Origin: Saccharothrix obliqua
Lineage (GTDB): Bacteria; Actinomycetota; Actinomycetes; Mycobacteriales; Pseudonocardiaceae
Assembly: GCF_019375475.1 (NCBI RefSeq)
Contig: NZ_JAHXGQ010000013.1
Location: 124,001-188,000, forward strand
Length of the DNA stretch: 64,000 nucleotides
Direction: 5' to 3'
Positions 1 through 64,000 of the stretch are shown here, piece by piece. How positions within the stretch are numbered: the first letter of the stretch is position 1; each line of letters opens with the position of its first letter. The notes beneath the pieces are model-generated. The model was not told the DNA's origin. It searched no databases and saw only the letters and a list, made by a program, of their open reading frames with translations. Made by a program: the position numbers and the translations under genes.

Positions 1-238
1 TTTCAGGCACGCGCACATCTTGATGGATACGGACCGGTAAGCCCAAACACAGGATTGGCACCAGCTTCATCACGGATCGTCGCACGTATGCGCAGGACTG
101 CGGTCTCCACGTGAGCGGTGCTCATCTTTCCTGAACCACCTGCCGAAAGGACGACGTGCCACACGCGCAGGTGGCAGCGCAATTACCGCCGAAACCATTG
201 TTGACCGGACAATCGTCGGTACCGACCGGTAACCGCCG
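1..238. other. Left-edge intergenic stretch
   Basis: No convincing gene is visible. The only candidate is a 40-codon minus-strand ORF at 125 to 3 (starts MSTAHVETAV, ends CARA) preceded by AGGAAAG. Its second half has many A/T third positions, unlike the neighbouring genes, so it is probably chance or a remnant. The stretch may carry the terminator or promoter of a gene beyond the window edge. Confidence 0.3.
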
Positions 239-925
239 CTAGCCCGCCGATGGGCGGGAAGTGGCCGGCGAGACCTCCGCCGGCGCCGGGCGCGGGGACG
301 GCAAAGCGTGATCGAAACTTGACGTCCCCGGGCCTTCTTTCGGTTCAGAACGCGAGCGTGGCGGCTTGGTCACATAGGGTTTGAGCAAACCGGTGATCAC
401 CAAGCCGGGCGCGATCAACGGCACCACGGCCGACAAGGCGACCGCCGTCGCCGCCGCCCGCGCCACGTCCTTGGGGATGATCGCGATCCGGTCCACCACG
501 AACGCCCGCCGGCCGGGAATCGAGAGCAGCCCCAGGACCACGAGGAACACGGCGAGCGTGAGCAGCGCGCGGTGCACCGCCCCATATCCCACCGACTCGG
601 CCGCGAACATGACCGCCAGCCACCCCAGCAACCCCGACAACTGCTGCCGCGCGGTGGTCATGGCCCACAGCAACCCGCCCGCCACGGCGAGCCACCCCGT
701 GCGGCCGGCGCACCAGGCGCCGACGGCGTCCAGCCAGTCAGCGGGCACGTCCGCCCAGCCGAGGGCGAGGCGCACCACGTCCAACGGCCCCGGCGCGCCG
801 AAGGGTTGGGACACGACCCACGCCAGCACCCACGCGGACACCAGCACCGCGAACAAGAGGTGCGTCGGCGACCGGTCCACCGCGACCCTGCTGAGCCGCA
901 CCAACTCCTGCCGATGTTCCTTCAC
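239..925 (-). CDS. Membrane protein of unknown function
   Basis: A 228-residue protein that I cannot assign to a family. It starts at GTG 925 (VKEHRQELVRL), which is where actinobacterial-looking protein begins; the longer open frame upstream to 1516 is arginine/proline-rich low-complexity translation over a repeat region. Hydrophobic segments are visible at about residues 20-40 (LLFAVLVSAWVLAWVV), 75-90 (WLAVAGGLLWA), 100-135 (LLTLAVFLVVLGLL) and 150-180 (AVALSAVVPLIAPGLVITGL), so four or so membrane passes are likely. The last 45 residues are charged and proline-rich and probably cytoplasmic. It stands alone on the minus strand with no operon partner in view. Confidence 0.6.
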   Translation of the reverse strand: MKEHRQELVRLSRVAVDRSPTHLLFAVLVSAWVLAWVVSQPFGAPGPLDVVRLALGWADVPADWLDAVGAWCAGRTGWLAVAGGLLWAMTTARQQLSGLLGWLAVMFAAESVGYGAVHRALLTLAVFLVVLGLLSIPGRRAFVVDRIAIIPKDVARAAATAVALSAVVPLIAPGLVITGLLKPYVTKPPRSRSEPKEGPGTSSFDHALPSPRPAPAEVSPATSRPSAG

Positions 926-1221
926 CCCGCCAGCCTGCCGGGCCACCCCCCACCCCGCCCAGCGCTTCACCCACGCGCCCCACCCGCTGCCGCTCAACGG
1001 GTGGCGCCCGATCACCGGGAGCGAGCGGTACGAGACGACCAGACCACCGGCACCCGGCTCGGGCGCGACTCGGCCCGCTTCGCGGTCCGGACGGGCGATC
1101 CCGGCCAACGCCGCGGGCGGACAGCCGGGAGAGCCGGACCGGCACGCCACCCGCCGCACGGACGGCGAGCGGGGCGGGGGTCGACCGGATCGAGGCCACA
1201 GGTGTGCAGGGCGCGACGGAA

Positions 1222-1260
1222 CGGCACGGCGAAACAGGCACGGCGAAACAGGCACGGCGG
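1222..1260. repeat. Direct repeat of a 14-bp unit
   Basis: The unit GGCACGGCGAAACA occurs twice head to tail, followed by a partial third copy (GGCACGGCGG). It lies inside the gene-free stretch. Confidence 0.85.
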
Positions 1261-1319
1261 ACCCCGCGGGCGGCGAACACAGACCCGGCGTCCGCCGGGT
1301 CTGCCCCGGCTCGCGGGCG

Positions 1320-1403
1320 GTGCGACTCGGCGCAGGTGCGACTCGGCGCAGGTGCGGTCGGCGCAGGTGCGGTCGGACACCAGGCAGTCCCGGGCAGTCC
1401 CGG
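1320..1403. repeat. Short tandem repeats, 15/16-bp and 10-bp units
   Basis: GTGCGACTCGGCGCAG occurs twice (1320-1351), then the one-base-shorter GTGCGGTCGGCGCAG once and again in part (1352-1376). After 7 bases the unit GCAGTCCCGG is repeated twice (about 1384-1403). The two-step pattern looks like slippage-generated repeat growth; variable copy number between strains would be expected. Confidence 0.85.
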
Positions 1404-1555
1404 GCACTGGCGCGGCTCGGACACCGGACCCTCGCCCGCGGGCACCGGGGCGGGTCGGAACCCCCGACCGGCGACACCGGGCGCACCCGCACCAAAACCC
1501 GACGAACGCGCCACACATGGAGGCACCGGGGCCGTCGAACGTGTAGATTGGACTT

Positions 1556-1569
1556 TCTGCGCGCGCAGA
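1556..1569. promoter_or_regulatory. Palindrome upstream of helicase gene
   Basis: TCTGCGCGCGCAGA is a perfect 14-bp palindrome ending 60 bases before the TTG start of the HelD-like gene. Position and symmetry fit an operator, but nothing in the sequence says which regulator would bind. I did not find a rifamycin-associated element in this leader. Confidence 0.35.
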
Positions 1570-1629
1570 GAGAGGTCAGGCGAAAAGCGGCACAGCCTGA
1601 TATACCACGCTATCCAGAAATGAGGCACG

Positions 1630-3882
1630 TTGTCAAGCCCCTCCGCCGACCTCCGACTCGCGGAAATCGAGTCGGAGCAGGAATACGTGTCGATGCTGTA
1701 CGGCAGGCTGGACGACCTGCGCGCCCAGAGTTCCAAGCGACTCTCGGGCGCGCTCCGCGAAACCGGCGGCACGCACCAGATGCGCTCCGAGCGGGACACC
1801 TCGGTGGCCATGTACTCCGACCAGCTGGCCCAGTACAGCGCGGTGGAGAACGGCCTGTGCTTCGGCCGCCTGGACTTCCACACCGACGACCGCTTCTACA
1901 TCGGCCGGATCGGCTTGTTCGACGAGGAGCGGGACTACGAGCCGCTGCTGATGGACTGGCGCGCCCCCGCCGCGCGCCCGTTCTACCTGGCCACGGCCGC
2001 CGCGCCGGACGGCGTGCGCCGCCGCAGGCACCTGCGCACCAAGCAGCGCGCGGTCGTCGGCTTCGACGACGAGGTGCTGGACATCAACTCCGTCGACCCG
2101 GCCCGCCCCTCGGAGGGCCTGACCGGTGAGGCGACCCTGCTGGCCGCGGTGAACGCGAGCCGCACCGGGCAGATGGGCGACATCGTCGCCACGATCCAGG
2201 CCGAGCAGGACCGGATCATCCGCACCGAGCTGAACGGCGTGGTCGTCGTGCAGGGCGGCCCCGGCACCGGCAAGACCGCCGTCGCCCTGCACCGCGCCGC
2301 CTACCTCCTCTACACGCACCGCCGCCAGCTCGCGAAGCGCGGCGTGCTGGTGGTGGGTCCGAACACGACGTTCCTGCGCTACATCGGGCAGGTGCTGCCG
2401 TCGCTCGGCGAGACGGGCGTGCTGCTGTCGACGGTGGGCGAGCTGTACCCGGGCCTGACGGCGGTGGGCCGCGAGTCGGCGGAGGCGGCGGCGCTCAAGG
2501 GGCGCATCGAGATGGCGGACGTGGTGGCGCACGCCGTGAAGGACCGCCAGGAAGCGCCGGCGCTGGTGGAGATCCCGTTCGAGCAGGACGTGCTGCGCCT
2601 GGACCGGCGGACGATCACGGCGGCCCGCGGTCGCGCCCGGCGCACCCGCCGCCCGCACAACGAGGCCCGCCGCACGTTCCTGCGCGAGGTGATCTCGGCC
2701 CTGACCGCGCAGGCCGTGAACCGCCTCGGCCGCCACCTGCTGGACCAGGCCGACGTCGACGACATCCGCCGCGAGCTGCGCGAGGACCCGGAGGTGCGCG
2801 CCGCGGTGGAGCGGCTGTGGCCGACGCTCACCCCGCAGCAGCTCCTGGAGGACCTGTTCGCCTCGCCGAAGCGGCTGGCGAAGGCGACGCCGAAGCTGTC
2901 GCCGGAGGAACGGGCGCTGCTCGCCCGCCCGCGCGGCGCGGAGTGGACGCCCGCCGACGTGCCGCTGCTGGACGAGGCGGCGGAACTGCTCGGCGAGGAC
3001 GACACCGAGGCCAAGGCACGCGCGGAACGCCGCCGTCGGCAGGCGGTGGACTACGCGCAGGGCGTGCTCGACATCCTCGACCTGGAGGACGACGCCGACC
3101 CCGAGATCCTGATGGCGACCGACCTCGTGGACGCCTACCGGCTGGCCGAGCGGCACGGCGTCGAGCGGTACGAGACGGCGGCCGAGCGCGCGGCGGCCGA
3201 CCGGACCTGGACGTTCGGCCACGTGATCGTGGACGAGGCGCAGGAGCTGTCGGCGATGGCGTGGCGGACGCTGATGCGCCGCTGCCCGAGCAAGTCCATG
3301 ACGGTGGTGGGCGACATCGCGCAGACCGGCGACATCGGTGGCGCGTCGTCGTGGGACGAGGTGCTGTCGCCGTACGTGATGGACCGCTGGAAGCTGACCG
3401 AGCTGACGGTGAACTACCGGACGCCGTCGGAGATCATGGCGGTCGCGGCGGACGTGCTGGCGGGCGTCGACCCGGACCTGGCGCCGCCGACTTCGGTGCG
3501 CGACAGCGGGCACGAGCCGTGGAGCACGCGGGTCGCCGACGTGGCGGCGGCGCTGCCGGCCGTCGTGGCGGACGAGGTGGCGGCGATCGGCGCGGGCAAG
3601 CTCGCGGTCATCGTGCCCGCCGCGCGGGTCGACGAGCTGCGCGCGGTGGTGCCGGGCGCGTCGGACGACCTGGAGGCGCAGGTCGTGGTGCTCGGCGTGG
3701 TGGACACCAAGGGCCTGGAGTTCGACTCGGTGCTCGTGGTGGACCCGAACGGCATCCTGGCCGAGTCGCCGCGCGGCGCGAGCGACCTGTACGTGGCGTT
3801 GACCCGCGCCACGCAACGGCTCGGGGTGCTGCACGCCGACGAGCTGCCCGCCGTGCTGGGCAGGCTGAAGGTCACCGGGTGA
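1630..3882 (+). CDS. helD: HelD-family RNA polymerase-associated helicase
   Basis: A 750-residue superfamily 1 ATPase of the HelD type. Family members bind RNA polymerase, insert an N-terminal coiled coil into the secondary channel and release stalled or rifamycin-bound enzyme from DNA. Visible here: an acidic/amphipathic N-terminal coil (residues about 5-35), the Walker A GGPGTGKT at about 209-216, Walker B VDEAQELSA, the Gln/Thr motif VVGDIAQTGD, NYRTPSEIM, and the C-terminal motifs VVDTKGLEFDSV and LYVALTRATQ. Length is typical of the class. The start is TTG at 1630 with GAGG four bases upstream; no ATG or GTG is as well placed. The stop overlaps the convergent FluC gene by 11 bp. A role in rifamycin tolerance (HelR type) is possible but not shown by sequence. 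Confidence 0.9.
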   Translation: MSSPSADLRLAEIESEQEYVSMLYGRLDDLRAQSSKRLSGALRETGGTHQMRSERDTSVAMYSDQLAQYSAVENGLCFGRLDFHTDDRFYIGRIGLFDEERDYEPLLMDWRAPAARPFYLATAAAPDGVRRRRHLRTKQRAVVGFDDEVLDINSVDPARPSEGLTGEATLLAAVNASRTGQMGDIVATIQAEQDRIIRTELNGVVVVQGGPGTGKTAVALHRAAYLLYTHRRQLAKRGVLVVGPNTTFLRYIGQVLPSLGETGVLLSTVGELYPGLTAVGRESAEAAALKGRIEMADVVAHAVKDRQEAPALVEIPFEQDVLRLDRRTITAARGRARRTRRPHNEARRTFLREVISALTAQAVNRLGRHLLDQADVDDIRRELREDPEVRAAVERLWPTLTPQQLLEDLFASPKRLAKATPKLSPEERALLARPRGAEWTPADVPLLDEAAELLGEDDTEAKARAERRRRQAVDYAQGVLDILDLEDDADPEILMATDLVDAYRLAERHGVERYETAAERAAADRTWTFGHVIVDEAQELSAMAWRTLMRRCPSKSMTVVGDIAQTGDIGGASSWDEVLSPYVMDRWKLTELTVNYRTPSEIMAVAADVLAGVDPDLAPPTSVRDSGHEPWSTRVADVAAALPAVVADEVAAIGAGKLAVIVPAARVDELRAVVPGASDDLEAQVVVLGVVDTKGLEFDSVLVVDPNGILAESPRGASDLYVALTRATQRLGVLHADELPAVLGRLKVTG

Positions 3883-4216
3883 GCAGGTAGCCGGCGGCGG
3901 CGGCGCCGACACCGGCCACGAGGTTCAGCACCGCGTTCGCGAGCGCCTGCCGGAGCGCACCGGCCTCCAGCAGGCGCACCGTCTCCAGGCTGAACGTGCT
4001 GTAGGTGGTGAGGCCGCCGCAGAAACCCGTGCCGACGAGGGCTTCCGCCACCGGCGCGGAACCCGCGACGCAGCCGAGCAGGAACGAGCCGACGACGTTC
4101 ACGGCGAACGTGCCCCACGGCATGATCGACCGGTGCCGAGCGCGCACGACCCGGTCGGTGAGGTAGCGGGCGACGGCGCCGAGGCCCGCCCCGACGAACA
4201 CCAGCAGCGCGGTCAC
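3872..4216 (-). CDS. crcB: Fluoride channel subunit FluC/CrcB (second copy)
   Basis: A 114-residue membrane protein of the FluC/CrcB fluoride exporter family, with four predicted helices. The hallmark Phe-box region reads GGLTTYSTFSLETVRL and the conserved Asn of helix 2 is in NVVGSFLLG. The GTG start at 4216 overlaps the stop of the upstream FluC gene in a GTGA, so the two are translationally coupled. FluC works as an antiparallel dimer; tandem genes normally encode the two oppositely inserted halves of a heterodimer, which is the inference here. The upstream extension of this frame (RDGRRHGGHPAGG) belongs to the neighbour's coding sequence. Confidence 0.9.
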   Translation of the reverse strand: MTALLVFVGAGLGAVARYLTDRVVRARHRSIMPWGTFAVNVVGSFLLGCVAGSAPVAEALVGTGFCGGLTTYSTFSLETVRLLEAGALRQALANAVLNLVAGVGAAAAGYLLTR

Positions 4217-4593
4217 CCGACCACCCGCCGGGTGACCGCCATGGCGGCGGCCGTCGCGCACAGGGCGGCCACCAGCACGCCCAGCAGGTAGCCGAAGGCC
4301 GCGAACCCGCCGAGCCGCACGGCGTCCAGGGCGTAGGCGGAGAAGGTGGTGAACCCGCCGAGCACGCCGATGCCGAGGAACGGCCGCGCCAGCGGGTGCA
4401 GCCGGGGCGCCAGCACCACCAGCACGCCGATCAACGCCGAGCCGAGCAGGTTCACGGCGACCGTCCCGGCGAGCCCGAACCCGGACAGCGCGTACCGGCC
4501 CAGCCCGCCGATACCGCCGCCGAGCGCGACCACGCCGAGCACGGCCGCCGACAGCTCGGGCCGCGGCGCGGGCTCCTCCGGGTCAGTTGGCAC
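4213..4593 (-). CDS. crcB: Fluoride channel subunit FluC/CrcB (first copy)
   Basis: A 126-residue FluC/CrcB family protein with the motif GGFTTFSAYALDAVRL and the helix-2 NLLGSALIG. It starts with GTG at 4593, inside the last codons of the MarR gene (11-bp overlap), and is followed by the second FluC gene through a GTGA overlap. The order MarR regulator, FluC, FluC on one strand with overlaps indicates a single transcript. Together the two subunits should form a fluoride-selective channel that lowers cytoplasmic fluoride. No fluoride riboswitch is recognisable upstream, so control by the MarR protein is the likelier route. Confidence 0.9.
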   Translation of the reverse strand: MPTDPEEPAPRPELSAAVLGVVALGGGIGGLGRYALSGFGLAGTVAVNLLGSALIGVLVVLAPRLHPLARPFLGIGVLGGFTTFSAYALDAVRLGGFAAFGYLLGVLVAALCATAAAMAVTRRVVG

Positions 4594-5020
4594 GCAAGTG
4601 GTCTACCAGGTGGTCCAGTGCGGACAACGCGCGGACCACGTCGGCGCGCTCGCCGGGGTCCAGCCGGTCCAGCGCCGAGCCGATCCGCTTCTCGTGCGCC
4701 GCCTGCCAGACGGCGAGCTGCTCGTGGCCCTGCGGCGTGACGGACAACCGCGCCACGCGGCGGTCGGACGGGTCGCCGCCGCGGGCGACCAGACCGTTCT
4801 CGATCAGCTGCCCGACCAGGCCGCTCACCGTGTTGGGCGCGAGCCGCAGCTCCGCCGCCAGGTCGCCGACCCGCATCGGCGGTCGCTCGGCCAGCGTCTG
4901 GAGCAACTCGACCTGAGCCATCGGCAGCGAGTCCCACGGCCATTCCGACCGGATGCTGGTGCGCAGGGCGCGGCGCAGTCTGGTGACCACGTCGGTGAGC
5001 GTGCGTGCCTCGTCTGACAT
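4583..5020 (-). CDS. MarR-family transcriptional regulator
   Basis: A 145-residue winged-helix regulator of the MarR family. The recognition region MRVGDLAAELRLAPNTVSGLVGQL is followed by the wing with the family-typical DPSDRRVARLSVTPQG. The start is ATG 5020; the longer open frame to 5563 is antisense to the methyltransferase gene. The gene overlaps the first fluoride-channel gene by 11 bp, so it is the leading gene of a three-gene operon. An imperfect inverted repeat directly upstream of the start could be its own operator. The ligand is unknown; fluoride itself is not an established MarR ligand. Confidence 0.88.
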   Translation of the reverse strand: MSDEARTLTDVVTRLRRALRTSIRSEWPWDSLPMAQVELLQTLAERPPMRVGDLAAELRLAPNTVSGLVGQLIENGLVARGGDPSDRRVARLSVTPQGHEQLAVWQAAHEKRIGSALDRLDPGERADVVRALSALDHLVDHLRAN

Positions 5021-5048
5021 GCGCGAATGGTACTGAATTCGAGCGCGC
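5021..5048. promoter_or_regulatory. Imperfect inverted repeat at MarR start
   Basis: GCGCGAAT at 5021-5028 is mirrored by ATTCGAGCGCGC at 5037-5048 (a two-base insertion in one arm). It lies immediately upstream of the MarR start codon, a usual place for MarR autorepression. Inference from position and symmetry only. Confidence 0.35.
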
Positions 5049-5224
5049 GATCGGCCGTGTCCGCATGGCGGGACGATCCACCGCGACCGGGCGCGCCACC
5101 CGTCCCCGATAGGCCGATCGGGGACAACCCCGGTCGGGCACTCCCGGCCCGGTGGTCCGCTCAGTAACCTCTCCGCGCGGGCACCGAGGCGGGTCCCTCC
5201 CACGTGGAATCGGGGTGTGGTGTG

Positions 5225-6031
5225 GTGGAGCGGACGAGCTGGGTGCCCGCCGGCGTGGACACCGGGCTGCCCAGCGCGGCCCGGCTGTACGACTACCTGC
5301 TCGGCGGCGGCCACAACTTCGCGGCCGACCGCGCGCTGGCGGAGCGGTTCCTCCTGGCGCAGCCGAACGCCAGGGCGATCGCGCGGCTCAACCGGGCGTT
5401 CCTGCGCCGCGCGGTGCTGCACCTGATCGACCGCGGCGTGCGGCAGTTCCTCGACCTCGGCTCCGGCATCCCGACCGTGGGCAACGTGCACGAGATCGCC
5501 CGCCGCTCCGCACCGGACGCACGGGTCGTGTACGTGGACTTCGAGGACGTGGCGGTCGCGCACAGCCGGCTGCTGTTGGAGGACGACCCGTTAGCCACGA
5601 TCCTCCAGGAGGACATGACCGACCCGACCGCCGTGCTGGGCGCCGCGCGTGGGACGGGCCTGCTCGACTTCGACCGGCCGATCGGGTTGTTGATGGTGGG
5701 CGTGTTCCACTTCGTGCCGCCGGAGGACGACCCGGCCGGCGTGGTGGCGGCCTACCGGGACGCCGTCGTGCCCGGCAGCGGACTCGCGCTGTCCCAGTTC
5801 ACCTCCGACTTGCAGCCCGCCGAGATGGCCGGGATCGTCGAGGTGATGAAGCGGAGCATGAATCCGATGTACCCGCGGACGCACGCGGAGATCACGGATC
5901 TGTTCGCCGGCTTCGACGTCGTGGAACCCGGTGTGGTGCCCCTCCCGCTGTGGCGCCCGGAGGAGGGCGCGCCGGACACCGACGACCCGGCGCGGGCGGG
6001 CATCTTCGCGGGAGTGGGCCTCAAGAAGTGA
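5225..6031 (+). CDS. SAM-dependent methyltransferase, DUF574 type
   Basis: A protein of about 268 residues of the actinobacterial DUF574 (Methyltransf_19) family. The N-terminus has the family signature LYDYLLGGGHNFAADRALAE and the SAM-binding loop reads FLDLGSGIPTVGNVHE, followed by VVYVDFEDVA, where the acidic residue would hold the ribose. The C-terminal half contains MVGVFHFVPPEDDP. Substrates of this family are largely unknown. Several in-frame GTG codons (5204, 5222, 5225) could be the start; 5222/5225 sit best behind GGGGTG. Only six bases separate its stop from the next gene, a GGDEF-domain protein, so the two are probably co-transcribed. Confidence 0.8.
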   Translation: MERTSWVPAGVDTGLPSAARLYDYLLGGGHNFAADRALAERFLLAQPNARAIARLNRAFLRRAVLHLIDRGVRQFLDLGSGIPTVGNVHEIARRSAPDARVVYVDFEDVAVAHSRLLLEDDPLATILQEDMTDPTAVLGAARGTGLLDFDRPIGLLMVGVFHFVPPEDDPAGVVAAYRDAVVPGSGLALSQFTSDLQPAEMAGIVEVMKRSMNPMYPRTHAEITDLFAGFDVVEPGVVPLPLWRPEEGAPDTDDPARAGIFAGVGLKK

Positions 6032-6037
6032 GTCCGC

Positions 6038-8074
6038 ATGGCGCAGCCGCCCGCTAGACCCCGGCGACGGGAACTCGCGCGGGAGTGGATGACGGCGGTG
6101 TACCCGACCGCGTACGTCCCGCTCTCCCCGGTCGAGATCGAGCGGTTCCTGCTCGACCTGGTGGACGTGATCGCCGACGCGGTCCAGGCCGAGCCGTTCA
6201 CCGCGGCGCCGATCGCCGAGGTCGGGCAACGCCTGGTGCGCAACCACTTCACGGGTCCGGAAACGCTCCAGCGCACGGTGGAGGTGCTGGGCCGGGCGCT
6301 GCTGTTCACCCCCGAGCTGAGCGACGTGCCGAGCCTGCCGGAGAAGGTCGTCGCGATCCTCGGCGCGCTCAGCACGGGTTTCGCGACCGCGATGCGGCTG
6401 GACGCGTTCGACCGGCAGGAGGAGGTCAAAGCCGCGCTGCTGGCGGCGAAGCAACGCGCCGAGCGGGTGTTGGAGGTCAGCGAGGCGCGGTTCCGCGAGG
6501 TGTTCACGACGTCCGCGTTCGGCATCGTCGTCACGGACCTGGACGGCGTGTGCGTGGAGGCGAACGAGGCGCTCGGCGAGATGGTCGGCGTGCCGTTCAC
6601 CGAGCTGCCGGGCAGGCGGCTGGTCGACCTGTTCCACCCGGCCGACGCCGATGCGCTGGCCACGCGGTACCACCCGACGGGCGTGCGGCGCGGTGAGCGG
6701 TTCCGGGAGCAGCGCAGGCTGCTGCGCGACGACGGCGAGCCGGTGTGGGTGCACCTGGCGGTGTCGCTGCTGCACGACGCGGACGGCGCGCCCGCGTTCC
6801 ACGTGACGATGGTCGAGGACGTCTCGGAACTGCACCTGCTCCAGAAGAACCTGGACCACCAGCTGCTGCACGACTCGCTGACCGGGCTGTCGAACCGGCA
6901 GCGGTTCGGGTCGCGGCTGGAGGCGATGCACCGCAAGTCCCACCGCGGCATCACGCTCTACCACCTGGACCTGGACGCCTTCTCGGTGGTGAACATCGGC
7001 ATGGGTCACGCGGTGGGCGACCGGCTGCTGCGCGAGGTCGGCCGGCGGTTGGAGGTCGTCGTCGCGGGCGAGCGCGCGCTGGTGGCGCGGGTCGCGGGCG
7101 ACGAGTTCGCGATCGTCGTGGACAACGGTCCCGCCACGCCACGCGTGCCGGAGATGGTGGAGCGCATCAACCACGCGCTGGCCGAACCGATGGACTGCGG
7201 CACGGCGCTTTCCGCGAGCATCGGCGTGGTGGACCGGCCGGGCGCGGACTGGGACGTGGACGAGCTGCTGCGCGCGGCGACCGCGACCCTGCACCGCGCC
7301 AAGGCGCACGGCAAGCGCCAGTGGCTGCCGTACGACCGGCACGAGGACCGCCGGTCGCGGGCGTGGCTCGCGCGGGCCGCGCGGATGCCGGGCGCGCTCG
7401 CCGACGCGGAGCTGGAAGTCGAGTACCGGCCGGTGGCGGACTTCGGTTCCGGTCGCGTGCACGGCCGGGTGGCCCGGCTGCGGTGGGACGAGCTGGGGCA
7501 CGGCGACTGCGTGGAGCTGGCCGAGGCCAACGGCTGGTCGCTGGTGCTGGGCCAGTGGGCGCTGCGCGAGGCCGCCGCGGCGGCGGCCGGGTGGTCCGCC
7601 GGTGTGCTGCACTTCGTGCTCTCGCCGATGCAGTCGCGGGACGAGGACCTGGTGGGCACGGTGATGCGGGTGCTGGACGAGACCGCCCTGCCCGGCACGG
7701 GTCTGCGGATCCACCTGGACACCCGCGCGATGCTCGCGGCGGGTGGTGACAACGCACAGGTGTTGCGGGACAACGGCATCCCGATCGGGCTGGCCGGGTT
7801 CAACGGCGGCCAGGCGGAGCTGTCCCTACTGGACGAGCTGGCCGCGGACGTGGTGCTGCTCGCGCCCGCCGCCGTGCGCCGGCTCGCCGACCGGCCGGGT
7901 TCGTTGCCGCACCGGGCGATCGGCGAGCTGGTTCGGTCCGTCCGCGAGTTCGGCGCCGCGGTGTGCGTGCCGGACCTGGACACCCCGGCGCTCGCCGACT
8001 GGTGGCGCGAGGTCGGGGTGGACGGCGCGTTCGGCGCGTTCGCCGGACCGGCCGTGCCCGGCTACGAGCTGTAG
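6038..8074 (+). CDS. PAS-GGDEF protein with degenerate EAL domain
   Basis: A 678-residue multidomain signalling protein. After an N-terminal helical region (about 1-140), a PAS domain (about 145-265, SEARFREVFTTSAFGIVVTDLDG) leads into a GGDEF domain (about 275-430) with HDSLTGLSNRQRF and the active-site loop AGDEF at about residue 353. Gly-to-Ala in the first position is tolerated in some cyclases, so diguanylate cyclase activity is possible. The C-terminal domain (about 435-678) is EAL-like in layout (EVEYRPVADFGSGRVHG) but has VARLRW where the catalytic EALxRW is expected, so phosphodiesterase activity is unlikely. No transmembrane segment is seen; it should be a cytoplasmic sensor making or binding cyclic di-GMP. 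It follows the methyltransferase gene by six bases. Confidence 0.85.
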   Translation: MAQPPARPRRRELAREWMTAVYPTAYVPLSPVEIERFLLDLVDVIADAVQAEPFTAAPIAEVGQRLVRNHFTGPETLQRTVEVLGRALLFTPELSDVPSLPEKVVAILGALSTGFATAMRLDAFDRQEEVKAALLAAKQRAERVLEVSEARFREVFTTSAFGIVVTDLDGVCVEANEALGEMVGVPFTELPGRRLVDLFHPADADALATRYHPTGVRRGERFREQRRLLRDDGEPVWVHLAVSLLHDADGAPAFHVTMVEDVSELHLLQKNLDHQLLHDSLTGLSNRQRFGSRLEAMHRKSHRGITLYHLDLDAFSVVNIGMGHAVGDRLLREVGRRLEVVVAGERALVARVAGDEFAIVVDNGPATPRVPEMVERINHALAEPMDCGTALSASIGVVDRPGADWDVDELLRAATATLHRAKAHGKRQWLPYDRHEDRRSRAWLARAARMPGALADAELEVEYRPVADFGSGRVHGRVARLRWDELGHGDCVELAEANGWSLVLGQWALREAAAAAAGWSAGVLHFVLSPMQSRDEDLVGTVMRVLDETALPGTGLRIHLDTRAMLAAGGDNAQVLRDNGIPIGLAGFNGGQAELSLLDELAADVVLLAPAAVRRLADRPGSLPHRAIGELVRSVREFGAAVCVPDLDTPALADWWREVGVDGAFGAFAGPAVPGYEL

Positions 8075-8075
8075 G

Positions 8076-9434
8076 TCAGAGCTGCTTGACCGCGGCCAGG
8101 AGCTTGGTGAGCGAGTCCTTGGCGTCGCCGAAGAGCAGGGTCGTCTTCGGGTGGTACAGCAGGCTGTTGTCCACGCCCGCGAAACCGGGCCGCATCGAGC
8201 GCTTCATGAACACCACGGCCTTCGCCCGGTCCACGTCGAAGATCGGCATACCGTAGATGGGGCTGGCGGGCTCGTCCCGCGCGCCGGGGTTGACCACGTC
8301 GTTCGCGCCGACCACCAGCACCACGTCCACGCTGCCGATGCCCGGGTTGACGTCGTCGAGTTCCTTCAGGTTCTCGTACGGCACATCGGCTTCGGCCAGC
8401 AGCACGTTCATGTGGCCGGGCATCCGGCCGGCGACCGGGTGGATGCCGTAGTCCACGCTGATACCACGCGATTCCAGCAGCTGCGCCAGTTCCCGCGCGG
8501 CGTGCTGCGCCTGCGCCACGGCCAGGCCGTAGCCGGGCACCACCAGCACGGAGTGCGCGTACCCCAGCAGGATCGCGACGTCCTCGACCGTCCCGGACCG
8601 GACCGTGCGCTGCTCACCGCTCGCCGCCGCGGGCGGCACCGCCTTGAACGCGCCGAACAGGATGTTGGTCAGCGGTCGGCCCATGGCCTGCGCCATCAGC
8701 CGGGTCAGGATGGTGCCCGACGCGCCGACCAGCGTGCCCGCGACGATCAGCAGCGTGTTCTCCAGCACGTAACCGGAAGCCGCCACCGCGAGGCCGGTGA
8801 ACGCGTTGAGCAGGGAGATCGCGATCGGCACGTCCGCGCCGCCCACCGGCAGCACGAACAACACGCCCAGCGCCAGACCCGCCACCGCCAGCAGCACCAG
8901 CAGCGCGGCGGAGCCGGTCGCCGGTGTCGCCACCAGGAGCACCGCGCTCACCGCGGCGACGCCGATGCCGATCCACTGCCCGGACGGCAGCAGCACCGGC
9001 CGGGTGGTCATGATCTCCTGGAGCTTGAGGAACGTCACCAGGCTGCCGGAGAAGCTGACCGATCCGATCAGGACGGTGAGCGCGGTGGCGACGACGAACA
9101 ACACGCCCGCGCCGGTGTTCTCCAGGAACTCGGCGAGCGCCACCAGGGCCGCCGCCGCACCGCCGACCCCGTTGAACAACGCCACCATCTGCGGGATGGC
9201 GGTCATCTTGACCTGCCGCGCGGCGGGCACGCCGACCACCACGCCGACGACGACGGCGACCGCGATCAGCACGTGGTGGTCGCCCGCGGTGGCGAAGGCG
9301 GTCACCACGGCGAGCGCCATGCCGGCCGCGCCGACCAGGTTGCCCACCCGCGCGTACTTCGGCGTGCTGAGGCCCTTGAGCGCCAGGATGAAGCACAGCG
9401 CGGCGGCCAGGTAGGCGAGCTGGACCCACGTCAT
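8076..9434 (-). CDS. pntB: NAD(P) transhydrogenase subunit beta
   Basis: A 452-residue subunit of the proton-translocating transhydrogenase, which transfers hydride from NADH to NADP+ using the proton gradient. The first 260 residues are a series of hydrophobic helices (domain II) starting LAYLAAALCFILALKGLS. The C-terminal about 190 residues are the NADP(H)-binding domain III, with GYGLAVAQAQHAARELAQL, GIHPVAGRMPGHMNVLLAEA and VVLVVGANDVVNP. The ATG start overlaps the stop of pntAB (ATGA). It is the last gene of a three-gene operon and its stop lies one base from the convergent GGDEF gene. Confidence 0.95.
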   Translation of the reverse strand: MTWVQLAYLAAALCFILALKGLSTPKYARVGNLVGAAGMALAVVTAFATAGDHHVLIAVAVVVGVVVGVPAARQVKMTAIPQMVALFNGVGGAAAALVALAEFLENTGAGVLFVVATALTVLIGSVSFSGSLVTFLKLQEIMTTRPVLLPSGQWIGIGVAAVSAVLLVATPATGSAALLVLLAVAGLALGVLFVLPVGGADVPIAISLLNAFTGLAVAASGYVLENTLLIVAGTLVGASGTILTRLMAQAMGRPLTNILFGAFKAVPPAAASGEQRTVRSGTVEDVAILLGYAHSVLVVPGYGLAVAQAQHAARELAQLLESRGISVDYGIHPVAGRMPGHMNVLLAEADVPYENLKELDDVNPGIGSVDVVLVVGANDVVNPGARDEPASPIYGMPIFDVDRAKAVVFMKRSMRPGFAGVDNSLLYHPKTTLLFGDAKDSLTKLLAAVKQL

Positions 9435-9706
9435 CGCTTGTGCCCCTTGAACATCTCCAGCATCCGGTCGGTCACCACGAAGCCGCCGACGACGTTGACC
9501 GTCGCCAGGAACACAGCGAGCAGGCCCAGCACCAGGGTGAGGGCGTCGTCGGCGTGCCCGGTGATCAGGATCGCGCCGACGAGGATGACGCCGTGGATGG
9601 CGTTCGCGCCGGACATCAGCGGGGTGTGCAGGATCGTGGAGACCTTCGAGACCACCTCGAAGCCCACGAACACGGCCAGCACGAAGATCGTCAGCAGTTC
9701 GATCAC
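9431..9706 (-). CDS. pntAB: NAD(P) transhydrogenase subunit alpha part 2
   Basis: A 91-residue membrane protein that supplies the helices fused to the alpha subunit in enterobacteria. Three hydrophobic stretches are visible, with the conserved segments STILHTPLMSGANAIHGV and VVGGFVVTDRMLEMFK. The start is GTG 9706, which overlaps the stop of pntAA in a GTGA; the gene ends in an ATGA overlap with pntB. The split alpha subunit is normal for actinobacteria. Confidence 0.95.
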   Translation of the reverse strand: MIELLTIFVLAVFVGFEVVSKVSTILHTPLMSGANAIHGVILVGAILITGHADDALTLVLGLLAVFLATVNVVGGFVVTDRMLEMFKGHKR

Positions 9707-10812
9707 AGCAGCTCCCGGGTGGGCGCGTGGCGGACTTCGCCCGCGTGCGTCAGGCACGCGCCGGACAGCACCTCGTCGGACAGGTCGGGTTCGACCCGCC
9801 CGTCCGCGGTCATCAGCTTGAGCAGGTTCGCCACGTTGCGCGCGTACAGCCGCGAGGCGTGCACGGGCATGGTGCTCGGCAGGTTCCGCGCGCCGTGGAC
9901 CAGGACGTCGCCCACCCACACGTCCTCGCCGGGCACCGAGCCGACGATGTTGCCGCCGGACTCGGCGGCCAGGTCGACCGCGACGGAACCGGGCGGCATG
10001 GCCTTGAGCATGTCCGTGGTGACCAGGACGGGTGCTTTGCGCCCCGGCACGGCCGCGGTGGAGATCACCACGTCGCTCGCGGCGACCCGGTCCGCGATCA
10101 GCTCCCGCTGGCGTTCCAGGAACGCCTCGGACTGCACGGCGGCGTACACGCCGTCCTGCGACTCCAGTTGCAGCTCCAGGAAGCGCGCGCCGAGGCTGCG
10201 CACCTCCTCGGCGGCGGCGCGGCGCACGTCGTACGCCTCGACCACCGCGCCCAGCCGCCGGGCGGTGGCGATCGCCTGGAGCCCGGCCACGCCCGCGCCG
10301 AGCACGAGCACCTTCGCGGGCGGCACGGTGCCCGCCGCGGTGGTGAACATCGGCAGGAACCGCGGCAGGTGCTGGGCCGCGACGAGCACGGCGCGGTACC
10401 CGGCGACCAGCGCCTGGGACGACAGCGCGTCCGCGCTCTGGGCGCGGGTCACGCGTGGCAGCAGGTCGAGGCTGAACGCGGTGACGCCGCGCTCGGCGAG
10501 GACCCGGACGAGGTCGAGTTCGGCGGACGGCTGGAGGAAGCTGACCGTGATGTCGCCCGACCGCAGTTCGCGGGCGCGGTCCAGGTCCAGCGGCTGCACC
10601 GAGGTGACGACCTCGGCGCGCCCCGCCGGGTGGTCCGGTACGACTTCCGCGCCGGCCGACCGGTAGGCGGCGTCCGAGGCGTGGGCGTGAGCCCCCGCCC
10701 CGGACTGCACGTCGACCGCGAGACCGGCGCCGATCAGCGTGGTCACCGTTTCCGGTAGACCGGCTACGCGGCGCTCAGCGGGCCGCGACTCCGCGGGAAT
10801 GCCCACTCTCAC
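9703..10812 (-). CDS. pntAA: NAD(P) transhydrogenase subunit alpha part 1
   Basis: A 369-residue NAD(H)-binding subunit (domain I), related to alanine dehydrogenase. It starts MRVGIPAESRPAERRVAGLP and carries the Rossmann loop VLVLGAGVAGLQAIATARRLGA. The final part (GVEPDLSDEVLSGACLTHAGEVRH) is typical. The start is GTG 10812. A TAACGT hexamer lies eight bases upstream, so a leaderless transcript is plausible. The NO synthase gene sits 71 bp upstream on the same strand, so read-through from it is also possible. The three subunits are linked by 4-bp overlaps. Confidence 0.95.
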   Translation of the reverse strand: MRVGIPAESRPAERRVAGLPETVTTLIGAGLAVDVQSGAGAHAHASDAAYRSAGAEVVPDHPAGRAEVVTSVQPLDLDRARELRSGDITVSFLQPSAELDLVRVLAERGVTAFSLDLLPRVTRAQSADALSSQALVAGYRAVLVAAQHLPRFLPMFTTAAGTVPPAKVLVLGAGVAGLQAIATARRLGAVVEAYDVRRAAAEEVRSLGARFLELQLESQDGVYAAVQSEAFLERQRELIADRVAASDVVISTAAVPGRKAPVLVTTDMLKAMPPGSVAVDLAAESGGNIVGSVPGEDVWVGDVLVHGARNLPSTMPVHASRLYARNVANLLKLMTADGRVEPDLSDEVLSGACLTHAGEVRHAPTRELL

Positions 10813-10820
10813 GGGAGGTC

Positions 10821-10826
10821 ACGTTA
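10821..10826 (-). promoter_or_regulatory. Candidate -10 element for pnt operon
   Basis: On the minus strand TAACGT ends eight bases before the GTG of pntAA, and no ribosome binding site is seen between them. This is the geometry of a leaderless mRNA. No clear -35 is visible, so confidence is low. Confidence 0.3.
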
Positions 10827-10883
10827 GACGATCAAAGGTGATCCACACCACACCACGCCGTTCACGTTCACCGTACACCCGTA

Positions 10884-12035
10884 CTAGTGAATGACGGGGC
10901 ACACGCCGACCGTGCCGGCCGGGAAGAAGTTCGGCACGAGTTCTTCCTTGTCGTAGTACCGGTGGAAGACACCGGTGAGGCCGCCGGACATCGGCGGCAC
11001 GATCCACGTCCAGTCCGCCGGGCACGACCGGCCGGCTTCCTCCTCCTTCCGGAGGTGGGTCAGGAAGCGGTCGGACTCGGTGTGGTGGTCGGTGATCGTC
11101 ACCCCGGCCTCGCCGAACGAGTGGAGGACGGCCCGGTTCAGCTCGACCAGCACCCGGTCCCGCCACAGCGTCCGCACGCCGGAGGTGTCCAGCCCCATCC
11201 GGCGGCCCAGGTAGGGCAGCAGGTCGTACCGGTCGGTGTCGGCGAAGTTCCGCGCGCCGATCTCGGTGCCCATGTACCAGCCGTTGAACGGCGCGGCCGG
11301 GTAGTCGACACCCCCGATCCGCAGCCGCATGTCGCTGATCGCGGGCACCGCGTGCCAGCGCAGCCCCAGCGACGCCAGCCACGGGTACTCGGGGTGGCTG
11401 ATCGGCACCTCCAGCACGGCGTCCCGCGGCAGCTCGATCATCGCCGGCTCCGCGCCCTCGCGTTCGACGACCAGCGGCAGCACGTCGAAGGGTCCCCGCG
11501 TGACGGGCGGTCTCCACCCCAGCGAGATGACGTGGTCGGTCAGCTCGGCGTTGCGGCGGTCGCCCAGCACACCGCCGTCCTCGCCGCGGTAACCCGCGTA
11601 CCGGATCAGCTGGTCGTTGCGGATGCGCGGTCCGGGCCGCCCCGGCGCGTCGGGGGCGAAGACGGAGATGACGGGGCGCACCTTCCCACCGTTGGTGGCG
11701 AGTCGCAGGTGTGCCACGCACTCGTCGGCGATTTCCTTGGGGTCACGCAGATCGCGGAGATCACGCACCTTCAGGCTGCGCCAGTAGAGCCGCCCGATGC
11801 AGCGCGCGCTGTTGCGCCAGGCGACCCGTGCGCCGAACGCGAGTTCGTCGGCCGTGTGCCGGTACGTGCCGGTCGCGGCGACCTCGGCACGCACCTCGGC
11901 CATCCGGCGCTGGGGAGAACCCGCACCCGGGTGCTCGGAGTGGTACAGGCGGATGAAGTCGTCAGCCTCCGCGAGGTCGACGGTGTTGGTGTGCAAGGGG
12001 ATGGCTTCACTCGTACGGGCGGGGACGGGGGCCAT
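10884..12035 (-). CDS. nos: Bacterial nitric oxide synthase oxygenase
   Basis: A 383-residue NOS oxygenase-domain protein, which oxidises arginine to NO and citrulline with electrons from a separate reductase. The heme thiolate is Cys79 in VAWRNSARCIGRLYW; the arginine-binding Glu is in NGWYMGTEIGARNFADTDRYD; the dimer/pterin region includes DWTWIVPPMSGGLTGVFHRYY. Length matches bacterial NOS, which lacks the reductase domain. The start is ATG 12035: the frame stays open to 12215 but codons there have low-GC third positions and read as promoter DNA. It is followed on the same strand by the transhydrogenase operon, which could supply NADPH. In related bacteria NOS-derived NO serves stress protection or aromatic nitration (TxtD); no partner nitrating P450 is adjacent. 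Confidence 0.93.
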   Translation of the reverse strand: MAPVPARTSEAIPLHTNTVDLAEADDFIRLYHSEHPGAGSPQRRMAEVRAEVAATGTYRHTADELAFGARVAWRNSARCIGRLYWRSLKVRDLRDLRDPKEIADECVAHLRLATNGGKVRPVISVFAPDAPGRPGPRIRNDQLIRYAGYRGEDGGVLGDRRNAELTDHVISLGWRPPVTRGPFDVLPLVVEREGAEPAMIELPRDAVLEVPISHPEYPWLASLGLRWHAVPAISDMRLRIGGVDYPAAPFNGWYMGTEIGARNFADTDRYDLLPYLGRRMGLDTSGVRTLWRDRVLVELNRAVLHSFGEAGVTITDHHTESDRFLTHLRKEEEAGRSCPADWTWIVPPMSGGLTGVFHRYYDKEELVPNFFPAGTVGVCPVIH

Positions 12036-12093
12036 GGCGGCACACCGTAGTTGCCCCACCGGATAAAACGCACCGCCGTGTCGGGCACCCAAC

Positions 12094-12109
12094 GCCCGAT
12101 ACACCGGGC
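12094..12109. promoter_or_regulatory. Inverted repeat upstream of nos
   Basis: GCCCGATACACCGGGC (arms of five, six-base centre) lies about 60 bases before the nos start in AT-richer DNA. It may be an operator for a regulator of the NOS/transhydrogenase unit. Confidence 0.3.
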
Positions 12110-12268
12110 AATCAGTAGCACACGGTGAGTGCTTGATCGGGCAAAAGGGTGCCAGATCCAGCGAAAACGGGTGATCTTCCGCCGGCATCACCCCAACACC
12201 AGTGATATCCGTCACGACCCCTGATCAACACCGACCACCACTCCCCGCTACGCCAACCGGCCCACCGC

Positions 12269-12274
12269 TATGCT
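12269..12274 (+). promoter_or_regulatory. -10-like element for leader ORF
   Basis: TATGCT ends seven bases before the A of the leader ATG at 12282, so transcription should begin at or next to that ATG and produce a leaderless leader peptide. A matching -35 is not clear. Confidence 0.4.
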
Positions 12275-12281
12275 CAGCCTC

Positions 12282-12314
12282 ATGTACCCCCCGTTCCACG
12301 TCTTCTACCTCTGA
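12282..12314 (+). CDS. Putative leader peptide MYPPFHVFYL
   Basis: A ten-codon ORF (ATG to TGA) that ends 162 bases before the glycosyltransferase start. It has no ribosome binding site but sits seven bases behind a TATGCT hexamer, as expected for leaderless translation. It is followed by two hairpins. Short leader ORFs ahead of macrolide resistance genes commonly sense stalled ribosomes (attenuation); that this is one is an inference from position, size and the downstream gene. The peptide does not match a leader I know. Confidence 0.45.
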   Translation: MYPPFHVFYL

Positions 12315-12351
12315 TTCCGACCCGGCCGCAGCCCCCGCGCACCGCGTGAAG

Positions 12352-12410
12352 GGGTTACGCGGCAACCCATGGCGGCACTCGCCCCGCAGGGGCCACTCGC
12401 ACCGCAGGGG
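12352..12410 (+). promoter_or_regulatory. Hairpins and 18-bp repeats in glycosyltransferase 5' leader
   Basis: GGGTT/AACCC (12352-12368) and GCCCC-gca-GGGGC (12381-12393) can form hairpins in the untranslated leader. The second is part of two near-identical 18-bp units (12375-12392 and 12393-12410, core ACTCGC(C/A)CCGCAGGGG) plus a third partial one. Alternative pairings between units are possible, as in an attenuator. No T-run follows. Confidence 0.4.
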
Positions 12411-12476
12411 GCCACTCGCGCCCGTGCCGGCGATCCGCACCCAGTCGGAATCATCGAAGACTTCGGAGCAGCAACC

Positions 12477-13634
12477 GTGTCACACATCGCGTTCCTCAAC
12501 ATCCCCGGTCACGGACACGTGAACCCGACCCTGCCCGTGGTGGCCGAGTTGGCGGCCAGGGGCCACCAGGTCACCTACGCCGTGCCCGCCGCCTTCACCG
12601 CGCAGGTCGAGCACGCCGGCGCCGTGCCGGTCGTCTACCCCACGACCCTCCCCACGTCGGACGACAAGTGGCCGACCGGGATGGGAGCGGCCCTGCAACT
12701 GTTCCTGCGCGAGGCGAAGGAGGTCCTGCCGCACCTGGAGCGGGCCTACGCCGACCACCGACCGGACCTGGTGGTCTACGACATCGCCGCCTGGACCGCC
12801 CGCGTCCTGGCCGAGCGCTGGGGCGTGCCGGCCGTCCAGTTCTCCCCCACGTTCGTCGCCTACGAGGGGTGGGAGGAGGAGATGGGGGACTTCTACGACA
12901 ACCCCGAAGTCCGGCAGGCGTTCCAGGACATCGAGACGTGGCTGCGCGCCGAAGGCAGCACGACGGACCCGCGCACCTACGTCGGCCACCCGGACCGGGC
13001 GGTGGTCAGCATTCCCCGCTCGTTCCAGCCCAACGGCGACTCGGTGCCCGCCAAGTACACGTTCGTCGGTCCTTGCCTGGGCAACCGCGCTTACCAGGGC
13101 GACTGGACGAAACCGGCGGACAAGGACGTCCTCCTCATCTCACTCGGCTCCGCCGACACCGACCGCCCCGATTTCTACCGGGCCTGCGTCGCAGCCTTCG
13201 CCGACGCCCCGAACTGGCACGTCGTGATGAGCATCGGCAAGCACGTCTCCCCCGATGACCTGGGCGCCATCCCGGACAACTTCGAGGTGCACAGGTGGGT
13301 ACCCCAACTGCACATCCTCGGGCAGGCCACGGCGTTCATCACGCACTGCGGAATGGGCGGCACCATGGAGGGCCTGCACCACGGCGTGCCCATGGTAGGC
13401 GTCCCGGGCATGGCCGAGCAGACCATCAACGCCGAACGACTGGAAGCCCTCGGCGTGGGCAAGCACATCCCCCGTGACCAGGCAACCCCGGAAGCCCTGC
13501 GCCAGGCCGTGACAGACCTGACGACCAGCACCGAGGTAGCCACAAGCCTGGCCAAGCTCAAGCAGGAGATCAAAGAAGCAGGCGGCACCACCGCGGCAGC
13601 GAACACCATCGAGGCAGAAATCCCCCGCACGTAA
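12477..13634 (+). CDS. Macrolide-type UDP-glycosyltransferase (MGT family)
   Basis: A 385-residue GT-B glycosyltransferase of family 1. The N-terminal domain begins HIAFLNIPGHGHVNPTLPVV, with the acceptor-side catalytic His in GHGH. The C-terminal donor-binding motif runs WVPQLHILGQATAFITHCG and continues MGGTMEGLHHGVPMVGVPG, then EQTINAERL. This resembles OleD/OleI/MgtA, which inactivate macrolides by glucosylation, although other acceptors are possible. The GTG start at 12477 has GGAG eight bases upstream; the frame is open to 12369 but that part is the repeat-bearing leader. A ten-codon leader ORF and hairpins lie upstream, suggesting antibiotic-inducible control. It is monocistronic and ends in front of a large palindrome. 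Confidence 0.85.
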   Translation: MSHIAFLNIPGHGHVNPTLPVVAELAARGHQVTYAVPAAFTAQVEHAGAVPVVYPTTLPTSDDKWPTGMGAALQLFLREAKEVLPHLERAYADHRPDLVVYDIAAWTARVLAERWGVPAVQFSPTFVAYEGWEEEMGDFYDNPEVRQAFQDIETWLRAEGSTTDPRTYVGHPDRAVVSIPRSFQPNGDSVPAKYTFVGPCLGNRAYQGDWTKPADKDVLLISLGSADTDRPDFYRACVAAFADAPNWHVVMSIGKHVSPDDLGAIPDNFEVHRWVPQLHILGQATAFITHCGMGGTMEGLHHGVPMVGVPGMAEQTINAERLEALGVGKHIPRDQATPEALRQAVTDLTTSTEVATSLAKLKQEIKEAGGTTAAANTIEAEIPRT

Positions 13635-13671
13635 TCCTTAAAACACACTGCCGCGCAGCACAGAACGCCCC

Positions 13672-13804
13672 CCGTCGTGTTCTCCCCGTATGGCCTGCGC
13701 GCCAGCGAACCGCGCTTTGCCAGGGAGGGCAAGCACGCTTTTCGCTTGCCCTCCCTGGCAAAGGGTGGTTGTCTTGACCAGGCCATACGGGGAGAACACG
13801 ACGG
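13672..13804. repeat. 133-bp nested palindrome between convergent genes
   Basis: Two perfect inverted repeats are nested. The outer arms are 25 bp (13672-13696 and 13780-13804, beginning CCGTCGTGTTCTCCCCGTAT). The inner arms are 20 bp (13715-13734 and 13744-13763, CTTTGCCAGGGAGGGCAAGC) around a nine-base loop. RNA from either strand would fold into a very long hairpin. It lies between the ends of the glycosyltransferase and the XRE gene, so it can act as a bidirectional terminator. Its size and two-tier structure also fit a small non-coding mobile repeat; no direct flanking duplication is obvious. Confidence 0.85.
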
Positions 13805-13863
13805 CGCTCTCAAATGTTCTCCTTGGCGGTCTGCCCGTCCGGCGAGGACGCTTTTCAAGACCC

Positions 13864-14106
13864 CTACGCCGACTGCTCAGCCGAACTACCCAACCGCGGA
13901 AACGGATCGGTGGAGAACACCACCTCCACCGCCACCTCGAAATACTGCGCGATCCGCAACGCGAGATAGAGGCTGGGGCTGTACTCACCACGCTCCAGGT
14001 ACCCGACGGTCTGGTAGTGGATCCCCAACGCCTCGGACAACTGCCGCCGCGACACCCCGCGCTCAGCGCGGAGCATCGCGATGCGGTTGTAGACGGTCTC
14101 GCTCAC
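13864..14106 (-). CDS. XRE-family helix-turn-helix regulator
   Basis: An 80-residue one-domain regulator. The HTH reads GVSRRQLSEALGIHYQTVGYLERG, and the protein ends shortly after ALRIAQYFEVAVEVVFS, as in the small Cro/CI-type regulators that accompany ABC-2 transporters. The GTG start at 14106 overlaps the permease stop in a GTGA, so it is the last gene of the ABC operon. It probably controls this operon and perhaps the divergent P450. Confidence 0.88.
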   Translation of the reverse strand: MSETVYNRIAMLRAERGVSRRQLSEALGIHYQTVGYLERGEYSPSLYLALRIAQYFEVAVEVVFSTDPFPRLGSSAEQSA

Positions 14107-14957
14107 CCCACGCCCCTCTGGAGCGCGGCCTGCCGCCGCTGCTCCATGTCCGACCCCGACTCCCGCCGGGCCATTCGTCGCAGAATCGTAGGCGCGACCA
14201 GGAACCCGAGCACGGCCCACACCCCGAGCACCCCGAACATCTCCAGGGTCCGCCACGACCCGGTCAGCTCCGCGGCGGCAGCGGCGTCGGGCAGCAGCGC
14301 CGACCGGGTGCCCAGACCCAGCCAGTACACCGGGAACCCCTGGGCCACGACCTGCAACCAGCCCGGGATGGCCGTGATGGGGTAGAAGATCCCGGAGATC
14401 GCGATGACACCCATGATCGGCAGCATGGTGAAGCCCATCGCGCCCTGCGGGCTCTTGGCGAGCGAGCCGATCACCGCGCCCCACGGCAGCGTGGCCGCCA
14501 TCCCGACCACCAGCACGACCAGCAGGTAGAGGACCTCCGGCACCCCGACACCGCTCAGCCCGCCGACCACCAGGTAGCCGGGCACGAACACGACCAGCAG
14601 GGTGACCAGCAGGTCCAGCGACGTCTGGGTGACCCGCCCGAGGAGGTAGCCGACCATCCCGTTGGGCACGGCCTTGGCCCGCAGCAGCGTGCCGTCCTCG
14701 CGGTTCATCGACAACTGGCCCGCCGGGCCGACGATGCCGTTGAACGCGACCGCCATGCCCAACATGCTGGGCAGCGTCAGCGCGGCCAGCGACACGGTGG
14801 TGCCCGGCACCGTCAAATCGCGCTGGAACCACAGCACGATCAGGAACGCGATGCCCATGAGCACGTTGAAGAACTGGTCGGAGCTGCCCAGGGTGTGCCG
14901 GAACTCCATCCACCCCCGGCGCAGGCCGAGCTTCGCGGCGTGCGTTCGCGCGTTCAC
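14103..14957 (-). CDS. ABC-2 type transporter permease
   Basis: A 284-residue ABC-2 (DrrB-like) permease with about six hydrophobic segments, including FFNVLMGIAFLIVLWF, LDLLVTLLVVFVPGYLVVGG and LLVVLVVGMAATLPWGAVIG, and the family-typical loop NREDGTLLRAKAVPNG. It starts at GTG 14957, overlapping the ATPase stop by GTGA, and its own stop overlaps the XRE start in the same way. With the ATPase it forms an exporter; the substrate is unknown. Confidence 0.9.
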   Translation of the reverse strand: MNARTHAAKLGLRRGWMEFRHTLGSSDQFFNVLMGIAFLIVLWFQRDLTVPGTTVSLAALTLPSMLGMAVAFNGIVGPAGQLSMNREDGTLLRAKAVPNGMVGYLLGRVTQTSLDLLVTLLVVFVPGYLVVGGLSGVGVPEVLYLLVVLVVGMAATLPWGAVIGSLAKSPQGAMGFTMLPIMGVIAISGIFYPITAIPGWLQVVAQGFPVYWLGLGTRSALLPDAAAAAELTGSWRTLEMFGVLGVWAVLGFLVAPTILRRMARRESGSDMEQRRQAALQRGVG

Positions 14958-15862
14958 AGGACCGCCACCTCCTCCTCCGTCGCCTGGCCGCTCTCGTGCC
15001 GCTGCACGAGGGCCAGGTAGGTGTCCTCCAACGTGTTGCGCCGCACCTCCAGCTCGGAGATGCCGCGGTCGTGCTGGGCGAACAGCTCGCGCACGAACCC
15101 GGTGGCGTCGTCGGTGGCGTGCACGTGCCGCCTGCCGTCCTGCGTCCACCGCACCTCGGCCTTGCCCGCGACCTGCCTGCCGAGCTGGTCGGGGCTGCCG
15201 TCGGCGATGATCCGGCCGCCCGCGAGGACCAGGATGCGGTCGGCGAGCTTCTCCGCCTCCGCGAGGTCGTGCGTGGTGAGCAGGATGGTCATGCCCTCCA
15301 GGTCGGCGAGCCGGTGCACCAGGTCGTGGAAGTCGCGGCGGGCGTGCGGGTCGAAACCGGCCGTGGGCTCGTCCAGGAACAGCAGCTCGGGCTTGCCGAC
15401 GATGCCGATCGCCACGTCGAGCCGCCGCCGCTGGCCGCCGGAGAGCTTGCCGACCTTCTTCGCCGCGTGCTCCTCCAGCCCCACCGTGCTGATCAGCTCG
15501 TCGGTGGGGAACGGCCGCGCCCGGCCGGGCGTGCCGTAGGGCTCGTAGTACCGCCCGAGGTGGTCGAGCAGCTCCCGCACCCGCCACCGCGCGTGGTCGC
15601 GCCAGGACTGGAGCACCACGCCCAGCTTCGCCCGCCAGACCTCGTCACCCTTCGCCGGTTCCACGCCGAGCACCCGCACGTGGCCCGCCGACGGGAGCCG
15701 GAAGCCCTCCAGGATCTCGATGGTCGTGGTCTTGCCCGCGCCGTTCGGCCCGAGCAGCGCGACGACCTCCCCCTGCTCCGCGGTGAAGTCCACCCCGTGC
15801 AGCACGTCCACGGAGCCGTACCGCATCCGCAGGTCGCGCACGTCTATGACCACCCCGGTCAC
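14954..15862 (-). CDS. ABC exporter ATP-binding protein
   Basis: A 302-residue ATPase of the DrrA/CcmA type that drives the ABC-2 permease encoded next. It has Walker A LLGPNGAGKTTT, signature KLSGGQRRRLDVA, Walker B LLFLDEPTAGFDP, and the switch His in LTTHDLAEAEKLAD. The C-terminal about 70 residues form the regulatory domain usual in DrrA-type exporters. The start is probably GTG 15862 behind GGAGGGG; a GTG at 15907 is also in frame. Genes ATPase, permease, regulator follow one another with GTGA overlaps. The operon diverges from a P450 gene, with about 175 bp of AT-rich DNA between. Confidence 0.9.
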   Translation of the reverse strand: MTGVVIDVRDLRMRYGSVDVLHGVDFTAEQGEVVALLGPNGAGKTTTIEILEGFRLPSAGHVRVLGVEPAKGDEVWRAKLGVVLQSWRDHARWRVRELLDHLGRYYEPYGTPGRARPFPTDELISTVGLEEHAAKKVGKLSGGQRRRLDVAIGIVGKPELLFLDEPTAGFDPHARRDFHDLVHRLADLEGMTILLTTHDLAEAEKLADRILVLAGGRIIADGSPDQLGRQVAGKAEVRWTQDGRRHVHATDDATGFVRELFAQHDRGISELEVRRNTLEDTYLALVQRHESGQATEEEVAVL

Positions 15863-15918
15863 CCCCTCCGACAGTGGCGGCGCCCATGCCCCACCCGTCC
15901 AACTCACGCGCCACTTTG

Positions 15919-15932
15919 TAGCACACCTGCTA
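15919..15932. promoter_or_regulatory. Inverted repeat in divergent promoter region (1)
   Basis: TAGCACACCTGCTA (5-bp arms, 4-bp centre) lies about 57 bases upstream of the ABC operon start. It is a candidate site for the XRE protein. Confidence 0.35.
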
Positions 15933-15970
15933 TCACTCGTACCAACTCAATTATCTTACGACTTATTTAC

Positions 15971-15986
15971 TTCACGACTTCGTGAA
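15971..15986. promoter_or_regulatory. Inverted repeat in divergent promoter region (2)
   Basis: TTCACGACTTCGTGAA has perfect 7-bp arms and a 2-bp centre. It lies in a distinctly AT-rich patch (about 15930-16000) 52 bases before the P450 start. It is the best operator candidate between the divergent ABC and P450 units. Confidence 0.45.
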
Positions 15987-16037
15987 TCTTCTGTACCTTC
16001 CAAAGGAGGTCCACCGACGCACTGGGAGGTGTGCGAG

Positions 16038-17255
16038 ATGACCGAAACTCTCGACTCAGGATCACCCTCGGCCTTAGACGGGATCCCGCTGGAGCGCGAG
16101 CACCGGCTGAACCCGCCCGCCGTACTGGGGGAACTGCGCACGACCGAGCCCGTCGCGCGGCTGCGCTTCCCGGACGGGCACCTCGGCTGGCTGATCACCA
16201 GCCACGAACTGGCCCGCGCGGTGCTGGCCGACCGGCGCTTCAGCAGCCGGTCGGAACTGCGGCACTCGCCGGTCCGCGTGGGCGGCCAGGTCTCGCCGAG
16301 ACCCCAGCCGGCGAAGCCCGGGATGTTCATCGGCATGGACGGCGAGGACCACGCCCGCTACCGCAAGCTGCTCACCGGCCAGTTCACCGTGCGCCGGATG
16401 AACAAGTTGAAGCCGCGCATCGAGCAGATCGTGGCGGACCACCTCGCGGCGCTGCGCGCGGCGGGTCCGGGCGCCGACCTGGTGCGCGAGTTCGCGCTGC
16501 CGGTGCCGTCCATGGTGATCTGCGAGCTGCTGGGCGTGCCCTACGAGGACCGCGACGAGTTCCAGCGCGAGACGCGGACGACGTTCAACCTCGACAACGA
16601 CTTCGAGGTGATCATGGCGGCGTTCCAGCGGATCGAGGCGTTCGTCGCCGACCTCGTGCGGCGCAAGCACGACGAGCCCGGCGACGACATGCTGACCGGC
16701 CTCATCGAGACCGGTGAGCTGACCGACGAGGAGGTCGCCAACATGGGCCTCCTGCTGCTCGTCGCCGGTCACGAGACGACCGCCAACATGATCGGCATCG
16801 GTACCCTGGCACTGCTGGAGCACCCGGAACAGCTCCAGGCGCTGCGGGAGGACCCGACGCTGATCGACAACGCCGTCGAGGAGCTGATGCGTTACCTGAC
16901 GATCATCCAGCTCGGCCCGTCCCGGGTCGCGCTGGAGGACGTCGAGGTGGGTGGGGTGGTGATCGCCGCCGGTGACAACGTGCTGATCTCCGCGCCCGCC
17001 GTCAACCGCGACCCGAAGCGGTTCGAACGACCGGACGAGCTGGACTTCCGGCGCTCGGCCACGGGGCACCTGGGCTTCGGCCACGGCGTGCACCAGTGCC
17101 TCGGGCAGCAGTTGGCGCGGATCGAGATGCGCGTGGCGTACCACGCGTTGATCCGGGAGTTCCCGGACCTGCGGTTGGCGGTGCCCGCGGCGGAAGTGCC
17201 GATGAGGAGCGACATGGCCATCTACGGCGTGCACAGCCTGCCGGTGGCGTTCTGA
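16038..17255 (+). CDS. Cytochrome P450
   Basis: A 405-residue soluble bacterial P450 (CYP105/CYP107-like). The heme-binding loop is FGHGVHQCLGQQLAR with the thiolate at Cys354; the oxygen-activation helix reads LLLLVAGHETTANM; the ExxR motif is in EELMR. No membrane anchor. The start is ATG 16038 with GGGAGG eight bases upstream. It is followed after 16 bases by a small ferredoxin gene, its likely electron donor, so the pair should form a mono-oxygenase needing only a ferredoxin reductase from elsewhere. The substrate cannot be told; the divergent ABC exporter suggests detoxification or tailoring of an exported compound. Confidence 0.93.
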   Translation: MTETLDSGSPSALDGIPLEREHRLNPPAVLGELRTTEPVARLRFPDGHLGWLITSHELARAVLADRRFSSRSELRHSPVRVGGQVSPRPQPAKPGMFIGMDGEDHARYRKLLTGQFTVRRMNKLKPRIEQIVADHLAALRAAGPGADLVREFALPVPSMVICELLGVPYEDRDEFQRETRTTFNLDNDFEVIMAAFQRIEAFVADLVRRKHDEPGDDMLTGLIETGELTDEEVANMGLLLLVAGHETTANMIGIGTLALLEHPEQLQALREDPTLIDNAVEELMRYLTIIQLGPSRVALEDVEVGGVVIAAGDNVLISAPAVNRDPKRFERPDELDFRRSATGHLGFGHGVHQCLGQQLARIEMRVAYHALIREFPDLRLAVPAAEVPMRSDMAIYGVHSLPVAF

Positions 17256-17271
17256 GTATCGAGGGGCCCTG

Positions 17272-17466
17272 ATGAGGATCGAAGTCGACCCGGACCGCTG
17301 CGCGGGATCCGGCATGTGCGCGCTGACCGACCCCGACGTGTTCGACCAGGACGAGGTCGACGGCACCGTGGTGCTGCTCGACCCGACCGCGGTCGGTCAC
17401 GAGGACCAGGCGCGGGAAGCCGCGCACCTGTGCCCGGCGGGCGCCATCAAGGTGGTCGAGCAGTAG
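17272..17466 (+). CDS. Small ferredoxin for P450 ([3Fe-4S] type)
   Basis: A 64-residue ferredoxin with the cluster motif CAGSGMCALTDPDVF near the N-terminus and HLCPAGAI near the C-terminus. Three cysteines instead of four indicate a [3Fe-4S] cluster, as in ferredoxins that serve CYP105-type P450s in Streptomyces. It starts at ATG 17272 and lies 16 bp behind the P450, clearly its partner. Acidic throughout, as expected for docking. Confidence 0.93.
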   Translation: MRIEVDPDRCAGSGMCALTDPDVFDQDEVDGTVVLLDPTAVGHEDQAREAAHLCPAGAIKVVEQ

Positions 17467-17505
17467 CACCCCCGGCCGGTGGGTCGGCGACGGCTCACCG
17501 GCCGC

Positions 17506-17853
17506 TCACAGCGCGAGGTGCAGCCTCAGCGCTTCGTCGAGCTGCTTGAGCACGGCCGGCGGCAGCACGCCGATCCGGGCGCGCAGGCGGGCCGCGGCGA
17601 TCGTGCGCACCTGCTCGGCCTGGGCCTTGGAGTCGGTGGAGAGCCCGCACTCCGCGGCGGGCAGCAGTACCTGGAACGGGTACACGCGCGTGGTGTTGGA
17701 GGTGATCGGCACGATGGTCACGACACCCCGACCGCCCCGTCCGGCGGCGCGGTTGGCCGCGTCGTTGCTCACGACGACGGCCGGTCGGATCTTGTTCGCC
17801 TCGGCGCCGAGCGCGGGCTCCAGATCGACCCAGTAGACCTCACCTCGACGCAT
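17506..17853 (-). CDS. mazF: MazF/PemK-type mRNA endonuclease toxin
   Basis: A 115-residue MazF-family toxin, a ribosome-independent endoribonuclease. It begins MRRGEVYWVDLEPALGAEANKIRPAVVVSND, with the conserved RPAVVVSND strand, and continues VVTIVPITSNTTRVYPFQVLL. Catalytic Arg and Thr of the family map to KIRP and ITSNT. The start at ATG 17853 lies inside the last codons of the antitoxin gene (14-bp overlap), the usual coupled arrangement. Full length, so probably active; cleavage site unknown. Confidence 0.88.
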   Translation of the reverse strand: MRRGEVYWVDLEPALGAEANKIRPAVVVSNDAANRAAGRGGRGVVTIVPITSNTTRVYPFQVLLPAAECGLSTDSKAQAEQVRTIAAARLRARIGVLPPAVLKQLDEALRLHLAL

Positions 17854-18070
17854 CGACGACACCGTCTGCCGCGGTCACGTCCCACATCTCGGCCTCACCG
17901 TCGGCTTCCCACTCGTCCCACGCGTCGGCGTAGGCGCTCTCCAGTCCGGCTTCCCTCAGCAGCCCGATCGCCTGCTGGATCACGGACGATCGGGAGGCGC
18001 TTCGGTGTTGCCGGGAGTAGCGATCGACGAACTCTACGTCTTCCTCTGGCAAACTCACACTGATTTTCAC
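17840..18070 (-). CDS. Ribbon-helix-helix antitoxin partner of MazF
   Basis: A 76-residue antitoxin. The N-terminus VKISVSLPEEDVEFVDRYSR is a ribbon-helix-helix DNA-binding fold, followed by a helix (SSVIQQAIGLLREAGLESAYADAWDEW) and an acidic, probably unfolded tail that would wrap the toxin. The GTG start at 18070 is favoured by alignment with the fold; ATG 18094 is an alternative. It precedes and overlaps the toxin gene, and the pair should repress its own promoter in the 84 bp shared with the divergent AhpD-like gene. Confidence 0.82.
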   Translation of the reverse strand: MKISVSLPEEDVEFVDRYSRQHRSASRSSVIQQAIGLLREAGLESAYADAWDEWEADGEAEMWDVTAADGVVDASR

Positions 18071-18154
18071 ACCACCGATGCTACCTGCGGTCATACCCGT
18101 CCGCACAGGTCACATCCGGGCGGTCCCATCCGTCAACGCGGTGTGAACCCCAGG

Positions 18155-18604
18155 ATGAAGAACCCCGTGGCGGTCCTGCCCGACGCCATGAAGGCCATCA
18201 ACCAGCTCATCCAGGCCATCCAGACCGGTGGCGTGCCGCAGACCACGCTGGAACTCGTGCACCTGCGCGCCAGCCAGATCAACGGGTGCACCGCCTGCGT
18301 CGACTTCGGGCTGAGCAGCGCGAAGAAGGCGGGCGAGGACCTGGACCGGCTGGTGCTGCTCGCCGCGTGGCGGGAGTCGGACCGGTTCACCGCCGCCGAG
18401 CGCGCGGCGCTGGACCTGGCCGAGGCGGCGACCAGGCTGGCCGACCGGCCGGACGCGGTGAGCGACGAGGTGTGGGCCGCCGCGACCGAGCACTACGACG
18501 AGCGGGGGCTCGCCGCGATCACCCTCATGATCGCCATGACGAACCTCTTCAACCGCATCAACACCACCGTGCGGCAGCCTCCGGTGAGCACGTGGTCGGC
18601 TTGA
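18155..18604 (+). CDS. AhpD/carboxymuconolactone decarboxylase family protein
   Basis: A 149-residue AhpD-like protein. The redox motif is Cys-Thr-Ala-Cys in SQINGCTACVDFGLSSAKKAGE, preceded by the family Glu (ELVHLRASQ). Members are alkylhydroperoxidases or related disulfide reductases. The ATG start at 18155 is used; an in-frame GTG lies 12 bases upstream. It stands divergent from the toxin-antitoxin pair and convergent with a dehydrogenase gene. Confidence 0.85.
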   Translation: MKNPVAVLPDAMKAINQLIQAIQTGGVPQTTLELVHLRASQINGCTACVDFGLSSAKKAGEDLDRLVLLAAWRESDRFTAAERAALDLAEAATRLADRPDAVSDEVWAAATEHYDERGLAAITLMIAMTNLFNRINTTVRQPPVSTWSA

Positions 18605-18628
18605 GACTCAGCAAGCCACACCGCCGGC

Positions 18629-19486
18629 TCACGGCTCACGAAGCAGCTCGATCACCGCCGAGTAATCAGCCGCTCCGTGCCCGTCCGCGACCGCCTGCGC
18701 CAGCAACGCCCGCACGTGCTCCAGGATCGTGGTGTCGATCCCGCGCACCTGCCCGGCGTGCACCAGGTGCTCGACCGCGGACAACCGCACGTCGAGCCGC
18801 GCGTCGAGGCCGGTGTGCTCGCCGGAGTCGACCCGCCGCGCGACCGCGGTCAGCGAGGCGGACGTCGTGGCCAGCACCTCCCGCGCGTACGGCAGGAAGC
18901 GCGCGGCGGACACCTCCTCCCGGCCGACCAGCGCGGCGGCCTGGAGGAACCCGGTCACGGTCGAGTACGCGATGCCCAGCAGCGCGGCGTCGTACAACGC
19001 GGCCAGGCCGGGGTCCGCGCCGAGGTACCGCGCCGCGCCGAGCGCGGTGAGCACGCGGTCGTTGGCCTGGAACGCGTCCGGCGAGCCGGAGTAGAGGACC
19101 GTGGCGGTGGGTGAGCCGATCGCGGGCGGGGTGACGAGGATGCCGCCGTCGAGGTACTCGCCACCCCGCTCGACGACCCGGGCCGCCAGCACGCGTGCCT
19201 GCTCGGGCGTGCCGGTGGTCAGGTTCACCACCGCCTTGCCGGTCAGCTCGCCGGCCAGCACCGCGTCCACCGCCTGGTAGTCCAGCACGCACACCGCGAC
19301 CAGCGGGCTCGCCGCCACCGCCGCCGCCGCGGTGGCGGCGTCCGCCGTGCCGGCGGGTCCCCGCCGGTGGGAGCGCGTCCACGTGGTGGTCGGGTGGCCC
19401 GCGCGCCGGAACGCCGCCGCGAGCGCCGTGCCCATCGAACCCAGGCCGAGGACCGTCACCGGCTGCTTCGTCCGTCCGGTGGGCAC
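18629..19486 (-). CDS. NAD(P)-dependent imine reductase-like dehydrogenase
   Basis: About 285 residues of the 6-phosphogluconate/3-hydroxyisobutyrate dehydrogenase superfamily. The Rossmann motif is VTVLGLGSMGTALAAAFRRAG, followed by the NADP-type TWTRS. The C-terminal helical half and the segment LYDAALLGIAYSTVTGFLQ fit the bacterial imine reductase (IRED) group better than sugar-acid dehydrogenases. The start is uncertain: GTG 19486 gives PTGRTKQPVTVLGLG; ATG 19525 gives a 13-residue longer form. It diverges from an HxlR regulator gene, which probably controls it. Confidence 0.8.
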   Translation of the reverse strand: MPTGRTKQPVTVLGLGSMGTALAAAFRRAGHPTTTWTRSHRRGPAGTADAATAAAAVAASPLVAVCVLDYQAVDAVLAGELTGKAVVNLTTGTPEQARVLAARVVERGGEYLDGGILVTPPAIGSPTATVLYSGSPDAFQANDRVLTALGAARYLGADPGLAALYDAALLGIAYSTVTGFLQAAALVGREEVSAARFLPYAREVLATTSASLTAVARRVDSGEHTGLDARLDVRLSAVEHLVHAGQVRGIDTTILEHVRALLAQAVADGHGAADYSAVIELLREP

Positions 19487-19619
19487 ACGTCCGCTGATCA
19501 CCCGTTCACTGGTCACCCGGACCATGGTCGGGGCCCTGCCTAAACTGATCAAGTACGCACGATCTGGTAAGCACGCACCTCGGAGTAACCAGTCCCAGAC
19601 CGACAGGGGGTCCCGGCGG

Positions 19620-20006
19620 ATGCGGCGCAAGCGGCCGTACGCGTGCGGCGTCGACGTGGCGATCGACGTCATCGACGGCAAGTGGAAGGTCCTCATCCTG
19701 TGGGCGCTGACCACCGGCAGCAAGCGGTTCGGCGAGTTGAAGCGGTTGGTGCCCGGGGTGAGCGAGAAGGTGCTGACGCAGCAGTTGCGCGAGCTGGAGG
19801 CGGACGAACTGGTGTCCCGCCGGACGTTCGCCGAAGTCGTGCCGCGGGTGGAGTACACGCTGACCGCCCTGGGCGAGTCGCTGAACGAGGCGCTGGAGCC
19901 GCTGGGCGAGTGGGGTTCGCGCAACCAGGCGCGGATAGAGACGCTGCGGAGCCCGCTCTCCCCTGAACGTGTGAACGCGGTGGATTCCGGCACACCCGGG
20001 GCGTGA
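19620..20006 (+). CDS. HxlR-family transcriptional regulator
   Basis: A 128-residue winged-helix regulator with the HxlR core YACGVDVAIDVIDGKWKVLI, then RFGELKRLVPGVSEKVLTQQ and the wing RRTFAEVVPRVEYTLT. Cys9 sits at the position used for thiol sensing in HypR/QorR-type members, so a redox or electrophile signal is possible. The start is ATG 19620. Divergent gene: the imine-reductase-like enzyme 133 bp away, the probable target. Confidence 0.9.
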   Translation: MRRKRPYACGVDVAIDVIDGKWKVLILWALTTGSKRFGELKRLVPGVSEKVLTQQLRELEADELVSRRTFAEVVPRVEYTLTALGESLNEALEPLGEWGSRNQARIETLRSPLSPERVNAVDSGTPGA

Positions 20007-20027
20007 GGGTCGGCACGATGGGGCGCC

Positions 20028-20669
20028 ATGCCCGACCACGCTGCCGACCGGGGCCGGGCGGAGGTCCGCGCCGCCGGTCGCTCCGCGCCGTTCCGCCGCG
20101 GCGACCGGCTGATCACCGCCGGCACGCCCAGTGACGAGGTGCTCCTCGTCGAGTCCGGCCTGCTGAAGACGTTGCTGCCCGGTCACGGCGTCGAGCCGCT
20201 GGTCGGCCTGGCGGGGCGGGGCGACCTGACCGGCGAGCTGGGCGTCGTCCACGGCCGGCCGCGCAGCGCGCACGTCGTCGCGCTGTCCGCCGGGCGGGCC
20301 GTGCACCTCGCGGCGAGCGCGTTCCTGCGGTTGCGCGACCAGAACGAGGACGTCCGCGCGCTGGTCGACCACACCATCCTCAAGCGCCTGCACGACGCCG
20401 ACGAACGCCGCCTCACCCAAACCATGGAGGTCGGCTCGCGGGTGGCGGCGGTGCTGCTGAAGTGGGTCACCGAGCAGGGCAGGCGGACGGACCACGGTTT
20501 GCGCCTGGACGGCCTGAGCCAGCGCGACCTGGCCGACGCCGTCGCCGCGTCGGAGAAGAGCGTGGAGACGGCGCTCGGCGGTTTGCGCGCACGGGGCCTG
20601 CTGCGGACGTCGCGGCTGAGCTTCACCCTCACCGACCCACCGGCCTTGTCCCGACTGCTCAACCCTTAA
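20028..20669 (+). CDS. CRP/FNR-family transcriptional regulator
   Basis: A 213-residue regulator with an N-terminal cyclic-nucleotide-binding-like beta barrel (about residues 15-120, PFRRGDRLITAGTPSDEVLLV) and a C-terminal winged helix (LDGLSQRDLADAVAASEKSVETAL). The phosphate-binding cassette is only loosely conserved (RGDLTGELGVVHGRPRS, with GEL and an Arg), so cNMP binding is plausible. It starts 22 bp behind the HxlR gene on the same strand and lies upstream of a nucleotide-cyclase-homology gene. That adjacency suggests a signal-maker/signal-reader pair, an inference. Confidence 0.87.
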   Translation: MPDHAADRGRAEVRAAGRSAPFRRGDRLITAGTPSDEVLLVESGLLKTLLPGHGVEPLVGLAGRGDLTGELGVVHGRPRSAHVVALSAGRAVHLAASAFLRLRDQNEDVRALVDHTILKRLHDADERRLTQTMEVGSRVAAVLLKWVTEQGRRTDHGLRLDGLSQRDLADAVAASEKSVETALGGLRARGLLRTSRLSFTLTDPPALSRLLNP

Positions 20670-20696
20670 CCCGCCTCTTCGCCACGCCGTCCGCCC

Positions 20697-20818
20697 CCTA
20701 CCCCGCACCCCGCACCCCGCACCCCGTCCACACCTACCCCACGCCCCGCCACACCGTCCGCCGCCGCGCCCCACCACACCGTCCGCCCCCGACCCCCGCG
20801 CCCCACCACACCGTCCGC
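20697..20818. repeat. C-rich short direct repeats
   Basis: A purine-poor stretch on the + strand: CCGCACC-type 7-bp units repeated several times (about 20702-20727), then the unit GCGCCCCACCACACCGTCCGC twice-like copies (about 20765-20785 and 20798-20818). No coding potential. It separates the CRP gene from the cyclase-like gene. Confidence 0.75.
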
Positions 20819-20871
20819 AGCCCGGCCCGAACCGGCCGCCACCGTCCCGAACCACCCGGCGGCGATTCCGC

Positions 20872-20909
20872 ATTTTCCGGGAGAAGCCGAGCCCGTCCCG
20901 CCGGAAAAT
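20872..20909. promoter_or_regulatory. Inverted repeat before cyclase-like gene
   Basis: ATTTTCCGG (20872-20880) and CCGGAAAAT (20901-20909) form perfect 9-bp arms spaced by 20 bp and end eight bases before the ATG at 20917. The AT-rich arms stand out in C-rich surroundings. They are a candidate operator or promoter element, possibly for the adjacent CRP-like protein. Confidence 0.45.
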
Positions 20910-20916
20910 CACCACC

Positions 20917-21627
20917 ATGCGGGTTCCTGAGCAGCGGGCGCTGCTGGGCGTCGACGTGGTGGGCTCGGCGCGGAACGAGGGGTACCACCTCGACACCGTG
21001 CGGGTAGCGGTGGAGGAGATGGTTCGCGACGCGCTCGCCACGGCGGGCCTCGGCCGCGGTGACGTGCTGGAGTGGGAGTCGACCGGTGACGGCGCCCTGC
21101 TCACCCTGCCGAGCCGCCGGTTGGGCGCGGTGCTCGACGCCGTGCACCACCTGGAGGCGCTGGCGGAGGAGCACAACCGCAGGCGCAGGCCGGACATCCG
21201 GCTGCGGCTGGCGGTCGAGGTCGGCCCGGTGGGCCCGCACCCCGGCTACTACGCGCCGAAGATCTCCCTCAACCGGATGCTCAACGCCCCGGCGTTCAAG
21301 GACCTCGTCGCCCGGTGCTCCGGGATGAACACCGCGCTCATCGTGTCCGCCACCGCCTTGCGCGACGCGTTCGGCGGCGATTACACGACGCACGTCCGCC
21401 GAACCGATTTCAGCCCCCTGGAGGTGCGGGACAAGGAATTCGCGGAAACCACCTGGGTGCGCGTACCGGGTTTCGACACCCGCACCGCGACCGCCGTGGC
21501 CCCACCCGACGAGCCCGAACCGGAATATCAGGGGCGCGTGGTGAACGTGGTGAACGGCGCGTTCCACGGCGTGCAGGCGAACGTGGTCAACGGCGGCATC
21601 CACCTGGGAGCGCCGCCGCCCCGTTGA
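20917..21627 (+). CDS. Nucleotide cyclase-homology protein with amyloid-like C-terminal motif
   Basis: A 236-residue protein. Residues about 7-185 resemble a class III nucleotide cyclase domain: Asp13 in LLGVDVVGSAR and Asp58 in ESTGDGALLTL are at the two metal-binding positions, and SLNRMLNAPAF (Asn119, Arg120) fits the transition-state helix. Actinobacteria have many such stand-alone domains of unknown product. A proline/acid-rich linker (about 190-205) leads to two imperfect copies of a VVNG-x-x-HG repeat with a Gln between (NVVNGAFHGVQANVVNGG, residues 210-227), which resembles bacterial amyloid signalling sequences (BASS, RHIM-like). Such motifs usually recruit an effector with a matching motif. 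A CRP/FNR gene lies upstream and Pycsar-like/TIR genes 2.5 kb downstream. Enzymatic activity is not proven. Confidence 0.65.
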   Translation: MRVPEQRALLGVDVVGSARNEGYHLDTVRVAVEEMVRDALATAGLGRGDVLEWESTGDGALLTLPSRRLGAVLDAVHHLEALAEEHNRRRRPDIRLRLAVEVGPVGPHPGYYAPKISLNRMLNAPAFKDLVARCSGMNTALIVSATALRDAFGGDYTTHVRRTDFSPLEVRDKEFAETTWVRVPGFDTRTATAVAPPDEPEPEYQGRVVNVVNGAFHGVQANVVNGGIHLGAPPPR

Positions 21628-21782
21628 CCACCCCGCCCCGCGGCGCACCCGGAGCACCGCACCCGCGCTTCGCGATGCCGTAGGCCCCGCCGCGCACCCG
21701 CCTGCACCTGGGACGTTCGGCAGTCGCCGAACCGACCGATCAGCGGTGTCCCGGCGATCCGGGCCCGTGGTTCGGTGACGAC

Positions 21783-23759
21783 ATGCTGACTCTGGGGATC
21801 AGTGGGCACTTCGACCTGGTGCCGGACCTTTACCGCAGCTACATGCACGACGCGGCGGCGTGCCTGGTGCGTGACGGTGAATTGGTCGCGGCGGTGGAAG
21901 AAGAACGGTTCAACCGGATCAAGAAAACGAACCGCTTCCCGTCCGGCGCGATTCAGGCGTGCCTCGACCTGGCCGGCGCGCGGACGTCCGACGTCGACGC
22001 GATCGGTTACTACTTCAACCACCGGTTCACCGACCTGGGCCTGGCGAACTTCCACGCCGACGTCCCGGCGCAGCCGGTGCGCTTCGCGCGCGAAGTGCTG
22101 CACGGCCTGCTGAAGGACCGCTTCGACTGGGACCTGCCGGACGACCGCCTCCTGTTCACGCAGCACCACGTGGCGCACGCGTGGTCGTCCTACGCCCGTT
22201 CCGGCTTCTCCGACGCCCTCGTGGTGGTCTTGGACGGCCGCGGCGAGGTCGTGTCCGGCACGGTGTACCAGGGGCGTGACGCCGAGCTGCACGAGCTGCA
22301 CACGTACTCGGTCCCCCAGTCGCTGGGACTGCTGTACCAGAACGCGATCGGCCAGGTCGGCTACGGCTTCGGCGACGAGTACAAGGTGATGGGCCTTGCC
22401 CCGTACGGGAACCCGGAGACGTACCGCGAGCACTTCGCCCGCCTGTACGCGCTGCTCGACGACGGCGAGTACCGCCTGACCCCGTCGATCCCCGACTTCA
22501 ACCCGACGCTGTGGCCGTTCCAGGAGATCGGTTTCACGCCTCGCCGCGCGGGTGAGGAGCCGACGCAGCAGCACAAGGACTTCGCCGCCGCGCTCCAGGA
22601 GATGCTGGAGACGTTGGCGATGCACGTCTTCACGCACTGGGCGCACAAGACCGGCGCCCGCGCGTTGTGCTTCACCGGCGGCGTGGCGCACAACAGCAGC
22701 CTGAACGGCCTCATCCTGCGCTCCGGCCTGTTCGAGAAGGTGTTCGTGCACCCGTCGTCGCACGACGCGGGCGCGGCCGAGGGCGCGGCCATCCACGCCG
22801 CCCGCGTCCTGGGCGACCGCCGCACCCGGCACACCCGGCTGACGACCGCGTCCCTGGGACCGACCCCGGGCACGCCCGCCGAGGTCACGCGCGACCTGGC
22901 GGCGTGGTCGGGTCTGCTGGACGTCCACCGGCCGACCGACGTCGTCGCCGCCACCGCCGAGCTGCTGGCCGAGGGCAAGGTGGTCGGCTGGGCGCACGGG
23001 CGTGCCGAGTTCGGCCCGCGGGCGCTGGGCAACCGCAGCATCCTGGCCGACCCCAGGCCGGTGGAGAACCGCGACCGGATCAACGCGATGGTGAAGAAGC
23101 GCGAGGGTTTCCGCCCGTTCGCACCGGCGGTCGCGGCGGAGGCGGCGGACACCTACTTCGACCTCACCCCCACTGCCGCCGACCACGCGTTCATGGGTTT
23201 CGTGGTGCACGTCCGCGAAGCCCACCGCGCCACGCTCGGCGCGGTGACCCACGTCGACGGCACGGCGCGGGTGCAGGTGGTGTCGGCGGACGCGAACCCC
23301 CGGTTCCACGCGTTGATCAACCGGTTCGGCGAACTCACCGGCGTGCCGGTGCTGCTCAACACGTCGTTCAACAACAACGCCGAGCCCATCGTGCAGACCG
23401 TGCACGACGCCATCACCACGTTCCTGACGACGGAGATCGACGTGCTGGTCGTGGAGGACCACCTGATCACCCGCCGCGCGCCGACCACCGAGCTGCTGGA
23501 CGACCTGGTCCCGAAGCTGCGCCCGGACACCCGCCTGACCCAGCACTGGCAGGTCGGCGAGCCACCCGTGGGAGAGATCTCCCTGGCCCACTCGGCGGGA
23601 CCCCGGGCAACCCTCACCCCGGAGGTCTTCGACCTCCTGTCCAAAGCGGACGGCGAAACCCCGTTGTCCGCCCTGGGCCCCCTCACGCCACTGACCCGGT
23701 CCACCCTGTACACCCTCTGGCAGCAGCGCTTCTTCACCCTCTCCCCGAAGGGCGCCTGA
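21783..23759 (+). CDS. O-carbamoyltransferase (NodU/CmcH/TobZ family)
   Basis: A 658-residue carbamoyltransferase. The N-terminal Kae1-like domain begins LTLGISGHFDLVPDLYRSYM (a longer loop than the common GxxxxHDA) with MHDAAACLV and the metal His in FTQHHVAHAWSSY; nucleotide-binding motifs include VVVLDGRGE, FTGGVAHNSSLNG and HDAGAAEGAA. The C-terminal YrdC-like domain contains GRAEFGPRALGNRSILADPR and LNTSFNNNAEPIV. After about residue 575 an extra segment of about 80 residues (TLTPEVFDLLSKADGETPL) not typical of TobZ is present. Such enzymes carbamoylate hydroxyls of antibiotics or sugars. No other biosynthetic gene is adjacent, so the acceptor is unknown. Start ATG 21783 has no strong ribosome binding site. 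Confidence 0.88.
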   Translation: MLTLGISGHFDLVPDLYRSYMHDAAACLVRDGELVAAVEEERFNRIKKTNRFPSGAIQACLDLAGARTSDVDAIGYYFNHRFTDLGLANFHADVPAQPVRFAREVLHGLLKDRFDWDLPDDRLLFTQHHVAHAWSSYARSGFSDALVVVLDGRGEVVSGTVYQGRDAELHELHTYSVPQSLGLLYQNAIGQVGYGFGDEYKVMGLAPYGNPETYREHFARLYALLDDGEYRLTPSIPDFNPTLWPFQEIGFTPRRAGEEPTQQHKDFAAALQEMLETLAMHVFTHWAHKTGARALCFTGGVAHNSSLNGLILRSGLFEKVFVHPSSHDAGAAEGAAIHAARVLGDRRTRHTRLTTASLGPTPGTPAEVTRDLAAWSGLLDVHRPTDVVAATAELLAEGKVVGWAHGRAEFGPRALGNRSILADPRPVENRDRINAMVKKREGFRPFAPAVAAEAADTYFDLTPTAADHAFMGFVVHVREAHRATLGAVTHVDGTARVQVVSADANPRFHALINRFGELTGVPVLLNTSFNNNAEPIVQTVHDAITTFLTTEIDVLVVEDHLITRRAPTTELLDDLVPKLRPDTRLTQHWQVGEPPVGEISLAHSAGPRATLTPEVFDLLSKADGETPLSALGPLTPLTRSTLYTLWQQRFFTLSPKGA

Positions 23760-24083
23760 CCACAGGTCGGTCACCACGCCGCGGTCCGCGCGGGACGCCT
23801 CGTCCTGGCGGACCGCGGTGAACAGCCGGTCGACCTGTGGTGCGCCCCCGGCGACCTGCCGCTGTCCCGGTCCACGTCCCGCCAGCCGCCGTCCGCCCGC
23901 CGCGACGGTTCGTGAGCGGGCGGAGTGTGCGGCTGGTTCAGCGACGAGATCATCCGTCCCCGCCGCATCATCGGTTGCACTTGGACGCCGGTCGACTCCA
24001 GTACAAGCGCGACGTGCCTTGACCGCCCGACTCGACCGCCACAGGCACCTCCGCACGCCAGGCACCGCGGTGCCCCACCCGGG
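23760..24083. other. Gene-free stretch after carbamoyltransferase
   Basis: No intact gene. A 43-codon + frame directly after the carbamoyltransferase stop reads HHAAVRAGRLVLADRGEQPV and on to a stop near 23914 with normal codon bias but no start; a second frame further right ends near 24021. It may be the eroded remnant of a gene. GC content drops towards the right end. Confidence 0.35.
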
Positions 24084-24656
24084 TCAACGAGTGACGATCA
24101 CAAGCACCGCGGCTGCCACGAACGAAATCAACGCGAACCGGAACGTGTGGATGCCGTACCTCATGTGCTTGTGCCTGCGCTGGTGCTGCAAAATTGCCGT
24201 CCACAGTTCGGCCATCGCGCTCTTGTGGACATCGTCGATCGACTGGGCCGTGACGGTCGTCGCAAAGTTGCTATAACCGTCGACCGATGCCAGCGTGTCA
24301 CCCCAGTTGAACATGAACCTACTCGGGATCTCCTTCCTGTGCATTCGCCGAGTGGTACGCCAAGCAGCTACCGCGTTGGTACAGAATGTCAGTGAAACAA
24401 CAGTCAACACGATCGTCACAACAGACAGGGTGCGCATCAGAAGCACCACCCAGAAAGCGATCCCGGATGCTTGCAGAAACGCGTTGGCCTCCAGAATAGA
24501 GGCGGCCAGCAACGCCGCATCCGCGCTCAACAGGACAGCCGCACGGGACGACGTCGATGCCCGCATGCGATCATATCTGTCAATCTGCCACTGAATTAAT
24601 CGCAGCGTATCCCAGGAGTGGGTAGATAAACTGCAGTGCGCCGTCGTCTCAGCCAC
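24084..24656 (-). CDS. Membrane protein resembling Pycsar effector (PycTM)
   Basis: A 190-residue protein with an N-terminal helical segment (about 14-38, DTLRLIQWQIDRYDRMRAST), a hydrophobic hairpin (about 39-58 and 66-97), a cytoplasmic region of about 70 residues, and a last membrane helix (about 171-188, TFRFALISFVAAAVLVIV). The layout and the segment SSRAAVLLSADAALLAASIL resemble the PycTM/DUF5706 effectors of Pycsar anti-phage systems, which damage the membrane when cyclic nucleotide binds. Assignment is by eye. Codons are clearly lower in GC than the neighbours, a sign of transfer. The GTG start at 24656 has no strong ribosome binding site. It diverges from a TIR gene; no cyclase is directly adjacent, the nearest being 2.5 kb away. 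Confidence 0.55.
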   Translation of the reverse strand: MAETTAHCSLSTHSWDTLRLIQWQIDRYDRMRASTSSRAAVLLSADAALLAASILEANAFLQASGIAFWVVLLMRTLSVVTIVLTVVSLTFCTNAVAAWRTTRRMHRKEIPSRFMFNWGDTLASVDGYSNFATTVTAQSIDDVHKSAMAELWTAILQHQRRHKHMRYGIHTFRFALISFVAAAVLVIVTR

Positions 24657-24849
24657 TTGAGTCCATTCGATTATTGGGCTGCGGATATGTGACGCGTATC
24701 ACCACGACACCGGTCACGTGCCCACCGTAGCGCACGCGCACCAGCGTAGACTAGCCTCTCGGGCGCGTCGGGGACCCGAACGGATCACGCGCCGAACGTC
24801 TCCGCGTAGCAGCCGAAGCATATCGGTCCCCTCCAGACAGGATCGCCAC

Positions 24850-25350
24850 TTGACTTCGATATTCATCAACTACCGGAGACGAGATGACGCCTACGCCGCA
24901 GCCTTGTTGGACTACGGGTTATCCCAACAGTTCGGCCCGGAAAGCGTTTTCCGAGCAGGCCGATCGATTCTCGCCGGCGAGGATTACGAGGTCGGCCTGA
25001 GCACAGCGTTGGACTTGTGCTCAGCCATGGTCGTCATCATCGGTCCCGACTGGCAGGATTCTTTCGATGCCTCCGCGGACACGAGCGACTGGGTGGTGAT
25101 CGAGATATCACGAGCCTTGAGGAGGAACATACGGGTGATTCCCGTACTGCTGTCCGGGACGGAGCGCTTGCGCGCCGACGCGCTACCGCCGGAGCTGAAG
25201 ACCCTGGCAAGGCTGCAATACCTGAGATTCGACTACCGGAATATATCTCAGGACCTGGCGCACATCACCGCTGAAATCCGGCGAGCGGTGCCTGAACTCG
25301 CGACTGCGCAGCCTTCGGATCCTCGTGTCGCCCGGGAATCGTCACGGTAG
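24850..25350 (+). CDS. TIR-domain protein
   Basis: A 166-residue protein that is almost entirely a TIR domain. It opens with SIFINYRRRDDAYAAALLDY, has the second box region VFRAGRSILAGEDYEVGLSTAL, then VVIIGPDWQDSF. Glu85 in SDWVVIEISRALRRN is at the position of the catalytic Glu of NAD-cleaving TIRs. The TTG start at 24850 is chosen because AGGA lies seven bases upstream and the TIR fold begins at once; the frame is open to 24718 but reads as Arg/Ser-rich noise. It diverges from the Pycsar-effector-like membrane protein (193 bp between starts) and ends 63 bp from a tRNA gene. An abortive-infection NADase is the natural inference. Confidence 0.82.
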   Translation: MTSIFINYRRRDDAYAAALLDYGLSQQFGPESVFRAGRSILAGEDYEVGLSTALDLCSAMVVIIGPDWQDSFDASADTSDWVVIEISRALRRNIRVIPVLLSGTERLRADALPPELKTLARLQYLRFDYRNISQDLAHITAEIRRAVPELATAQPSDPRVARESSR

Positions 25351-25365
25351 GAGGTCACGCGGTCA

Positions 25366-25397
25366 CGGTGACGAGCACAGCTGTTACTTCGTCACCG
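25366..25397. terminator. Inverted repeat after TIR gene
   Basis: CGGTGACG (25366-25373) and CGTCACCG (25390-25397) can pair around a 16-base loop that itself contains CAGCTG. It is placed between the TIR stop and the oppositely oriented tRNA and may end both transcripts. No T-run. Confidence 0.4.
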
Positions 25398-25413
25398 CGA
25401 ACCCGGAACGACG

Positions 25414-25491
25414 TGGTGGGGCGGGTGGGGCTCGAACCCACGACCTGACGGATTATGAGTCCGCTGCTCTGACCAGCTGAGCTACCGCCCC
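25414..25491 (-). tRNA. tRNA-Met (anticodon CAT)
   Basis: A complete cloverleaf on the minus strand: acceptor GGGGCGG pairs with CCGCCCC, the anticodon arm reads GCGGACTCATAATCCGT, the T arm GTGGGTTCGAGCCCCAC, and the 3' CCA is encoded. The anticodon CAT means elongator Met or, after lysidine modification, Ile2; the sequence does not decide. It borders the lower-GC PycTM/TIR island, and tRNA 3' ends are common integration sites, but no integrase or repeated tRNA end was found. Confidence 0.93.
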
Positions 25492-25576
25492 CTGTTGCGC
25501 GGTTCAGGAGAGTACAGATCGGCGGTCGCCACGTCTCGACAACCCGTCAGCACGTGACCAACCCGTGTGCAAACGG

Positions 25577-26422
25577 CTACGGGGCACCGAGGTCCGCCGG
25601 GCGGTAACCCACCGGGTAGCCGGGGTACGTGCGGTTGCCCGGGTCGTTGGTGAGACGCGGTGTGGTGCGGGGCGGCAGGTGGCGGACCAGGCGCGCCCTC
25701 AGGCGGAGCGCCGTGCGGCCGAGCGCGCCCACCCACGGGTGCGGCGCGGTGAAGCCGAACGCACGCACCATGCGGTCGTCCAGCATCGCCACGGCGGCCT
25801 TCGCGGTCAGCGCCCGCGGCGCGGGGTACCACGAGCAGAACAGGTCCAGCGTGTACTGACCGATCCGACGGTTCGTGTCGCTGTACACGAACTCCTTCTC
25901 CTCGTACGCCCGCTTGAACGCCAGGAACTCGTCATAGGTCTCCGGCACGTCCCGGATCGCCATACGCGCACCCACGGCGCGGTAGAAGTAGAACGCCGCC
26001 AAGCGCTCCTGCCGGGTCAACGGCCGCCACCCGAACCGCTCCAGCCAGTCGATGGGCTCGTACACGAACGTCGACAACACGTACTTCATGTCGTCGTTGG
26101 CGATGTCGTACCGACCGTGCAGGCGGTTCACCACGCGCAGCGCCTCCTTGCCCCGTGGCGAGTCGTAGCCGTGGTCCACCAGCTCCGCCATGAGCAGCGC
26201 GGTGTCGTCGTAGCGCTTCTGCGGCCGGTGCTCGAACTCGCCGGTCCGGGCCAGCAGCGACGAGATGGACGGCACGCAGTACGTCTTGAACAACGCGAAC
26301 TCCAGCGCCCGCACGTAGTCCCACGGGAACTCGTAGGCCGATGACACCCGCATGATGCGTTCGTGGTCCCGCACGGGGTCCAGGGACTCGATGAGGCGGC
26401 GGTTGGCGAAGCGGTCCGACAT
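25577..26422 (-). CDS. MpaB-family oxygenase (DUF2236-like)
   Basis: A 281-residue protein of the MpaB/latex-clearing-protein-related family. Conserved-looking segments are EFPWDYVRALEFALFKTYCV, RYDDTALLMAELVDHGYDS, RVVNRLHGRYDIANDDMKYVLSTF (His near a helix end, as in the heme ligand region of the family) and ERLAAFYFYRAVGARMAI. The family includes heme-dependent oxygenases and many uncharacterised actinobacterial proteins. The start is ATG 26422 with GGGA upstream. It lies between two tRNA genes on the same strand, so it is probably transcribed on its own. Confidence 0.75.
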   Translation of the reverse strand: MSDRFANRRLIESLDPVRDHERIMRVSSAYEFPWDYVRALEFALFKTYCVPSISSLLARTGEFEHRPQKRYDDTALLMAELVDHGYDSPRGKEALRVVNRLHGRYDIANDDMKYVLSTFVYEPIDWLERFGWRPLTRQERLAAFYFYRAVGARMAIRDVPETYDEFLAFKRAYEEKEFVYSDTNRRIGQYTLDLFCSWYPAPRALTAKAAVAMLDDRMVRAFGFTAPHPWVGALGRTALRLRARLVRHLPPRTTPRLTNDPGNRTYPGYPVGYRPADLGAP

Positions 26423-26591
26423 GTTCCCAGCGTGCCGCACCGGACCGCCTCCGTCGGTGTGTCAAACGGGTGATCAGGGTTTGCGCCGCCCGGCTCCGGG
26501 TCACCCTGGGACCGGACTTCGGGGAACGGGGACGACGCATGGACAGACGAATCAGCCCCCGTCCGTGCTGGACGAGGGCTGACCCTGAAAG

Positions 26592-26663
26592 CTCCCCCAA
26601 CTGGATTCGAACCAGTAACCCTTCGATTAACAGTCGAATGCTCTGCCGTTGAGCTATGGGGGA
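26592..26663 (-). tRNA. tRNA-Asn (anticodon GTT)
   Basis: A complete cloverleaf on the minus strand: acceptor TCCCCCA pairs with TGGGGGA, the anticodon arm reads TTCGACTGTTAATCGAA, and the T arm ACTGGTTCGAATCCAGT. CCA is not encoded. Confidence 0.95.
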
Positions 26664-26799
26664 ATGTTCGGTTGTGCCGCCCGGCCTCGCGGCCTGACAG
26701 TGCACAACTCTAGCGCATCGTGGACAGTGCTCGCACACACCCCCTCCTTCTGCGGCAGGATGGGACTTGACCAGGCACAACAGCACGGGAGGAGATCCC

Positions 26800-27039
26800 A
26801 TGAAGGGCATCCTGTTCGGCGCGGCGATCGGCTACGTCCTCGGCGCACGCGCGGGTCGCCACCGGTACGACCAGATCGCCCGCGCGTTCCGCGCCGTGGC
26901 CGACCACCCGGCCGTGCAAGGGGCCGCGGGTGTCGTCCGGGCCAAGGTGAGCGAGAAGACCGGTTTCGGGCGGCGGCGGGCGCAGACCAACGGGTACCAC
27001 CGCGACCCGGTGATCCCCGCGGAGCCGGTCAACCGCTGA
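26800..27039 (+). CDS. Small YtxH-like membrane-associated protein
   Basis: A 79-residue protein that begins MKGILFGAAIGYVLGARAGR, a short glycine-rich hydrophobic segment followed by a basic helix, as in the YtxH/actinobacterial MKG family. The remainder is hydrophilic (YDQIARAFRAVADHPAVQGA). The ATG start has an excellent GGAGGAG six bases upstream. Function unknown; it is convergent with the methyltransferase gene. Confidence 0.8.
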   Translation: MKGILFGAAIGYVLGARAGRHRYDQIARAFRAVADHPAVQGAAGVVRAKVSEKTGFGRRRAQTNGYHRDPVIPAEPVNR

Positions 27040-27044
27040 CGCGC

Positions 27045-27794
27045 CTAGCGCACGCGGGCCACGGCGAAGATCCGCCGGAACGGGAACCAGGTGGCCCCGT
27101 CGGCCCGCCGCGGGTACGCGGCCCGCAGCCGGGGCGCGAGCGCGGCCCGGAACTCGGCCCACGCGGCGTCGTCCAACGCCGCCCGCACGGGCCGCAGCGC
27201 GGTGCCGCTGATCCACTCCAGGACGGCGTCCGGCCCGGTGAGGCGCTGGAGGTAGGTGGTCTCCCACGCGTCGACCTCGGCGGCGTCACCCAGCACGTCG
27301 GCGTAGCCCGCCGCGTCGAGCACCGGGTCCACCCGCATCAGCCCGGTCAGCTCCGGCCACGAGGACGCCACCAGCTCGCGGGTGAGGGCGTGCGACGGCC
27401 CGTCGAAGTTGCCGGGCACCTGCACGCCCAGCCACGCCCCGGACGGCAGCGCGCCCACCCACTTCCGCAGCAGGTCCGGGTGGCCCTCCACCCACTGGAG
27501 GACGGCGTTGGTCACCACGACGTCCGTGTCGTCGGACGGCGTCCAGTCGGCCACGTCCGCCACCCGGGCGTCCACGCCGTGCTCCCGCGCCGCCGCGACC
27601 ATCTCCGGTGACGAGTCGAACGCCGTCACGACGGCGTCGGGCCACCGGGCGACGAGGGTCCGCGTCAGGTTCCCCGGCCCGCAGCCGAGGTCGACGACGC
27701 GACGCGGCGAGTGCGCGCCGATCCGCGCCACCAGCTCGTGGAACGGCCGCGAGCGGTGGTCGGCGAAGGACAGGTACGCCACCGGATCCCACAT
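27045..27794 (-). CDS. tam: Trans-aconitate 2-methyltransferase-like enzyme
   Basis: A 249-residue class I SAM methyltransferase of the Tam type. It starts [20 protein letters not shown], with SAM motif [15 protein letters not shown], the acidic loop [11 protein letters not shown] and the substrate-region motifs [14 protein letters not shown] and [15 protein letters not shown], all hallmarks of Tam. The family detoxifies spontaneously formed trans-aconitate by esterification. ATG 27794 is preferred; a GTG three codons earlier is possible. A perfect 16-bp palindrome lies 9 bp upstream of the ATG, so repressor control is likely. Confidence 0.87.
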
Positions 27795-27802
27795 GACTCT
27801 CA

Positions 27803-27818
27803 CAGTACGCGCGTACTG
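27803..27818. promoter_or_regulatory. Perfect 16-bp palindrome upstream of tam
   Basis: CAGTACGCGCGTACTG is perfectly symmetrical and begins 9 bp before the tam ATG. TetR-family operators often have this form. No regulator gene is adjacent, so the binding protein would be encoded elsewhere. Confidence 0.5.
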
Positions 27819-27835
27819 CTTTTTGTCGAGGGGGT

Positions 27836-28348
27836 TCAGTCGACCGGCTTGAGGCGGGCGATCTTCGCCGCGACCTCCTCGGCGATCCGCCGCACCCTGG
27901 CCACGTCGACACCCGCGTCCGGCCGGACCTGGAGCACCACGCCGTCACGCCCCGGCACCTTGCGCTGGAGGAACCACGCGCCCGGCTCCTCGTGCCGGTG
28001 CCGCACCCGGATCGACGCGGTCACCCTGGCGTGCACCACCTCGGGCACCTTGCCCGGCGTCGCCAGCGGGTACCGGACCGGCGGCAGGTCGCGCAGCACC
28101 ACGGCCTCGCCCGCGACGCCGTCCTCCTCCGCCTCGACCACGGTCAGCGCGCCACCACGCCACACCGCCTTGGACAGCAGGTGCCACCCGACGCGACGCG
28201 GCCCCGGCAGCCACAGCCCCAGGGACGTCGCCACCAGGAACCCGTCACCCGTCGCCGCCGACGCCAGCACCCGCTCGTCCGCCTCCAGCGCACCGGTGAA
28301 CCCGGCGGGCGCACCCGAGCCGAACAGCCTGCCCCACAGCCCCATCAC
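27836..28348 (-). CDS. Conserved hypothetical protein coupled to dnaG
   Basis: A 170-residue soluble protein that I do not recognise by function. It begins [21 protein letters not shown], has a beta-rich middle ([23 protein letters not shown], which resembles a PH-like or photosystem-type barrel) and a C-terminal helix ([19 protein letters not shown]). The ATG start overlaps the dnaG stop in an ATGA, so it is translated with primase, an arrangement seen in related actinomycetes. Any role in replication is conjecture. Confidence 0.75.
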
Positions 28349-30237
28349 AACCCGCCGACCGCTTGTTCGCCCAGTTCCTTGTGGTAAGCCTCAAGCGCGA
28401 TCAGGTCGCCGAACAGGGCGCGGTACTCGTCGGCCTCCTCGACCGGCGACACCCGCCGCAGCCGCGACTTGATCTCCACGATCTGCGCGGCCACCAGCAG
28501 CTGCTGCAACCTGGTCAGCACGCTCTGCACGTACCGGTACTCGTCGTCGGCACGCACCTGGAGCGCCTCCACGGACAGCTCGGTGAGCACCGACCGCACG
28601 ACCTGCTGGTCGCACTGGCGGCTGACCGCGTCCACGAACGCCGGCCCGGACAGCCCGCCCGACGCGCCGCCCGCCTCCCGGATCGCCCGGTGCAGCGCCT
28701 GGTACGCGGGGTGCGTGAACGCCTCGTCCGGCAGCGAGTCGTAGTACGGCCCGGCCATCTCCGGCAGTTGCAGGGCGGCCTTCAACGCCTCCCGCTGGTG
28801 CCACAGCCGGGGGTCGCGCGGGTCGGGCCGGGCCGGACCCTCGGCCTCCACGGCGAGCGTGCCCTGGTTCGGGTCCACCGGCCGCGGCCTGCCCTTGGCG
28901 GGCGCACGGCCGTTCGCGGTCTCCCGGACCCGCCGCACCACGGCCGCCTCGTCGTCCCAGCCGACCCACCAGGCCAGCCGCGTCGCGTACCCGTCGCGCT
29001 TGGCGCGGTCCTTGATCTGCGCGACGAACGGCACCATCTTCTTCAACGCCTCGACGCGGCCGTCGATCGAGTCCAGGTCGTACGCCTGCAACTGGGTCCT
29101 GATGGCGAACTCGAACAGCGGCGTGCGGCGTGCCACCAGGTCGCGCACGGCGACGTCGCCCTTGACCTGCCGCAGCTCGCACGGGTCCATGTCGTCGGGC
29201 GCGATGGCGATGTAGGTCTGCGCGGAGAAGTGCTGCTCGCCCTCGAACGCCTTGAGCGCCGCCTTCTGGCCCGCCGCGTCGCCGTCGAAGGTGAAGATCA
29301 CCTCGCCGTTCATGTCGTCGTCGATGAGCAGGCGGCGCAGCACGTTCATGTGCTCGGCGCCGAAGGCCGTGCCGCACGACGCGACCGCCGTCGGGACGCC
29401 CGCCAGGTGCATCGCCATCACGTCGGTGTAGCCCTCGACCACCACGGCCTGCCGGCGCTTCGCGATCTCCCGCTTGGCGAGGTCCAGGCCGAACAGGACG
29501 GTGGACTTCTTGTAGATCGGGCTCTCGCCGGTGTTGAGGTACTTGGCCTGGATCGGGTCGTCGTCGAAGATCCGCCGCGCGCCGAAGCCCACCACGTCGC
29601 CGCCGAGGTCCCGGATCGGCCACAGCAGCCGGCGGTGGAAGCGGTCGATCGGGCCCTGCCTGCCCTCCTTGGACAGCTGGGCCTTGATCAGCTCGGTCAG
29701 CTCGAAGCCGCGGCCGAGCAGGTGCTTGGTGAGCCGGTCCCAGCCGGCGGGCGCGAAGCCGCAGCCGAACGTGCGCGCGGCGTTCTCGTCGAACCCGCGC
29801 TGCGCCAGGAACTCCCGCGCGGGCAGCGCCTCCGGCGAGGCGAGCTGCTCGGCGTAGAACTCGGCGGCGGCGCGGTGCGCCTCGATGAGCCTCGACCTGG
29901 TGCCGCGGTCGCGCTGCACCGTCGCGCCGCCGCCCTCGTAGGTGAGCCGGATGCCCGCGCGGTCGGCGAGCCGTTCGACGGCCTCCACGAAACCGAGGTG
30001 CTCGATCTTCATCACGAACGCGATGACGTCGCCGCCCTCGCCGCAGCCGAAGCAGTGGTACGTGCCGTGCGTCGGGCGCACGTTGAAGCTCGGTGACTTC
30101 TCGTCGTGGAACGGGCACAGGCCCTTCAGCGCGCCTCCGCCCGCCCGGCGGAGGGACACGTGGTCGCCGACGACCTCGTCGATCCGGCTGCGGTCCCGCA
30201 CCAACGCGATATCGCTGTCCCGGATTCGTCCTGCCAC
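28345..30237 (-). CDS. dnaG: DNA primase
   Basis: A 630-residue primase that makes RNA primers for replication. The N-terminal zinc domain has Cys41, His44 (CPFHDEKSPSF), Cys62 and Cys65 (HCFGCGEGG). The RNA polymerase core contains the TOPRIM motifs VVVEGYTDVMAMH and FTFDGDAAG. The C-terminal about 150 residues are the helicase-interaction domain. The GTG start at 30237 (VAGRIRDSDIALVRDR) fits the family; the frame open upstream is antisense to the sigma factor gene. Followed by a coupled hypothetical gene; divergent from the sigma factor. Confidence 0.97.
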   Translation of the reverse strand: MAGRIRDSDIALVRDRSRIDEVVGDHVSLRRAGGGALKGLCPFHDEKSPSFNVRPTHGTYHCFGCGEGGDVIAFVMKIEHLGFVEAVERLADRAGIRLTYEGGGATVQRDRGTRSRLIEAHRAAAEFYAEQLASPEALPAREFLAQRGFDENAARTFGCGFAPAGWDRLTKHLLGRGFELTELIKAQLSKEGRQGPIDRFHRRLLWPIRDLGGDVVGFGARRIFDDDPIQAKYLNTGESPIYKKSTVLFGLDLAKREIAKRRQAVVVEGYTDVMAMHLAGVPTAVASCGTAFGAEHMNVLRRLLIDDDMNGEVIFTFDGDAAGQKAALKAFEGEQHFSAQTYIAIAPDDMDPCELRQVKGDVAVRDLVARRTPLFEFAIRTQLQAYDLDSIDGRVEALKKMVPFVAQIKDRAKRDGYATRLAWWVGWDDEAAVVRRVRETANGRAPAKGRPRPVDPNQGTLAVEAEGPARPDPRDPRLWHQREALKAALQLPEMAGPYYDSLPDEAFTHPAYQALHRAIREAGGASGGLSGPAFVDAVSRQCDQQVVRSVLTELSVEALQVRADDEYRYVQSVLTRLQQLLVAAQIVEIKSRLRRVSPVEEADEYRALFGDLIALEAYHKELGEQAVGGL

Positions 30238-30270
30238 GGTCGCCGAGTCTAGTGCCGGCAGACTGGAGGG

Positions 30271-31161
30271 GTGACCGCAGCCGAGCAGACCCTGGCCGTC
30301 GCCTTCACGGAACAGCGGGCGCACCTGATCGGCGTGGCCTACCGGCTCACCGGCAGCGTGGCGGACGCCGAGGACGCGGTGCAGGAGGCGTGGCTGCGGC
30401 TGTCGCGGTTGTCGGACCGGGCGCGGGCGGAGATCGCGGACCTGCGGGCGTGGCTGACCACCGTGGTGGGGAGGCTGTGCCTGGACCAGCTGCGGTCGGC
30501 CGCGGTGCGGCGGGAGCGGTACGTCGGTCAGTGGCTCCCCGAGCCGCTGGTCACGTCGTCCGAGGACGACCCGTTGGACGCGGTGGTCCGCGACGACGGC
30601 GTGCGGATGGCGGCCCTGGTGCTGCTGGACGAGCTGACGCCCGAGCAGCGGGTGGCGTTCGTGCTGCACGACGCGTTCGGGGTGCCGTTCGACTCCATCG
30701 CCGAGACCCTGGGGTGCGCCGTGGCGACGGCGCGGCAGCACGCGTCACGCGGCAGGCGAGCCGCGTCGGCCGCCCCTCCCCCGCCGCGCGTGCCGCCCAC
30801 CGAGCACCGGGAGGTCCTGGAGAAGTTCCTGGCGGCGCTGGCGGCCGGTGACGTGGCGGCCGTGGTGGGGTTGCTGCACCCGGACGTCGTCGCGCTGGGC
30901 GACAGCGACGGCAAGGCGCGGACCGCGCTCAACGCGGTGGTCGGGGCGGAGAAGGTCGCACGCTTCCTGCTCGGCCTGGTGCGCAAGTACGGGGGGATAC
31001 CGGCCGGCGAACCGGTTTTGGTCAACGGCGAGCCCGGCATGAAGTTCCCCGCCCAGGACAAGCTGGCGGCACGAGTGGCGGCGGTCGCCGTGCGGGACGG
31101 CCGGGTCGTGGCGTTCTACGACTTCGTGAACCCGGACAAGCTCCGCCACGTCACCTTCTGA
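30271..31161 (+). CDS. sigJ: ECF sigma factor, ECF41/SigJ type
   Basis: A 296-residue ECF sigma factor with a fused C-terminal SnoaL-like domain. Region 2 reads HLIGVAYRLTGSVADAEDAV, region 4 LTPEQRVAFVLHDAFGVPFD. The domain after about residue 175 carries the ECF41 hallmarks DSDGKART (the DGGGK-like loop) and NPDKLRHVTF at the very end, through which activity is controlled without a separate anti-sigma factor. ECF41 genes usually lie next to a carboxymuconolactone decarboxylase, oxidoreductase or epimerase gene; here an AhpD/CMD gene lies 1.4 kb downstream. The start is GTG 30271, 33 bp from the divergent dnaG start. Confidence 0.9.
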   Translation: MTAAEQTLAVAFTEQRAHLIGVAYRLTGSVADAEDAVQEAWLRLSRLSDRARAEIADLRAWLTTVVGRLCLDQLRSAAVRRERYVGQWLPEPLVTSSEDDPLDAVVRDDGVRMAALVLLDELTPEQRVAFVLHDAFGVPFDSIAETLGCAVATARQHASRGRRAASAAPPPPRVPPTEHREVLEKFLAALAAGDVAAVVGLLHPDVVALGDSDGKARTALNAVVGAEKVARFLLGLVRKYGGIPAGEPVLVNGEPGMKFPAQDKLAARVAAVAVRDGRVVAFYDFVNPDKLRHVTF

Positions 31162-31175
31162 CCCGCCCGCCCTCC

Positions 31176-31206
31176 GAAACTTTCAGGGAGCCTCCCTGAA
31201 AGTTTC
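31176..31206. repeat. Palindromic repeat copy 1 (perfect)
   Basis: Perfect 14-bp arms GAAACTTTCAGGGA / TCCCTGAAAGTTTC with a 3-bp centre, starting 15 bp after the sigma factor stop. It may also serve as that gene's terminator. Confidence 0.85.
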
Positions 31207-31270
31207 CGCCTCAACCACCCAGCGGCCCGCGCACCAGTCGCGATCCACCGGCCGCCGACCCGATCGCCGA

Positions 31271-31299
31271 CAACTATCAGGCAGGCTCCCTGAAAGTTG
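31271..31299. repeat. Palindromic repeat copy 2
   Basis: Same family as copy 1: left arm CAACTATCAGGCAGG, right arm CTCCCTGAAAGTTG. The arms are imperfect. Confidence 0.75.
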
Positions 31300-31507
31300 G
31301 CCGGCCGCACCCAGCCGAAGAGCCGGCCCACGCATCCGCCCGGCCACCGCCCGGCCACCACCCGGCCGCCGGCCCGCGGCGCGCCCTATCAGCCGAACCG
31401 CGGGTCCCGTAGGCCAGCCCGGCCGATCTGCCGGGGCGGCAACCGCGGCTGTCCCCGCGGCCCAGCGTCGACCGAGACGGGCTGCCGACAACGTCGCCCC
31501 GGCTCGC

Positions 31508-31536
31508 GAAACTTTCAGGGAGCCTTCCTGATAGTT
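31508..31536. repeat. Palindromic repeat copy 3
   Basis: Left arm GAAACTTTCAGGGAG is identical to copy 1; right arm CTTCCTGATAGTT is diverged. Confidence 0.75.
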
Positions 31537-31553
31537 AGGGCCGGTCGCGGTAT

Positions 31554-31581
31554 CTATACAGGCAGGCTTCCTGAAAATTAG
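31554..31581. repeat. Palindromic repeat copy 4
   Basis: Left arm CTATACAGGCAGG, right arm CTTCCTGAAAATTAG. The most diverged copy; it shares the AGGCAGGCT core with copy 2. Confidence 0.65.
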
Positions 31582-31808
31582 GCGGCTCGGCCGGGCCGAT
31601 CGACCATCGCCGACCGCGAACACCGGCGGCGACGCGGATGCGGGCGGCGACGGAGGCTCGGGCGCAGGTGGGCGCGAGTCGAGGAGCGGACCCCGGGGTG
31701 CGGAGGCGCGAACCGGCCGCGAGGGGTGTGGGAGCGCGTGCAGTCGCCCTCGCGGCCACGCGGAGCAACCGACCCTCCACAGGGAGTGAACTGAACGGCA
31801 GATCCGCT

Positions 31809-31822
31809 TTGGTCTAGACCAA
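31809..31822. promoter_or_regulatory. Perfect DasR-type operator (dre)
   Basis: TTGGTCTAGACCAA contains the exact core TGGTCTAGACCA of DasR-responsive elements known from Streptomyces, bound by the GlcNAc-6-phosphate-sensing GntR/HutC regulator DasR. It ends 47 bp before the dioxygenase ATG, close to promoter-like DNA (GATACGTTGAAG). Regulation by a DasR homologue is inferred; no dasR gene is in the window. Confidence 0.7.
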
Positions 31823-31869
31823 GATACGTTGAAGGGGCCGCCTTTCCCACCACGAGAGGACAGCCCCAC

Positions 31870-32526
31870 ATGACCGAGGAGTTCACCGACGACGGCACCA
31901 CCCGCCGCTCCTTCATCACCACCGGCACCGCCGCCGTGGCGTTGACCGCGGCAGGTGTCGCGCTGGCCGGCAGCGCCCCCGCCGAGGGCCGCACGCTGCC
32001 CCCGACCCCCCAGTGCACCGACGGCGACGACACGCCGCCCGTCATCGAGGGCCCGTACTTCCGGCGCAACTCGCCGTTGCGCACCAACCTCCGCACGACG
32101 GGGGTCAACGGCGTGCTGCTCAGCCTCACCGGCTTCGTGTACGACCTCCGGTGCCGGCCGCTGGGCAACGTCCTGCTCGACTTCTGGCAGGCCGACCAGC
32201 GCGGTCAGTACGACAACAACACCACCGCCTACCGGGGCCGCGGACACCAGTTCACCAGCGCGAACGGCGCGTTCACGCTGGAGACGATCGTGCCCAAGGA
32301 CTACCCGGGCCGCACCCCGCACATCCACGTGAAGGTGCAGGCCCCCCGCGGGCCGGTGCTCACCACGCAGCTCTACTTCCCGGACAACACCCAGGCGTAC
32401 GGCATGAACGTCGGCGCGCTCAACCGCCGCGACGCGTACTACATCCGCGACACGGTGATCACGCTCGGCCCGCTGACCGGCAACCGCTACCAGGGCACGT
32501 TCGACTTCGTCGTCCGGACCGCGTGA
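31870..32526 (+). CDS. Tat-exported intradiol ring-cleavage dioxygenase-like protein
   Basis: A 218-residue protein with a twin-arginine signal (TTRRSFITTGTAAVALTAAG, cleavage near residue 38) and an intradiol dioxygenase fold. Iron ligands of the family map to Tyr in GQYDNNTTAYRGRG and the two His of TPHIHVKVQAP; a further Tyr is in LYFPDNTQAYG. Catechol 1,2-dioxygenases are normally cytoplasmic; exported members are known among actinomycetes that attack lignin-type aromatics. Start ATG 31870 with GAGGACAG upstream. A perfect DasR-type operator precedes it, suggesting control by the chitin/GlcNAc regulator. It is monocistronic. Confidence 0.88.
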   Translation: MTEEFTDDGTTRRSFITTGTAAVALTAAGVALAGSAPAEGRTLPPTPQCTDGDDTPPVIEGPYFRRNSPLRTNLRTTGVNGVLLSLTGFVYDLRCRPLGNVLLDFWQADQRGQYDNNTTAYRGRGHQFTSANGAFTLETIVPKDYPGRTPHIHVKVQAPRGPVLTTQLYFPDNTQAYGMNVGALNRRDAYYIRDTVITLGPLTGNRYQGTFDFVVRTA

Positions 32527-32571
32527 CCAGGGTGGATGGCCGTCCGGGAGACACGGCCATCCACCACCGCG

Positions 32572-33138
32572 TCAGGGCATCGGCACCCGACACGCGTCAC
32601 CCGACGTGAACCCCTGGTCGGTGATGCCGAACGCGGAGTTGAACCGGGCGCGCTGGTTCTCCACCGCGATCAGGTAGGTCAACTCCACCAGCCCCCGGTG
32701 GCCGAGCCTGCGGTCCAGTTCGGCGACCTGCTCGTCGGTCACGGTGACCGGAGTGTCGGTCATCGCCTCGGCGTAGGCGAGTGCCAATTTCTCGATATCC
32801 GTGTACTTGTCCGAGGATTGGTACACGTGGATCTCACGCAACCGCTCCACGTCGAGCCCCTCGTGCTTGATCAGCATGGCGGTGAAGTCCACGCACCACG
32901 TGCAGCCGAGCTTGACCGCCGTCGCGTAGACCACCAGGTCGCGCAACGACGCCGGCAGCGTCCGCGCGGCACGCTCCACCCCCATCTCGTGCCGCGCGTT
33001 CGCCATCATCAGCCCGCGGTGGTGCGCGGTCATCGCGACCGGCTCCGGCACGGCGCCGAACCGCCGCTTCGCGAACCGGTACGCCAGCTTCACCAACGGG
33101 TTGGCCTGCTCGGTGGTGAGCACCGGGATCCTGGGCAC
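32572..33138 (-). CDS. Carboxymuconolactone decarboxylase/AhpD-family protein
   Basis: A 188-residue protein of the CMD/AhpD family with the redox motif Cys-Thr-Trp-Cys in AVKLGCTWCVDFTAML and the downstream His/Glu-bearing helix. The segment MTAHHRGLMMANARHEMG is typical of the longer CMD proteins linked to ECF41 sigma factors; sigJ lies 1.4 kb away. The GTG start at 33138 has a strong GGAGGAGGGG upstream. It is convergent with the dioxygenase. Confidence 0.85.
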   Translation of the reverse strand: MPRIPVLTTEQANPLVKLAYRFAKRRFGAVPEPVAMTAHHRGLMMANARHEMGVERAARTLPASLRDLVVYATAVKLGCTWCVDFTAMLIKHEGLDVERLREIHVYQSSDKYTDIEKLALAYAEAMTDTPVTVTDEQVAELDRRLGHRGLVELTYLIAVENQRARFNSAFGITDQGFTSGDACRVPMP

Positions 33139-33245
33139 GTCCCCTCCTCCACTCGGTGTGCACACCGGGGACGGGACGGGCCGCGGGAACGTGACACCTT
33201 CGAGCGACTGGGTTGGCCGGGCACGAGGGCCTACCGTCGTGCCCC

Positions 33246-33464
33246 ATGACCAGCCTCACCCTGGAACTGGATCCCGAAGCCGCCGGCATGTTGGCGGGCA
33301 CCCTGCTCACCGGCGACTCCTGCGCGGTGCGGGTCCGGCACGGCGACCGGGGCAGCGTCCTGCTGTGCGCCCTGCCCGGCCGCGACGGCGAGGGGATGCG
33401 GCTCCAGTTGCGCTTCCCCGACCGCGCGCCGGTTCAGGGCGCGACGACCTGGGCGAGGAAGTAG
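33246..33464 (+). CDS. Small hypothetical protein
   Basis: A 72-residue protein (MTSLTLELDPEAAGMLAGTL to TTWARK) with normal codon bias and no recognised domain. Its end overlaps the convergent serpin gene by 31 bp. It lies 107 bp from the divergent CMD gene. Probably real, function unknown. Confidence 0.5.
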   Translation: MTSLTLELDPEAAGMLAGTLLTGDSCAVRVRHGDRGSVLLCALPGRDGEGMRLQLRFPDRAPVQGATTWARK

Positions 33465-34480
33465 ACCGCGCCGGTGCCGGCGTGCCGCACGAGGAACAGG
33501 TGCGGCCGGTCGACGCGGACGGTGCGGGCGGGCGGGTGCTCCACCACCGCGGTCAACCGCATCAGCACGGCCGTCGCCGCCGCCCCCTCGAAACCCCGCT
33601 CGTCGACCCGCAGCACGGCTTCGTGCACCACCTCGTCCACGTACAGCCGCGGGTCGGGGCTCAGCCCGGTGAGGTCGGCGGCCCGGGTGAACAGGGTCCG
33701 CACCCCGAGCCGCCGCAGCGGCGCGCCGAGGGCGGCGGACGTGGTGAGGTCCAGCTTCGGCAGGAACAACTCGACCCGCGCGTGGTCCAGGTCCGCCAAC
33801 GCCGCGGGCACGCCCGCGGTGGGCCCCAGGTCGTCCTCCGGCAGCAGCACGACGGCCTCCACGCCGCCACGCGCGGCGATCGCCACCGCCTCCCAACCGG
33901 CGGCCCGGCCGTACCGCAGCGACGCCTCAAGGCGCATGGTCGCCACGTCGCCGACACCGCGGAACGGCCGGGGCGCGGTGTCGTGCACCGGGAACTCCTC
34001 GGCCCAGGCGCACTTCAGGTAGAGGGCGTTGACCAGGGCCGCCACCGTGTCCGCCTTGATCGAACCGGGCGACAGCAGCTCCGGGATCAACCCGCGCGTG
34101 GTGCGCGCGACGTCGGCGTTGACCAGCTCCCGCGCGCCGTCCGGGTCGTCGGCGAACGGCGCGGACCGCACGTCGCCACCGGGCCACGCCGACAGCTCGG
34201 CGAGGAACGCGTCCTCCAGCGGCAGGGCGTCCCACGCCCACAGGGTGTTGGCGACGGCGAACTCCGCGTCGTCGCCCACGTCCGAGTCCTTGAGCAACGC
34301 GGCGTTGTCCTCGCCGAGCAGGTCCACCAGCTCCCGCTCGGTGTCGCCGCGCGCGGCCTGCGCCACCATGCCGAGCGCGCTGGCCACGGAGTACGGCGAC
34401 CAGCACGCGTTGCTCGTCCGGTCGGGCACGACGGCGTCGTGCAGGGCGAGGGCGAACCCCAGGTGCGCTCGATCGGGCAC
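33434..34480 (-). CDS. Serpin-family protease inhibitor
   Basis: A 348-residue serpin without a signal peptide, so probably cytoplasmic. Recognisable parts: NACWSPYSVASALGMVAQAA, FAVANTLWAWDALPL, LVNALYLKCAWAEEF, the breach/hinge strand DEVVHEAVLRVDERGFEGAA followed by the hinge Ala run ATAV, and the C-terminal signature VDRPHLFLVRHAGTGAVYFL. The small-residue hinge (GAAATAV) indicates an inhibitory serpin; the reactive-centre loop after it is short (LMRLTAVVEHPPA). The GTG start at 34480 has GGAGGAG upstream. Serpins are rare in bacteria but occur in several actinobacteria. The target protease is unknown. Confidence 0.9.
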   Translation of the reverse strand: MPDRAHLGFALALHDAVVPDRTSNACWSPYSVASALGMVAQAARGDTERELVDLLGEDNAALLKDSDVGDDAEFAVANTLWAWDALPLEDAFLAELSAWPGGDVRSAPFADDPDGARELVNADVARTTRGLIPELLSPGSIKADTVAALVNALYLKCAWAEEFPVHDTAPRPFRGVGDVATMRLEASLRYGRAAGWEAVAIAARGGVEAVVLLPEDDLGPTAGVPAALADLDHARVELFLPKLDLTTSAALGAPLRRLGVRTLFTRAADLTGLSPDPRLYVDEVVHEAVLRVDERGFEGAAATAVLMRLTAVVEHPPARTVRVDRPHLFLVRHAGTGAVYFLAQVVAP

Positions 34481-34541
34481 GGCGTCTCCTCCAGCTCTCG
34501 GGCAGGCCCGGACCCCGCCGTGCACCCGAGTGTGCCACCGG

Positions 34542-35798
34542 TCACGGCCGACGGGGCACGCCCAACGCCTCGTGCCGGGCCAGCGCCTGCGCGTCGGTGA
34601 GCGACGCGACCTGGTCGACCACCACGCGCAGCCGCGCCGCGTCGTCGCCCGCGTGCTCCCACGCGGGCCGGAACGCCGGGTCCAGCGCGCCCGGCGCGCC
34701 CGCGAGCAGCAGCCGCACCAGTTCGGCGACCACCTCCCGCTGCCGGGCCTGCGCACGCAGCCGCGCCGGGTCGCTCATCACGTACCGCACGGCCACCGCC
34801 TTGAGCAACGCCACCTCGGCGGCCACCCGCGGCGGCACGACCAGGTCCGCGGCGTAACGGGTCAGCGGGCCGTCGCCGTGGGCCGCGCGGGTCGCGCCCA
34901 CGGCGGCGGACGCGAAGCGGCCCACCAACTCGCTGGTGAGCCGCTTCAACGCTTCCTGCGCGCGGGGCGACCCGTCGTAGTCGCCGAGGTCGGCGATCAC
35001 CGGCAGCCGGGACAGCTCCGCCGCGACGTCATCCAGCGCGGACACCGGCTCGGCCGAGAAGTGCTTCGCGGCCAGCTCGGCGATCGCGGCCCGCTCCTCG
35101 GCGTCGCCCAGCGACGTCAGCCGGATGCGGTGCGCGAGCACGCCGTCCTCCACGTCGTGCACGGAGTACGCCACGTCGTCGGCCCAGTCCATCACCTGCG
35201 CCTCGACGCACCGCCTGCCTTCGGGCGCACCGTCCCGCACCCACGCGAACACGTCGAGGTCGTCCTCGTAGACGCCGAACTTCACCGTGCCGGCGCGGCG
35301 CGGCCACGGGTACTTGGTGGCGGCGTCCAGGCAGGCACGGGTCAGGTTGAGGCCACGCGCGGTCTTGGGTTCCAGGCGGGTGAGGATGCGCAGCGTCTGC
35401 GCGTTGCCCTCGAACCCCCCGCACGGCCCGGCCAGCTCGTTGAGCGCGCGCTCCCCGTTGTGCCCGAACGGCGGGTGCCCGATGTCGTGCGCGAGACCCG
35501 CGGTGTCCACGACGTCCGGGTCGCAGCCCAGCTCCGCGCCGATGCCGCGCCCGATCTGCGCGACCTCCAGCGAGTGCGTCAGCCGGGTGCGCGGCACACC
35601 GGTCACCTCGGCGCCCTCGTGCGGCCCGACCACCTGGGTCTTGCCGGCGAGCCGGCGCAACGCCGCCGAGTGCAGCACGCGTGCCCGGTCCCGGGCGAAC
35701 GGCGTGCGCCGCTCCGGCCGCGCGCCCGCGAGCACCGAGCCCTTGGGCTCCTCGGCCAGCATCCGCGCCGCGTCGGCCGCGGTGTACCCACCACTCAT
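34542..35798 (-). CDS. dgt: dGTP triphosphohydrolase-like protein
   Basis: A 418-residue HD-domain hydrolase that splits dNTPs to nucleoside and triphosphate, controlling dNTP pools. Metal ligands lie in [30 protein letters not shown] and [18 protein letters not shown]. The N-terminus [20 protein letters not shown] is family-typical. It starts at ATG 35798. In Mycobacterium dgt lies next to dnaG; here 4 kb of accessory genes (sigJ, dioxygenase, serpin) separate them, which marks an insertion. Confidence 0.95.
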
Positions 35799-35826
35799 CG
35801 GAACAGCCTAGGCAGGGGGCGGCCGG

Positions 35827-36465
35827 TCAGAGCAGGATGCCGTCGAACGCGTCGACCGGCGCCTTCATCAGGTGGTAGTAGAGCAACGCGCCGGTCTCGC
35901 GGCGGATGTAGAAGAACTGGGTCTCGCGGGTCTGCACGTTCGGCCCGCTGCGGGTGGGCGAGGTCCACGCGTCCAGGCCCTGGTCCTCGGCCATGGTGCG
36001 GGCACGCAGCGAGTGCCACGGATCGGACACGATCACGGCCGTCTTCAACGACTTCGCCCGCGCCAGCCCGGCCAGCGCCCGGATGCTGCCCAGCGTGTCG
36101 GCGCCCTCGCCGACCTCCAGGATGCGCGTGCCGGGCACGCCCCGGGACTCCAGCCACATCTTCCCGGCCTCGCCCTCGGTGTAGTTGTCGCCGGGCTGCC
36201 TGCCGCCGGTGGTGGCGATGTAGTTCACCACGCCCTGCTCGTACAGCCGCCGCGCGTGCTCCAGGCGGGCCGCGAGCACGTCCGACGGCACGCCGTTGTA
36301 CTGGGCGGCGCCGAGCACCACGGCCATGTCGGCGTGCGTGCGGTCGTCCTCGCGGGCCACCTGCCAGACGCGGAACGCGGTGCCGCCGACGACGAGGAAC
36401 CCGACCACCAGCGCGCCGATCACGGTTCGTTGCACCAGGCGGCGGAGGCGGGCCAGAAAGGTCAC
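35827..36465 (-). CDS. YdcF/SanA-like DUF218 membrane protein
   Basis: A protein of about 212 residues with one N-terminal membrane helix (TVIGALVVGFLVVGGTAF) and an exported DUF218 domain: DMAVVLGAAQYNGVPSDVL, EGEAGKMWLESRGVPGTRI and AVIVSDPWHSLRARTMAEDQG. SanA/YdcF proteins influence envelope permeability; the chemistry is unknown. Starts GTG 36465 (VTFLARLRR) or 36483. It is the gene upstream of dgt on the same strand, 28 bp apart. Confidence 0.85.
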   Translation of the reverse strand: MTFLARLRRLVQRTVIGALVVGFLVVGGTAFRVWQVAREDDRTHADMAVVLGAAQYNGVPSDVLAARLEHARRLYEQGVVNYIATTGGRQPGDNYTEGEAGKMWLESRGVPGTRILEVGEGADTLGSIRALAGLARAKSLKTAVIVSDPWHSLRARTMAEDQGLDAWTSPTRSGPNVQTRETQFFYIRRETGALLYYHLMKAPVDAFDGILL

Positions 36466-36511
36466 CGTTGAATGATTCCACACCCGGCCGGGGTGCTGCG
36501 AGGATCACGCA

Positions 36512-37237
36512 ATGCCCGCAGAGCAGCCCACCATCCTGGCCACCTCCGGCGGTTTCAAGGCCGGTTCCCGCACCAACCTGGAGTTCCACCGGCTCGTCCA
36601 CCACGCCGTCGAGCTGTCCGGCGCGACCAAACCCCGGTTGTGCCACCTCGGCACCGCCAACGGCGACCAGCGCTCCTTCAACGCCGACCTGAGCGAGGCG
36701 GGCCAGGTCGCCGGCTGGGAGGTCAGCCACCTCAACCTGTTCACGATGCCGCCGACCGCCGACATCGCCGGCTTCCTGCTGGAGCACGACGTGGTGTGGG
36801 TCGGCGGCGGCAGCGTCGCGAACCTGCTGGCGGTGTGGGAGGTCCACGGCGTCGGCGACGCGATGCGCCGGGCGTGGCAGGCGGGCGTGGTGCTCGGCGG
36901 CGTGTCCGCGGGGTCGATCTGCTGGTACGTGGGCGGTTCCACGGACTCGTTCGGCCCGGAGCTGCGGGTCGTGACCAACGGCCTGGGGCTGCTGCCCTAC
37001 GGCAACGGCGTGCACTACGACAGCGAGGCCCGGCGGCGGCCCGTGATCCAGGCGGCGGTGGCGGACGGGACGCTGCCGACAACGCACTGCACCGACGACG
37101 GCGCGGGCCTGCTGTATCGGGGAACCGAACTCGTCGAGGCGGTGTCCGAGCGGCCCACCGGTGGCGCCTACCTGGTGTGGCGTGACGAGTCTTCAGGATT
37201 CGCACAGGAGGAATCGCTCGACATCAGGCGGCTCTGA
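36512..37237 (+). CDS. Peptidase E-like S51 family protein
   Basis: A 241-residue serine peptidase of family S51 (dipeptidase E/cyanophycinase fold). The nucleophile elbow is VLGGVSAGSICWY; other conserved parts are TILATSGGFKAG, VVWVGGGSVANLLAVW and the His in THCTDDGAGLLYRG. Such enzymes cut Asp-Xaa dipeptides. Starts ATG 36512. Followed after 16 bases by a lipoprotein hydrolase gene on the same strand. Confidence 0.87.
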   Translation: MPAEQPTILATSGGFKAGSRTNLEFHRLVHHAVELSGATKPRLCHLGTANGDQRSFNADLSEAGQVAGWEVSHLNLFTMPPTADIAGFLLEHDVVWVGGGSVANLLAVWEVHGVGDAMRRAWQAGVVLGGVSAGSICWYVGGSTDSFGPELRVVTNGLGLLPYGNGVHYDSEARRRPVIQAAVADGTLPTTHCTDDGAGLLYRGTELVEAVSERPTGGAYLVWRDESSGFAQEESLDIRRL

Positions 37238-37253
37238 CCCGAACTCTGGAAAC

Positions 37254-38135
37254 GTGGGCAAGAGCCGGTGGGTGGTGGGTTCGGCGCTGGTCGCCGCCCT
37301 GGTGGCGGGGTGCGCCCCGGTGGGACCGGTGTCCGCGGCGGGTTCCGGGCCCGGACGCGTCGCCGCGCCGCGGTCTCCCGAACCGCTCACGGCGGGCACG
37401 CGGTCGTCCACGCCGCCGGGGACGACCACGCCCGCGCCCACCTCGGTCCTGTCGGCGGCCGTGGCACGCGCGGTCGCCGACGCGGGCGACCTCGACCTCG
37501 GCCTCGCCGTGCTCGACCTGGACACCGGTGAGCACGCGGGCCACCGCGACGACGTCCCGTTCCGCTCCGCGTCGTTGAGCAAGCTCCTGGTGGCGCTGGA
37601 CGTGCTGGCGGAGGGCGACGTCGCCGACGAGGACCGCGAGCTGCTGCGGCGTGCGCTGAGCGACAGCGACGACGAGGCCATGAACGCGTTGTGGACGTCG
37701 CACGACGGGCCGGGCGCGGTGCGGCGGACGGCGCGGCGGGCGGGCCTGGCGGCGACCCGCCCGCCGGAGGACCCGGCGCAGTGGGGTGACGTGGAGACGA
37801 CCGCGGACGACCTGGTGCGGCTCTACCACCACGTGCTGACCGACCTGCCGGCGGCGGACCGGGTGTTCGTGGTGGGCGCGTTGTCCACCGCGCCCGGCAC
37901 CGCCGCCGACGGGTTCGACCAGTCGTTCGGCCTGCTCGCCCCCGACGTCGGGGCGTACGCGAAGCAGGGCTGGATGTGGTACTTCCCGACCGACCTCTAC
38001 CTGCACTCGGCGGGTGTGCTGCACGGCCGGTACGCCGTGGCGCTGCTGTCGGTGCACAGCGACACCACGGCCGCCGACGCCCGCACCCGCCTGACCGGCG
38101 TCACCAGGGCGCTCGTGGCCGGGTTGCCCGGCTGA
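37254..38135 (+). CDS. Lipoprotein serine hydrolase (beta-lactamase-like)
   Basis: A 293-residue exported lipoprotein: signal SALVAALVAGCAP with lipobox VAGC at about residues 18-21, then a Ser/Pro/Thr-rich linker. The catalytic domain resembles class A beta-lactamases/PBP-related hydrolases: SLSK in FRSASLSKLLVALDVL (SxxK), SDSDDEAMNALW in place of SDN, and KQGWMWY in place of KTG. No Glu166-type loop is evident, so it need not be a resistance enzyme. The GTG start at 37254 is chosen because the signal follows directly. Confidence 0.78.
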   Translation: MGKSRWVVGSALVAALVAGCAPVGPVSAAGSGPGRVAAPRSPEPLTAGTRSSTPPGTTTPAPTSVLSAAVARAVADAGDLDLGLAVLDLDTGEHAGHRDDVPFRSASLSKLLVALDVLAEGDVADEDRELLRRALSDSDDEAMNALWTSHDGPGAVRRTARRAGLAATRPPEDPAQWGDVETTADDLVRLYHHVLTDLPAADRVFVVGALSTAPGTAADGFDQSFGLLAPDVGAYAKQGWMWYFPTDLYLHSAGVLHGRYAVALLSVHSDTTAADARTRLTGVTRALVAGLPG

Positions 38136-38136
38136 G

Positions 38137-39591
38137 TCAGCCCGCGGTGGGCCGGATCAGGTCCACCGAGCGGCCCGCCGTGCGGTGGGCCGCCGCCCAC
38201 TGCTCGATCGCCTGGCGGCACGCCTGGTCGAGGTGCCGCAGCCCGCTCAGGTCCACCCGGACGTGCTTGGTCACCGGCAGCGCCTCCAGCTCCTCCAGCA
38301 ACGCGGGCAGGCGCAGGAACGTCGCGTTGCCGCGCAACGTCACGTGCTCGTGGTCCCCGCCGTCGGGGGTCACGGTCACCGACAGCCGGGACACGTCCCA
38401 CGCCGTCTTCACCACGGCCGCCAGCAGACCGGCGACGGTGCCGGTGAGCAGGTCGGTGGTCACGATGAGCACGGCGGTGAGCACCAGCACCGCGCTCTCC
38501 GCGCGGTCGGTGCGGGCCAGTTCGGCCGCGCGCCGCACCTCCAGCAGCTTCCACCCGGCCTGCACCAGGATCGCCGCCAGCACCGCCAGCGGCACGTGCG
38601 ACAGCACACCGGGCAACGCCACCACGAACACCAGCAACCACACGCCGTGCAGCACGCGGGACGCCTTGGTGCGCGCGCCCGCCTGCACGTTCGTCGCGCT
38701 GCGGACGATCACCGCGGTCATCGGCAGCGCGCCGAGGACGCCGCACACGGCGTTGCCCACGCCCTGCGCGACCAGCTCCTGGTTGTAGCGGGTGCGCGGA
38801 CCGGTGTGCATCCGGTCCACCGCCGCCGCGCTGAACAGGCTCTCCGCCGACGCGATGAGGGCGAACGTGATGATCGCCCCGAGCAGGCCGGTGTTGAACA
38901 GGGTGGCGTCGACCGGCCGCAGCACGGCGACCAGCGAGCCCACCTCGATGCGGGGCAGCGTCAGCGGCAGCGCGACGGCGGTCGCCACGACCACGCCGAC
39001 CAGCACGCCGGGCACCACCCGGAACCGGGTGCGCCGCCACCCGGCGGCGATCGCCAGGGCGAGCAGGCCGACGCCCAGGGCGGCCGGGTCGGTCGCCACG
39101 TCCACCACGAGGCCGGGCAGGCCCGCGAACTTCTCCCAGGTGCTCGCGGGCGCCTCCCGCCCGCCGAGCGGGTAGAACTGGCCGAGCAGCAGCACCAGCC
39201 CGATGCCGGCGAGCATCCCCTGCACGACGGCGGGCGAGATGGCGCGGAACCAGCGGCCCACGCCGAGCAGCCCCAGCGAGACCTGGAGCAGGCCGGCGCC
39301 GAGCACGATGACGCCCAGCGCGGCGACGCCGTGCGCGGCCACCGTGTCGGCAACCAGCACGGTCAGGCCCGCGGCGGGCCCGCTGACCTGGAGCGAGCTG
39401 CCGGGCATGAGCCCGGCGACGAGACCGCCGACGATGCCCGTGACGATGCCCAGCTCGGCCGGGACGCCGGAGGCGACGGCGATGCCCACGCACAGCGGCA
39501 GGGCCACCAGGAACACCACGAGCGACGCGCCGACGTCGGGCCACCACGAGGTGCGGCGGGTCGGGCGGGACACTTGATCTCCGGTGCGCAT
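38137..39591 (-). CDS. SulP-family anion (bicarbonate) transporter
   Basis: A 484-residue SulP transporter with about 12-14 hydrophobic helices (ASLVVFLVALPLCVGIAVAS onward), the family signature region GSSLQVSGPAAGLTVLVADT, and a C-terminal STAS domain (about 395-475, HVTLRGNATFLRLPALLEEL). It lies 7 bp behind a beta-carbonic anhydrase gene on the same strand, the standard context of bicarbonate-transporting SulP proteins. It should import bicarbonate for anaplerotic carboxylation. ATG 39591 is used; GTG 39597 is possible. Confidence 0.9.
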   Translation of the reverse strand: MRTGDQVSRPTRRTSWWPDVGASLVVFLVALPLCVGIAVASGVPAELGIVTGIVGGLVAGLMPGSSLQVSGPAAGLTVLVADTVAAHGVAALGVIVLGAGLLQVSLGLLGVGRWFRAISPAVVQGMLAGIGLVLLLGQFYPLGGREAPASTWEKFAGLPGLVVDVATDPAALGVGLLALAIAAGWRRTRFRVVPGVLVGVVVATAVALPLTLPRIEVGSLVAVLRPVDATLFNTGLLGAIITFALIASAESLFSAAAVDRMHTGPRTRYNQELVAQGVGNAVCGVLGALPMTAVIVRSATNVQAGARTKASRVLHGVWLLVFVVALPGVLSHVPLAVLAAILVQAGWKLLEVRRAAELARTDRAESAVLVLTAVLIVTTDLLTGTVAGLLAAVVKTAWDVSRLSVTVTPDGGDHEHVTLRGNATFLRLPALLEELEALPVTKHVRVDLSGLRHLDQACRQAIEQWAAAHRTAGRSVDLIRPTAG

Positions 39592-39598
39592 GGCCACG

Positions 39599-40219
39599 TC
39601 AGCGCTCCCGCAGCGGCTGGAAGCGGCCGTCGTCGTGCGCGGTCACCTCGCCGGTCTCGATGTCGTAGAACCAGCCGTGGGCACGCAGGGCGCCGGTCGC
39701 CAGGCGGTCCCGGACGAACGGGTAGGCCCGCAACTCCCGCAGTTGTGCGAGCAGGTGCTCCTGCCCTTCGACGCGCAGGCCCGCGCTGGGCGTGCCGGTG
39801 TCCGGCAGGGCGTCGCCCGGTGGCGCGTGCGCCGTGAGCCACCGCAGCGTGGCGGGCAGGTGCCGCGGCGCGGGCCCGTCGCCGTGCAGGGCGCGCACCG
39901 CGCCGCAGTGCGAGTGGCCGCAGACGATGATTTCGGAAACACCCAGCTCGACCACCGCGAATTCCACGGTGGCCATTTCGGCGGTCGCCGAGCGGGGGGT
40001 GAACCGCGGTATGACGTTGCCCGCGGTGCGCAGCTCGAAGAGGGTGCCGGGTTCGGCCCCGGTGATGGCCGTCGGTTGGACCCGGGAATCGGCGCAGGTG
40101 ATGAACAAGGCGGTCGGCGCTTGGCCTGCCGCGAGTCTGCGCCCCGTTTCCGGGGACCGCCGCTGCGAGTGCGTCCGGGCGTGCTGAACCAGGTGATGGA
40201 ATTCCACGGGAATCCTCAC
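39599..40219 (-). CDS. Beta-class carbonic anhydrase
   Basis: A 206-residue beta-carbonic anhydrase that interconverts CO2 and bicarbonate. Zinc ligands are Cys42 and Asp44 (FITCADSRVQP), His102 and Cys105 (VCGHSHCGAVRAL). Length is typical. The start is GTG 40219. It heads a two-gene unit with the SulP transporter. Confidence 0.95.
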   Translation of the reverse strand: MRIPVEFHHLVQHARTHSQRRSPETGRRLAAGQAPTALFITCADSRVQPTAITGAEPGTLFELRTAGNVIPRFTPRSATAEMATVEFAVVELGVSEIIVCGHSHCGAVRALHGDGPAPRHLPATLRWLTAHAPPGDALPDTGTPSAGLRVEGQEHLLAQLRELRAYPFVRDRLATGALRAHGWFYDIETGEVTAHDDGRFQPLRER

Positions 40220-40260
40220 AGATCAGTAGTGGCAGGATGCGTTCGGGTCGACGGTTCGGC

Positions 40261-40590
40261 TCAGTTCCGGAAGACCTGGAGGGCGGGCGGCGTGTGCCGC
40301 GGGTGCGGGTAGTCCGCGGGGCGGAGCACCGGCGGTTCGGGGTGGTCGCGTGCCGCGGGCGAACGGCGGACCGGGTCGCGGCGCCCCTCGCGCTGCGCGG
40401 AAGCGGTGATGACGCGGGGTTCCGCCACCGGCCGGGCCTCGCGGTTCGAGTCCTCCTCGGGCAGGCTCTCGGCGGGCGTGCCGCGGTGGGGTGTCACGGC
40501 GAGGACCGCGAGCGGGTCCCCGCCGGCGGTCGGCGGTGCGACCACGGCGACGAGCGCCATCAGCAGCGCGAACATCGCGATACGCGTCAT
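40261..40590 (-). CDS. Secreted proline-rich hypothetical protein
   Basis: A 109-residue protein with a signal peptide (MTRIAMFALLMALVAVVAPP) and a hydrophilic, Arg/Pro/Glu-rich mature part with no recognised domain. The ATG start at 40590 is preceded by GGGGGG. It lies 41 bp upstream of the carbonic anhydrase and may share its transcript. Function unknown. Confidence 0.55.
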   Translation of the reverse strand: MTRIAMFALLMALVAVVAPPTAGGDPLAVLAVTPHRGTPAESLPEEDSNREARPVAEPRVITASAQREGRRDPVRRSPAARDHPEPPVLRPADYPHPRHTPPALQVFRN

Positions 40591-40756
40591 GGCACCCCCC
40601 GATCGGCCGCGCTGTTCCAGTTTCCCAGCGCGGAGTGACATCGGGGTTAATAGTGAACCGGCTCCGTCATCTCACCGCGTATTTCACCCGTTTGTGCGTG
40701 ACCCACACCATCTAAAATCATGAAAACTACTCATTGTGACGACCGTGCCGCGTCGA

Positions 40757-41194
40757 TTACGCCTGCACTGCGGCAATGGTGAACGCGACCGCCGCGACAA
40801 GGCTCGCGAACGCGCGCACGTGGTTCGCCGGCACCCATTCCCGCACGTACCGGGCCCAGAACTCGGGCGACGCCGCCCGCTCCAGCCGTTCGTTGCGCGG
40901 TACGTGGTAGGCGACGGTGAGCCCGAACCCGCCCACCCCGTACGCCGCCGCGCCGACCCAGCCGGCGACCGTACCGCCCATCGCGGCGGCGAGCACGGAG
41001 GCGAAGGCCGTGCCGACGAACACCGTGATGAACACCGGGTTCACCACGGCGGTGTTGATCGCGCGCATGGCGGCGACCGCCTCGGCGGGCCCGATCCGGC
41101 GCAGGCCGGGCAGGACCATCGCCGAGAACGCGAGGAAGACACCCGCCATAAGGCCGCACCCGAGTGCGGCGATGATGGTCATCGTCGAGGACAT
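40757..41194 (-). CDS. DUF1772 (anthrone oxygenase-like) membrane protein
   Basis: A 145-residue protein with four hydrophobic helices: IIAALGCGLMAGVFLAFSAMVL, PVFITVFVGTAFASVLAAA, VGAAAYGVGGFGLTVAY and a last helix FASLVAAVAFTIAAV. The loop HVPRNERLERA and FWARYVREWVPANHVRAF are family hallmarks of DUF1772. Function is unknown in bacteria. Starts ATG 41194. Confidence 0.85.
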   Translation of the reverse strand: MSSTMTIIAALGCGLMAGVFLAFSAMVLPGLRRIGPAEAVAAMRAINTAVVNPVFITVFVGTAFASVLAAAMGGTVAGWVGAAAYGVGGFGLTVAYHVPRNERLERAASPEFWARYVREWVPANHVRAFASLVAAVAFTIAAVQA

Positions 41195-41260
41195 GCGCAC
41201 AGTCAAGTCCACGTCGGTGGGAATTACGCCCCGATCAGGCGACTCCGCCGGTCGTGCTCG

Positions 41261-42652
<1,392 letters not shown>

Positions 42653-42721
42653 TCCATCGGAGGACGAACAAAGGGGCTTGCCAGGGTAGTCCCCGCCGCC
42701 CGGCCTCCGACGGGCGACCGG

Positions 42722-43102
42722 TCAGCCGCGCGGACGCGCCGGCCCGGCCGCCTCGCCCAGCCGGACCGTGCCCGCGTCGGCCGCGACCAGGCTGGTCCGC
42801 CGCCGCACCGCGCCGCCGTCCGCCACCAGCAGCGGTTCGAACGCGGCCGGCTCCACCGACGCCTCCGACAGCAGCGGCACCACGTGCTCGCGGACCTCGA
42901 ACGGCGACATCGCGCGCCGGTAGGCCACCACCGACTCGAACTCGACGGTCAGCACGAAGCGGTCGGCCTCGTCCAGGGCGCGGCCCAGTGAGCCGCGCAC
43001 GCAGCCCGGCCGCGCGGTCAGCAGCTCCAGGGCGCGTTCGGCGCGGGCGGTGAACTCCGCCACGGCGGGTTCGGGCACGGTGAACCGGCAGACGAGCAGC
43101 AC
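42722..43102 (-). CDS. Antibiotic biosynthesis monooxygenase-domain protein
   Basis: A 126-residue protein with a ferredoxin-like ABM fold: LLVCRFTVPEPAVAEFTARA, GSLGRALDEADRFVLTVEFE and YRRAMSPFEVREHVVPLLSE. Such proteins are quinol mono-oxygenases or heme-degrading-like enzymes of variable function. The start is GTG 43102, only 17 bp from the divergent small membrane-protein gene. Confidence 0.78.
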   Translation of the reverse strand: MLLVCRFTVPEPAVAEFTARAERALELLTARPGCVRGSLGRALDEADRFVLTVEFESVVAYRRAMSPFEVREHVVPLLSEASVEPAAFEPLLVADGGAVRRRTSLVAADAGTVRLGEAAGPARPRG

Positions 43103-43119
43103 GGTGCAAGGATGCCACG

Positions 43120-43383
43120 GTGGCGGATTCGAAGCGTGCGCTGATCCCCGGCGCCGGGCCGTTGGCGAAGGTGCCTGCACCGGTGGTGTTCGTGCTGGTG
43201 CTGGCCCTGTTCGGGGCGGGGGTGTTGATCCGGGGACCGGTGGGCGCGGCGTTGCTGGGCGTGCTCGCCCTGGGTGTGCTCGGCCTGCTGGCGACGACGT
43301 GGCGACTGCTCGCGCCCGGTGCGCGCGTGCTGCGGGTGCTGGTGCTGGCGGTGCTGCTGCTTGTGACCGCGTCCGTGCTCTGA
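43120..43383 (+). CDS. Small two-helix membrane protein
   Basis: An 87-residue protein with two long hydrophobic stretches (APVVFVLVLALFGAGVLI with AALLGVLALGVLGLLA, and VLRVLVLAVLLLVTASVL) and a short basic N-terminus. It resembles a small family that accompanies glyS in actinomycetes. The start is GTG 43120. Function unknown. Confidence 0.72.
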   Translation: MADSKRALIPGAGPLAKVPAPVVFVLVLALFGAGVLIRGPVGAALLGVLALGVLGLLATTWRLLAPGARVLRVLVLAVLLLVTASVL

Positions 43384-43391
43384 CCGTAGTA

Positions 43392-43414
43392 TTGGTGGTG
43401 AAAATCCATACCAA
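43392..43414. promoter_or_regulatory. Candidate metal-regulator operator before smtB/zur
   Basis: TTGGT (43392-43396) and ACCAA (43410-43414) flank GTGAAAATCCAT, in AT-rich DNA 13 bp before the start of the ArsR gene. The inner TGAAAAT resembles half of actinobacterial Zur boxes. Likely bound by SmtB and/or Zur. Confidence 0.45.
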
Positions 43415-43426
43415 CCGGGAGGCGCC

Positions 43427-43822
43427 GTGACGGTCGAAGTGCGGAGCGAGCACGTGCACTCCCCCGCCCGGGGCGCGGCGCTGCCCGTCCCGCCGGCGCG
43501 GACCCTGTCGGCCGCGGGTGAGCTGCTGCGCGCGCTGGCCGCGCCGGTGCGCATCGCCATAGTGCTCCAGCTCCGCGCGTCCGAGCGGTGCGTGCACGAG
43601 CTGGTCGAGGCGCTGGGCGTCGCGCAGCCGCTGATCAGCCAGCACCTGCGGGTGCTCAAGGCGGCGGGCGTCGTGCACGGCGAGCGGCACGGCCGCGAGG
43701 TGGTGTACCGCCTGGTGGACGAGCACCTCGCGCACATCGTGGTGGACGCGGTGGCGCACGTGGACGAGGGACCACGCACGCGTGGTATCAACTCCGGAGA
43801 ACTCGGGACGGAGGAACTGTGA
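43427..43822 (+). CDS. smtB: ArsR/SmtB-family metal-responsive repressor
   Basis: A 131-residue winged-helix repressor: LLRALAAPVRIAIVLQLRAS, recognition helix region VAQPLISQHLRVLKAAGVV, wing GERHGREVVYRL. The C-terminal helix has DEHLAHIVVDAVAHVDE, with Asp and three His positions fitting the alpha-5 zinc site of SmtB. The start is GTG 43427; the stop overlaps the zur start in a GTGA. In M. tuberculosis the same pair (Rv2358-Rv2359) is zinc-responsive, next to glyS. Confidence 0.92.
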   Translation: MTVEVRSEHVHSPARGAALPVPPARTLSAAGELLRALAAPVRIAIVLQLRASERCVHELVEALGVAQPLISQHLRVLKAAGVVHGERHGREVVYRLVDEHLAHIVVDAVAHVDEGPRTRGINSGELGTEEL

Positions 43823-44247
43823 CGACGAGCGAGCGCCCCAACACCTCGGTGCCTGGCCTGCGTTCCACCAAGCAGCGCACGGCGGTATCGCGGCTGCTCG
43901 ACTCGCTGGGCGAGTTCCGCTCCGCCCAGGAGCTGCACGAGGAGCTGCGCAAGCGCGGCGAGGGCATCGGCCTGACCACGGTGTACCGGACGCTCCAGTC
44001 GCTGGCCGACGCGGGCGAGGTGGACGTGCTGCGCACCGACTCCGGCGAGGCCATCTACCGGCGGTGCTCCGCGCATCACCACCACCACCTGGTGTGCCGG
44101 ACCTGCGGGCGCACCGTCGAGGTGGAGGGCCCGGCCGTGGAGAAGTGGGCCGACCGGGTCGCGGCGGAGAACGGGTTCTCCGAGGTCAGCCACACGGTCG
44201 AGATCTTCGGCACGTGCGAGGGCTGCGGGACCGATCAGCCCTCGTAG
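43819..44247 (+). CDS. zur: Fur-family zinc uptake regulator
   Basis: A 142-residue Fur-family protein. The DNA-binding domain has KQRTAVSRLLDSLGEFRSAQ and GLTTVYRTLQSLADAG; the metal region has RRCSAHHHHHLVCRTCGRT and ends EIFGTCEGCG, two CxxC zinc sites. The His-rich loop and coupling to SmtB indicate Zur rather than Fur. Translationally coupled to smtB; convergent and slightly overlapping with the next gene. Confidence 0.93.
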   Translation: MTTSERPNTSVPGLRSTKQRTAVSRLLDSLGEFRSAQELHEELRKRGEGIGLTTVYRTLQSLADAGEVDVLRTDSGEAIYRRCSAHHHHHLVCRTCGRTVEVEGPAVEKWADRVAAENGFSEVSHTVEIFGTCEGCGTDQPS

Positions 44248-44960
44248 GGGTCTTCGGGCGGCGTGATGGGCGTGACGCCGGTGATGGTGAACGTCGGCAC
44301 GTAGGCGTTGTCACGGGTGGCCGAGCCCGGCACGACCCGGCCGGTCGCCTCCACCCACTGGTCGTCCGGCAGCCCGCCCAGGTCGCGGCCCGCGGCCAGC
44401 ACCTTCACCGGTGACGCGTCGGCAGCGCAGCACGAGATCATCAACCGCGCCAGGTAGGTGCGGCCGTCCTTGCGCACCACGAACCCGGTGAGCCGGACGT
44501 TCCGGTCGTTCAGCGAGCCGGAGTCGTCCCACGCGGTGCGGGTGACGAACTCGCCGAGGGTCAGCGGCACCACCTGGTCGGCGGGCAGCGGCGCGAACCC
44601 GTTGCCCGGCTTCGCCTCCTGCGCGGCGTTGCGGTCCGAGCGGTTCACCGTGTCCGCGCCCAGCGCGGGCGGGCTGATCAGGAACACCGCCAGCACCGGC
44701 AGCAGCAGCATCCACGGGCTCCGCCCGGCGTGCCCGGTGTCCTCGGTGTGCCCGGTGTCCTCGGTGTCCTTCACGGTGGGACCACGCCGCAGGTCGCGGA
44801 CGATGGCGACGACCGCCAGCAGGATCATCACCGCGCCGGTCGCCACCAGCCACGGTTGCAGCGACTCCTTGACGTACCGCAGGTAGGTGCCGCTGAACGC
44901 CAGCTTGAGCAGCGCGCCGCCGAGCAGCACCAGCAGCACGTTCTGCGTCTCCCGCCTCAC
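44235..44960 (-). CDS. TIGR03943-family permease partner protein
   Basis: A 241-residue protein of the TIGR03943/DUF1980 family. Two or three N-terminal membrane helices (QNVLLVLLGGALLKLAF, WLVATGAVMILLAVVAI, WMLLLPVLAVFLISPPALG) precede an exported domain with VRLTGFVVRKDGRTYLARLM, then ISCCAADASPVKVLAA, where the Cys pair is typical. It always accompanies a UPF0718 permease and here overlaps it by GTGA. Position beside zur suggests a metal-related transport or insertion role, unproven. Confidence 0.85.
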   Translation of the reverse strand: MRRETQNVLLVLLGGALLKLAFSGTYLRYVKESLQPWLVATGAVMILLAVVAIVRDLRRGPTVKDTEDTGHTEDTGHAGRSPWMLLLPVLAVFLISPPALGADTVNRSDRNAAQEAKPGNGFAPLPADQVVPLTLGEFVTRTAWDDSGSLNDRNVRLTGFVVRKDGRTYLARLMISCCAADASPVKVLAAGRDLGGLPDDQWVEATGRVVPGSATRDNAYVPTFTITGVTPITPPEDPYEG

Positions 44961-45961
44961 AGGAACACCACTCCCGCCGCCAGGGCGCTCAGGACCGCCA
45001 CCACGAACGTCACCGGCGCGAAGCGGGCCGCGAACGACCGCCCGAACGCGCCCGCCTGCAACGCCACGAGCTTCACGTCCACCGCCGGGCCCACCACCAG
45101 GAACACCAGTCGCGGCAGCAGCGGCAACGCCGTCATCGACACCGCGACGAACGCGTCCGCCTCGCTGCACAACGCCAGCACCACCGCGAGCAACGCCATC
45201 ACCAGCACGCCGAGCAGCAGTTGCGCGCCCAGCGCCTCCAGCCACGCCGCGGGCACCACCACGTTGAACACCGCCGCGAACAGGCCGCCGAGCACCAGGA
45301 AACCACCCGCCTCGACCAGGTCGTGCCGGGCCGTCTCGGCGAACACCGCCCAGCGGGACGTGCCGGTGCGCTCCGGCAACCGCCGCAACGCGCGCTCCGC
45401 GATCCACCCGGCCTTGCCGAACCGCGTCCACAGCCACCCCATCACCACGGCCGTGAGCAGGGAGCCCACGAACCGCGCGGGGACCATCAACGGCGCGTCG
45501 CGGAACGCCACGGCCGTCGACACCAGCACGATCGGGTTCACGGCGGGCGCGGCGAGCAGGAACGCCAGCGCCGCGGCGGGCGCCACGCCCTGCTGCATCA
45601 GCCGCCGCGCCACCGGCACCGACGCGCACTCGCACCCCGGCAACGCGACACCCGCGACACCCGCCACCGGCACGGCCAGCGCGGGTTTGGCGGGCAGCAA
45701 CCGCCGCAACGCGCCCGTCGGCACGAAGGCGGCGATCGCACCGCTGATCAGCACGCCGAGCACCAGGAACGGCATCGCCTGCACGCACACCGCGACGAAC
45801 ACCGTGGACGCGGTCCGCAGCACCGGCACGTCCAGCACCGCCACCAGCCGGTCCTGGAGGACCAGGGCCAGCACCAGCAACGCGCACAGCACTTCCAGCG
45901 ACGTGACGCGCGGGCGCGGGCGACGTGGGCGTGACCCCCTGATCTCGCCAGTGATTGTCAC
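44957..45961 (-). CDS. UPF0718 (DUF318) predicted permease
   Basis: A 334-residue membrane protein with about eight helices and the family motif VALPGCECASVPVARRLMQQ, plus LAAPAVNPIVLVSTAVAF and LCSEADAFVAVSM. The Cys-Glu-Cys and Cys-Ser-Glu motifs within helices could bind metal. The start is GTG 45961 (VTITGEIRGSRPR); VTSLEVLCALLVL further in is possible. A TTTCGAAA palindrome lies directly upstream. Coupled to the TIGR03943 gene; the pair may be controlled by the nearby Zur. Confidence 0.87.
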   Translation of the reverse strand: MTITGEIRGSRPRRPRPRVTSLEVLCALLVLALVLQDRLVAVLDVPVLRTASTVFVAVCVQAMPFLVLGVLISGAIAAFVPTGALRRLLPAKPALAVPVAGVAGVALPGCECASVPVARRLMQQGVAPAAALAFLLAAPAVNPIVLVSTAVAFRDAPLMVPARFVGSLLTAVVMGWLWTRFGKAGWIAERALRRLPERTGTSRWAVFAETARHDLVEAGGFLVLGGLFAAVFNVVVPAAWLEALGAQLLLGVLVMALLAVVLALCSEADAFVAVSMTALPLLPRLVFLVVGPAVDVKLVALQAGAFGRSFAARFAPVTFVVAVLSALAAGVVFL

Positions 45962-46002
45962 TTTCGAAATGATGCCAGGTGCCGCAAGTCGCCCCGAACG
46001 GG

Positions 46003-46269
46003 CTACGCCGGGTCCTCCACGCGCAGCTCGTCGATGGTCGCCAGCACGTCGAGCACGCCGGCCGCCGGCAGCAGCGGTTCCACCACCGCCGTCACGCCGC
46101 GCCCCTCGGCCACCACCGACTCGGCCAGCGCCACCGCCTCGTCCCGCTGGTACGGGCCGCACACGAACGAGTCCCACTCCTCGCCCGCCGACGCCTCGAA
46201 CGTGACGGCCCACGGCAGTCCCGCGACGTCCGCCTCGTCATCCGGCTCGTACACGACCACACCGGCCAT
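46003..46269 (-). CDS. Small acidic hypothetical protein
   Basis: An 88-residue acidic protein ([20 protein letters not shown] to LRVEDPA) with no recognised domain. Its ATG shares one base with the stop of the YbjN-like gene (TGATG), so it is coupled to it and, further upstream, to uppS. Confidence 0.65.
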   Translation of the reverse strand: MAGVVVYEPDDEADVAGLPWAVTFEASAGEEWDSFVCGPYQRDEAVALAESVVAEGRGVTAVVEPLLPAAGVLDVLATIDELRVEDPA

Positions 46270-46697
46270 CAGGCGCCGCCCTCCACGTCCGCCAGCAGCT
46301 CCGACCGCAGCTGGGACGCCGTCGAGACGACCAGCATCAGCAGGGTGCTCAGCGGCTCGCCACGCAGGCCCTCCGCCGGGAACGCGTACCGCAGCGTCAC
46401 GTCCATGCCGCGCTCGGTGCGCACCACGCCGAGCGTGCCGAACAAGCCCCGGCCCGCCCGCTCCGCGGCCGACACCGACAGGTTCCGGTCCTCCGGCAGG
46501 TCCCACGCCACCACGCAGGTCAGGCTCAGCACGGTCAGGCCCTCCGCCAACCGCATCGCCTGCACCGCGCACGGGATGTCGCCGTGCCGGAAGCTCAACG
46601 CGCCGTCGTCGTCCACGTGCACCTCGTGGAACAGCTCCAGGGCGCCTCGCGCGGCGGTCAGCAGTTCCGCCGTCACCGCGGCGTCGTCGTCGGTCAC
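46269..46697 (-). CDS. YbjN-like / type III chaperone-fold protein
   Basis: A 142-residue protein that looks like the actinobacterial YbjN/T3SC-like family: [35 protein letters not shown], and [18 protein letters not shown]. The GTG start at 46697 overlaps the uppS stop (GTGA). Function unknown; similar small proteins are thought to assist protein interactions. Confidence 0.6.
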
Positions 46698-47527
46698 CGG
46701 TTCTCCTCCGGTTCGTCGGGCTCGTCGGGCTTGTCCACGGCGCCACCGAACCGCCGGTCCCGCCGGGCGAACGCCTCGCACGCCCGCCAGAGGTCCTGCC
46801 GGTCGAAGTCGGGCCACAGGATGTCCTGGAACACCAGCTCGGCGTACGCCGACTGCCACAGCAGGAAGTTCGACGTGCGCTGCTCGCCCGAGGGGCGGAT
46901 GAACAGGTCCACGTCCGGCATGTCCGGCTGGTACAGGTAGCGGGCCAGCGTGCGCTCGTCGACCTTGTCCGGGTTGATGCGGCCCTCGGCGGCCAGCCGC
47001 GCGATCTCGCGTGCCGCGTCGCCGATCTCCGCCCGCCCGCCGTAGTTGATGCACATCGCGAGGTTCAGCACGGTGTTCTCCCGCGTGCGCTCCTCCGCGA
47101 CCTCGAGTTCCTTGATGACGCTGCGCCACAGCTTCGGCCGCCGACCCGCCCAGCGCACCCGGACGCCCAGCTCGTCCAGCTCGTCCGTGCGGTGGTGGAT
47201 GACGTCGCGGCTGAAGCCCATCAGGAAGCGCACCTCCTCCGGGCTGCGCCGCCAGTTCTCCGTGGAGAACGCGTACAGCGAGAGCCACTTGACGCCCAGC
47301 TCGATCGCGCCCTTCGCGGCCTCCACCACCACGGCCTCGCCGCGCTTGTGGCCCTCGATGCGGGACAGGCCGCGCTGGTTGGCCCACCGGCCGTTGCCGT
47401 CCATCACGATCGCGATGTGCTTGGGCACCAGGTCCGCCGGGAGCGCGGGCGGGACGGCGCCGGACGGGTGCGGTTCCGGGGGTCGGGGAACGCGCTGGGC
47501 GCGCTCGACCCGCCTGCGGCGGAGCAT
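46694..47527 (-). CDS. uppS: Isoprenyl transferase (Z-polyprenyl diphosphate synthase)
   Basis: A 277-residue cis-prenyltransferase that elongates farnesyl or related diphosphates to the long-chain lipid carrier for cell-wall synthesis. Motifs: [20 protein letters not shown] with the catalytic Asp, [21 protein letters not shown], and [21 protein letters not shown] basic N-terminal extension of about 35 residues is usual in actinobacteria. Starts ATG 47527. Leads an operon with two small coupled genes. Confidence 0.97.
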
Positions 47528-47595
47528 TCGGGAGGGTCCTCTCGGCGTGGTCGGCGTTCGTCCCCGTGGGGGCGGGGACCTTCGGGCGAGCGACT

Positions 47596-48348
47596 TTATC
47601 CGTCCGCCAGCGGTGCCTTTCGCTCGACCAGCGGCAGCGACCGCAGCTGCCGCTCCAGGTGCCACTGGAGGTGCGCCGCGACCAGGCCGCTCGCCTCGCG
47701 GCGCGGCGCGTTCGGGATGCGGTCCACCACGTCCCAGTCGCCGTGCAGCAGCGCGCCGAGCAGCCGCACCGTGTCCTGGTTCGGCTGGGCGCTGCCCGGC
47801 GGGCGGCAGCCGTGGCACACCAGGCCGCCCGCGTGCACGTTGAACGCCCGGTGCGGGCCGGGGTCGCCGCAGCGGGCGCACTCGTCCACCGCCGGCGCCC
47901 ACCCCGCGAACGCCATCGCGCGCATCAGGAACGCGTCCAGGACCAGCGAGGCGTCCCGCTCCTTCGCCGCCAGCGCCCGCAGCGCCCCGGTGACCAGGAG
48001 GTACAGCCGCAGCACCGGCTCGCCCTCCTCCGCGGTCAGCCGGTCGGCCGTCTCCAGCACCGCGCACGCCGCCGTGTAGCGCTGGTAGTCGCCGACCAGG
48101 GCGACGCCGAACGCGTCCAGCGTCTGCACCTGCGTGACGACGTCCAGCGAGCGGCCCGGGTAGAACTGGACGTCCACGTGCCCGAACGGCTCCAGCCGCG
48201 CGCCGAACCGGGACGACGTCCGGCGCACCCCCTTGGCCACCGCGCGCACCTTGCCGTGCCGCTGGGTCAGCAGCGTGATGATGCGGTCGGCCTCGCCGAG
48301 CTTCTGCACCCGCAGGACCACGCCCGTGTCCCGGTACAGGTTGGCCAT
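47596..48348 (-). CDS. recO: DNA repair protein RecO
   Basis: A 250-residue RecO, which loads RecA on SSB-coated gaps with RecR. It begins [20 protein letters not shown], with an OB-fold to about residue 80 ([20 protein letters not shown]), and has a zinc cluster [10 protein letters not shown] and CHGCRPPG in the C-terminal domain. Starts ATG 48348, one base from the era stop, so the two are co-transcribed. Confidence 0.96.
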
Positions 48349-48349
48349 C

Positions 48350-49246
48350 TCAGAAGCCGAGCCTGCGCAGCTGCTTCGGGTCGCGCTGCCAGTCCTTCGC
48401 GATCTTGACGTGCAGGTCCAGGTAGACGCGCGTGCCGAGCAGCTTCTCGATGTGCCGGCGGGCCGTGATGCCCACCTGTTTGAGCCGTTCGCCCCGGTGG
48501 CCGAGGATGATCGCCTTCTGGCTGGGGCGCTCCACGAACACGTTGGCGTGCACGTCGACCAGGTCGTCACGCCCCTCGCGGGGCAGCATCTCCTCCACCA
48601 CGACCGCGATCGAGTGCGGCAGCTCGTCGCGCACGCCCTCCAGCGCCGCCTCCCGGATCAGCTCGCCCACCAGCGTCTGCTCCGGCTCGTCGGTCAGCTC
48701 GCCGTCCGGGTAGAGCGCCGGGCCGGCGGGCATCCGGCGCACCAGGAGGTCGGCGAGCGTGTCCACCTGGAACCCGTCCCGCGCCGAGACGGGGATCAGC
48801 TCGGCGAACTCCATCACCCGCTGGAGGGCGAGGAGCTGCTCGGCCACCTGCTGCTGGGACGCGAGGTCGGTCTTGGTGACGATCCCGATCACCGGGGTGC
48901 GCTTGGCGATCTTCTCCAGCTCGGCGGCGATGAAGCGGTCGCCCGGCCCGACCTTCTGGTCGGCGGGCACGCAGAAGCCCACCACGTCCACCTCCGACCA
49001 GGTCTCGCGGACCAGGTCGTTGAGGCGCTGGCCGAGCAGCGTGCGCGGCCGGTGCAGGCCGGGCGTGTCGACCAGCACCAGCTGCCCGTCCGGGCGGTGC
49101 ACGATCCCCCGGATGGTGTGCCGCGTCGTCTGGGGCTTGCTGGAGGTGATCGCGACCTTGGTCCCGACCAGCGCGTTGGTCAACGTCGACTTGCCGGCGT
49201 TGGGGCGTCCGACAAAGCACGCGAACCCGGAGCGAAAACCATCCAT
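48350..49246 (-). CDS. era: GTPase Era
   Basis: A 298-residue Era GTPase, needed for 30S subunit maturation. G1 FVGRPNAGKST, G2/G3 TTRHTIRGIV and LVDTPGLHRPRT, G4 VTKTDLA; C-terminal KH domain with HANVFVERPSQKAIILGHRG and LGTRVYLDLHVKIAKDW. The ATG at 49246 is preceded by GGGGGG. Followed immediately by recO. Confidence 0.97.
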   Translation of the reverse strand: MDGFRSGFACFVGRPNAGKSTLTNALVGTKVAITSSKPQTTRHTIRGIVHRPDGQLVLVDTPGLHRPRTLLGQRLNDLVRETWSEVDVVGFCVPADQKVGPGDRFIAAELEKIAKRTPVIGIVTKTDLASQQQVAEQLLALQRVMEFAELIPVSARDGFQVDTLADLLVRRMPAGPALYPDGELTDEPEQTLVGELIREAALEGVRDELPHSIAVVVEEMLPREGRDDLVDVHANVFVERPSQKAIILGHRGERLKQVGITARRHIEKLLGTRVYLDLHVKIAKDWQRDPKQLRRLGF

Positions 49247-50183
49247 CCCCCCATTGTCCCCAACCACACGCCCCCCGCCCCTCCGCCCCTACATACCCGC
49301 GTCTTGGCCGTGTCCAATGCTGTGGGGACGGTGTTCGGTTTACCTCGGGGGCGGGGTTTCACTCCATGTCGTGAACCGGCTGCGGATCGGGCACTTTTCG
49401 GCGGCGGATTTCGTTGCCGAGGAAGTATGGAGGCGAGGCGCGGCGGGGGCACGTGCAACGGCGGACTCGCGCGTACCTGCACGCTCCGCCCCCTCCCCGC
49501 CCGGCCCTCACGGCGAGCACGGCCCTCACCGGACCCCGCTCGCCACCGGACCCCGCTCACCGCACCAACCCGGTCCGCCACCGGCCACGCACGGCTCGCC
49601 CCGGCACACGGCCCGCACTCACGGCCTGCCCCTCGGCGGCCTGCCACGCCCGCACACCATCGCCCCTGCCCGGCCGCCAGCGGCCAGCACACCCATCGCC
49701 CTCACACCCGGCCGCCGCCCACTGCCCCCGGCCGGTCCCGCCCGCGCACCTTCGCCCCCATCGACACATCTCGCCCACCCCGGCTCTCGCCCACCGAGCC
49801 GGATTCGCCGGGCCGGGCCTGCCCCACCCTGCTTCGCTGCTCCCTGCCCGGTCCGCCGCAGTCCCCCGCCGCAGTCCCGCCCCGCACCGGGCGGGTTCCT
49901 GTCGTGCCCCGTGCCCCGCGGCCGCGCCCGCCCCGCACCCCTCCAGCCCCGCGCCGGCCTCGCCCCAGGGCGCCCCGCGCCCGCTCCCACCGTGCCGGGC
50001 CTGCCAGGGGGGTCACCCGCCCGTGCCCTGCCGCCTCGTGCCCGCCGTGCAGGGGCTGCCGCCCCCCTGGCTCGCTGGCCGTCTCCCTGGGCCGGATCGC
50101 AGGCCGGATTCCCAAGCCGCCGCAGCGAATCCGAGGCCGCCGGACCAGCGGGTGACTCGGCCGGTGCGGCGTGGTCTGGCGAG

Positions 50184-50207
50184 GGTGGTGAGAGCGCTCT
50201 CACCACC
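50184..50207. promoter_or_regulatory. 24-bp perfect palindrome with LacI-type core
   Basis: A perfect palindrome whose central 14 bases are TGAGAGCGCTCTCA, flanked by GGTGG/CCACC. The core matches operators of LacI-family sugar repressors in actinomycetes (compare TGGGAGCGCTCCCA of CebR). No sugar gene or LacI gene is in the vicinity, so it may be an orphan site or part of a remnant. Confidence 0.6.
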
Positions 50208-50225
50208 GCCGCAGCGGCACGATTT

Positions 50226-50307
50226 ACCCGCTTCGGCGAGTAGAACCGGCGCGCGGAGCCTGGGCCCACCCGCTCCGGCAAGCAAAGCCGGCGCGGAGCC
50301 GGGGTGG
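50226..50307. repeat. Imperfect 41-bp direct repeat
   Basis: Two similar units, about 50226-50266 and 50267-50307, share ACCCGCT(T/C)CGGC, AGCCGGCGC-like and GGAGCC blocks in the same order. They lie between the palindrome and the ferredoxin gene's end and contain GC-rich complementary stretches that may form terminators. Confidence 0.6.
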
Positions 50308-50326
50308 GTCGAGGCGGTGGGTCGGG

Positions 50327-50671
50327 TTACGCCTGAGCTGGTGGGGTGATGCGGTTCAGGTCGAGGGTCGTGGGTAGGGGGCCGCCGGTGGTCAGCCACT
50401 GCTCCAAGTCGTCCATGACCTCGTCACGCAGGACGAAACCGAGCCAGACCGGCTTGGCCCCGGGTGGCTTCACCACGATCACGTTCGAGTGCTCGCAAGC
50501 GTCCAAGCAGTCCGCCGTCCGCACGCGCACCCGGCCACCGGAGGTGGCGGCCAGCGTGCGCAGGCGCAGGAGTTGGGCCTCGTGGTCGTAGTCGGGGTGC
50601 TTCTTCACGGTGCCGCAGCAGCAGCCGCGGCACACGGTCACGTGGGCCCGCGCAGCCCAGGGTCGGGTCAT
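50327..50671 (-). CDS. Thioredoxin-like [2Fe-2S] ferredoxin domain protein
   Basis: A 114-residue protein of the thioredoxin-fold 2Fe-2S family. Cluster ligands fit VCRGCCCGTVKKHPDYDH near the N-terminus and ADCLDACEHSNVIVVKP in the middle (pattern C-x-x-C/C plus C-x3-C). The rest (WLGFVLRDEVMDDLEQWL) is the usual C-terminal helix. In related genomes such proteins are annotated (2Fe-2S) ferredoxin; the redox partner is unknown. Starts ATG 50671, 29 bp behind the deaminase-like gene. Confidence 0.82.
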   Translation of the reverse strand: MTRPWAARAHVTVCRGCCCGTVKKHPDYDHEAQLLRLRTLAATSGGRVRVRTADCLDACEHSNVIVVKPPGAKPVWLGFVLRDEVMDDLEQWLTTGGPLPTTLDLNRITPPAQA

Positions 50672-50700
50672 GCCGCGGCCCCGAACAACACCACAGCCAT

Positions 50701-51030
50701 CTACACGCGCTCCTGGACAACGCCGGCGAGGTCGGCGCGGAACACCGGCGCGGACGCCGTGAGGTCGCGCACGGCGGACACCGAAGCAGCGTCCAACGAC
50801 CCCTCCGTCACCACGGCCGCCGCCTCCAACCCCTCCGCACCACTCGCCACGGCGGCGGCCACGGCGGCTTGCAGGGCGGTCAGCTTCAGGGACGCCAGGG
50901 CGACCGTGGTGGCCGCGTAGGTGCGACCGTCCGTGTCACGCACGGCGGCACCCTCGGCCGCACCCGTGCGCGCCCTGGCCGAGCGGGCCAGGGTGATGAT
51001 CTTGGCGTTCTCCGGGTCGAGGTCAGTCAC
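50701..51030 (-). CDS. Cytidine deaminase-like protein lacking zinc motif
   Basis: A 109-residue protein of the deaminase-like family that follows the CNNM gene in actinobacteria. The fold-like segments are KIITLARSARARTGAAEGAA, VRDTDGRTYAATTVALASLK and LTALQAAVAAAVASG. The zinc signatures HAE and PCxxC of true cytidine deaminases are absent, so catalysis is doubtful. The GTG start at 51030 overlaps the upstream stop by eight bases, so it is coupled. Confidence 0.7.
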   Translation of the reverse strand: MTDLDPENAKIITLARSARARTGAAEGAAVRDTDGRTYAATTVALASLKLTALQAAVAAAVASGAEGLEAAAVVTEGSLDAASVSAVRDLTASAPVFRADLAGVVQERV

Positions 51031-52321
51031 CGGCGGTTCCCTCCGCTGAAGTGTCACCGTTCACGGGCCGGACGAGCACCGTCGTGATGCGCACCCGCCC
51101 CCGTTCGTCCTTGCCGCCCTCGGCCCGCATCCGCAGCCCCGCGATCTCGGCCTCGGTGCCGGGCAGCGGCACGCGGCCGAGGCGTTGCGCGAGCAACCCG
51201 CCGACCGTCTCCACCTCGTGGTCGTCCAGCTCGGTGCCGAACACGGCGTCCAGGTCGTCCACGGGCAACCGCGCGCTCACCCGCACCGACCCGTCCGCCA
51301 GGTGCTCGACGGGCGGCGTGTCCTCGGTGTCGGACTCGTCGGTGATCTCACCGACGATCTCCTCCAGGATGTCCTCGATGGTCAGCAACCCGGCCGTACC
51401 GCCGTACTCGTCCACCACGACCGCCAGGTGGTTGCGCGAGAGCTGCATCTCCCGCAGCAGGTCGGCGATGGGCTTCGAGTCGGGGATGAACGACGCGGGC
51501 TTCATGACCTCCGCCACGACCGCGCCGTTCGGCTCGGCCAGCGTGCGCCGCACGAGGTCCTTGAGGTTCACCACGCCGACGATGTCGTCCACGCTCTCCC
51601 CGATGACGGGCACGCGCGTGTAGCCGGTGCGCAGCGACAACGCCAACGCCTGCCGCACGGACTTCGTCTGCTCGATCCACACGATCTCGGTGCGCGGCAC
51701 CATCACCTCGCGCGCGATGGTGTCACCCAGCTCGAACACCGAGTGGATCATCTCGCGCTCGCCCTCGTCCACGACGCCGCGCTCCTGGGCCATGTCGACC
51801 AGCTCGCGCAGCTCCACCTCGGACGAGAACGGTCCCTCGCGGAAGCCCTTGCCGGGTGTGATGGCGTTGCCGACGATGATCAGCAGCCGCGACAACGGCC
51901 CCAGCACGCGGCCGAGCACGCGGATCGGCGCGGCGGCGACGAGGCTCACCGCGTACGGGTGCTGCCTGCCGATGGTGCGCGGACCCACGCCCACCAGCAC
52001 GTACGACACCACCAGCATGCTCAGGCCGGCGATCAGCACCGCCACCCAGCCGGTGTCGACGAGTTCCAGGCACACGACCGTGACCAGCACGGTCGCGGCC
52101 AGCTCGCAGCCCAGGCGCAGCAGGAGCAGCAGGTTGACGTGGCGCGGCCGGTCGGCGAGGACCTGGATGAGCTGCCGCGCGCCCGCCCGGCCCTGCCGCT
52201 GCAACGCCTCGACGCGTGCCCGGGACACGGTGCCGAGCGCGGCGTCGGCGCCCGCGAACGCGCCCGCCGCCAGCACCAGGGCGACGGCCAGCAGGATGAG
52301 GCTGGTCGGATTCCCGCTCAC
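51023..52321 (-). CDS. CNNM/CBS-domain transporter (CorC/HlyC family)
   Basis: A 432-residue membrane protein: CNNM/DUF21 domain with three or four helices (about 1-140), a pair of CBS domains (about 205-325, VMVPRTEIVWIEQTKSVRQA and HLAVVVDEYGGTAGLLTIED), and a C-terminal CorC_HlyC domain (about 340-420). Relatives mediate Mg2+/Co2+ efflux; the old name is hemolysin. Starts at GTG 52321, ten bases behind ybeY. Gene order phoH, ybeY, CNNM, deaminase-like, era is the actinobacterial standard. Confidence 0.92.
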   Translation of the reverse strand: MSGNPTSLILLAVALVLAAGAFAGADAALGTVSRARVEALQRQGRAGARQLIQVLADRPRHVNLLLLLRLGCELAATVLVTVVCLELVDTGWVAVLIAGLSMLVVSYVLVGVGPRTIGRQHPYAVSLVAAAPIRVLGRVLGPLSRLLIIVGNAITPGKGFREGPFSSEVELRELVDMAQERGVVDEGEREMIHSVFELGDTIAREVMVPRTEIVWIEQTKSVRQALALSLRTGYTRVPVIGESVDDIVGVVNLKDLVRRTLAEPNGAVVAEVMKPASFIPDSKPIADLLREMQLSRNHLAVVVDEYGGTAGLLTIEDILEEIVGEITDESDTEDTPPVEHLADGSVRVSARLPVDDLDAVFGTELDDHEVETVGGLLAQRLGRVPLPGTEAEIAGLRMRAEGGKDERGRVRITTVLVRPVNGDTSAEGTAGD

Positions 52322-52331
52322 GACGACCGCC

Positions 52332-52886
52332 TCAGGCGGTCGGGTCGGGCCTGTCGGAATCCTCCAGGCCCACCGCCCCGAGCAGCTTGGAGTCGGCTTC
52401 GCGCTGCGCCGACTTGCGCTCCGCCTCGGCGGCCGCGGTGCGGAAGTCGCCGAGGATGCGGTTCTGGAGGGTGAACATCTCGCGCTCCTCCGCGGGCTCG
52501 GCGTGGTCGTAGCCGAGCAGGTGCAGCACGCCGTGCACGGTCAGCAGGTGCAGTTCGTCCAGCAGCCCGTGGCCGGCCTTCTTCGCCTGGTCCTTGGCGA
52601 ACTCCGGGCACAGCACGATGTCGCCGAGCAGCGCCGGGCCGAGGCCCGCCGCGTCGGGCCGCCGCGCGGAGTCCAGCTCGTCCATGGGGAAGGCCATGAC
52701 GTCGGTCGGTCCGGGCAGGTCCATCCACCGCTGGTGGAGGTCCGCCATCACGTCCAGCTCCACCAGCAGCACGGACAGCTCCGCGAGGGGGCTGACACCC
52801 ATCCGGTCCAGGGCGAACCGGGCGGCGGCGACGATGGACGGCTCGTCCACGGTCACGCCCGACTCGTTCGCGATCTCGATGCTCAC
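52332..52886 (-). CDS. ybeY: Endoribonuclease YbeY
   Basis: A 184-residue metalloprotein for 16S rRNA 3'-end maturation and ribosome quality control. The zinc motif H-x3-H-x5-H is in [20 protein letters not shown]; upstream is [11 protein letters not shown] and [12 protein letters not shown]-terminal tail of about 40 residues ([13 protein letters not shown]) is longer than in E. coli. The start is GTG 52886, five bases behind the phoH stop. Confidence 0.95.
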
Positions 52887-52891
52887 GACGC

Positions 52892-53968
52892 CTATCGTCC
52901 CCGGCGGTGCCCCCGCGACCGCGCACCGGGTCCGGCGTGCTGCCGCCGGTCCTCGCCGAGGTCGCGCTCGTCCTGTTCGACCTGCCACTTCTCGTACGCG
53001 TCCACGATGTCCGCGACCAGGCGGTGGCGGACCACGTCGCTGCTGGTCAGGATGGAGAAGTGGACGTCGTCGACGCCGTCCAGGATGTCCTTGACGACCT
53101 TGAGCCCGGACCGCTGCCCACCGGGCAGGTCGACCTGGGTGATGTCACCGGTCACCACGATCTTCGAGCCGAAGCCGAGCCGGGTGAGGAACATCTTCAT
53201 CTGCTCGGGCGTGGTGTTCTGCGCCTCGTCCAGGATGATGAACGCGTCGTTGAGGGTCCGGCCGCGCATGTAGGCCAGCGGGGCGACCTCGATGGTCCCC
53301 GCCTGGGTCAGGCGCGGGATGGACTCCGGGTCGACCATGTCGTGCAACGCGTCGTACAGAGGCCGCAGGTACGGGTCGATCTTCTCGTACAGGGTGCCGG
53401 GCAGGTAGCCGAGGCGCTCGCCCGCCTCCACGGCCGGCCGGGTGAGGATGATGCGGTTGACCTGCTTGGCCTGGAGCGCCTGGACGGCCTTGGCCATCGC
53501 CAGGTAGGTCTTGCCGGTGCCCGCCGGGCCGATGCCGAACACGACGGTGTTCTTGTCGATGGCGTCGACGTAGTGCTTCTGGTTGAGCGTCTTCGGCCGG
53601 ATGGTGCGCCCGCGCCGGGAGATGATGTCGAGGCTCAGCACCTCGGCGGGTGATTCGCCGGTGCCCGCCGACAGCATGGCGACGGTCCGCCGGACGGTGT
53701 CCGGGCCGATCTCCTGGCCGCGGCCGGCGAGCGTGGTCAGCTCGGAGAAGACCCGCTCGGCGAACGCCACGTCGGCGGGCGCGCCGGAGAGGGTGATCTC
53801 GTTGCCGCGCACGTGGACGTCGGCGTCGAGCAGCTCCTCCGCGAGGCGGAGGTTCTCGTCGCGCGAACCGAGCAGGGCGAGCACCGCGCTGTCGGGCACG
53901 GCGAACTTGGACTGGGCGTCGGCCGCCGCGGGACCGGACTGCGGCGTGTTCTCTGCGGTGTCGGCCAC
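52892..53968 (-). CDS. phoH: PhoH family protein (YbeZ type)
   Basis: A 358-residue PhoH-like ATPase/RNA helicase. Walker A is [19 protein letters not shown]; Walker B is [20 protein letters not shown]; then [19 protein letters not shown]. An N-terminal KH-like region (about 25-110) precedes. It functions with YbeY in rRNA processing. The start is GTG 53968. It heads the phoH, ybeY, CNNM, deaminase-like unit. Confidence 0.95.
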
Positions 53969-54167
53969 GTGGCCTCGGGCCTGCTTCCTGCGCGTTCGCG
54001 CCGAACTCGGGTTGTTTCGCCTTCCGCTCCGATGCTAGCCGCCCCCACCGGGGCCGCGCACCGGAGTAAGGGGGCGCGGCACGTGCCGGCAAGCGCCCGG
54101 TGCGGTGACGCGCGGGGTAGTCCGATCGTCGGTGTGCCGGCTGGTGGCGGCGGTGCACCATCGGGGG

Positions 54168-55583
54168 ATGGCTGAGTTCGGGCGGCGGACCTTCCTCGGC
54201 GCGGTCGGCGTGGCGGCGGTGGCCGGTGGTGAGCGGGTGGCCGGTGGCGGGCGGGTCCCGGCCGCCGACCGCGACTGGAGCAGACTGCGGCTGACGGGGC
54301 GGCTGGTGCTACCCGCCGATGCCGACTACGACACCGCGCGGCGGCCCTACAACGCGGTGTACGCGGGGAACCGGCCGGCGGCGGTGGCGTTGTGCGCGGA
54401 CGAGGCGGACGTGGCGCGGTGCCTGGAGTTCGCGTCGGCGGAGCGGCTGCCGGTGGCGGCGCGCAGCGGGCGGCACAGCTACGCCGGGTACTCGACGCCA
54501 CCGGACGGACTGGTGGTGGACGTGTCGGCGTTGCGCGAGGTGCGGCCCGGCGGGGTGTCGGTGGTGGGTGCGGGCACGTCGCTGCTGGGCGCGTACGAGG
54601 CGCTGGGTGCCGCCGGGCGGCTGCTGCCCGGCGGCACGTGCCGCAGCGTGGGCATCGCGGGCCTGGCGCTGGGCGGCGGCATCGGCGTGGTGGGCCGCAA
54701 GTACGGGCTGACCTGCGACCGGCTGGTGGGCGCGCGGGTGGTGACGCCGGACGGCTCGGTGCGCGACGTGGACGCCGAGCGGGAGCCGGACCTGTTCTGG
54801 GCGTTGCGCGGCGGCGGTGGCGGCAACTTCGGCGTGGTCACGTCGTTCCGGTTCGACACGCCGCCCGCGCACCGGCTGGTGCCGTTCGAGCTGCGCACGC
54901 CCGCGGGCGCGGCGGTGGACGTGCTGGGCGCGTGGCAGGAGTGGCTGCCGGGGCTGCCGGACGAGCTGTGGACGGCGTGCCGGGTGGAGACGGGTCGGCC
55001 GGCGCGGGCGGTGGTGTCGGGTTGCTGGGCGGGTCCGCCGGAGGGCCTGGGTCCGTGGCTGGACCGGTTGGCGGCCAAGGTGCCGGTGCAGTCGCGCACC
55101 GTGCGGCCGATGGACTACGTGCCCGCGATGCGGTACTTCGCGGGGTGCACGGGCCCGAATTGCCCGCCGGTGCCGCCGACGCGGTTCGTGGCGTCGTCGC
55201 GGATGCCGCGCCGGCCGGTGGACCCGGCGGTGGTGGTCGGCCTGCTGGCGCGGGAGCGGCCGGTGGCGGTGCTGTTCGACTCGTTCGGCGGCGCGATCGG
55301 GCGGGTGGGCGCGGCGGAGACCGCGTTCCCGCACCGGGACGCGTTGGCCAGCGCGCAGGTGTACGTGACGGTGCGGGCGGGCGACGAGGCGGGCGCGCGG
55401 CGCGACATGGCGGTGGTGCGGGACGGGTTGGGCGCGGACGGCGGCTACGTCAACTACGTGGACCCGGAGCTGCCGGACTGGCGGACTGCCTACTACGGCG
55501 CGAACCTGCCGCGGCTGCGCCGGGTGGCCGACCGGTACGACCCGAACGGGGTGCTGGCGTTCGCGCAGTCCGTGCGGGCGTGA
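54168..55583 (+). CDS. BBE-like flavin oxidoreductase, Tat-exported
   Basis: A 471-residue FAD-linked oxidase of the berberine-bridge-enzyme/PCMH type. A twin-arginine signal (FGRRTFLGAVGVAAVAGG) indicates export. The FAD is probably bicovalently bound: His103 in ARSGRHSYAGYS and Cys158 in PGGTCRSVGIAGLALGGG. The C-terminal BBE strand reads YVNYVDPELPDWRTAYYG with YDPNGVLAFAQSV. Such enzymes oxidise sugars or secondary metabolites to yield H2O2. ATG 54168 follows GGGGG. It is the only + strand gene in a long minus-strand block, so it is an insertion relative to Mycobacterium. Confidence 0.9.
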   Translation: MAEFGRRTFLGAVGVAAVAGGERVAGGGRVPAADRDWSRLRLTGRLVLPADADYDTARRPYNAVYAGNRPAAVALCADEADVARCLEFASAERLPVAARSGRHSYAGYSTPPDGLVVDVSALREVRPGGVSVVGAGTSLLGAYEALGAAGRLLPGGTCRSVGIAGLALGGGIGVVGRKYGLTCDRLVGARVVTPDGSVRDVDAEREPDLFWALRGGGGGNFGVVTSFRFDTPPAHRLVPFELRTPAGAAVDVLGAWQEWLPGLPDELWTACRVETGRPARAVVSGCWAGPPEGLGPWLDRLAAKVPVQSRTVRPMDYVPAMRYFAGCTGPNCPPVPPTRFVASSRMPRRPVDPAVVVGLLARERPVAVLFDSFGGAIGRVGAAETAFPHRDALASAQVYVTVRAGDEAGARRDMAVVRDGLGADGGYVNYVDPELPDWRTAYYGANLPRLRRVADRYDPNGVLAFAQSVRA

Positions 55584-55590
55584 CGCCGCC

Positions 55591-55962
55591 TCAGGCGAGG
55601 CGGGCCAGCGGTCGGCCGCCGAGCAGGTGCAGGTGGGCGTGGTGCACGGTCTGGCCCGCGTCCGGGCCGGTGTTGAACACCAGGCGGTAGCCGCCGTCGG
55701 CGACGCCCTCGGCGGCGGCGACCTCGCCCGCGGCGCGGAACAGGTCGTCCAGCACGCCCGGCGCGGCGGTGGCCAGGGCCGCGGCGTGCGGCACGTGGGT
55801 CGTGGGCACCAGGACGACGTGCGTCGGCGCCTGGGGTTCGATGTCGCGGAACGCGAGCGTGGTGGTCGTCCGGTGGACGACCTCCGCGGGCAGCTCGCCC
55901 GCGACGATCCGGCAGAACGCGCAGTCCGCCGTGGCGGCGGGCTCCGTGGCGGCGGGCTCCAT
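55591..55962 (-). CDS. HIT-family nucleotide hydrolase/transferase
   Basis: A 123-residue HIT protein: CAFCRIVAGELPAEVVHRTT with the N-terminal zinc-type CxxC, and the active-site His triad QTVHHAHLHLLGGRPLARL. Members are HinT-like phosphoramidases for AMP conjugates. Starts ATG 55962, ten bases behind the hydrolase gene on the same strand. Ends eight bases from the convergent oxidase. Confidence 0.92.
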   Translation of the reverse strand: MEPAATEPAATADCAFCRIVAGELPAEVVHRTTTTLAFRDIEPQAPTHVVLVPTTHVPHAAALATAAPGVLDDLFRAAGEVAAAEGVADGGYRLVFNTGPDAGQTVHHAHLHLLGGRPLARLA

Positions 55963-55972
55963 GGTCGGCAGG

Positions 55973-56656
55973 CTACTGGACGGCGGCGCGGGCCAGCCGC
56001 AGTGCGGCGCCGCGGCACGCGAGCCAGGCCGACGTGCCGGGCGTGATCAGGTCCATGTGGCTGACACCGGGCAGCACGACGAGTTCCGCGCCGGTGCGCT
56101 CGGCGAACGCGATGCTCTGCTCCACCGGCACGTCCTCGTCGTCCTCGCCGTGCACCAGCACCACGGGTTTGCCGGTCGGCGGGTGGGCCGCGGGCGAGGC
56201 GTCGGCGTACCGGTCGGGCACCTCGTCGGGGTCGCCGCCGAGCAGTTCGGCCGCGCGCCGGGTGAGCCGCGGGTGCTGGAGGAAGTCCAGGACACCCGCC
56301 TGGGCGACCGCGCCGACGACCCGGGGGTGGCGGGCGGCGGCCCACACGGCGAGGTGGCCGCCCGCGGAGTGGCCGAGGGTGATCACGTCGGAGTCGAGGG
56401 CGTCGATGGCGGCCAGGACGTCGTCACCGGTCATCGGCCACCCGCCACCGCCGCCGACGCGGCGGTACTCCGCGTTGAACGCGGTGACGCCGTGCGCGGC
56501 GAGGTCGGCGGCCAGCGGGCGACCCAGTGCCAGGTCGTAGCGCTGGTGCCAGAAACCGCCGTGGAGCACCACGACGACGGGGAGCGGGCCGGGTGGCCCG
56601 GGAGGCGCGGTCAGCTCGCCGAACTGGCTCGGGTGGTCGCCGTAGGAGATGCGCAA
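55973..56656 (-). CDS. Alpha/beta hydrolase (kynurenine formamidase-like)
   Basis: A 227-residue alpha/beta hydrolase. The oxyanion strand is VVVLHGGFWHQRYDL, the nucleophile elbow TLGHSAGGHLAVWAA, the acid is in VHGEDDEDVPV and the catalytic His in PGVSHMDLITPG. The HGGFW motif places it near aryl formamidases/esterases. A TTG start at 56656 is chosen because AGGGG lies eight bases upstream; an ATG at 56716 would add a repeat-derived tail. Co-oriented with the HIT gene. Confidence 0.85.
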   Translation of the reverse strand: MRISYGDHPSQFGELTAPPGPPGPLPVVVVLHGGFWHQRYDLALGRPLAADLAAHGVTAFNAEYRRVGGGGGWPMTGDDVLAAIDALDSDVITLGHSAGGHLAVWAAARHPRVVGAVAQAGVLDFLQHPRLTRRAAELLGGDPDEVPDRYADASPAAHPPTGKPVVLVHGEDDEDVPVEQSIAFAERTGAELVVLPGVSHMDLITPGTSAWLACRGAALRLARAAVQ

Positions 56657-56673
56657 GTGGAAACCCCTGAGAC

Positions 56674-56706
56674 GGGAAGCGGGCCGAGGCGGGAAGCGGG
56701 CCGAGG
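56674..56706. repeat. Tandem duplication of a 17-bp unit
   Basis: GGGAAGCGGGCCGAGG occurs twice, 17 bp apart, just upstream of the hydrolase start. A recent slippage duplication. Confidence 0.85.
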
Positions 56707-56731
56707 TGGAAAGCAAACGGGCGCGAAAAGG

Positions 56732-56776
56732 GCCGCGTCGCGATGGGACCTGGGGGTCGCCCCACCGCGACGCGGC
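56732..56776 (-). terminator. Rho-independent terminator after rsmE
   Basis: GCCGCGTCGCG and CGCGACGCGGC form an 11-bp perfect stem (with further pairing inside). On the minus strand the hairpin is followed by CCTTTTCGC. It would end the hrcA-dnaJ-rsmE transcript. Confidence 0.65.
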
Positions 56777-56910
56777 GACGCCGGACCGAGGGGGGAGGTG
56801 TCCGGCGAGTCTCGTGGTCCGAAGGGTCGATGCCGACTAGACCAATGCAACCCCTCAGGCCATGAGCGTAACCCCATTTCCGGAGGTTCGCCAGAAGAGA
56901 GCAAGCCTCA

Positions 56911-57645
56911 TCACCGCCAGCGATCGGTCAGCACACCCAGCGCTGCCAAACCGACCGCCGCGGCGGTCGACGCGCGCAACACGGTGGGCCCCAGGCGCAC
57001 GACCTGCGCACCCGCGCCGGTCAGCGTCACGAGTTCGTCGTCGGTGATCCCGCCCTCGGGGCCGACCACGAGCAGCACGTCGCCCGCGGCGGGCAGGGAC
57101 ACCGACTTGACGCCGTCCGCCGCGGACTCGTGCAGGACCAATGTCACCGCCGCGGACGCGGCCATCCGGGCGAGGGCGGCCGTGCCGACGGGTTCGGCGA
57201 CGTGCGGCACCCTGGCGCGCCGGGCCTGCTTCGCGGCTTCCCGCGCGGTGGCCCGCCAGCGTGCGAGCGCCTTCGCGCCGCGCGGCCCGTCGTCCCACTT
57301 CGCCACGCACCGCGCGGCCTGCCACGGCACGACCTCGTCGACGCCCGCTTCGGTGGCCAGCTCCACGGCGAGTTCACCGCGGTCGCCCTTCACCAGCGCC
57401 TGCGCCACGATGACGCGGACCGCCGGTTCGGGCACGGTCCAGCGCTCCACGACCCGCAGCCGCAGCGAGTCCTTCAACGCTTCGCCGACCACGCACCGCA
57501 CCTGCGCGCCGGAGCCGTCGGAGAGCACCAGCTCCTCGCCGGCACGCAGCCGCCGCACGGTGGCCGCGTGCCTGCCCTCGGGCCCGTCGAGCACGAACTC
57601 CTCGCCCGCGGGCAGCGCGGGCACCAGGAAGACGGGCGGTGTCAC
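56911..57645 (-). CDS. rsmE: 16S rRNA (uracil-1498-N3)-methyltransferase RsmE
   Basis: A 244-residue SPOUT methyltransferase. N-terminal PUA-like domain ([20 protein letters not shown]), then the SAM-knot with [18 protein letters not shown] and [20 protein letters not shown]. The start is GTG 57645, overlapping the dnaJ stop by GTGA, the conserved dnaJ-rsmE coupling. Confidence 0.95.
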
Positions 57646-58790
57646 CGGTGGCGGCCGGAGCGCAGGCGGGAGAACAGCCCGCCGCCGCCCTTGCCGTTGT
57701 GCGCCAGCGTCGGCTCGTCCTCGCCGCGCGACACGGCCAGTTCCCGCAGCAGCTCCGCCTGGCGGGCGTCGAGCCTGGTCGGCACCACGACCTCCAGGTG
57801 GACGTGCAGGTCGCCGCGGCCGTCGACGCGCCCGGAGGACCGCAGCCGCGGCATTCCCCGGCCGGTGAGCACCAGTTCGGTGTTCGGCTGGGTGCCGGGC
57901 TCGATCTCCAGGTCCTCCTCGCCGTCGAGGGTCTGGAGCGGCAGGACCGCGCCGAGGGCGGCGGTGGTCATCGGGACGCGCACCGAGCAGTGCAGGTCCG
58001 CGCCGTCCCGCTCGAACACCTCGTGCGGTACCTCCTCGACCTCCACGTACAGGTCGCCCGCGGGTCCGCCGCCGGAGCCGACCTCGCCCTGGCCCGCGAG
58101 CCGCACCCGCATCCCCTCGGCGACGCCGGGCGGGATCTGCACCGAGATGGTGCGCCGGGACCGGACGCGGCCCTCGCCCGCGCACTGGCGGCACGGGTCG
58201 GGGATGACCTCGCCGAGGCCGCGGCACACCGGGCACGGGCGGGCGGTGACGACCTGGCCGAGGAACGACCGCTGCACCGACTGCACCTCGCCGCGCCCGC
58301 CGCACGTGTCGCAGCGCACCGGGGACGAGCCCTCGGCGCAGCCGCTGCCCACGCACACGTCGCACAGGATCGCGGTGTCGACGGTCAGTTCGCGGGACGC
58401 GCCCGCCGCGCACTCCTCCAGCGTCATGGACAGCCGAATCAACGCGTCGGAGCCGGGCTGCACGCGGCTGCGCGGGCCGCGCCCGCCGGCGCCGCCGGTC
58501 GCGCCGAAGAACGCGTCCATGATGTCGCCCAACCCGAACCCGGCGAACGGGTCGCCCGTGCCGCCGCCACCGCCGCCGGGCGACAGCGGGTCGCCGCCGC
58601 GGTCGACGATCTCGCGCTTCTTCGGGTCCGACAGCACCTCGTAGGCCGCCGTCACCTCTTTGAAGCGCGCTTCCTCGTTGGGGTTGACGTCCGGGTGCAG
58701 TTGGCGCGCGAGCTTGCGGTAGGCGCGCTTGATCTCCTCGGGCGTCGCGTTCCTGGAGACCCCGAGCGTGCCGTAGTAGTCCCTCGCCAC
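57642..58790 (-). CDS. dnaJ: Chaperone DnaJ (DnaJ2, hrcA-linked)
   Basis: A 382-residue type I DnaJ co-chaperone for DnaK. J domain with HPD at residues 32-34 ([12 protein letters not shown]), a Gly/Phe-rich linker ([15 protein letters not shown]), four zinc-finger repeats ([33 protein letters not shown]; the first is irregular), and C-terminal substrate-binding domains. The start is GTG 58790. Gene order hrcA, dnaJ, rsmE is as in Mycobacterium (DnaJ2). Confidence 0.96.
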
Positions 58791-58878
58791 CGTGTGTCCT
58801 CCTGCGGGCGCGCCGAGCGCGCGCTCGCTCCCTTGCGAAACGTCCTGTGGGCCTTCCGTGTTCCCCTGCGTTGCCGTG

Positions 58879-59901
58879 CTACCGCGACGTGAGGATCTCC
58901 CCGACGTAGCCGGCGACCGCGAGCACCGCCGCCATCGTGCCGGGGTAGTCCATCCTCGTCGGACCCACCACCCCCATGCCCCCGAGCAGGTTGTCGCGGC
59001 TGCCGTAGCCGATCGACACGATGGACGTGCTGCGCATCTCGGCCGCCTCGTTCTCCTCCCCGATGTGCACCAGCACGGTGCCGGGGTCGCGGGCCGCGGC
59101 GAGCAGCTTGAGCACCACGACCTGCTCCTCCAGCGCCTCCAGCACCTGGCGCAGCGAACCGGGGAAGTCTGCCACGTTGCGGGTGAGGTTCGCGGTGCCA
59201 CCCAGCACCAGCCGCTCCTCCGGGTGCTCCACCAGCGTCTCGATCAACACGGTGCTCACCCGGGTCAGCACGTCGCGCAGGTCGGCGGGCGCGTGGTCGG
59301 GCAGCTCCGCGACGCCCGCGGAGGCGTCGGCGAGGCGCTTGCCGACCATGGCGGTGTTGAGCATCGCCCGGATGCGTGCCACGTTCTCCTCGGTGACCAC
59401 GTCGCCGAGGTCCACCGAGCGCTGGTCGACGCGCCCGGTGTCGGTGATCAGCACCAGCATCAGCCGGGCCGGTGTGATGGCCAGCACCTCCAGGTGCCGC
59501 ACCGTGGACCGGCTCAGCGTCGGGTACTGGACGACGGCGACCTGGCGGGTCAGCTGGGCCAGCAGGCGGACGCTGCGGCGCAGCACGTCGTCCAGGTCGT
59601 ACGCGCCGTCGAGGAAGCTGCGGATGGCGCGGCGCTCGGCCGACGACAGCGGCTTGACCTCGCTCAGCCGGTCCACGAACAGCCGGTAGCCCTTGTCGGT
59701 GGGCACGCGGCCGGCCGAGGTGTGCGGCTGAGTGATGTAGCCGTCCTCCTCCAGCGAGGCCATGTCGTTGCGCACGGTCGCGCTCGACACACCGAGGTTG
59801 TGCCGTTCCACCAGCGCTTTCGACCCGACGGGCTCCTGGTTGGAGACGTAGTCGGCGACGATCGCGCGCAGCACTTCGAACCGGCGCTCGTCCGCGTTCA
59901 C
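58879..59901 (-). CDS. hrcA: Heat-inducible transcription repressor HrcA
   Basis: A 340-residue HrcA repressor. Winged helix with [20 protein letters not shown] and [18 protein letters not shown]; inserted dimerisation domain; C-terminal [20 protein letters not shown]. HrcA represses chaperone genes through CIRCE elements, but no CIRCE is present in front of hrcA or dnaJ here. The start is GTG 59901 with GGAGG nine bases upstream. Followed by dnaJ after 88 bp. Confidence 0.96.
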
Positions 59902-59964
59902 CGCGCGTCACCTCCACTACGACGACCTTCTTCACCACGAGTTTACGGAGGTGGGACGTCCTAC

Positions 59965-60000
59965 CGGAAAACCCGCCGACGCCGGCTTCGGCCGGCGGGG
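59965..60000 (-). terminator. Rho-independent terminator after hemW
   Basis: On the minus strand CCCCGCCGGC, a CGAA loop and GCCGGCGTCGGCGGG form a strong hairpin followed by TTTTCC. It lies directly behind the hemW stop, so hrcA needs its own promoter in the roughly 60 bp that remain. Confidence 0.7.
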
Positions 60001-60002
60001 CC

Positions 60003-61217
60003 TCACGTGAGCCGGCGCACCACCGCGTCCGCGAGCAGCCGACCCCGGTCGGTGAGCACGCAGCGACCGGCGGCGAGGGCCGCCGGGTCGAGCAGCCCGT
60101 CCGCCGCCGCGACCGCCGCTTCGGCGCGGCCGTCGTCGTCCAGCACGTCCACCGGCAGCCCGGCGGCCAGGCGCAGCTCCAGCAGCACCCGCTCGACCCG
60201 GCGGTCCTCGGCGGTGAGCACCTCGCGGCCGGCCGCCGGCGACGCGCCCGCGGCGAGCAGCTCGGCGTACTTGGCGGGGTGCTTGACGTTCCACCAGCGG
60301 ACGCCGCCGACGTGGCTGTGCGCGCCGGGACCCGCGCCCCACCAGTCCGCGCCCCGCCAGTAGAGGACGTTGTGCCGGCACTCGGCCTCCGGGGAGGCCG
60401 CCCAGTTCGACACCTCGTACCAGCCCAGGCCGTGCTCGGTGAGCGCGGTGTCCACCACCTCGTACTTGTCGGCCAGCACGTCGTCGTCGGGCATCGGCAG
60501 CTCGCCGCGCCGGACCCGCCGCGCCAGGGCGGTGCCCTCCTCCACGATCAACGCGTACGCCGACACGTGGTCCACGCCGGCGGCGCGCACCGCGTCCAAC
60601 GACATCCGGAGGTCGTCCGCGGTCTCGCCGGGCGTGCCGTAGATGAGGTCGAGGTTCACGTGGTCGAAACCCGCCGCGCGGGCCTCGCGGGCGGCGGCGG
60701 GCGCGCGGCCCGGCGTGTGGGCGCGGTCCAGCACGGCGAGCACGTGCCGGGCGGCGGACTGCATCCCCAGCGAGACCCGGGTGTAACCCGCGTCACGGAT
60801 GCCCGCGAAGAACTCCGGCGAGGTGGACTCGGGATTGGACTCGGTGGTCACCTCGGCGTCCGCCGACAGGCCGAACGACGATCGGACGGCCGCCAGCACG
60901 TCGGCGAGGCCGTCCGCGCCGAGCAGTGACGGAGTGCCACCGCCAACGAAGACGGTGTCGGCGGGCGGCGCGTCGCCGAGGACGGCGGCGGCCAGGTCGA
61001 GTTCGCGGCGCACACCGTCCAACCAGGAGCCGGGCGACGCGGAGGAACCCAGCTCACCGGCGGTGTAGGTGTTGAAATCGCAGTAACCGCAACGGGTCGC
61101 GCAGAACGGGACGTGCACGTAGACGCCGAAGGGGCGGGTGCCGAGACCGGCCAGCGCGGTCACGGGCAGTGAGCCGTCGGGCGGCGCGGGATCACCGATC
61201 GGCAGAGCGGAGGGCAT
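60003..61217 (-). CDS. hemW: Radical SAM heme chaperone HemW
   Basis: A 404-residue radical SAM protein related to coproporphyrinogen dehydrogenase HemN. The 4Fe-4S motif is Cys39, Cys43, Cys46 in VPFCATRCGYCDFNTY; SAM-binding GGGTPS follows (FVGGGTPSLL), and the C-terminal HemN domain includes GWYEVSNWA and WWGAGPGAHSHVGG. Lacking the HemN N-terminal trip-wire, it is HemW, which delivers heme. Starts ATG 61217. Confidence 0.93.
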   Translation of the reverse strand: MPSALPIGDPAPPDGSLPVTALAGLGTRPFGVYVHVPFCATRCGYCDFNTYTAGELGSSASPGSWLDGVRRELDLAAAVLGDAPPADTVFVGGGTPSLLGADGLADVLAAVRSSFGLSADAEVTTESNPESTSPEFFAGIRDAGYTRVSLGMQSAARHVLAVLDRAHTPGRAPAAAREARAAGFDHVNLDLIYGTPGETADDLRMSLDAVRAAGVDHVSAYALIVEEGTALARRVRRGELPMPDDDVLADKYEVVDTALTEHGLGWYEVSNWAASPEAECRHNVLYWRGADWWGAGPGAHSHVGGVRWWNVKHPAKYAELLAAGASPAAGREVLTAEDRRVERVLLELRLAAGLPVDVLDDDGRAEAAVAAADGLLDPAALAAGRCVLTDRGRLLADAVVRRLT

Positions 61218-61508
61218 GCGCCCAGTGTCCCACTTACCGGACGCGTCCAGCCCGTCCCACCATTCGGATGGCGGTGGACCACGGGATGGACGCGTGGCAC
61301 GCTGACCCCCATGACGTCGAACGGAGTGCGCCTGGTGGTCCGCCGCCACGTCGACTTCCGTCGCGTCTCCAGCGCGATGTGCCGTCGTTCGGCATAGTCC
61401 GCGCCAGACGTTTGTTCCCGTCGGCGCCGGCTGCGCTGACGAGGCCCCCACCACCGCCCCACCGGGACTCGCACGCGCGGCAGCGCCCCGAATCCCCGGA
61501 GGACGAGG
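61218..61508. other. Promoter/leader region of sulfite reductase operon
   Basis: The 291 bp between hemW and sir hold the 28-codon leader ORF (61311-61397) and about 110 bp of leader RNA ending in GGAGG six bases before the sir ATG. Promoter elements for both divergent genes lie within about 61218-61310; none is clear-cut. Confidence 0.55.
61311..61397 (+). CDS. Sulfur-assimilation leader peptide
   Basis: A 28-residue ORF, ATG to TAG, 111 bp ahead of the sulfite reductase gene. It carries the segment VRRHVDFRRVSSAMCRR, which closely matches the actinobacterial leader peptides (RRHVDL-x-RVSS-A-x-C) found before sulfite reductase and other sulfur genes. Its single Cys codon near the end suits attenuation by cysteine starvation. 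Recognition of the family is from memory; the mechanism is inferred. Confidence 0.85.
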   Translation: MTSNGVRLVVRRHVDFRRVSSAMCRRSA

Positions 61509-63191
61509 ATGGTCCCCCCGACTACGACGCCTCAGCGTGCCAGGCAACGCCGAGGCGAGGGGCAGTGGGCGCTCGGCTACCGCGAGCCGCTGAACCCCAA
61601 CGAGCGGAGCAAGAAGGACGACCACCCGCTCAACGTGCGGGAGCGGATCGAGAACATCTACGCGCACGGCGGGTTCGACTCCATCGACCCGGCCGACCTG
61701 CGCGGCCGGTTCCGCTGGTACGGCCTCTACACCCAGCGCAAGCCCGGCATCGACGGCGGCCGGACGGCCACCCTGGAGCCGGAGGAGCTGGACGACGAGT
61801 TCTTCATGCTGCGCGTCCGCATCGACGGCGGTCGGCTGACCACGGCACAGCTCGCGTTGATCGGCGAGCTTTCGCAGACCTACGCGCGGGACACGGCCGA
61901 CATCACCGACCGGCAGAACGTGCAGTACCACTGGATCCGCATCGAGGACGTCCCGACGATCTGGCAGAAGCTGGAGGCCGTCGGGCTGACCACGATGGAG
62001 GCGTGCGGTGACAGCCCGCGCGTCATCCTCGGCTCCCCGGTGGCGGGCATCGCCGTGGACGAGGTGCTGGACGGCTCGCCCGCGATCGACGAGATCCAGC
62101 GCCGCTACATCGGCGACCCGCGGTTCGCGAACCTGCCGCGCAAGTTCAAGACGGCGGTGTCCGGTCTGCCGGACGTGGCGCACGAGATCCACGACGTGGC
62201 GTTCGTCGGCGTCGTCCACCCCGAGCACGGCCCCGGTTTCGACCTGTGGGTCGGCGGCGGCCTGTCCACGAACCCGATGCTGGGCAAGCGGTTGGGCGCG
62301 TGGGTGTCGCTGGAGGACGTGCCGGCCGTGTGGGAGGGCGTGGTCAGCGTCTTCCGCGACTACGGCTACCGCAGGCTCCGGCACCGGGCGCGGATCAAGT
62401 TCCTGGTCGCCGACTGGGGCCCGGAGAAGTTCCGGCAGGTGCTGGAGGACGAGTACCTGGGCCGCGAGCTCGCGGACGGGCCCGCGCCGGAGGTGCCCGC
62501 CGTGCCGCGCGACCACGTCGGCGTGCACCGCCAGCAGGACGGCCTCTACTACGTGGGCGCCGCGCCGATCGCGGGCCGCGTCAGCGGTTCCACGCTGGTC
62601 GAGGTCGCGAAGGCGGCCGAGCGCGCGGGTTCCGGCCGGGTGCGGCTGACGCCGTTGCAGAAGCTGGTCGTGCTGGACGTGCCGGAGGCCGAGGTGCCCG
62701 GCCTCCAGGCGGACCTGGCGAAGCTGGGCCTGGAGACCACGCCGTCGCCGTGGCGGCGCGGTGTCATGGCGTGCACCGGCATCGAGTTCTGCAAGCTCGC
62801 GATCGTCGAGACGAAGGCCCGCGCCGTGGACCTGGTGTCGGCGCTGGAGGCGCGGCTGGCCGACGTGGTGGCGGGCGTGACGGAGCCGGTCACGGTGCAC
62901 ATCAACGGCTGCCCCAACTCGTGCGCCCGCATCCAGACCGCCGACATCGGGTTGAAGGGCCAGATCGTCACCGACGACAGCGGCGCGCAGGTCGAGGGTT
63001 TCCAGGTGCACCTCGGCGGCGGGCTCGGCCTGGACGCCGGGTTCGGCCGGAAGCTGCGCGGCCACAAGGTGACCGCCGCCGAGCTGGCGGACTACGTGGA
63101 GCGCGTGGTCCGCAACTTCGTGGCCAAGCGCTCGGAAGGCGAGCGGTTCGCGCAGTGGGTCGCCCGCGCCGAGGAGGCGGACCTCAGGTGA
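61509..63191 (+). CDS. sir: Assimilatory sulfite reductase (siroheme/4Fe-4S)
   Basis: A 560-residue ferredoxin-dependent sulfite reductase (SirA/NirA type) that reduces sulfite to sulfide. The siroheme-4Fe-4S ligands are in MACTGIEFCKLAIVE and INGCPNSCARIQ. The Tyr of RWYGLYTQR (71 or 74) and Cys166 in TTMEACGDSPR correspond to the Tyr-Cys pair near the siroheme in M. tuberculosis SirA, which marks sulfite rather than nitrite reductases. ATG 61509 has GGAGG six bases upstream. Followed by a GTGA-coupled zinc ribbon gene and cysH. A Cys-type leader peptide precedes. Confidence 0.95.
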   Translation: MVPPTTTPQRARQRRGEGQWALGYREPLNPNERSKKDDHPLNVRERIENIYAHGGFDSIDPADLRGRFRWYGLYTQRKPGIDGGRTATLEPEELDDEFFMLRVRIDGGRLTTAQLALIGELSQTYARDTADITDRQNVQYHWIRIEDVPTIWQKLEAVGLTTMEACGDSPRVILGSPVAGIAVDEVLDGSPAIDEIQRRYIGDPRFANLPRKFKTAVSGLPDVAHEIHDVAFVGVVHPEHGPGFDLWVGGGLSTNPMLGKRLGAWVSLEDVPAVWEGVVSVFRDYGYRRLRHRARIKFLVADWGPEKFRQVLEDEYLGRELADGPAPEVPAVPRDHVGVHRQQDGLYYVGAAPIAGRVSGSTLVEVAKAAERAGSGRVRLTPLQKLVVLDVPEAEVPGLQADLAKLGLETTPSPWRRGVMACTGIEFCKLAIVETKARAVDLVSALEARLADVVAGVTEPVTVHINGCPNSCARIQTADIGLKGQIVTDDSGAQVEGFQVHLGGGLGLDAGFGRKLRGHKVTAAELADYVERVVRNFVAKRSEGERFAQWVARAEEADLR

Positions 63192-63346
63192 GCGAGCGCG
63201 CCACGCCGTTCTACTGCCCGTACTGCGGGGACGAAGACCTCCGCCCCCAGGAGGAGCCGGCCTACTCGTGGCTGTGCGCCTCCTGCCGCCGCGTGTTCAC
63301 CGTCAAGTTCATTGGTCTCAACCTTCCACAGGAGGTGTCGCGATGA
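63188..63346 (+). CDS. Small zinc-ribbon protein between sir and cysH
   Basis: A 52-residue protein with two CxxC pairs (FYCPYCGDEDLRP and WLCASCRRVFTVKF), a rubredoxin-like zinc ribbon. Its GTG overlaps the sir stop and its TGA overlaps the cysH ATG, so it is an integral part of the operon. Similar ORFs sit at this place in other actinobacteria. A structural or electron-transfer role in sulfite/APS reduction is possible but unknown. Confidence 0.85.
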   Translation: MSERATPFYCPYCGDEDLRPQEEPAYSWLCASCRRVFTVKFIGLNLPQEVSR

Positions 63347-64000
63347 CCGCACCCGCCAGGGTCGAGGAACTGAAGGTGATCGCCCGGGCCGCTTCGGTCG
63401 AGCTGGCGGACGCCAGTGCCGAGGAGGCCCTCGCGTGGACCGCGCGCACGTTCGGCGACAGCTGGATCGTCGCGTCGAACATGCAGGACGCGGTGCTGGT
63501 CGACCTGGCCACCAAGGTCAAGCCGGACGTCGAGGTGTTGTTCCTGGAAACCGGCTACCACTTCCCGGAGACCATCGGCACCCGGGACGCGGTCGCCCTG
63601 GTCTACCCGGAGGTGCGCATCGTCAACGCCGCCGCCGAGCAGTCGGTGGCGGACCAGGAGCGCGAGTTCGGCCTGCTGAACCAGACCGACCCGAACCGCT
63701 GCTGCCACCTGCGCAAGGTGGTCCCGTTGCAGCGCACGCTGGGCAACTACGACGCCTGGGTGACGGGCGTGCGCCGGGTGGACGCGCCCACCCGCGCGAA
63801 CACGCCGATCGTGCAGTGGGACGAGCGCAACGGGCTGGTGAAGATCAACCCGATCGCGCCGTGGTCCGACGACGAGTTCAACAGCTACATCGCCGACCAC
63901 GGGATCCTGGAGAACCCGTTGGTGCAGACCGGTTACCTGTCCATCGGCTGTGCTCCGTGCACGGCGAAGCCGCTGCCGGGCGCCGACCCGCGCAGCGGTC
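63343..64000 (+). CDS. cysH: APS/PAPS reductase, cut by window end
   Basis: The first 219 codons of adenylylsulfate reductase, which makes sulfite for the sir product. Phosphate-binding region SNMQDAVLVDLATKV and FLETGYHFPET; the 4Fe-4S cysteines are the pair in NRCCHLRKVVPL and CAPC in SIGCAPCTAKPL, so this is the iron-sulfur, APS-using form. ATG 63343 overlaps the zinc-ribbon stop (ATGA) and follows AGGAGGT. The C-terminus with the catalytic Cys lies beyond the window. Confidence 0.95.
   Translation, partial: MTAPARVEELKVIARAASVELADASAEEALAWTARTFGDSWIVASNMQDAVLVDLATKVKPDVEVLFLETGYHFPETIGTRDAVALVYPEVRIVNAAAEQSVADQEREFGLLNQTDPNRCCHLRKVVPLQRTLGNYDAWVTGVRRVDAPTRANTPIVQWDERNGLVKINPIAPWSDDEFNSYIADHGILENPLVQTGYLSIGCAPCTAKPLPGADPRSG

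Follow-up and report, generated by a model that had tools for sequence, protein, structure and literature searches.

Two small genes lie next to a tRNA-Met gene in Saccharothrix obliqua, one encoding a membrane protein and the other a TIR protein, and the question raised by this locus is whether they work together and, if so, at what. (The 64,000-nucleotide stretch of DNA that was analysed as a whole is referred to as the window.) The pair occupies ~1.3 kb. Its layout, from the minus-strand membrane gene to the tRNA, is as the original prediction had it, with coordinates collected in Table 1; the start codon of the TIR reading frame is preceded by AGGA, seven bases upstream. The gap between the genes had also been called a shared promoter region, but no sigma-70-type promoter consensus was found in it. 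The lower third-position GC of the pair is evident: GC3 is 0.723 for the membrane gene and 0.725 for the TIR gene, against a minimum of 0.900 and a median of 0.959 for the other genes of the window (n = 59 called genes of ≥100 aa; a home-made codon-usage caller was used, so that gene calls are approximate). Total GC is 0.57-0.62 in intervals covering positions 24000-25499, as compared with 0.68-0.76 in 20000-23749.

Table 1. Locations of the gene pair and of other features referred to in the text (window coordinates unless a locus is named)
Feature	Location	Strand	Basis or remark
PycTM-like 2TM/3TM membrane protein, 190 aa, GTG start	24084..24656	-	PADLOC, hhalign, AlphaFold2; predicted membrane-breaching effector
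Divergent intergenic region, 193 bp, presumed promoters	24657..24849	.	Computed gap
Stand-alone TIR protein, 166 aa, TTG start	24850..25350	+	PF13676, SARM1-like profile match, alignment of nine
tRNA-Met	25414..25491	-	ARAGORN
CRP-like regulator gene	20028-20669	+	cNMP_binding, HTH_Crp_2
Cyclase-like gene	20917-21627	+	
Sister module	L024, 4389-6612		Membrane gene divergent from TCAD9-like gene
Sister module	L021, 4166-6594		Membrane gene divergent from TCAD9-like gene
Sister module	L020, 2605-6555		Membrane gene divergent from TCAD9-like gene
Sister module	L009, 8180-10453		Membrane gene divergent from TCAD9-like gene
MTAVSMVLTLAVVVMWLG-type membrane protein	L016, 321-1184		Few kb from TIR pair
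206-aa protein of G058	L099, 2781-3401		No Pfam match
SLATT_3 + SLATT_1 protein of S. obliqua	L133, 1096-2573 (contig C3, ~48.1-49.6 kb)		Both domains in one chain

The two genes belong together, in the sense that a TIR clade and a PycTM-related clade are adjacent at nine distinct loci, making up what we regard as an actinobacterial conflict module of two genes. The search for homologues of the membrane protein covered 390 genomes of the family (five with a match, S. obliqua included), 397 of the order (three with a match, again including S. obliqua) and the genome_contigs collection (10 loci, of which one duplicates that of S. carnea, G059), and the three samples combined yield 16 distinct loci. 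At nine of these, distributed over three families, a TIR gene of the same clade adjoins the membrane gene: the window, S. carnea, G222, G184, Kitasatospora griseola, Streptomyces sp. MspMP-M5, S. inusitatus, Streptacidiphilus sp. 4-A2 and Actinomadura sp. OS1-43. The defence reading was to be given up if homologues of the membrane protein were never found with TIR genes, and it survives this comparison. The divergent layout, originally singled out as an oddity, is in fact the usual arrangement here: seven of the nine pairs are divergent, with gaps of 57-193 bp, and two are co-directional with the membrane gene first (45 and 47 bp; all of these gaps rest on hand-chosen starts).

The nine TIR-paired membrane proteins fall on one side of a branch with support of 100/100 (the tree is unrooted and has two long rows). 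When the 390 family genomes are searched with a profile of the paired TIRs, four proteins score 268-286 bits and the next 158; the membrane gene adjoins all four of the former and is present at none of 26 other TIR loci in the family genomes, within flanks of ~1.5 kb. Identities of the TIR proteins correlate with those of the membrane proteins (r 0.77 over 36 locus pairs, a value reached in 1 of 5000 permutations), a correlated divergence that may be due, in part, to host phylogeny. The flanks of the nine loci are unrelated, except for five genes common to L007 and L008, and the pair is the only conserved unit among them.

Identification of the TIR protein is straightforward: PF13676 (TIR_2), the model proposed for checking it, matches at 40.2 bits (cut-off 28; E 5.7e-10), and no second domain is found by Pfam. 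A profile of the nine paired TIRs searched against the PDB places SARM1 TIRs at the top (E 1.3e-12) and aligns the DWVxxEI of the paired proteins with DWVHKEI of SARM1. Residue 85 of the window TIR, picked out beforehand as a glutamate of catalytic type, is Glu and does not vary among the nine paired TIRs; the SARM1 residue with which it aligns is, we take it, the catalytic Glu642. By alignment the protein has an NADase-type glutamate, and cleavage of NAD+ is predicted. Because the nearest solved TIRs are those of NAD-depleting SARM1, the TIR may itself be the killer. Likeness to the TIR proteins of Thoeris systems is slight: the ThsB model PDLC00434 matches five of the nine weakly (best E 4.5e-5), and the NCBIfam model for ThcB4 of Thoeris type III matches all nine, with the window TIR at 23.4 bits against a cut-off of 220.

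The membrane protein is harder to place. Pfam offers nothing credible for it (best E 0.14). It had been described as PycTM/DUF5706-like, with PF18967 as the suggested check, and that search is empty, both for the window protein and for 16 aligned homologues at E ≤ 1; the kinship itself is nevertheless backed by other comparisons. Two PADLOC models match over nearly the full length, the 2TM effector model PDLC00700 at E 1e-8 and PycTM PDLC02364 at E 2.3e-8; at E ≤ 0.01 they match 16 and 13, respectively, of the 16 aligned homologues. (The 'Effector 2TM' models of PADLOC presumably derive from Pycsar work.) Alignment by hhalign of the 16 homologues with 16 actinobacterial PF18967 proteins (taken from 16 of 20 loci, L087, L088, L090 and L091 being omitted) gives 91-92%, with E-values of 1.1e-6 and 5.3e-7 over 141-149 columns, as compared with ≤0.2% for one reversed and 20 column-shuffled controls. 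Taken separately, the nine TIR-paired proteins give 77.6 and the other six used 61.7, and the profile of the PF18967 set directly retrieves one of the four pair loci of the family (E 4e-5). On these profile comparisons, the membrane protein is a divergent relative of PycTM, by remote homology that extends over its full length.

The AlphaFold2 model (pLDDT 83.2, pTM 0.70) has helices at residues 10-61, 68-96 and 140-189. Three hydrophobic segments had been anticipated, and they are found at 37-61, within 59-100 and at 167-190. The coincidence of modelled helices with hydrophobic stretches points to a protein that crosses the membrane three times and has a cytoplasmic stalk at about residues 97-165. 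No ligand-binding domain was recognised in it, and neither it nor the 16 aligned homologues contain SIR2-SLOG, TM-macro or caspase-like Pfam domains.

SLATT membership was considered and rejected: hhalign gives 0.6% for SLATT_1 and 0.2% for SLATT_3, and no Pfam SLATT model matches at E ≤ 1 (SLATT families beyond these two were compared by Pfam only). Elsewhere in the S. obliqua genome, a single chain with SLATT_3 and SLATT_1 domains adjoins a 196-aa protein that is SLOG/LOG-like by eye, and these two genes are probably a SLOG-SLATT conflict pair. A separate observation concerns the PF18967 genes of three genomes (L087, L088, L090), which are followed by one and the same kind of membrane protein (MTAVSMVLTLAVVVMWLG...). 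Proteins of this type, one of which is also found near the TIR pair of L016, recall what we take to be genes of actinomycete integrative elements.

What might the two proteins do together? Judged by sequence, the pair is probably a small, self-contained immune system of the suicide type. The best explanation, to which we would give a little less than an even chance, is that the TIR protein senses infection and makes a NAD-derived signal, and that the PycTM-like protein breaches the membrane. On recognising infection, the TIR would cleave NAD+ by way of its conserved glutamate, generating an ADP-ribose-type signal and perhaps also depleting NAD+. The PycTM-like protein would be an inner-membrane protein whose long helices form the cytoplasmic stalk, and it would oligomerise either on receipt of the signal or on meeting the TIR in its activated state; the oligomer would then permeabilise the membrane and the infected cell would die. 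There are precedents in excerpts from the literature: PycTM is said to form pores and so to disrupt the membrane (PMC11224242), the TIR products of Thoeris type II activate a TM-macro effector (PMC12847820, PMC11204291), and genes for TIR proteins are paired with those for SLATT 2TM proteins (PMC9503650, PMC7159879).

The membrane protein is also found with other partners. Seven of the 16 homologues are without a TIR, and four of the seven (L009, L020, L021, L024) have a divergent, kinase-like TCAD9-like neighbour with HGDLHxxN and LIDxG-type motifs. TCAD9 scores of these neighbours lie on both sides of the Pfam cut-off of 40 (41.3 and 42.0 bits above it, 25.4 and 23.8 below). Two of them carry the Death-like domain bDLD3 and one carries SIR2_2; no such partner was recognised in L022, L023 and L025. 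(In L024, a second bDLD3 protein is encoded downstream of the membrane gene.) Since nine loci have a TIR and four a TCAD9-like protein, it seems that the membrane protein stays constant and that its partner is exchanged, the TCAD9-like loci forming another module of two genes around the same family of membrane proteins.

This same constancy is open to a different construction, in which the roles are reversed: the membrane protein would sense membrane damage or restrain the TIR, which would itself be the effector, depleting NAD+ after the membrane protein had released it or brought about its assembly. A fixed membrane protein with an exchanged partner, either TIR or TCAD9-like and in one case with SIR2_2, is consistent with such an arrangement, as are the SARM1 NADases that head the PDB matches of the TIR profile. 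On the other hand, the proteins to which the membrane protein is related in PADLOC and PF18967 are classed as effectors, and no NADase domain is recognised in the other three TCAD9 partners. Although we consider reversal of roles unlikely, it is a rival to be taken seriously, given that the closest TIRs of solved structure are NADases and that SIR2 occurs in one of the sister partners.

Kinship with PycTM also suggests that the membrane protein, and perhaps the TIR, might respond to a cyclic nucleotide produced by a cyclase whose gene lies elsewhere. The original prediction found no cyclase directly adjacent. This is correct as regards recognised class III cyclases: PF00211 has no match in four of the pair-bearing genomes (G000, G059, G222, G184), and its ten matches in the other five would all lie more than 30 kb from the pair even if they shared its contig (the nearest, in G709, would then be 32 kb away, at 206 kb versus 173 kb). 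However, divergent class III cyclase-like genes that PF00211 misses exist in the genome of S. obliqua, and one of them lies 2.5 kb from the pair. It has no Pfam match and a single match in the PDB, to a cyclase (E 0.61); its VDVVGSA and TGDG motifs are both conserved, up to similar residues, in 14 aligned relatives. This gene and the PycTM kinship speak for a Pycsar-derived pair. Nevertheless, the cyclase-like family occurs in 36 of 100 sampled family genomes, most of them without the membrane protein; in G184 it is 2 Mb from the pair, and in relatives it is not linked to it. Moreover, the TIR lacks the cNMP-binding domain ascribed to PycTIR in excerpts from PMC11224242. Taken together, a pair gated by a distant cyclase is improbable. 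The claim of two effectors that respond to a signal from elsewhere is not supported, in that nothing beyond the pair is conserved as a unit and the neighbourhood lacks a recognised class III cyclase, although divergent cyclases do exist in the genome. For these same two reasons, the TIR as sensor and signal maker with the membrane protein as effector is the simpler reading.

Two further features of the cyclase-like gene can be recorded here. It is preceded by the CRP-like regulator gene of Table 1, and its relatives share, in addition to VDxxxS and GDG motifs, a C-terminal repeat of the type VNxVNGxxHGVQAxTVxGGIxFG, which we take to resemble a bacterial amyloid signalling motif.

The genomic site bears on whether the pair is concerned with immunity at all. 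The tRNA-Met and a neighbouring MPAB-like gene are present in 25 of 25 genomes of the genus. The far side of the tRNA is variable: integrase-family (PF00589) genes are located there in at least 8 of 24 other genus genomes (L097-L120; ten called flank genes were scanned and PF00589 was confirmed in 8 of 8 candidates scanned, that of S. carnea being a 62-aa call), and one genus genome has a serine recombinase beside the tRNA. In the window itself, no integrase was found among four flanking proteins scanned, and direct repeats were sought and not found. The pair of S. carnea is ~460 kb from this tRNA-Met, so that its location differs between two species of the genus. The description of a foreign-looking, low-GC3 island at a tRNA is upheld, the tRNA serving as an integration site in relatives, and the view that we favour is of the pair as cargo carried at a hotspot of integration. 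In another genome of the genus (G058), a 206-aa protein fills the slot between a carbamoyltransferase gene and the tRNA-Met; this is the slot that the TIR pair takes up in the window, the two carbamoyltransferases being 69% identical over 140 aa.

It could be argued that the pair is an ordinary membrane and NAD-linked regulatory pair with no part in immunity. No homologue was found in the phage, plasmid and viral-contig collections searched; the synteny between L007 and L008, which represent two genera, is resident-like; and six window proteins scanned near the pair include no defence gene above doubt. Against this stand the patchy distribution of the pair (4 of 390 family genomes), its low GC3, its different places in two species, the integration-prone tRNA site and the presence of relatives of both proteins in defence families. 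We regard a purely regulatory function as decidedly unlikely, and return to the suicide-type immune system as the frame for comparison.

No description of a TIR + PycTM pair was found in the literature searched, which excluded subscription papers, the original Pycsar paper among them. The pair might represent a distinct TIR immune type, with a PycTM-family effector freed from its pyrimidine cyclase and gated either by a product that the TIR derives from NAD or directly by the TIR; this is a tentative proposal, with the balance leaning somewhat against it. If true, it would link Pycsar and Thoeris through an effector fold that has switched its activator, and sister effectors would have made a further switch, to TCAD9 proteins that are kinase-like and carry Death-like or SIR2 domains. 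PycTM-type membrane effectors could then be thought of as modular outputs for different triggers (cyclase, TIR, kinase-like TCAD9), and TIR signals would control one more class of effector. Because the pair is ~1.3 kb long and looks self-contained, what opens a PycTM-type protein could be tested in a two-gene construct.

Among known systems, Thoeris type II likewise has a TIR enzyme gene beside a membrane effector gene, and its two-helix TM effector is thought to perturb the membrane (PMC11204291 and PMC12847820, in excerpt). The arrangement that characterises Thoeris, a TIR gene next to an effector-candidate gene, is found at 9 of 9 loci of the clade. In contrast with Thoeris, the pair's membrane protein has no macro, SIR2-SLOG or caspase-like domain, and ThsB matches are weak. 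By analogy, the pair would be Thoeris-like in logic, with predicted ADPR-derived signalling, but not in effector. With Pycsar it shares a membrane protein distantly related to PycTM; it differs in having no PF00211 cyclase within 30 kb, no match to PF18967 and a TIR without the cNMP-binding domain of PycTIR. The predicted TIR + SLATT 2TM neighbourhoods of firmicute phages and GAP1-N1 systems also place a TIR gene beside a small 2TM gene, whose product is predicted to be a pore gated by a nucleotide signal (PMC9503650, PMC7159879, in excerpt); the present membrane protein is not SLATT_1 or SLATT_3, and the pair resides on actinobacterial chromosomes rather than in phages. Panoptes (OptS mCpol and OptE S-2TM-beta) is another combination of two genes for an enzyme and a 2TM effector (PMC12657218, in excerpt), whereas the enzyme here is a TIR instead of mCpol, and the model of the membrane protein is all helical, with no beta-barrel nucleotide-binding domain. 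The pair fits the full definition of none of these systems; it is closest to Thoeris type II in logic, to Pycsar in effector and to TIR-SLATT in pairing.
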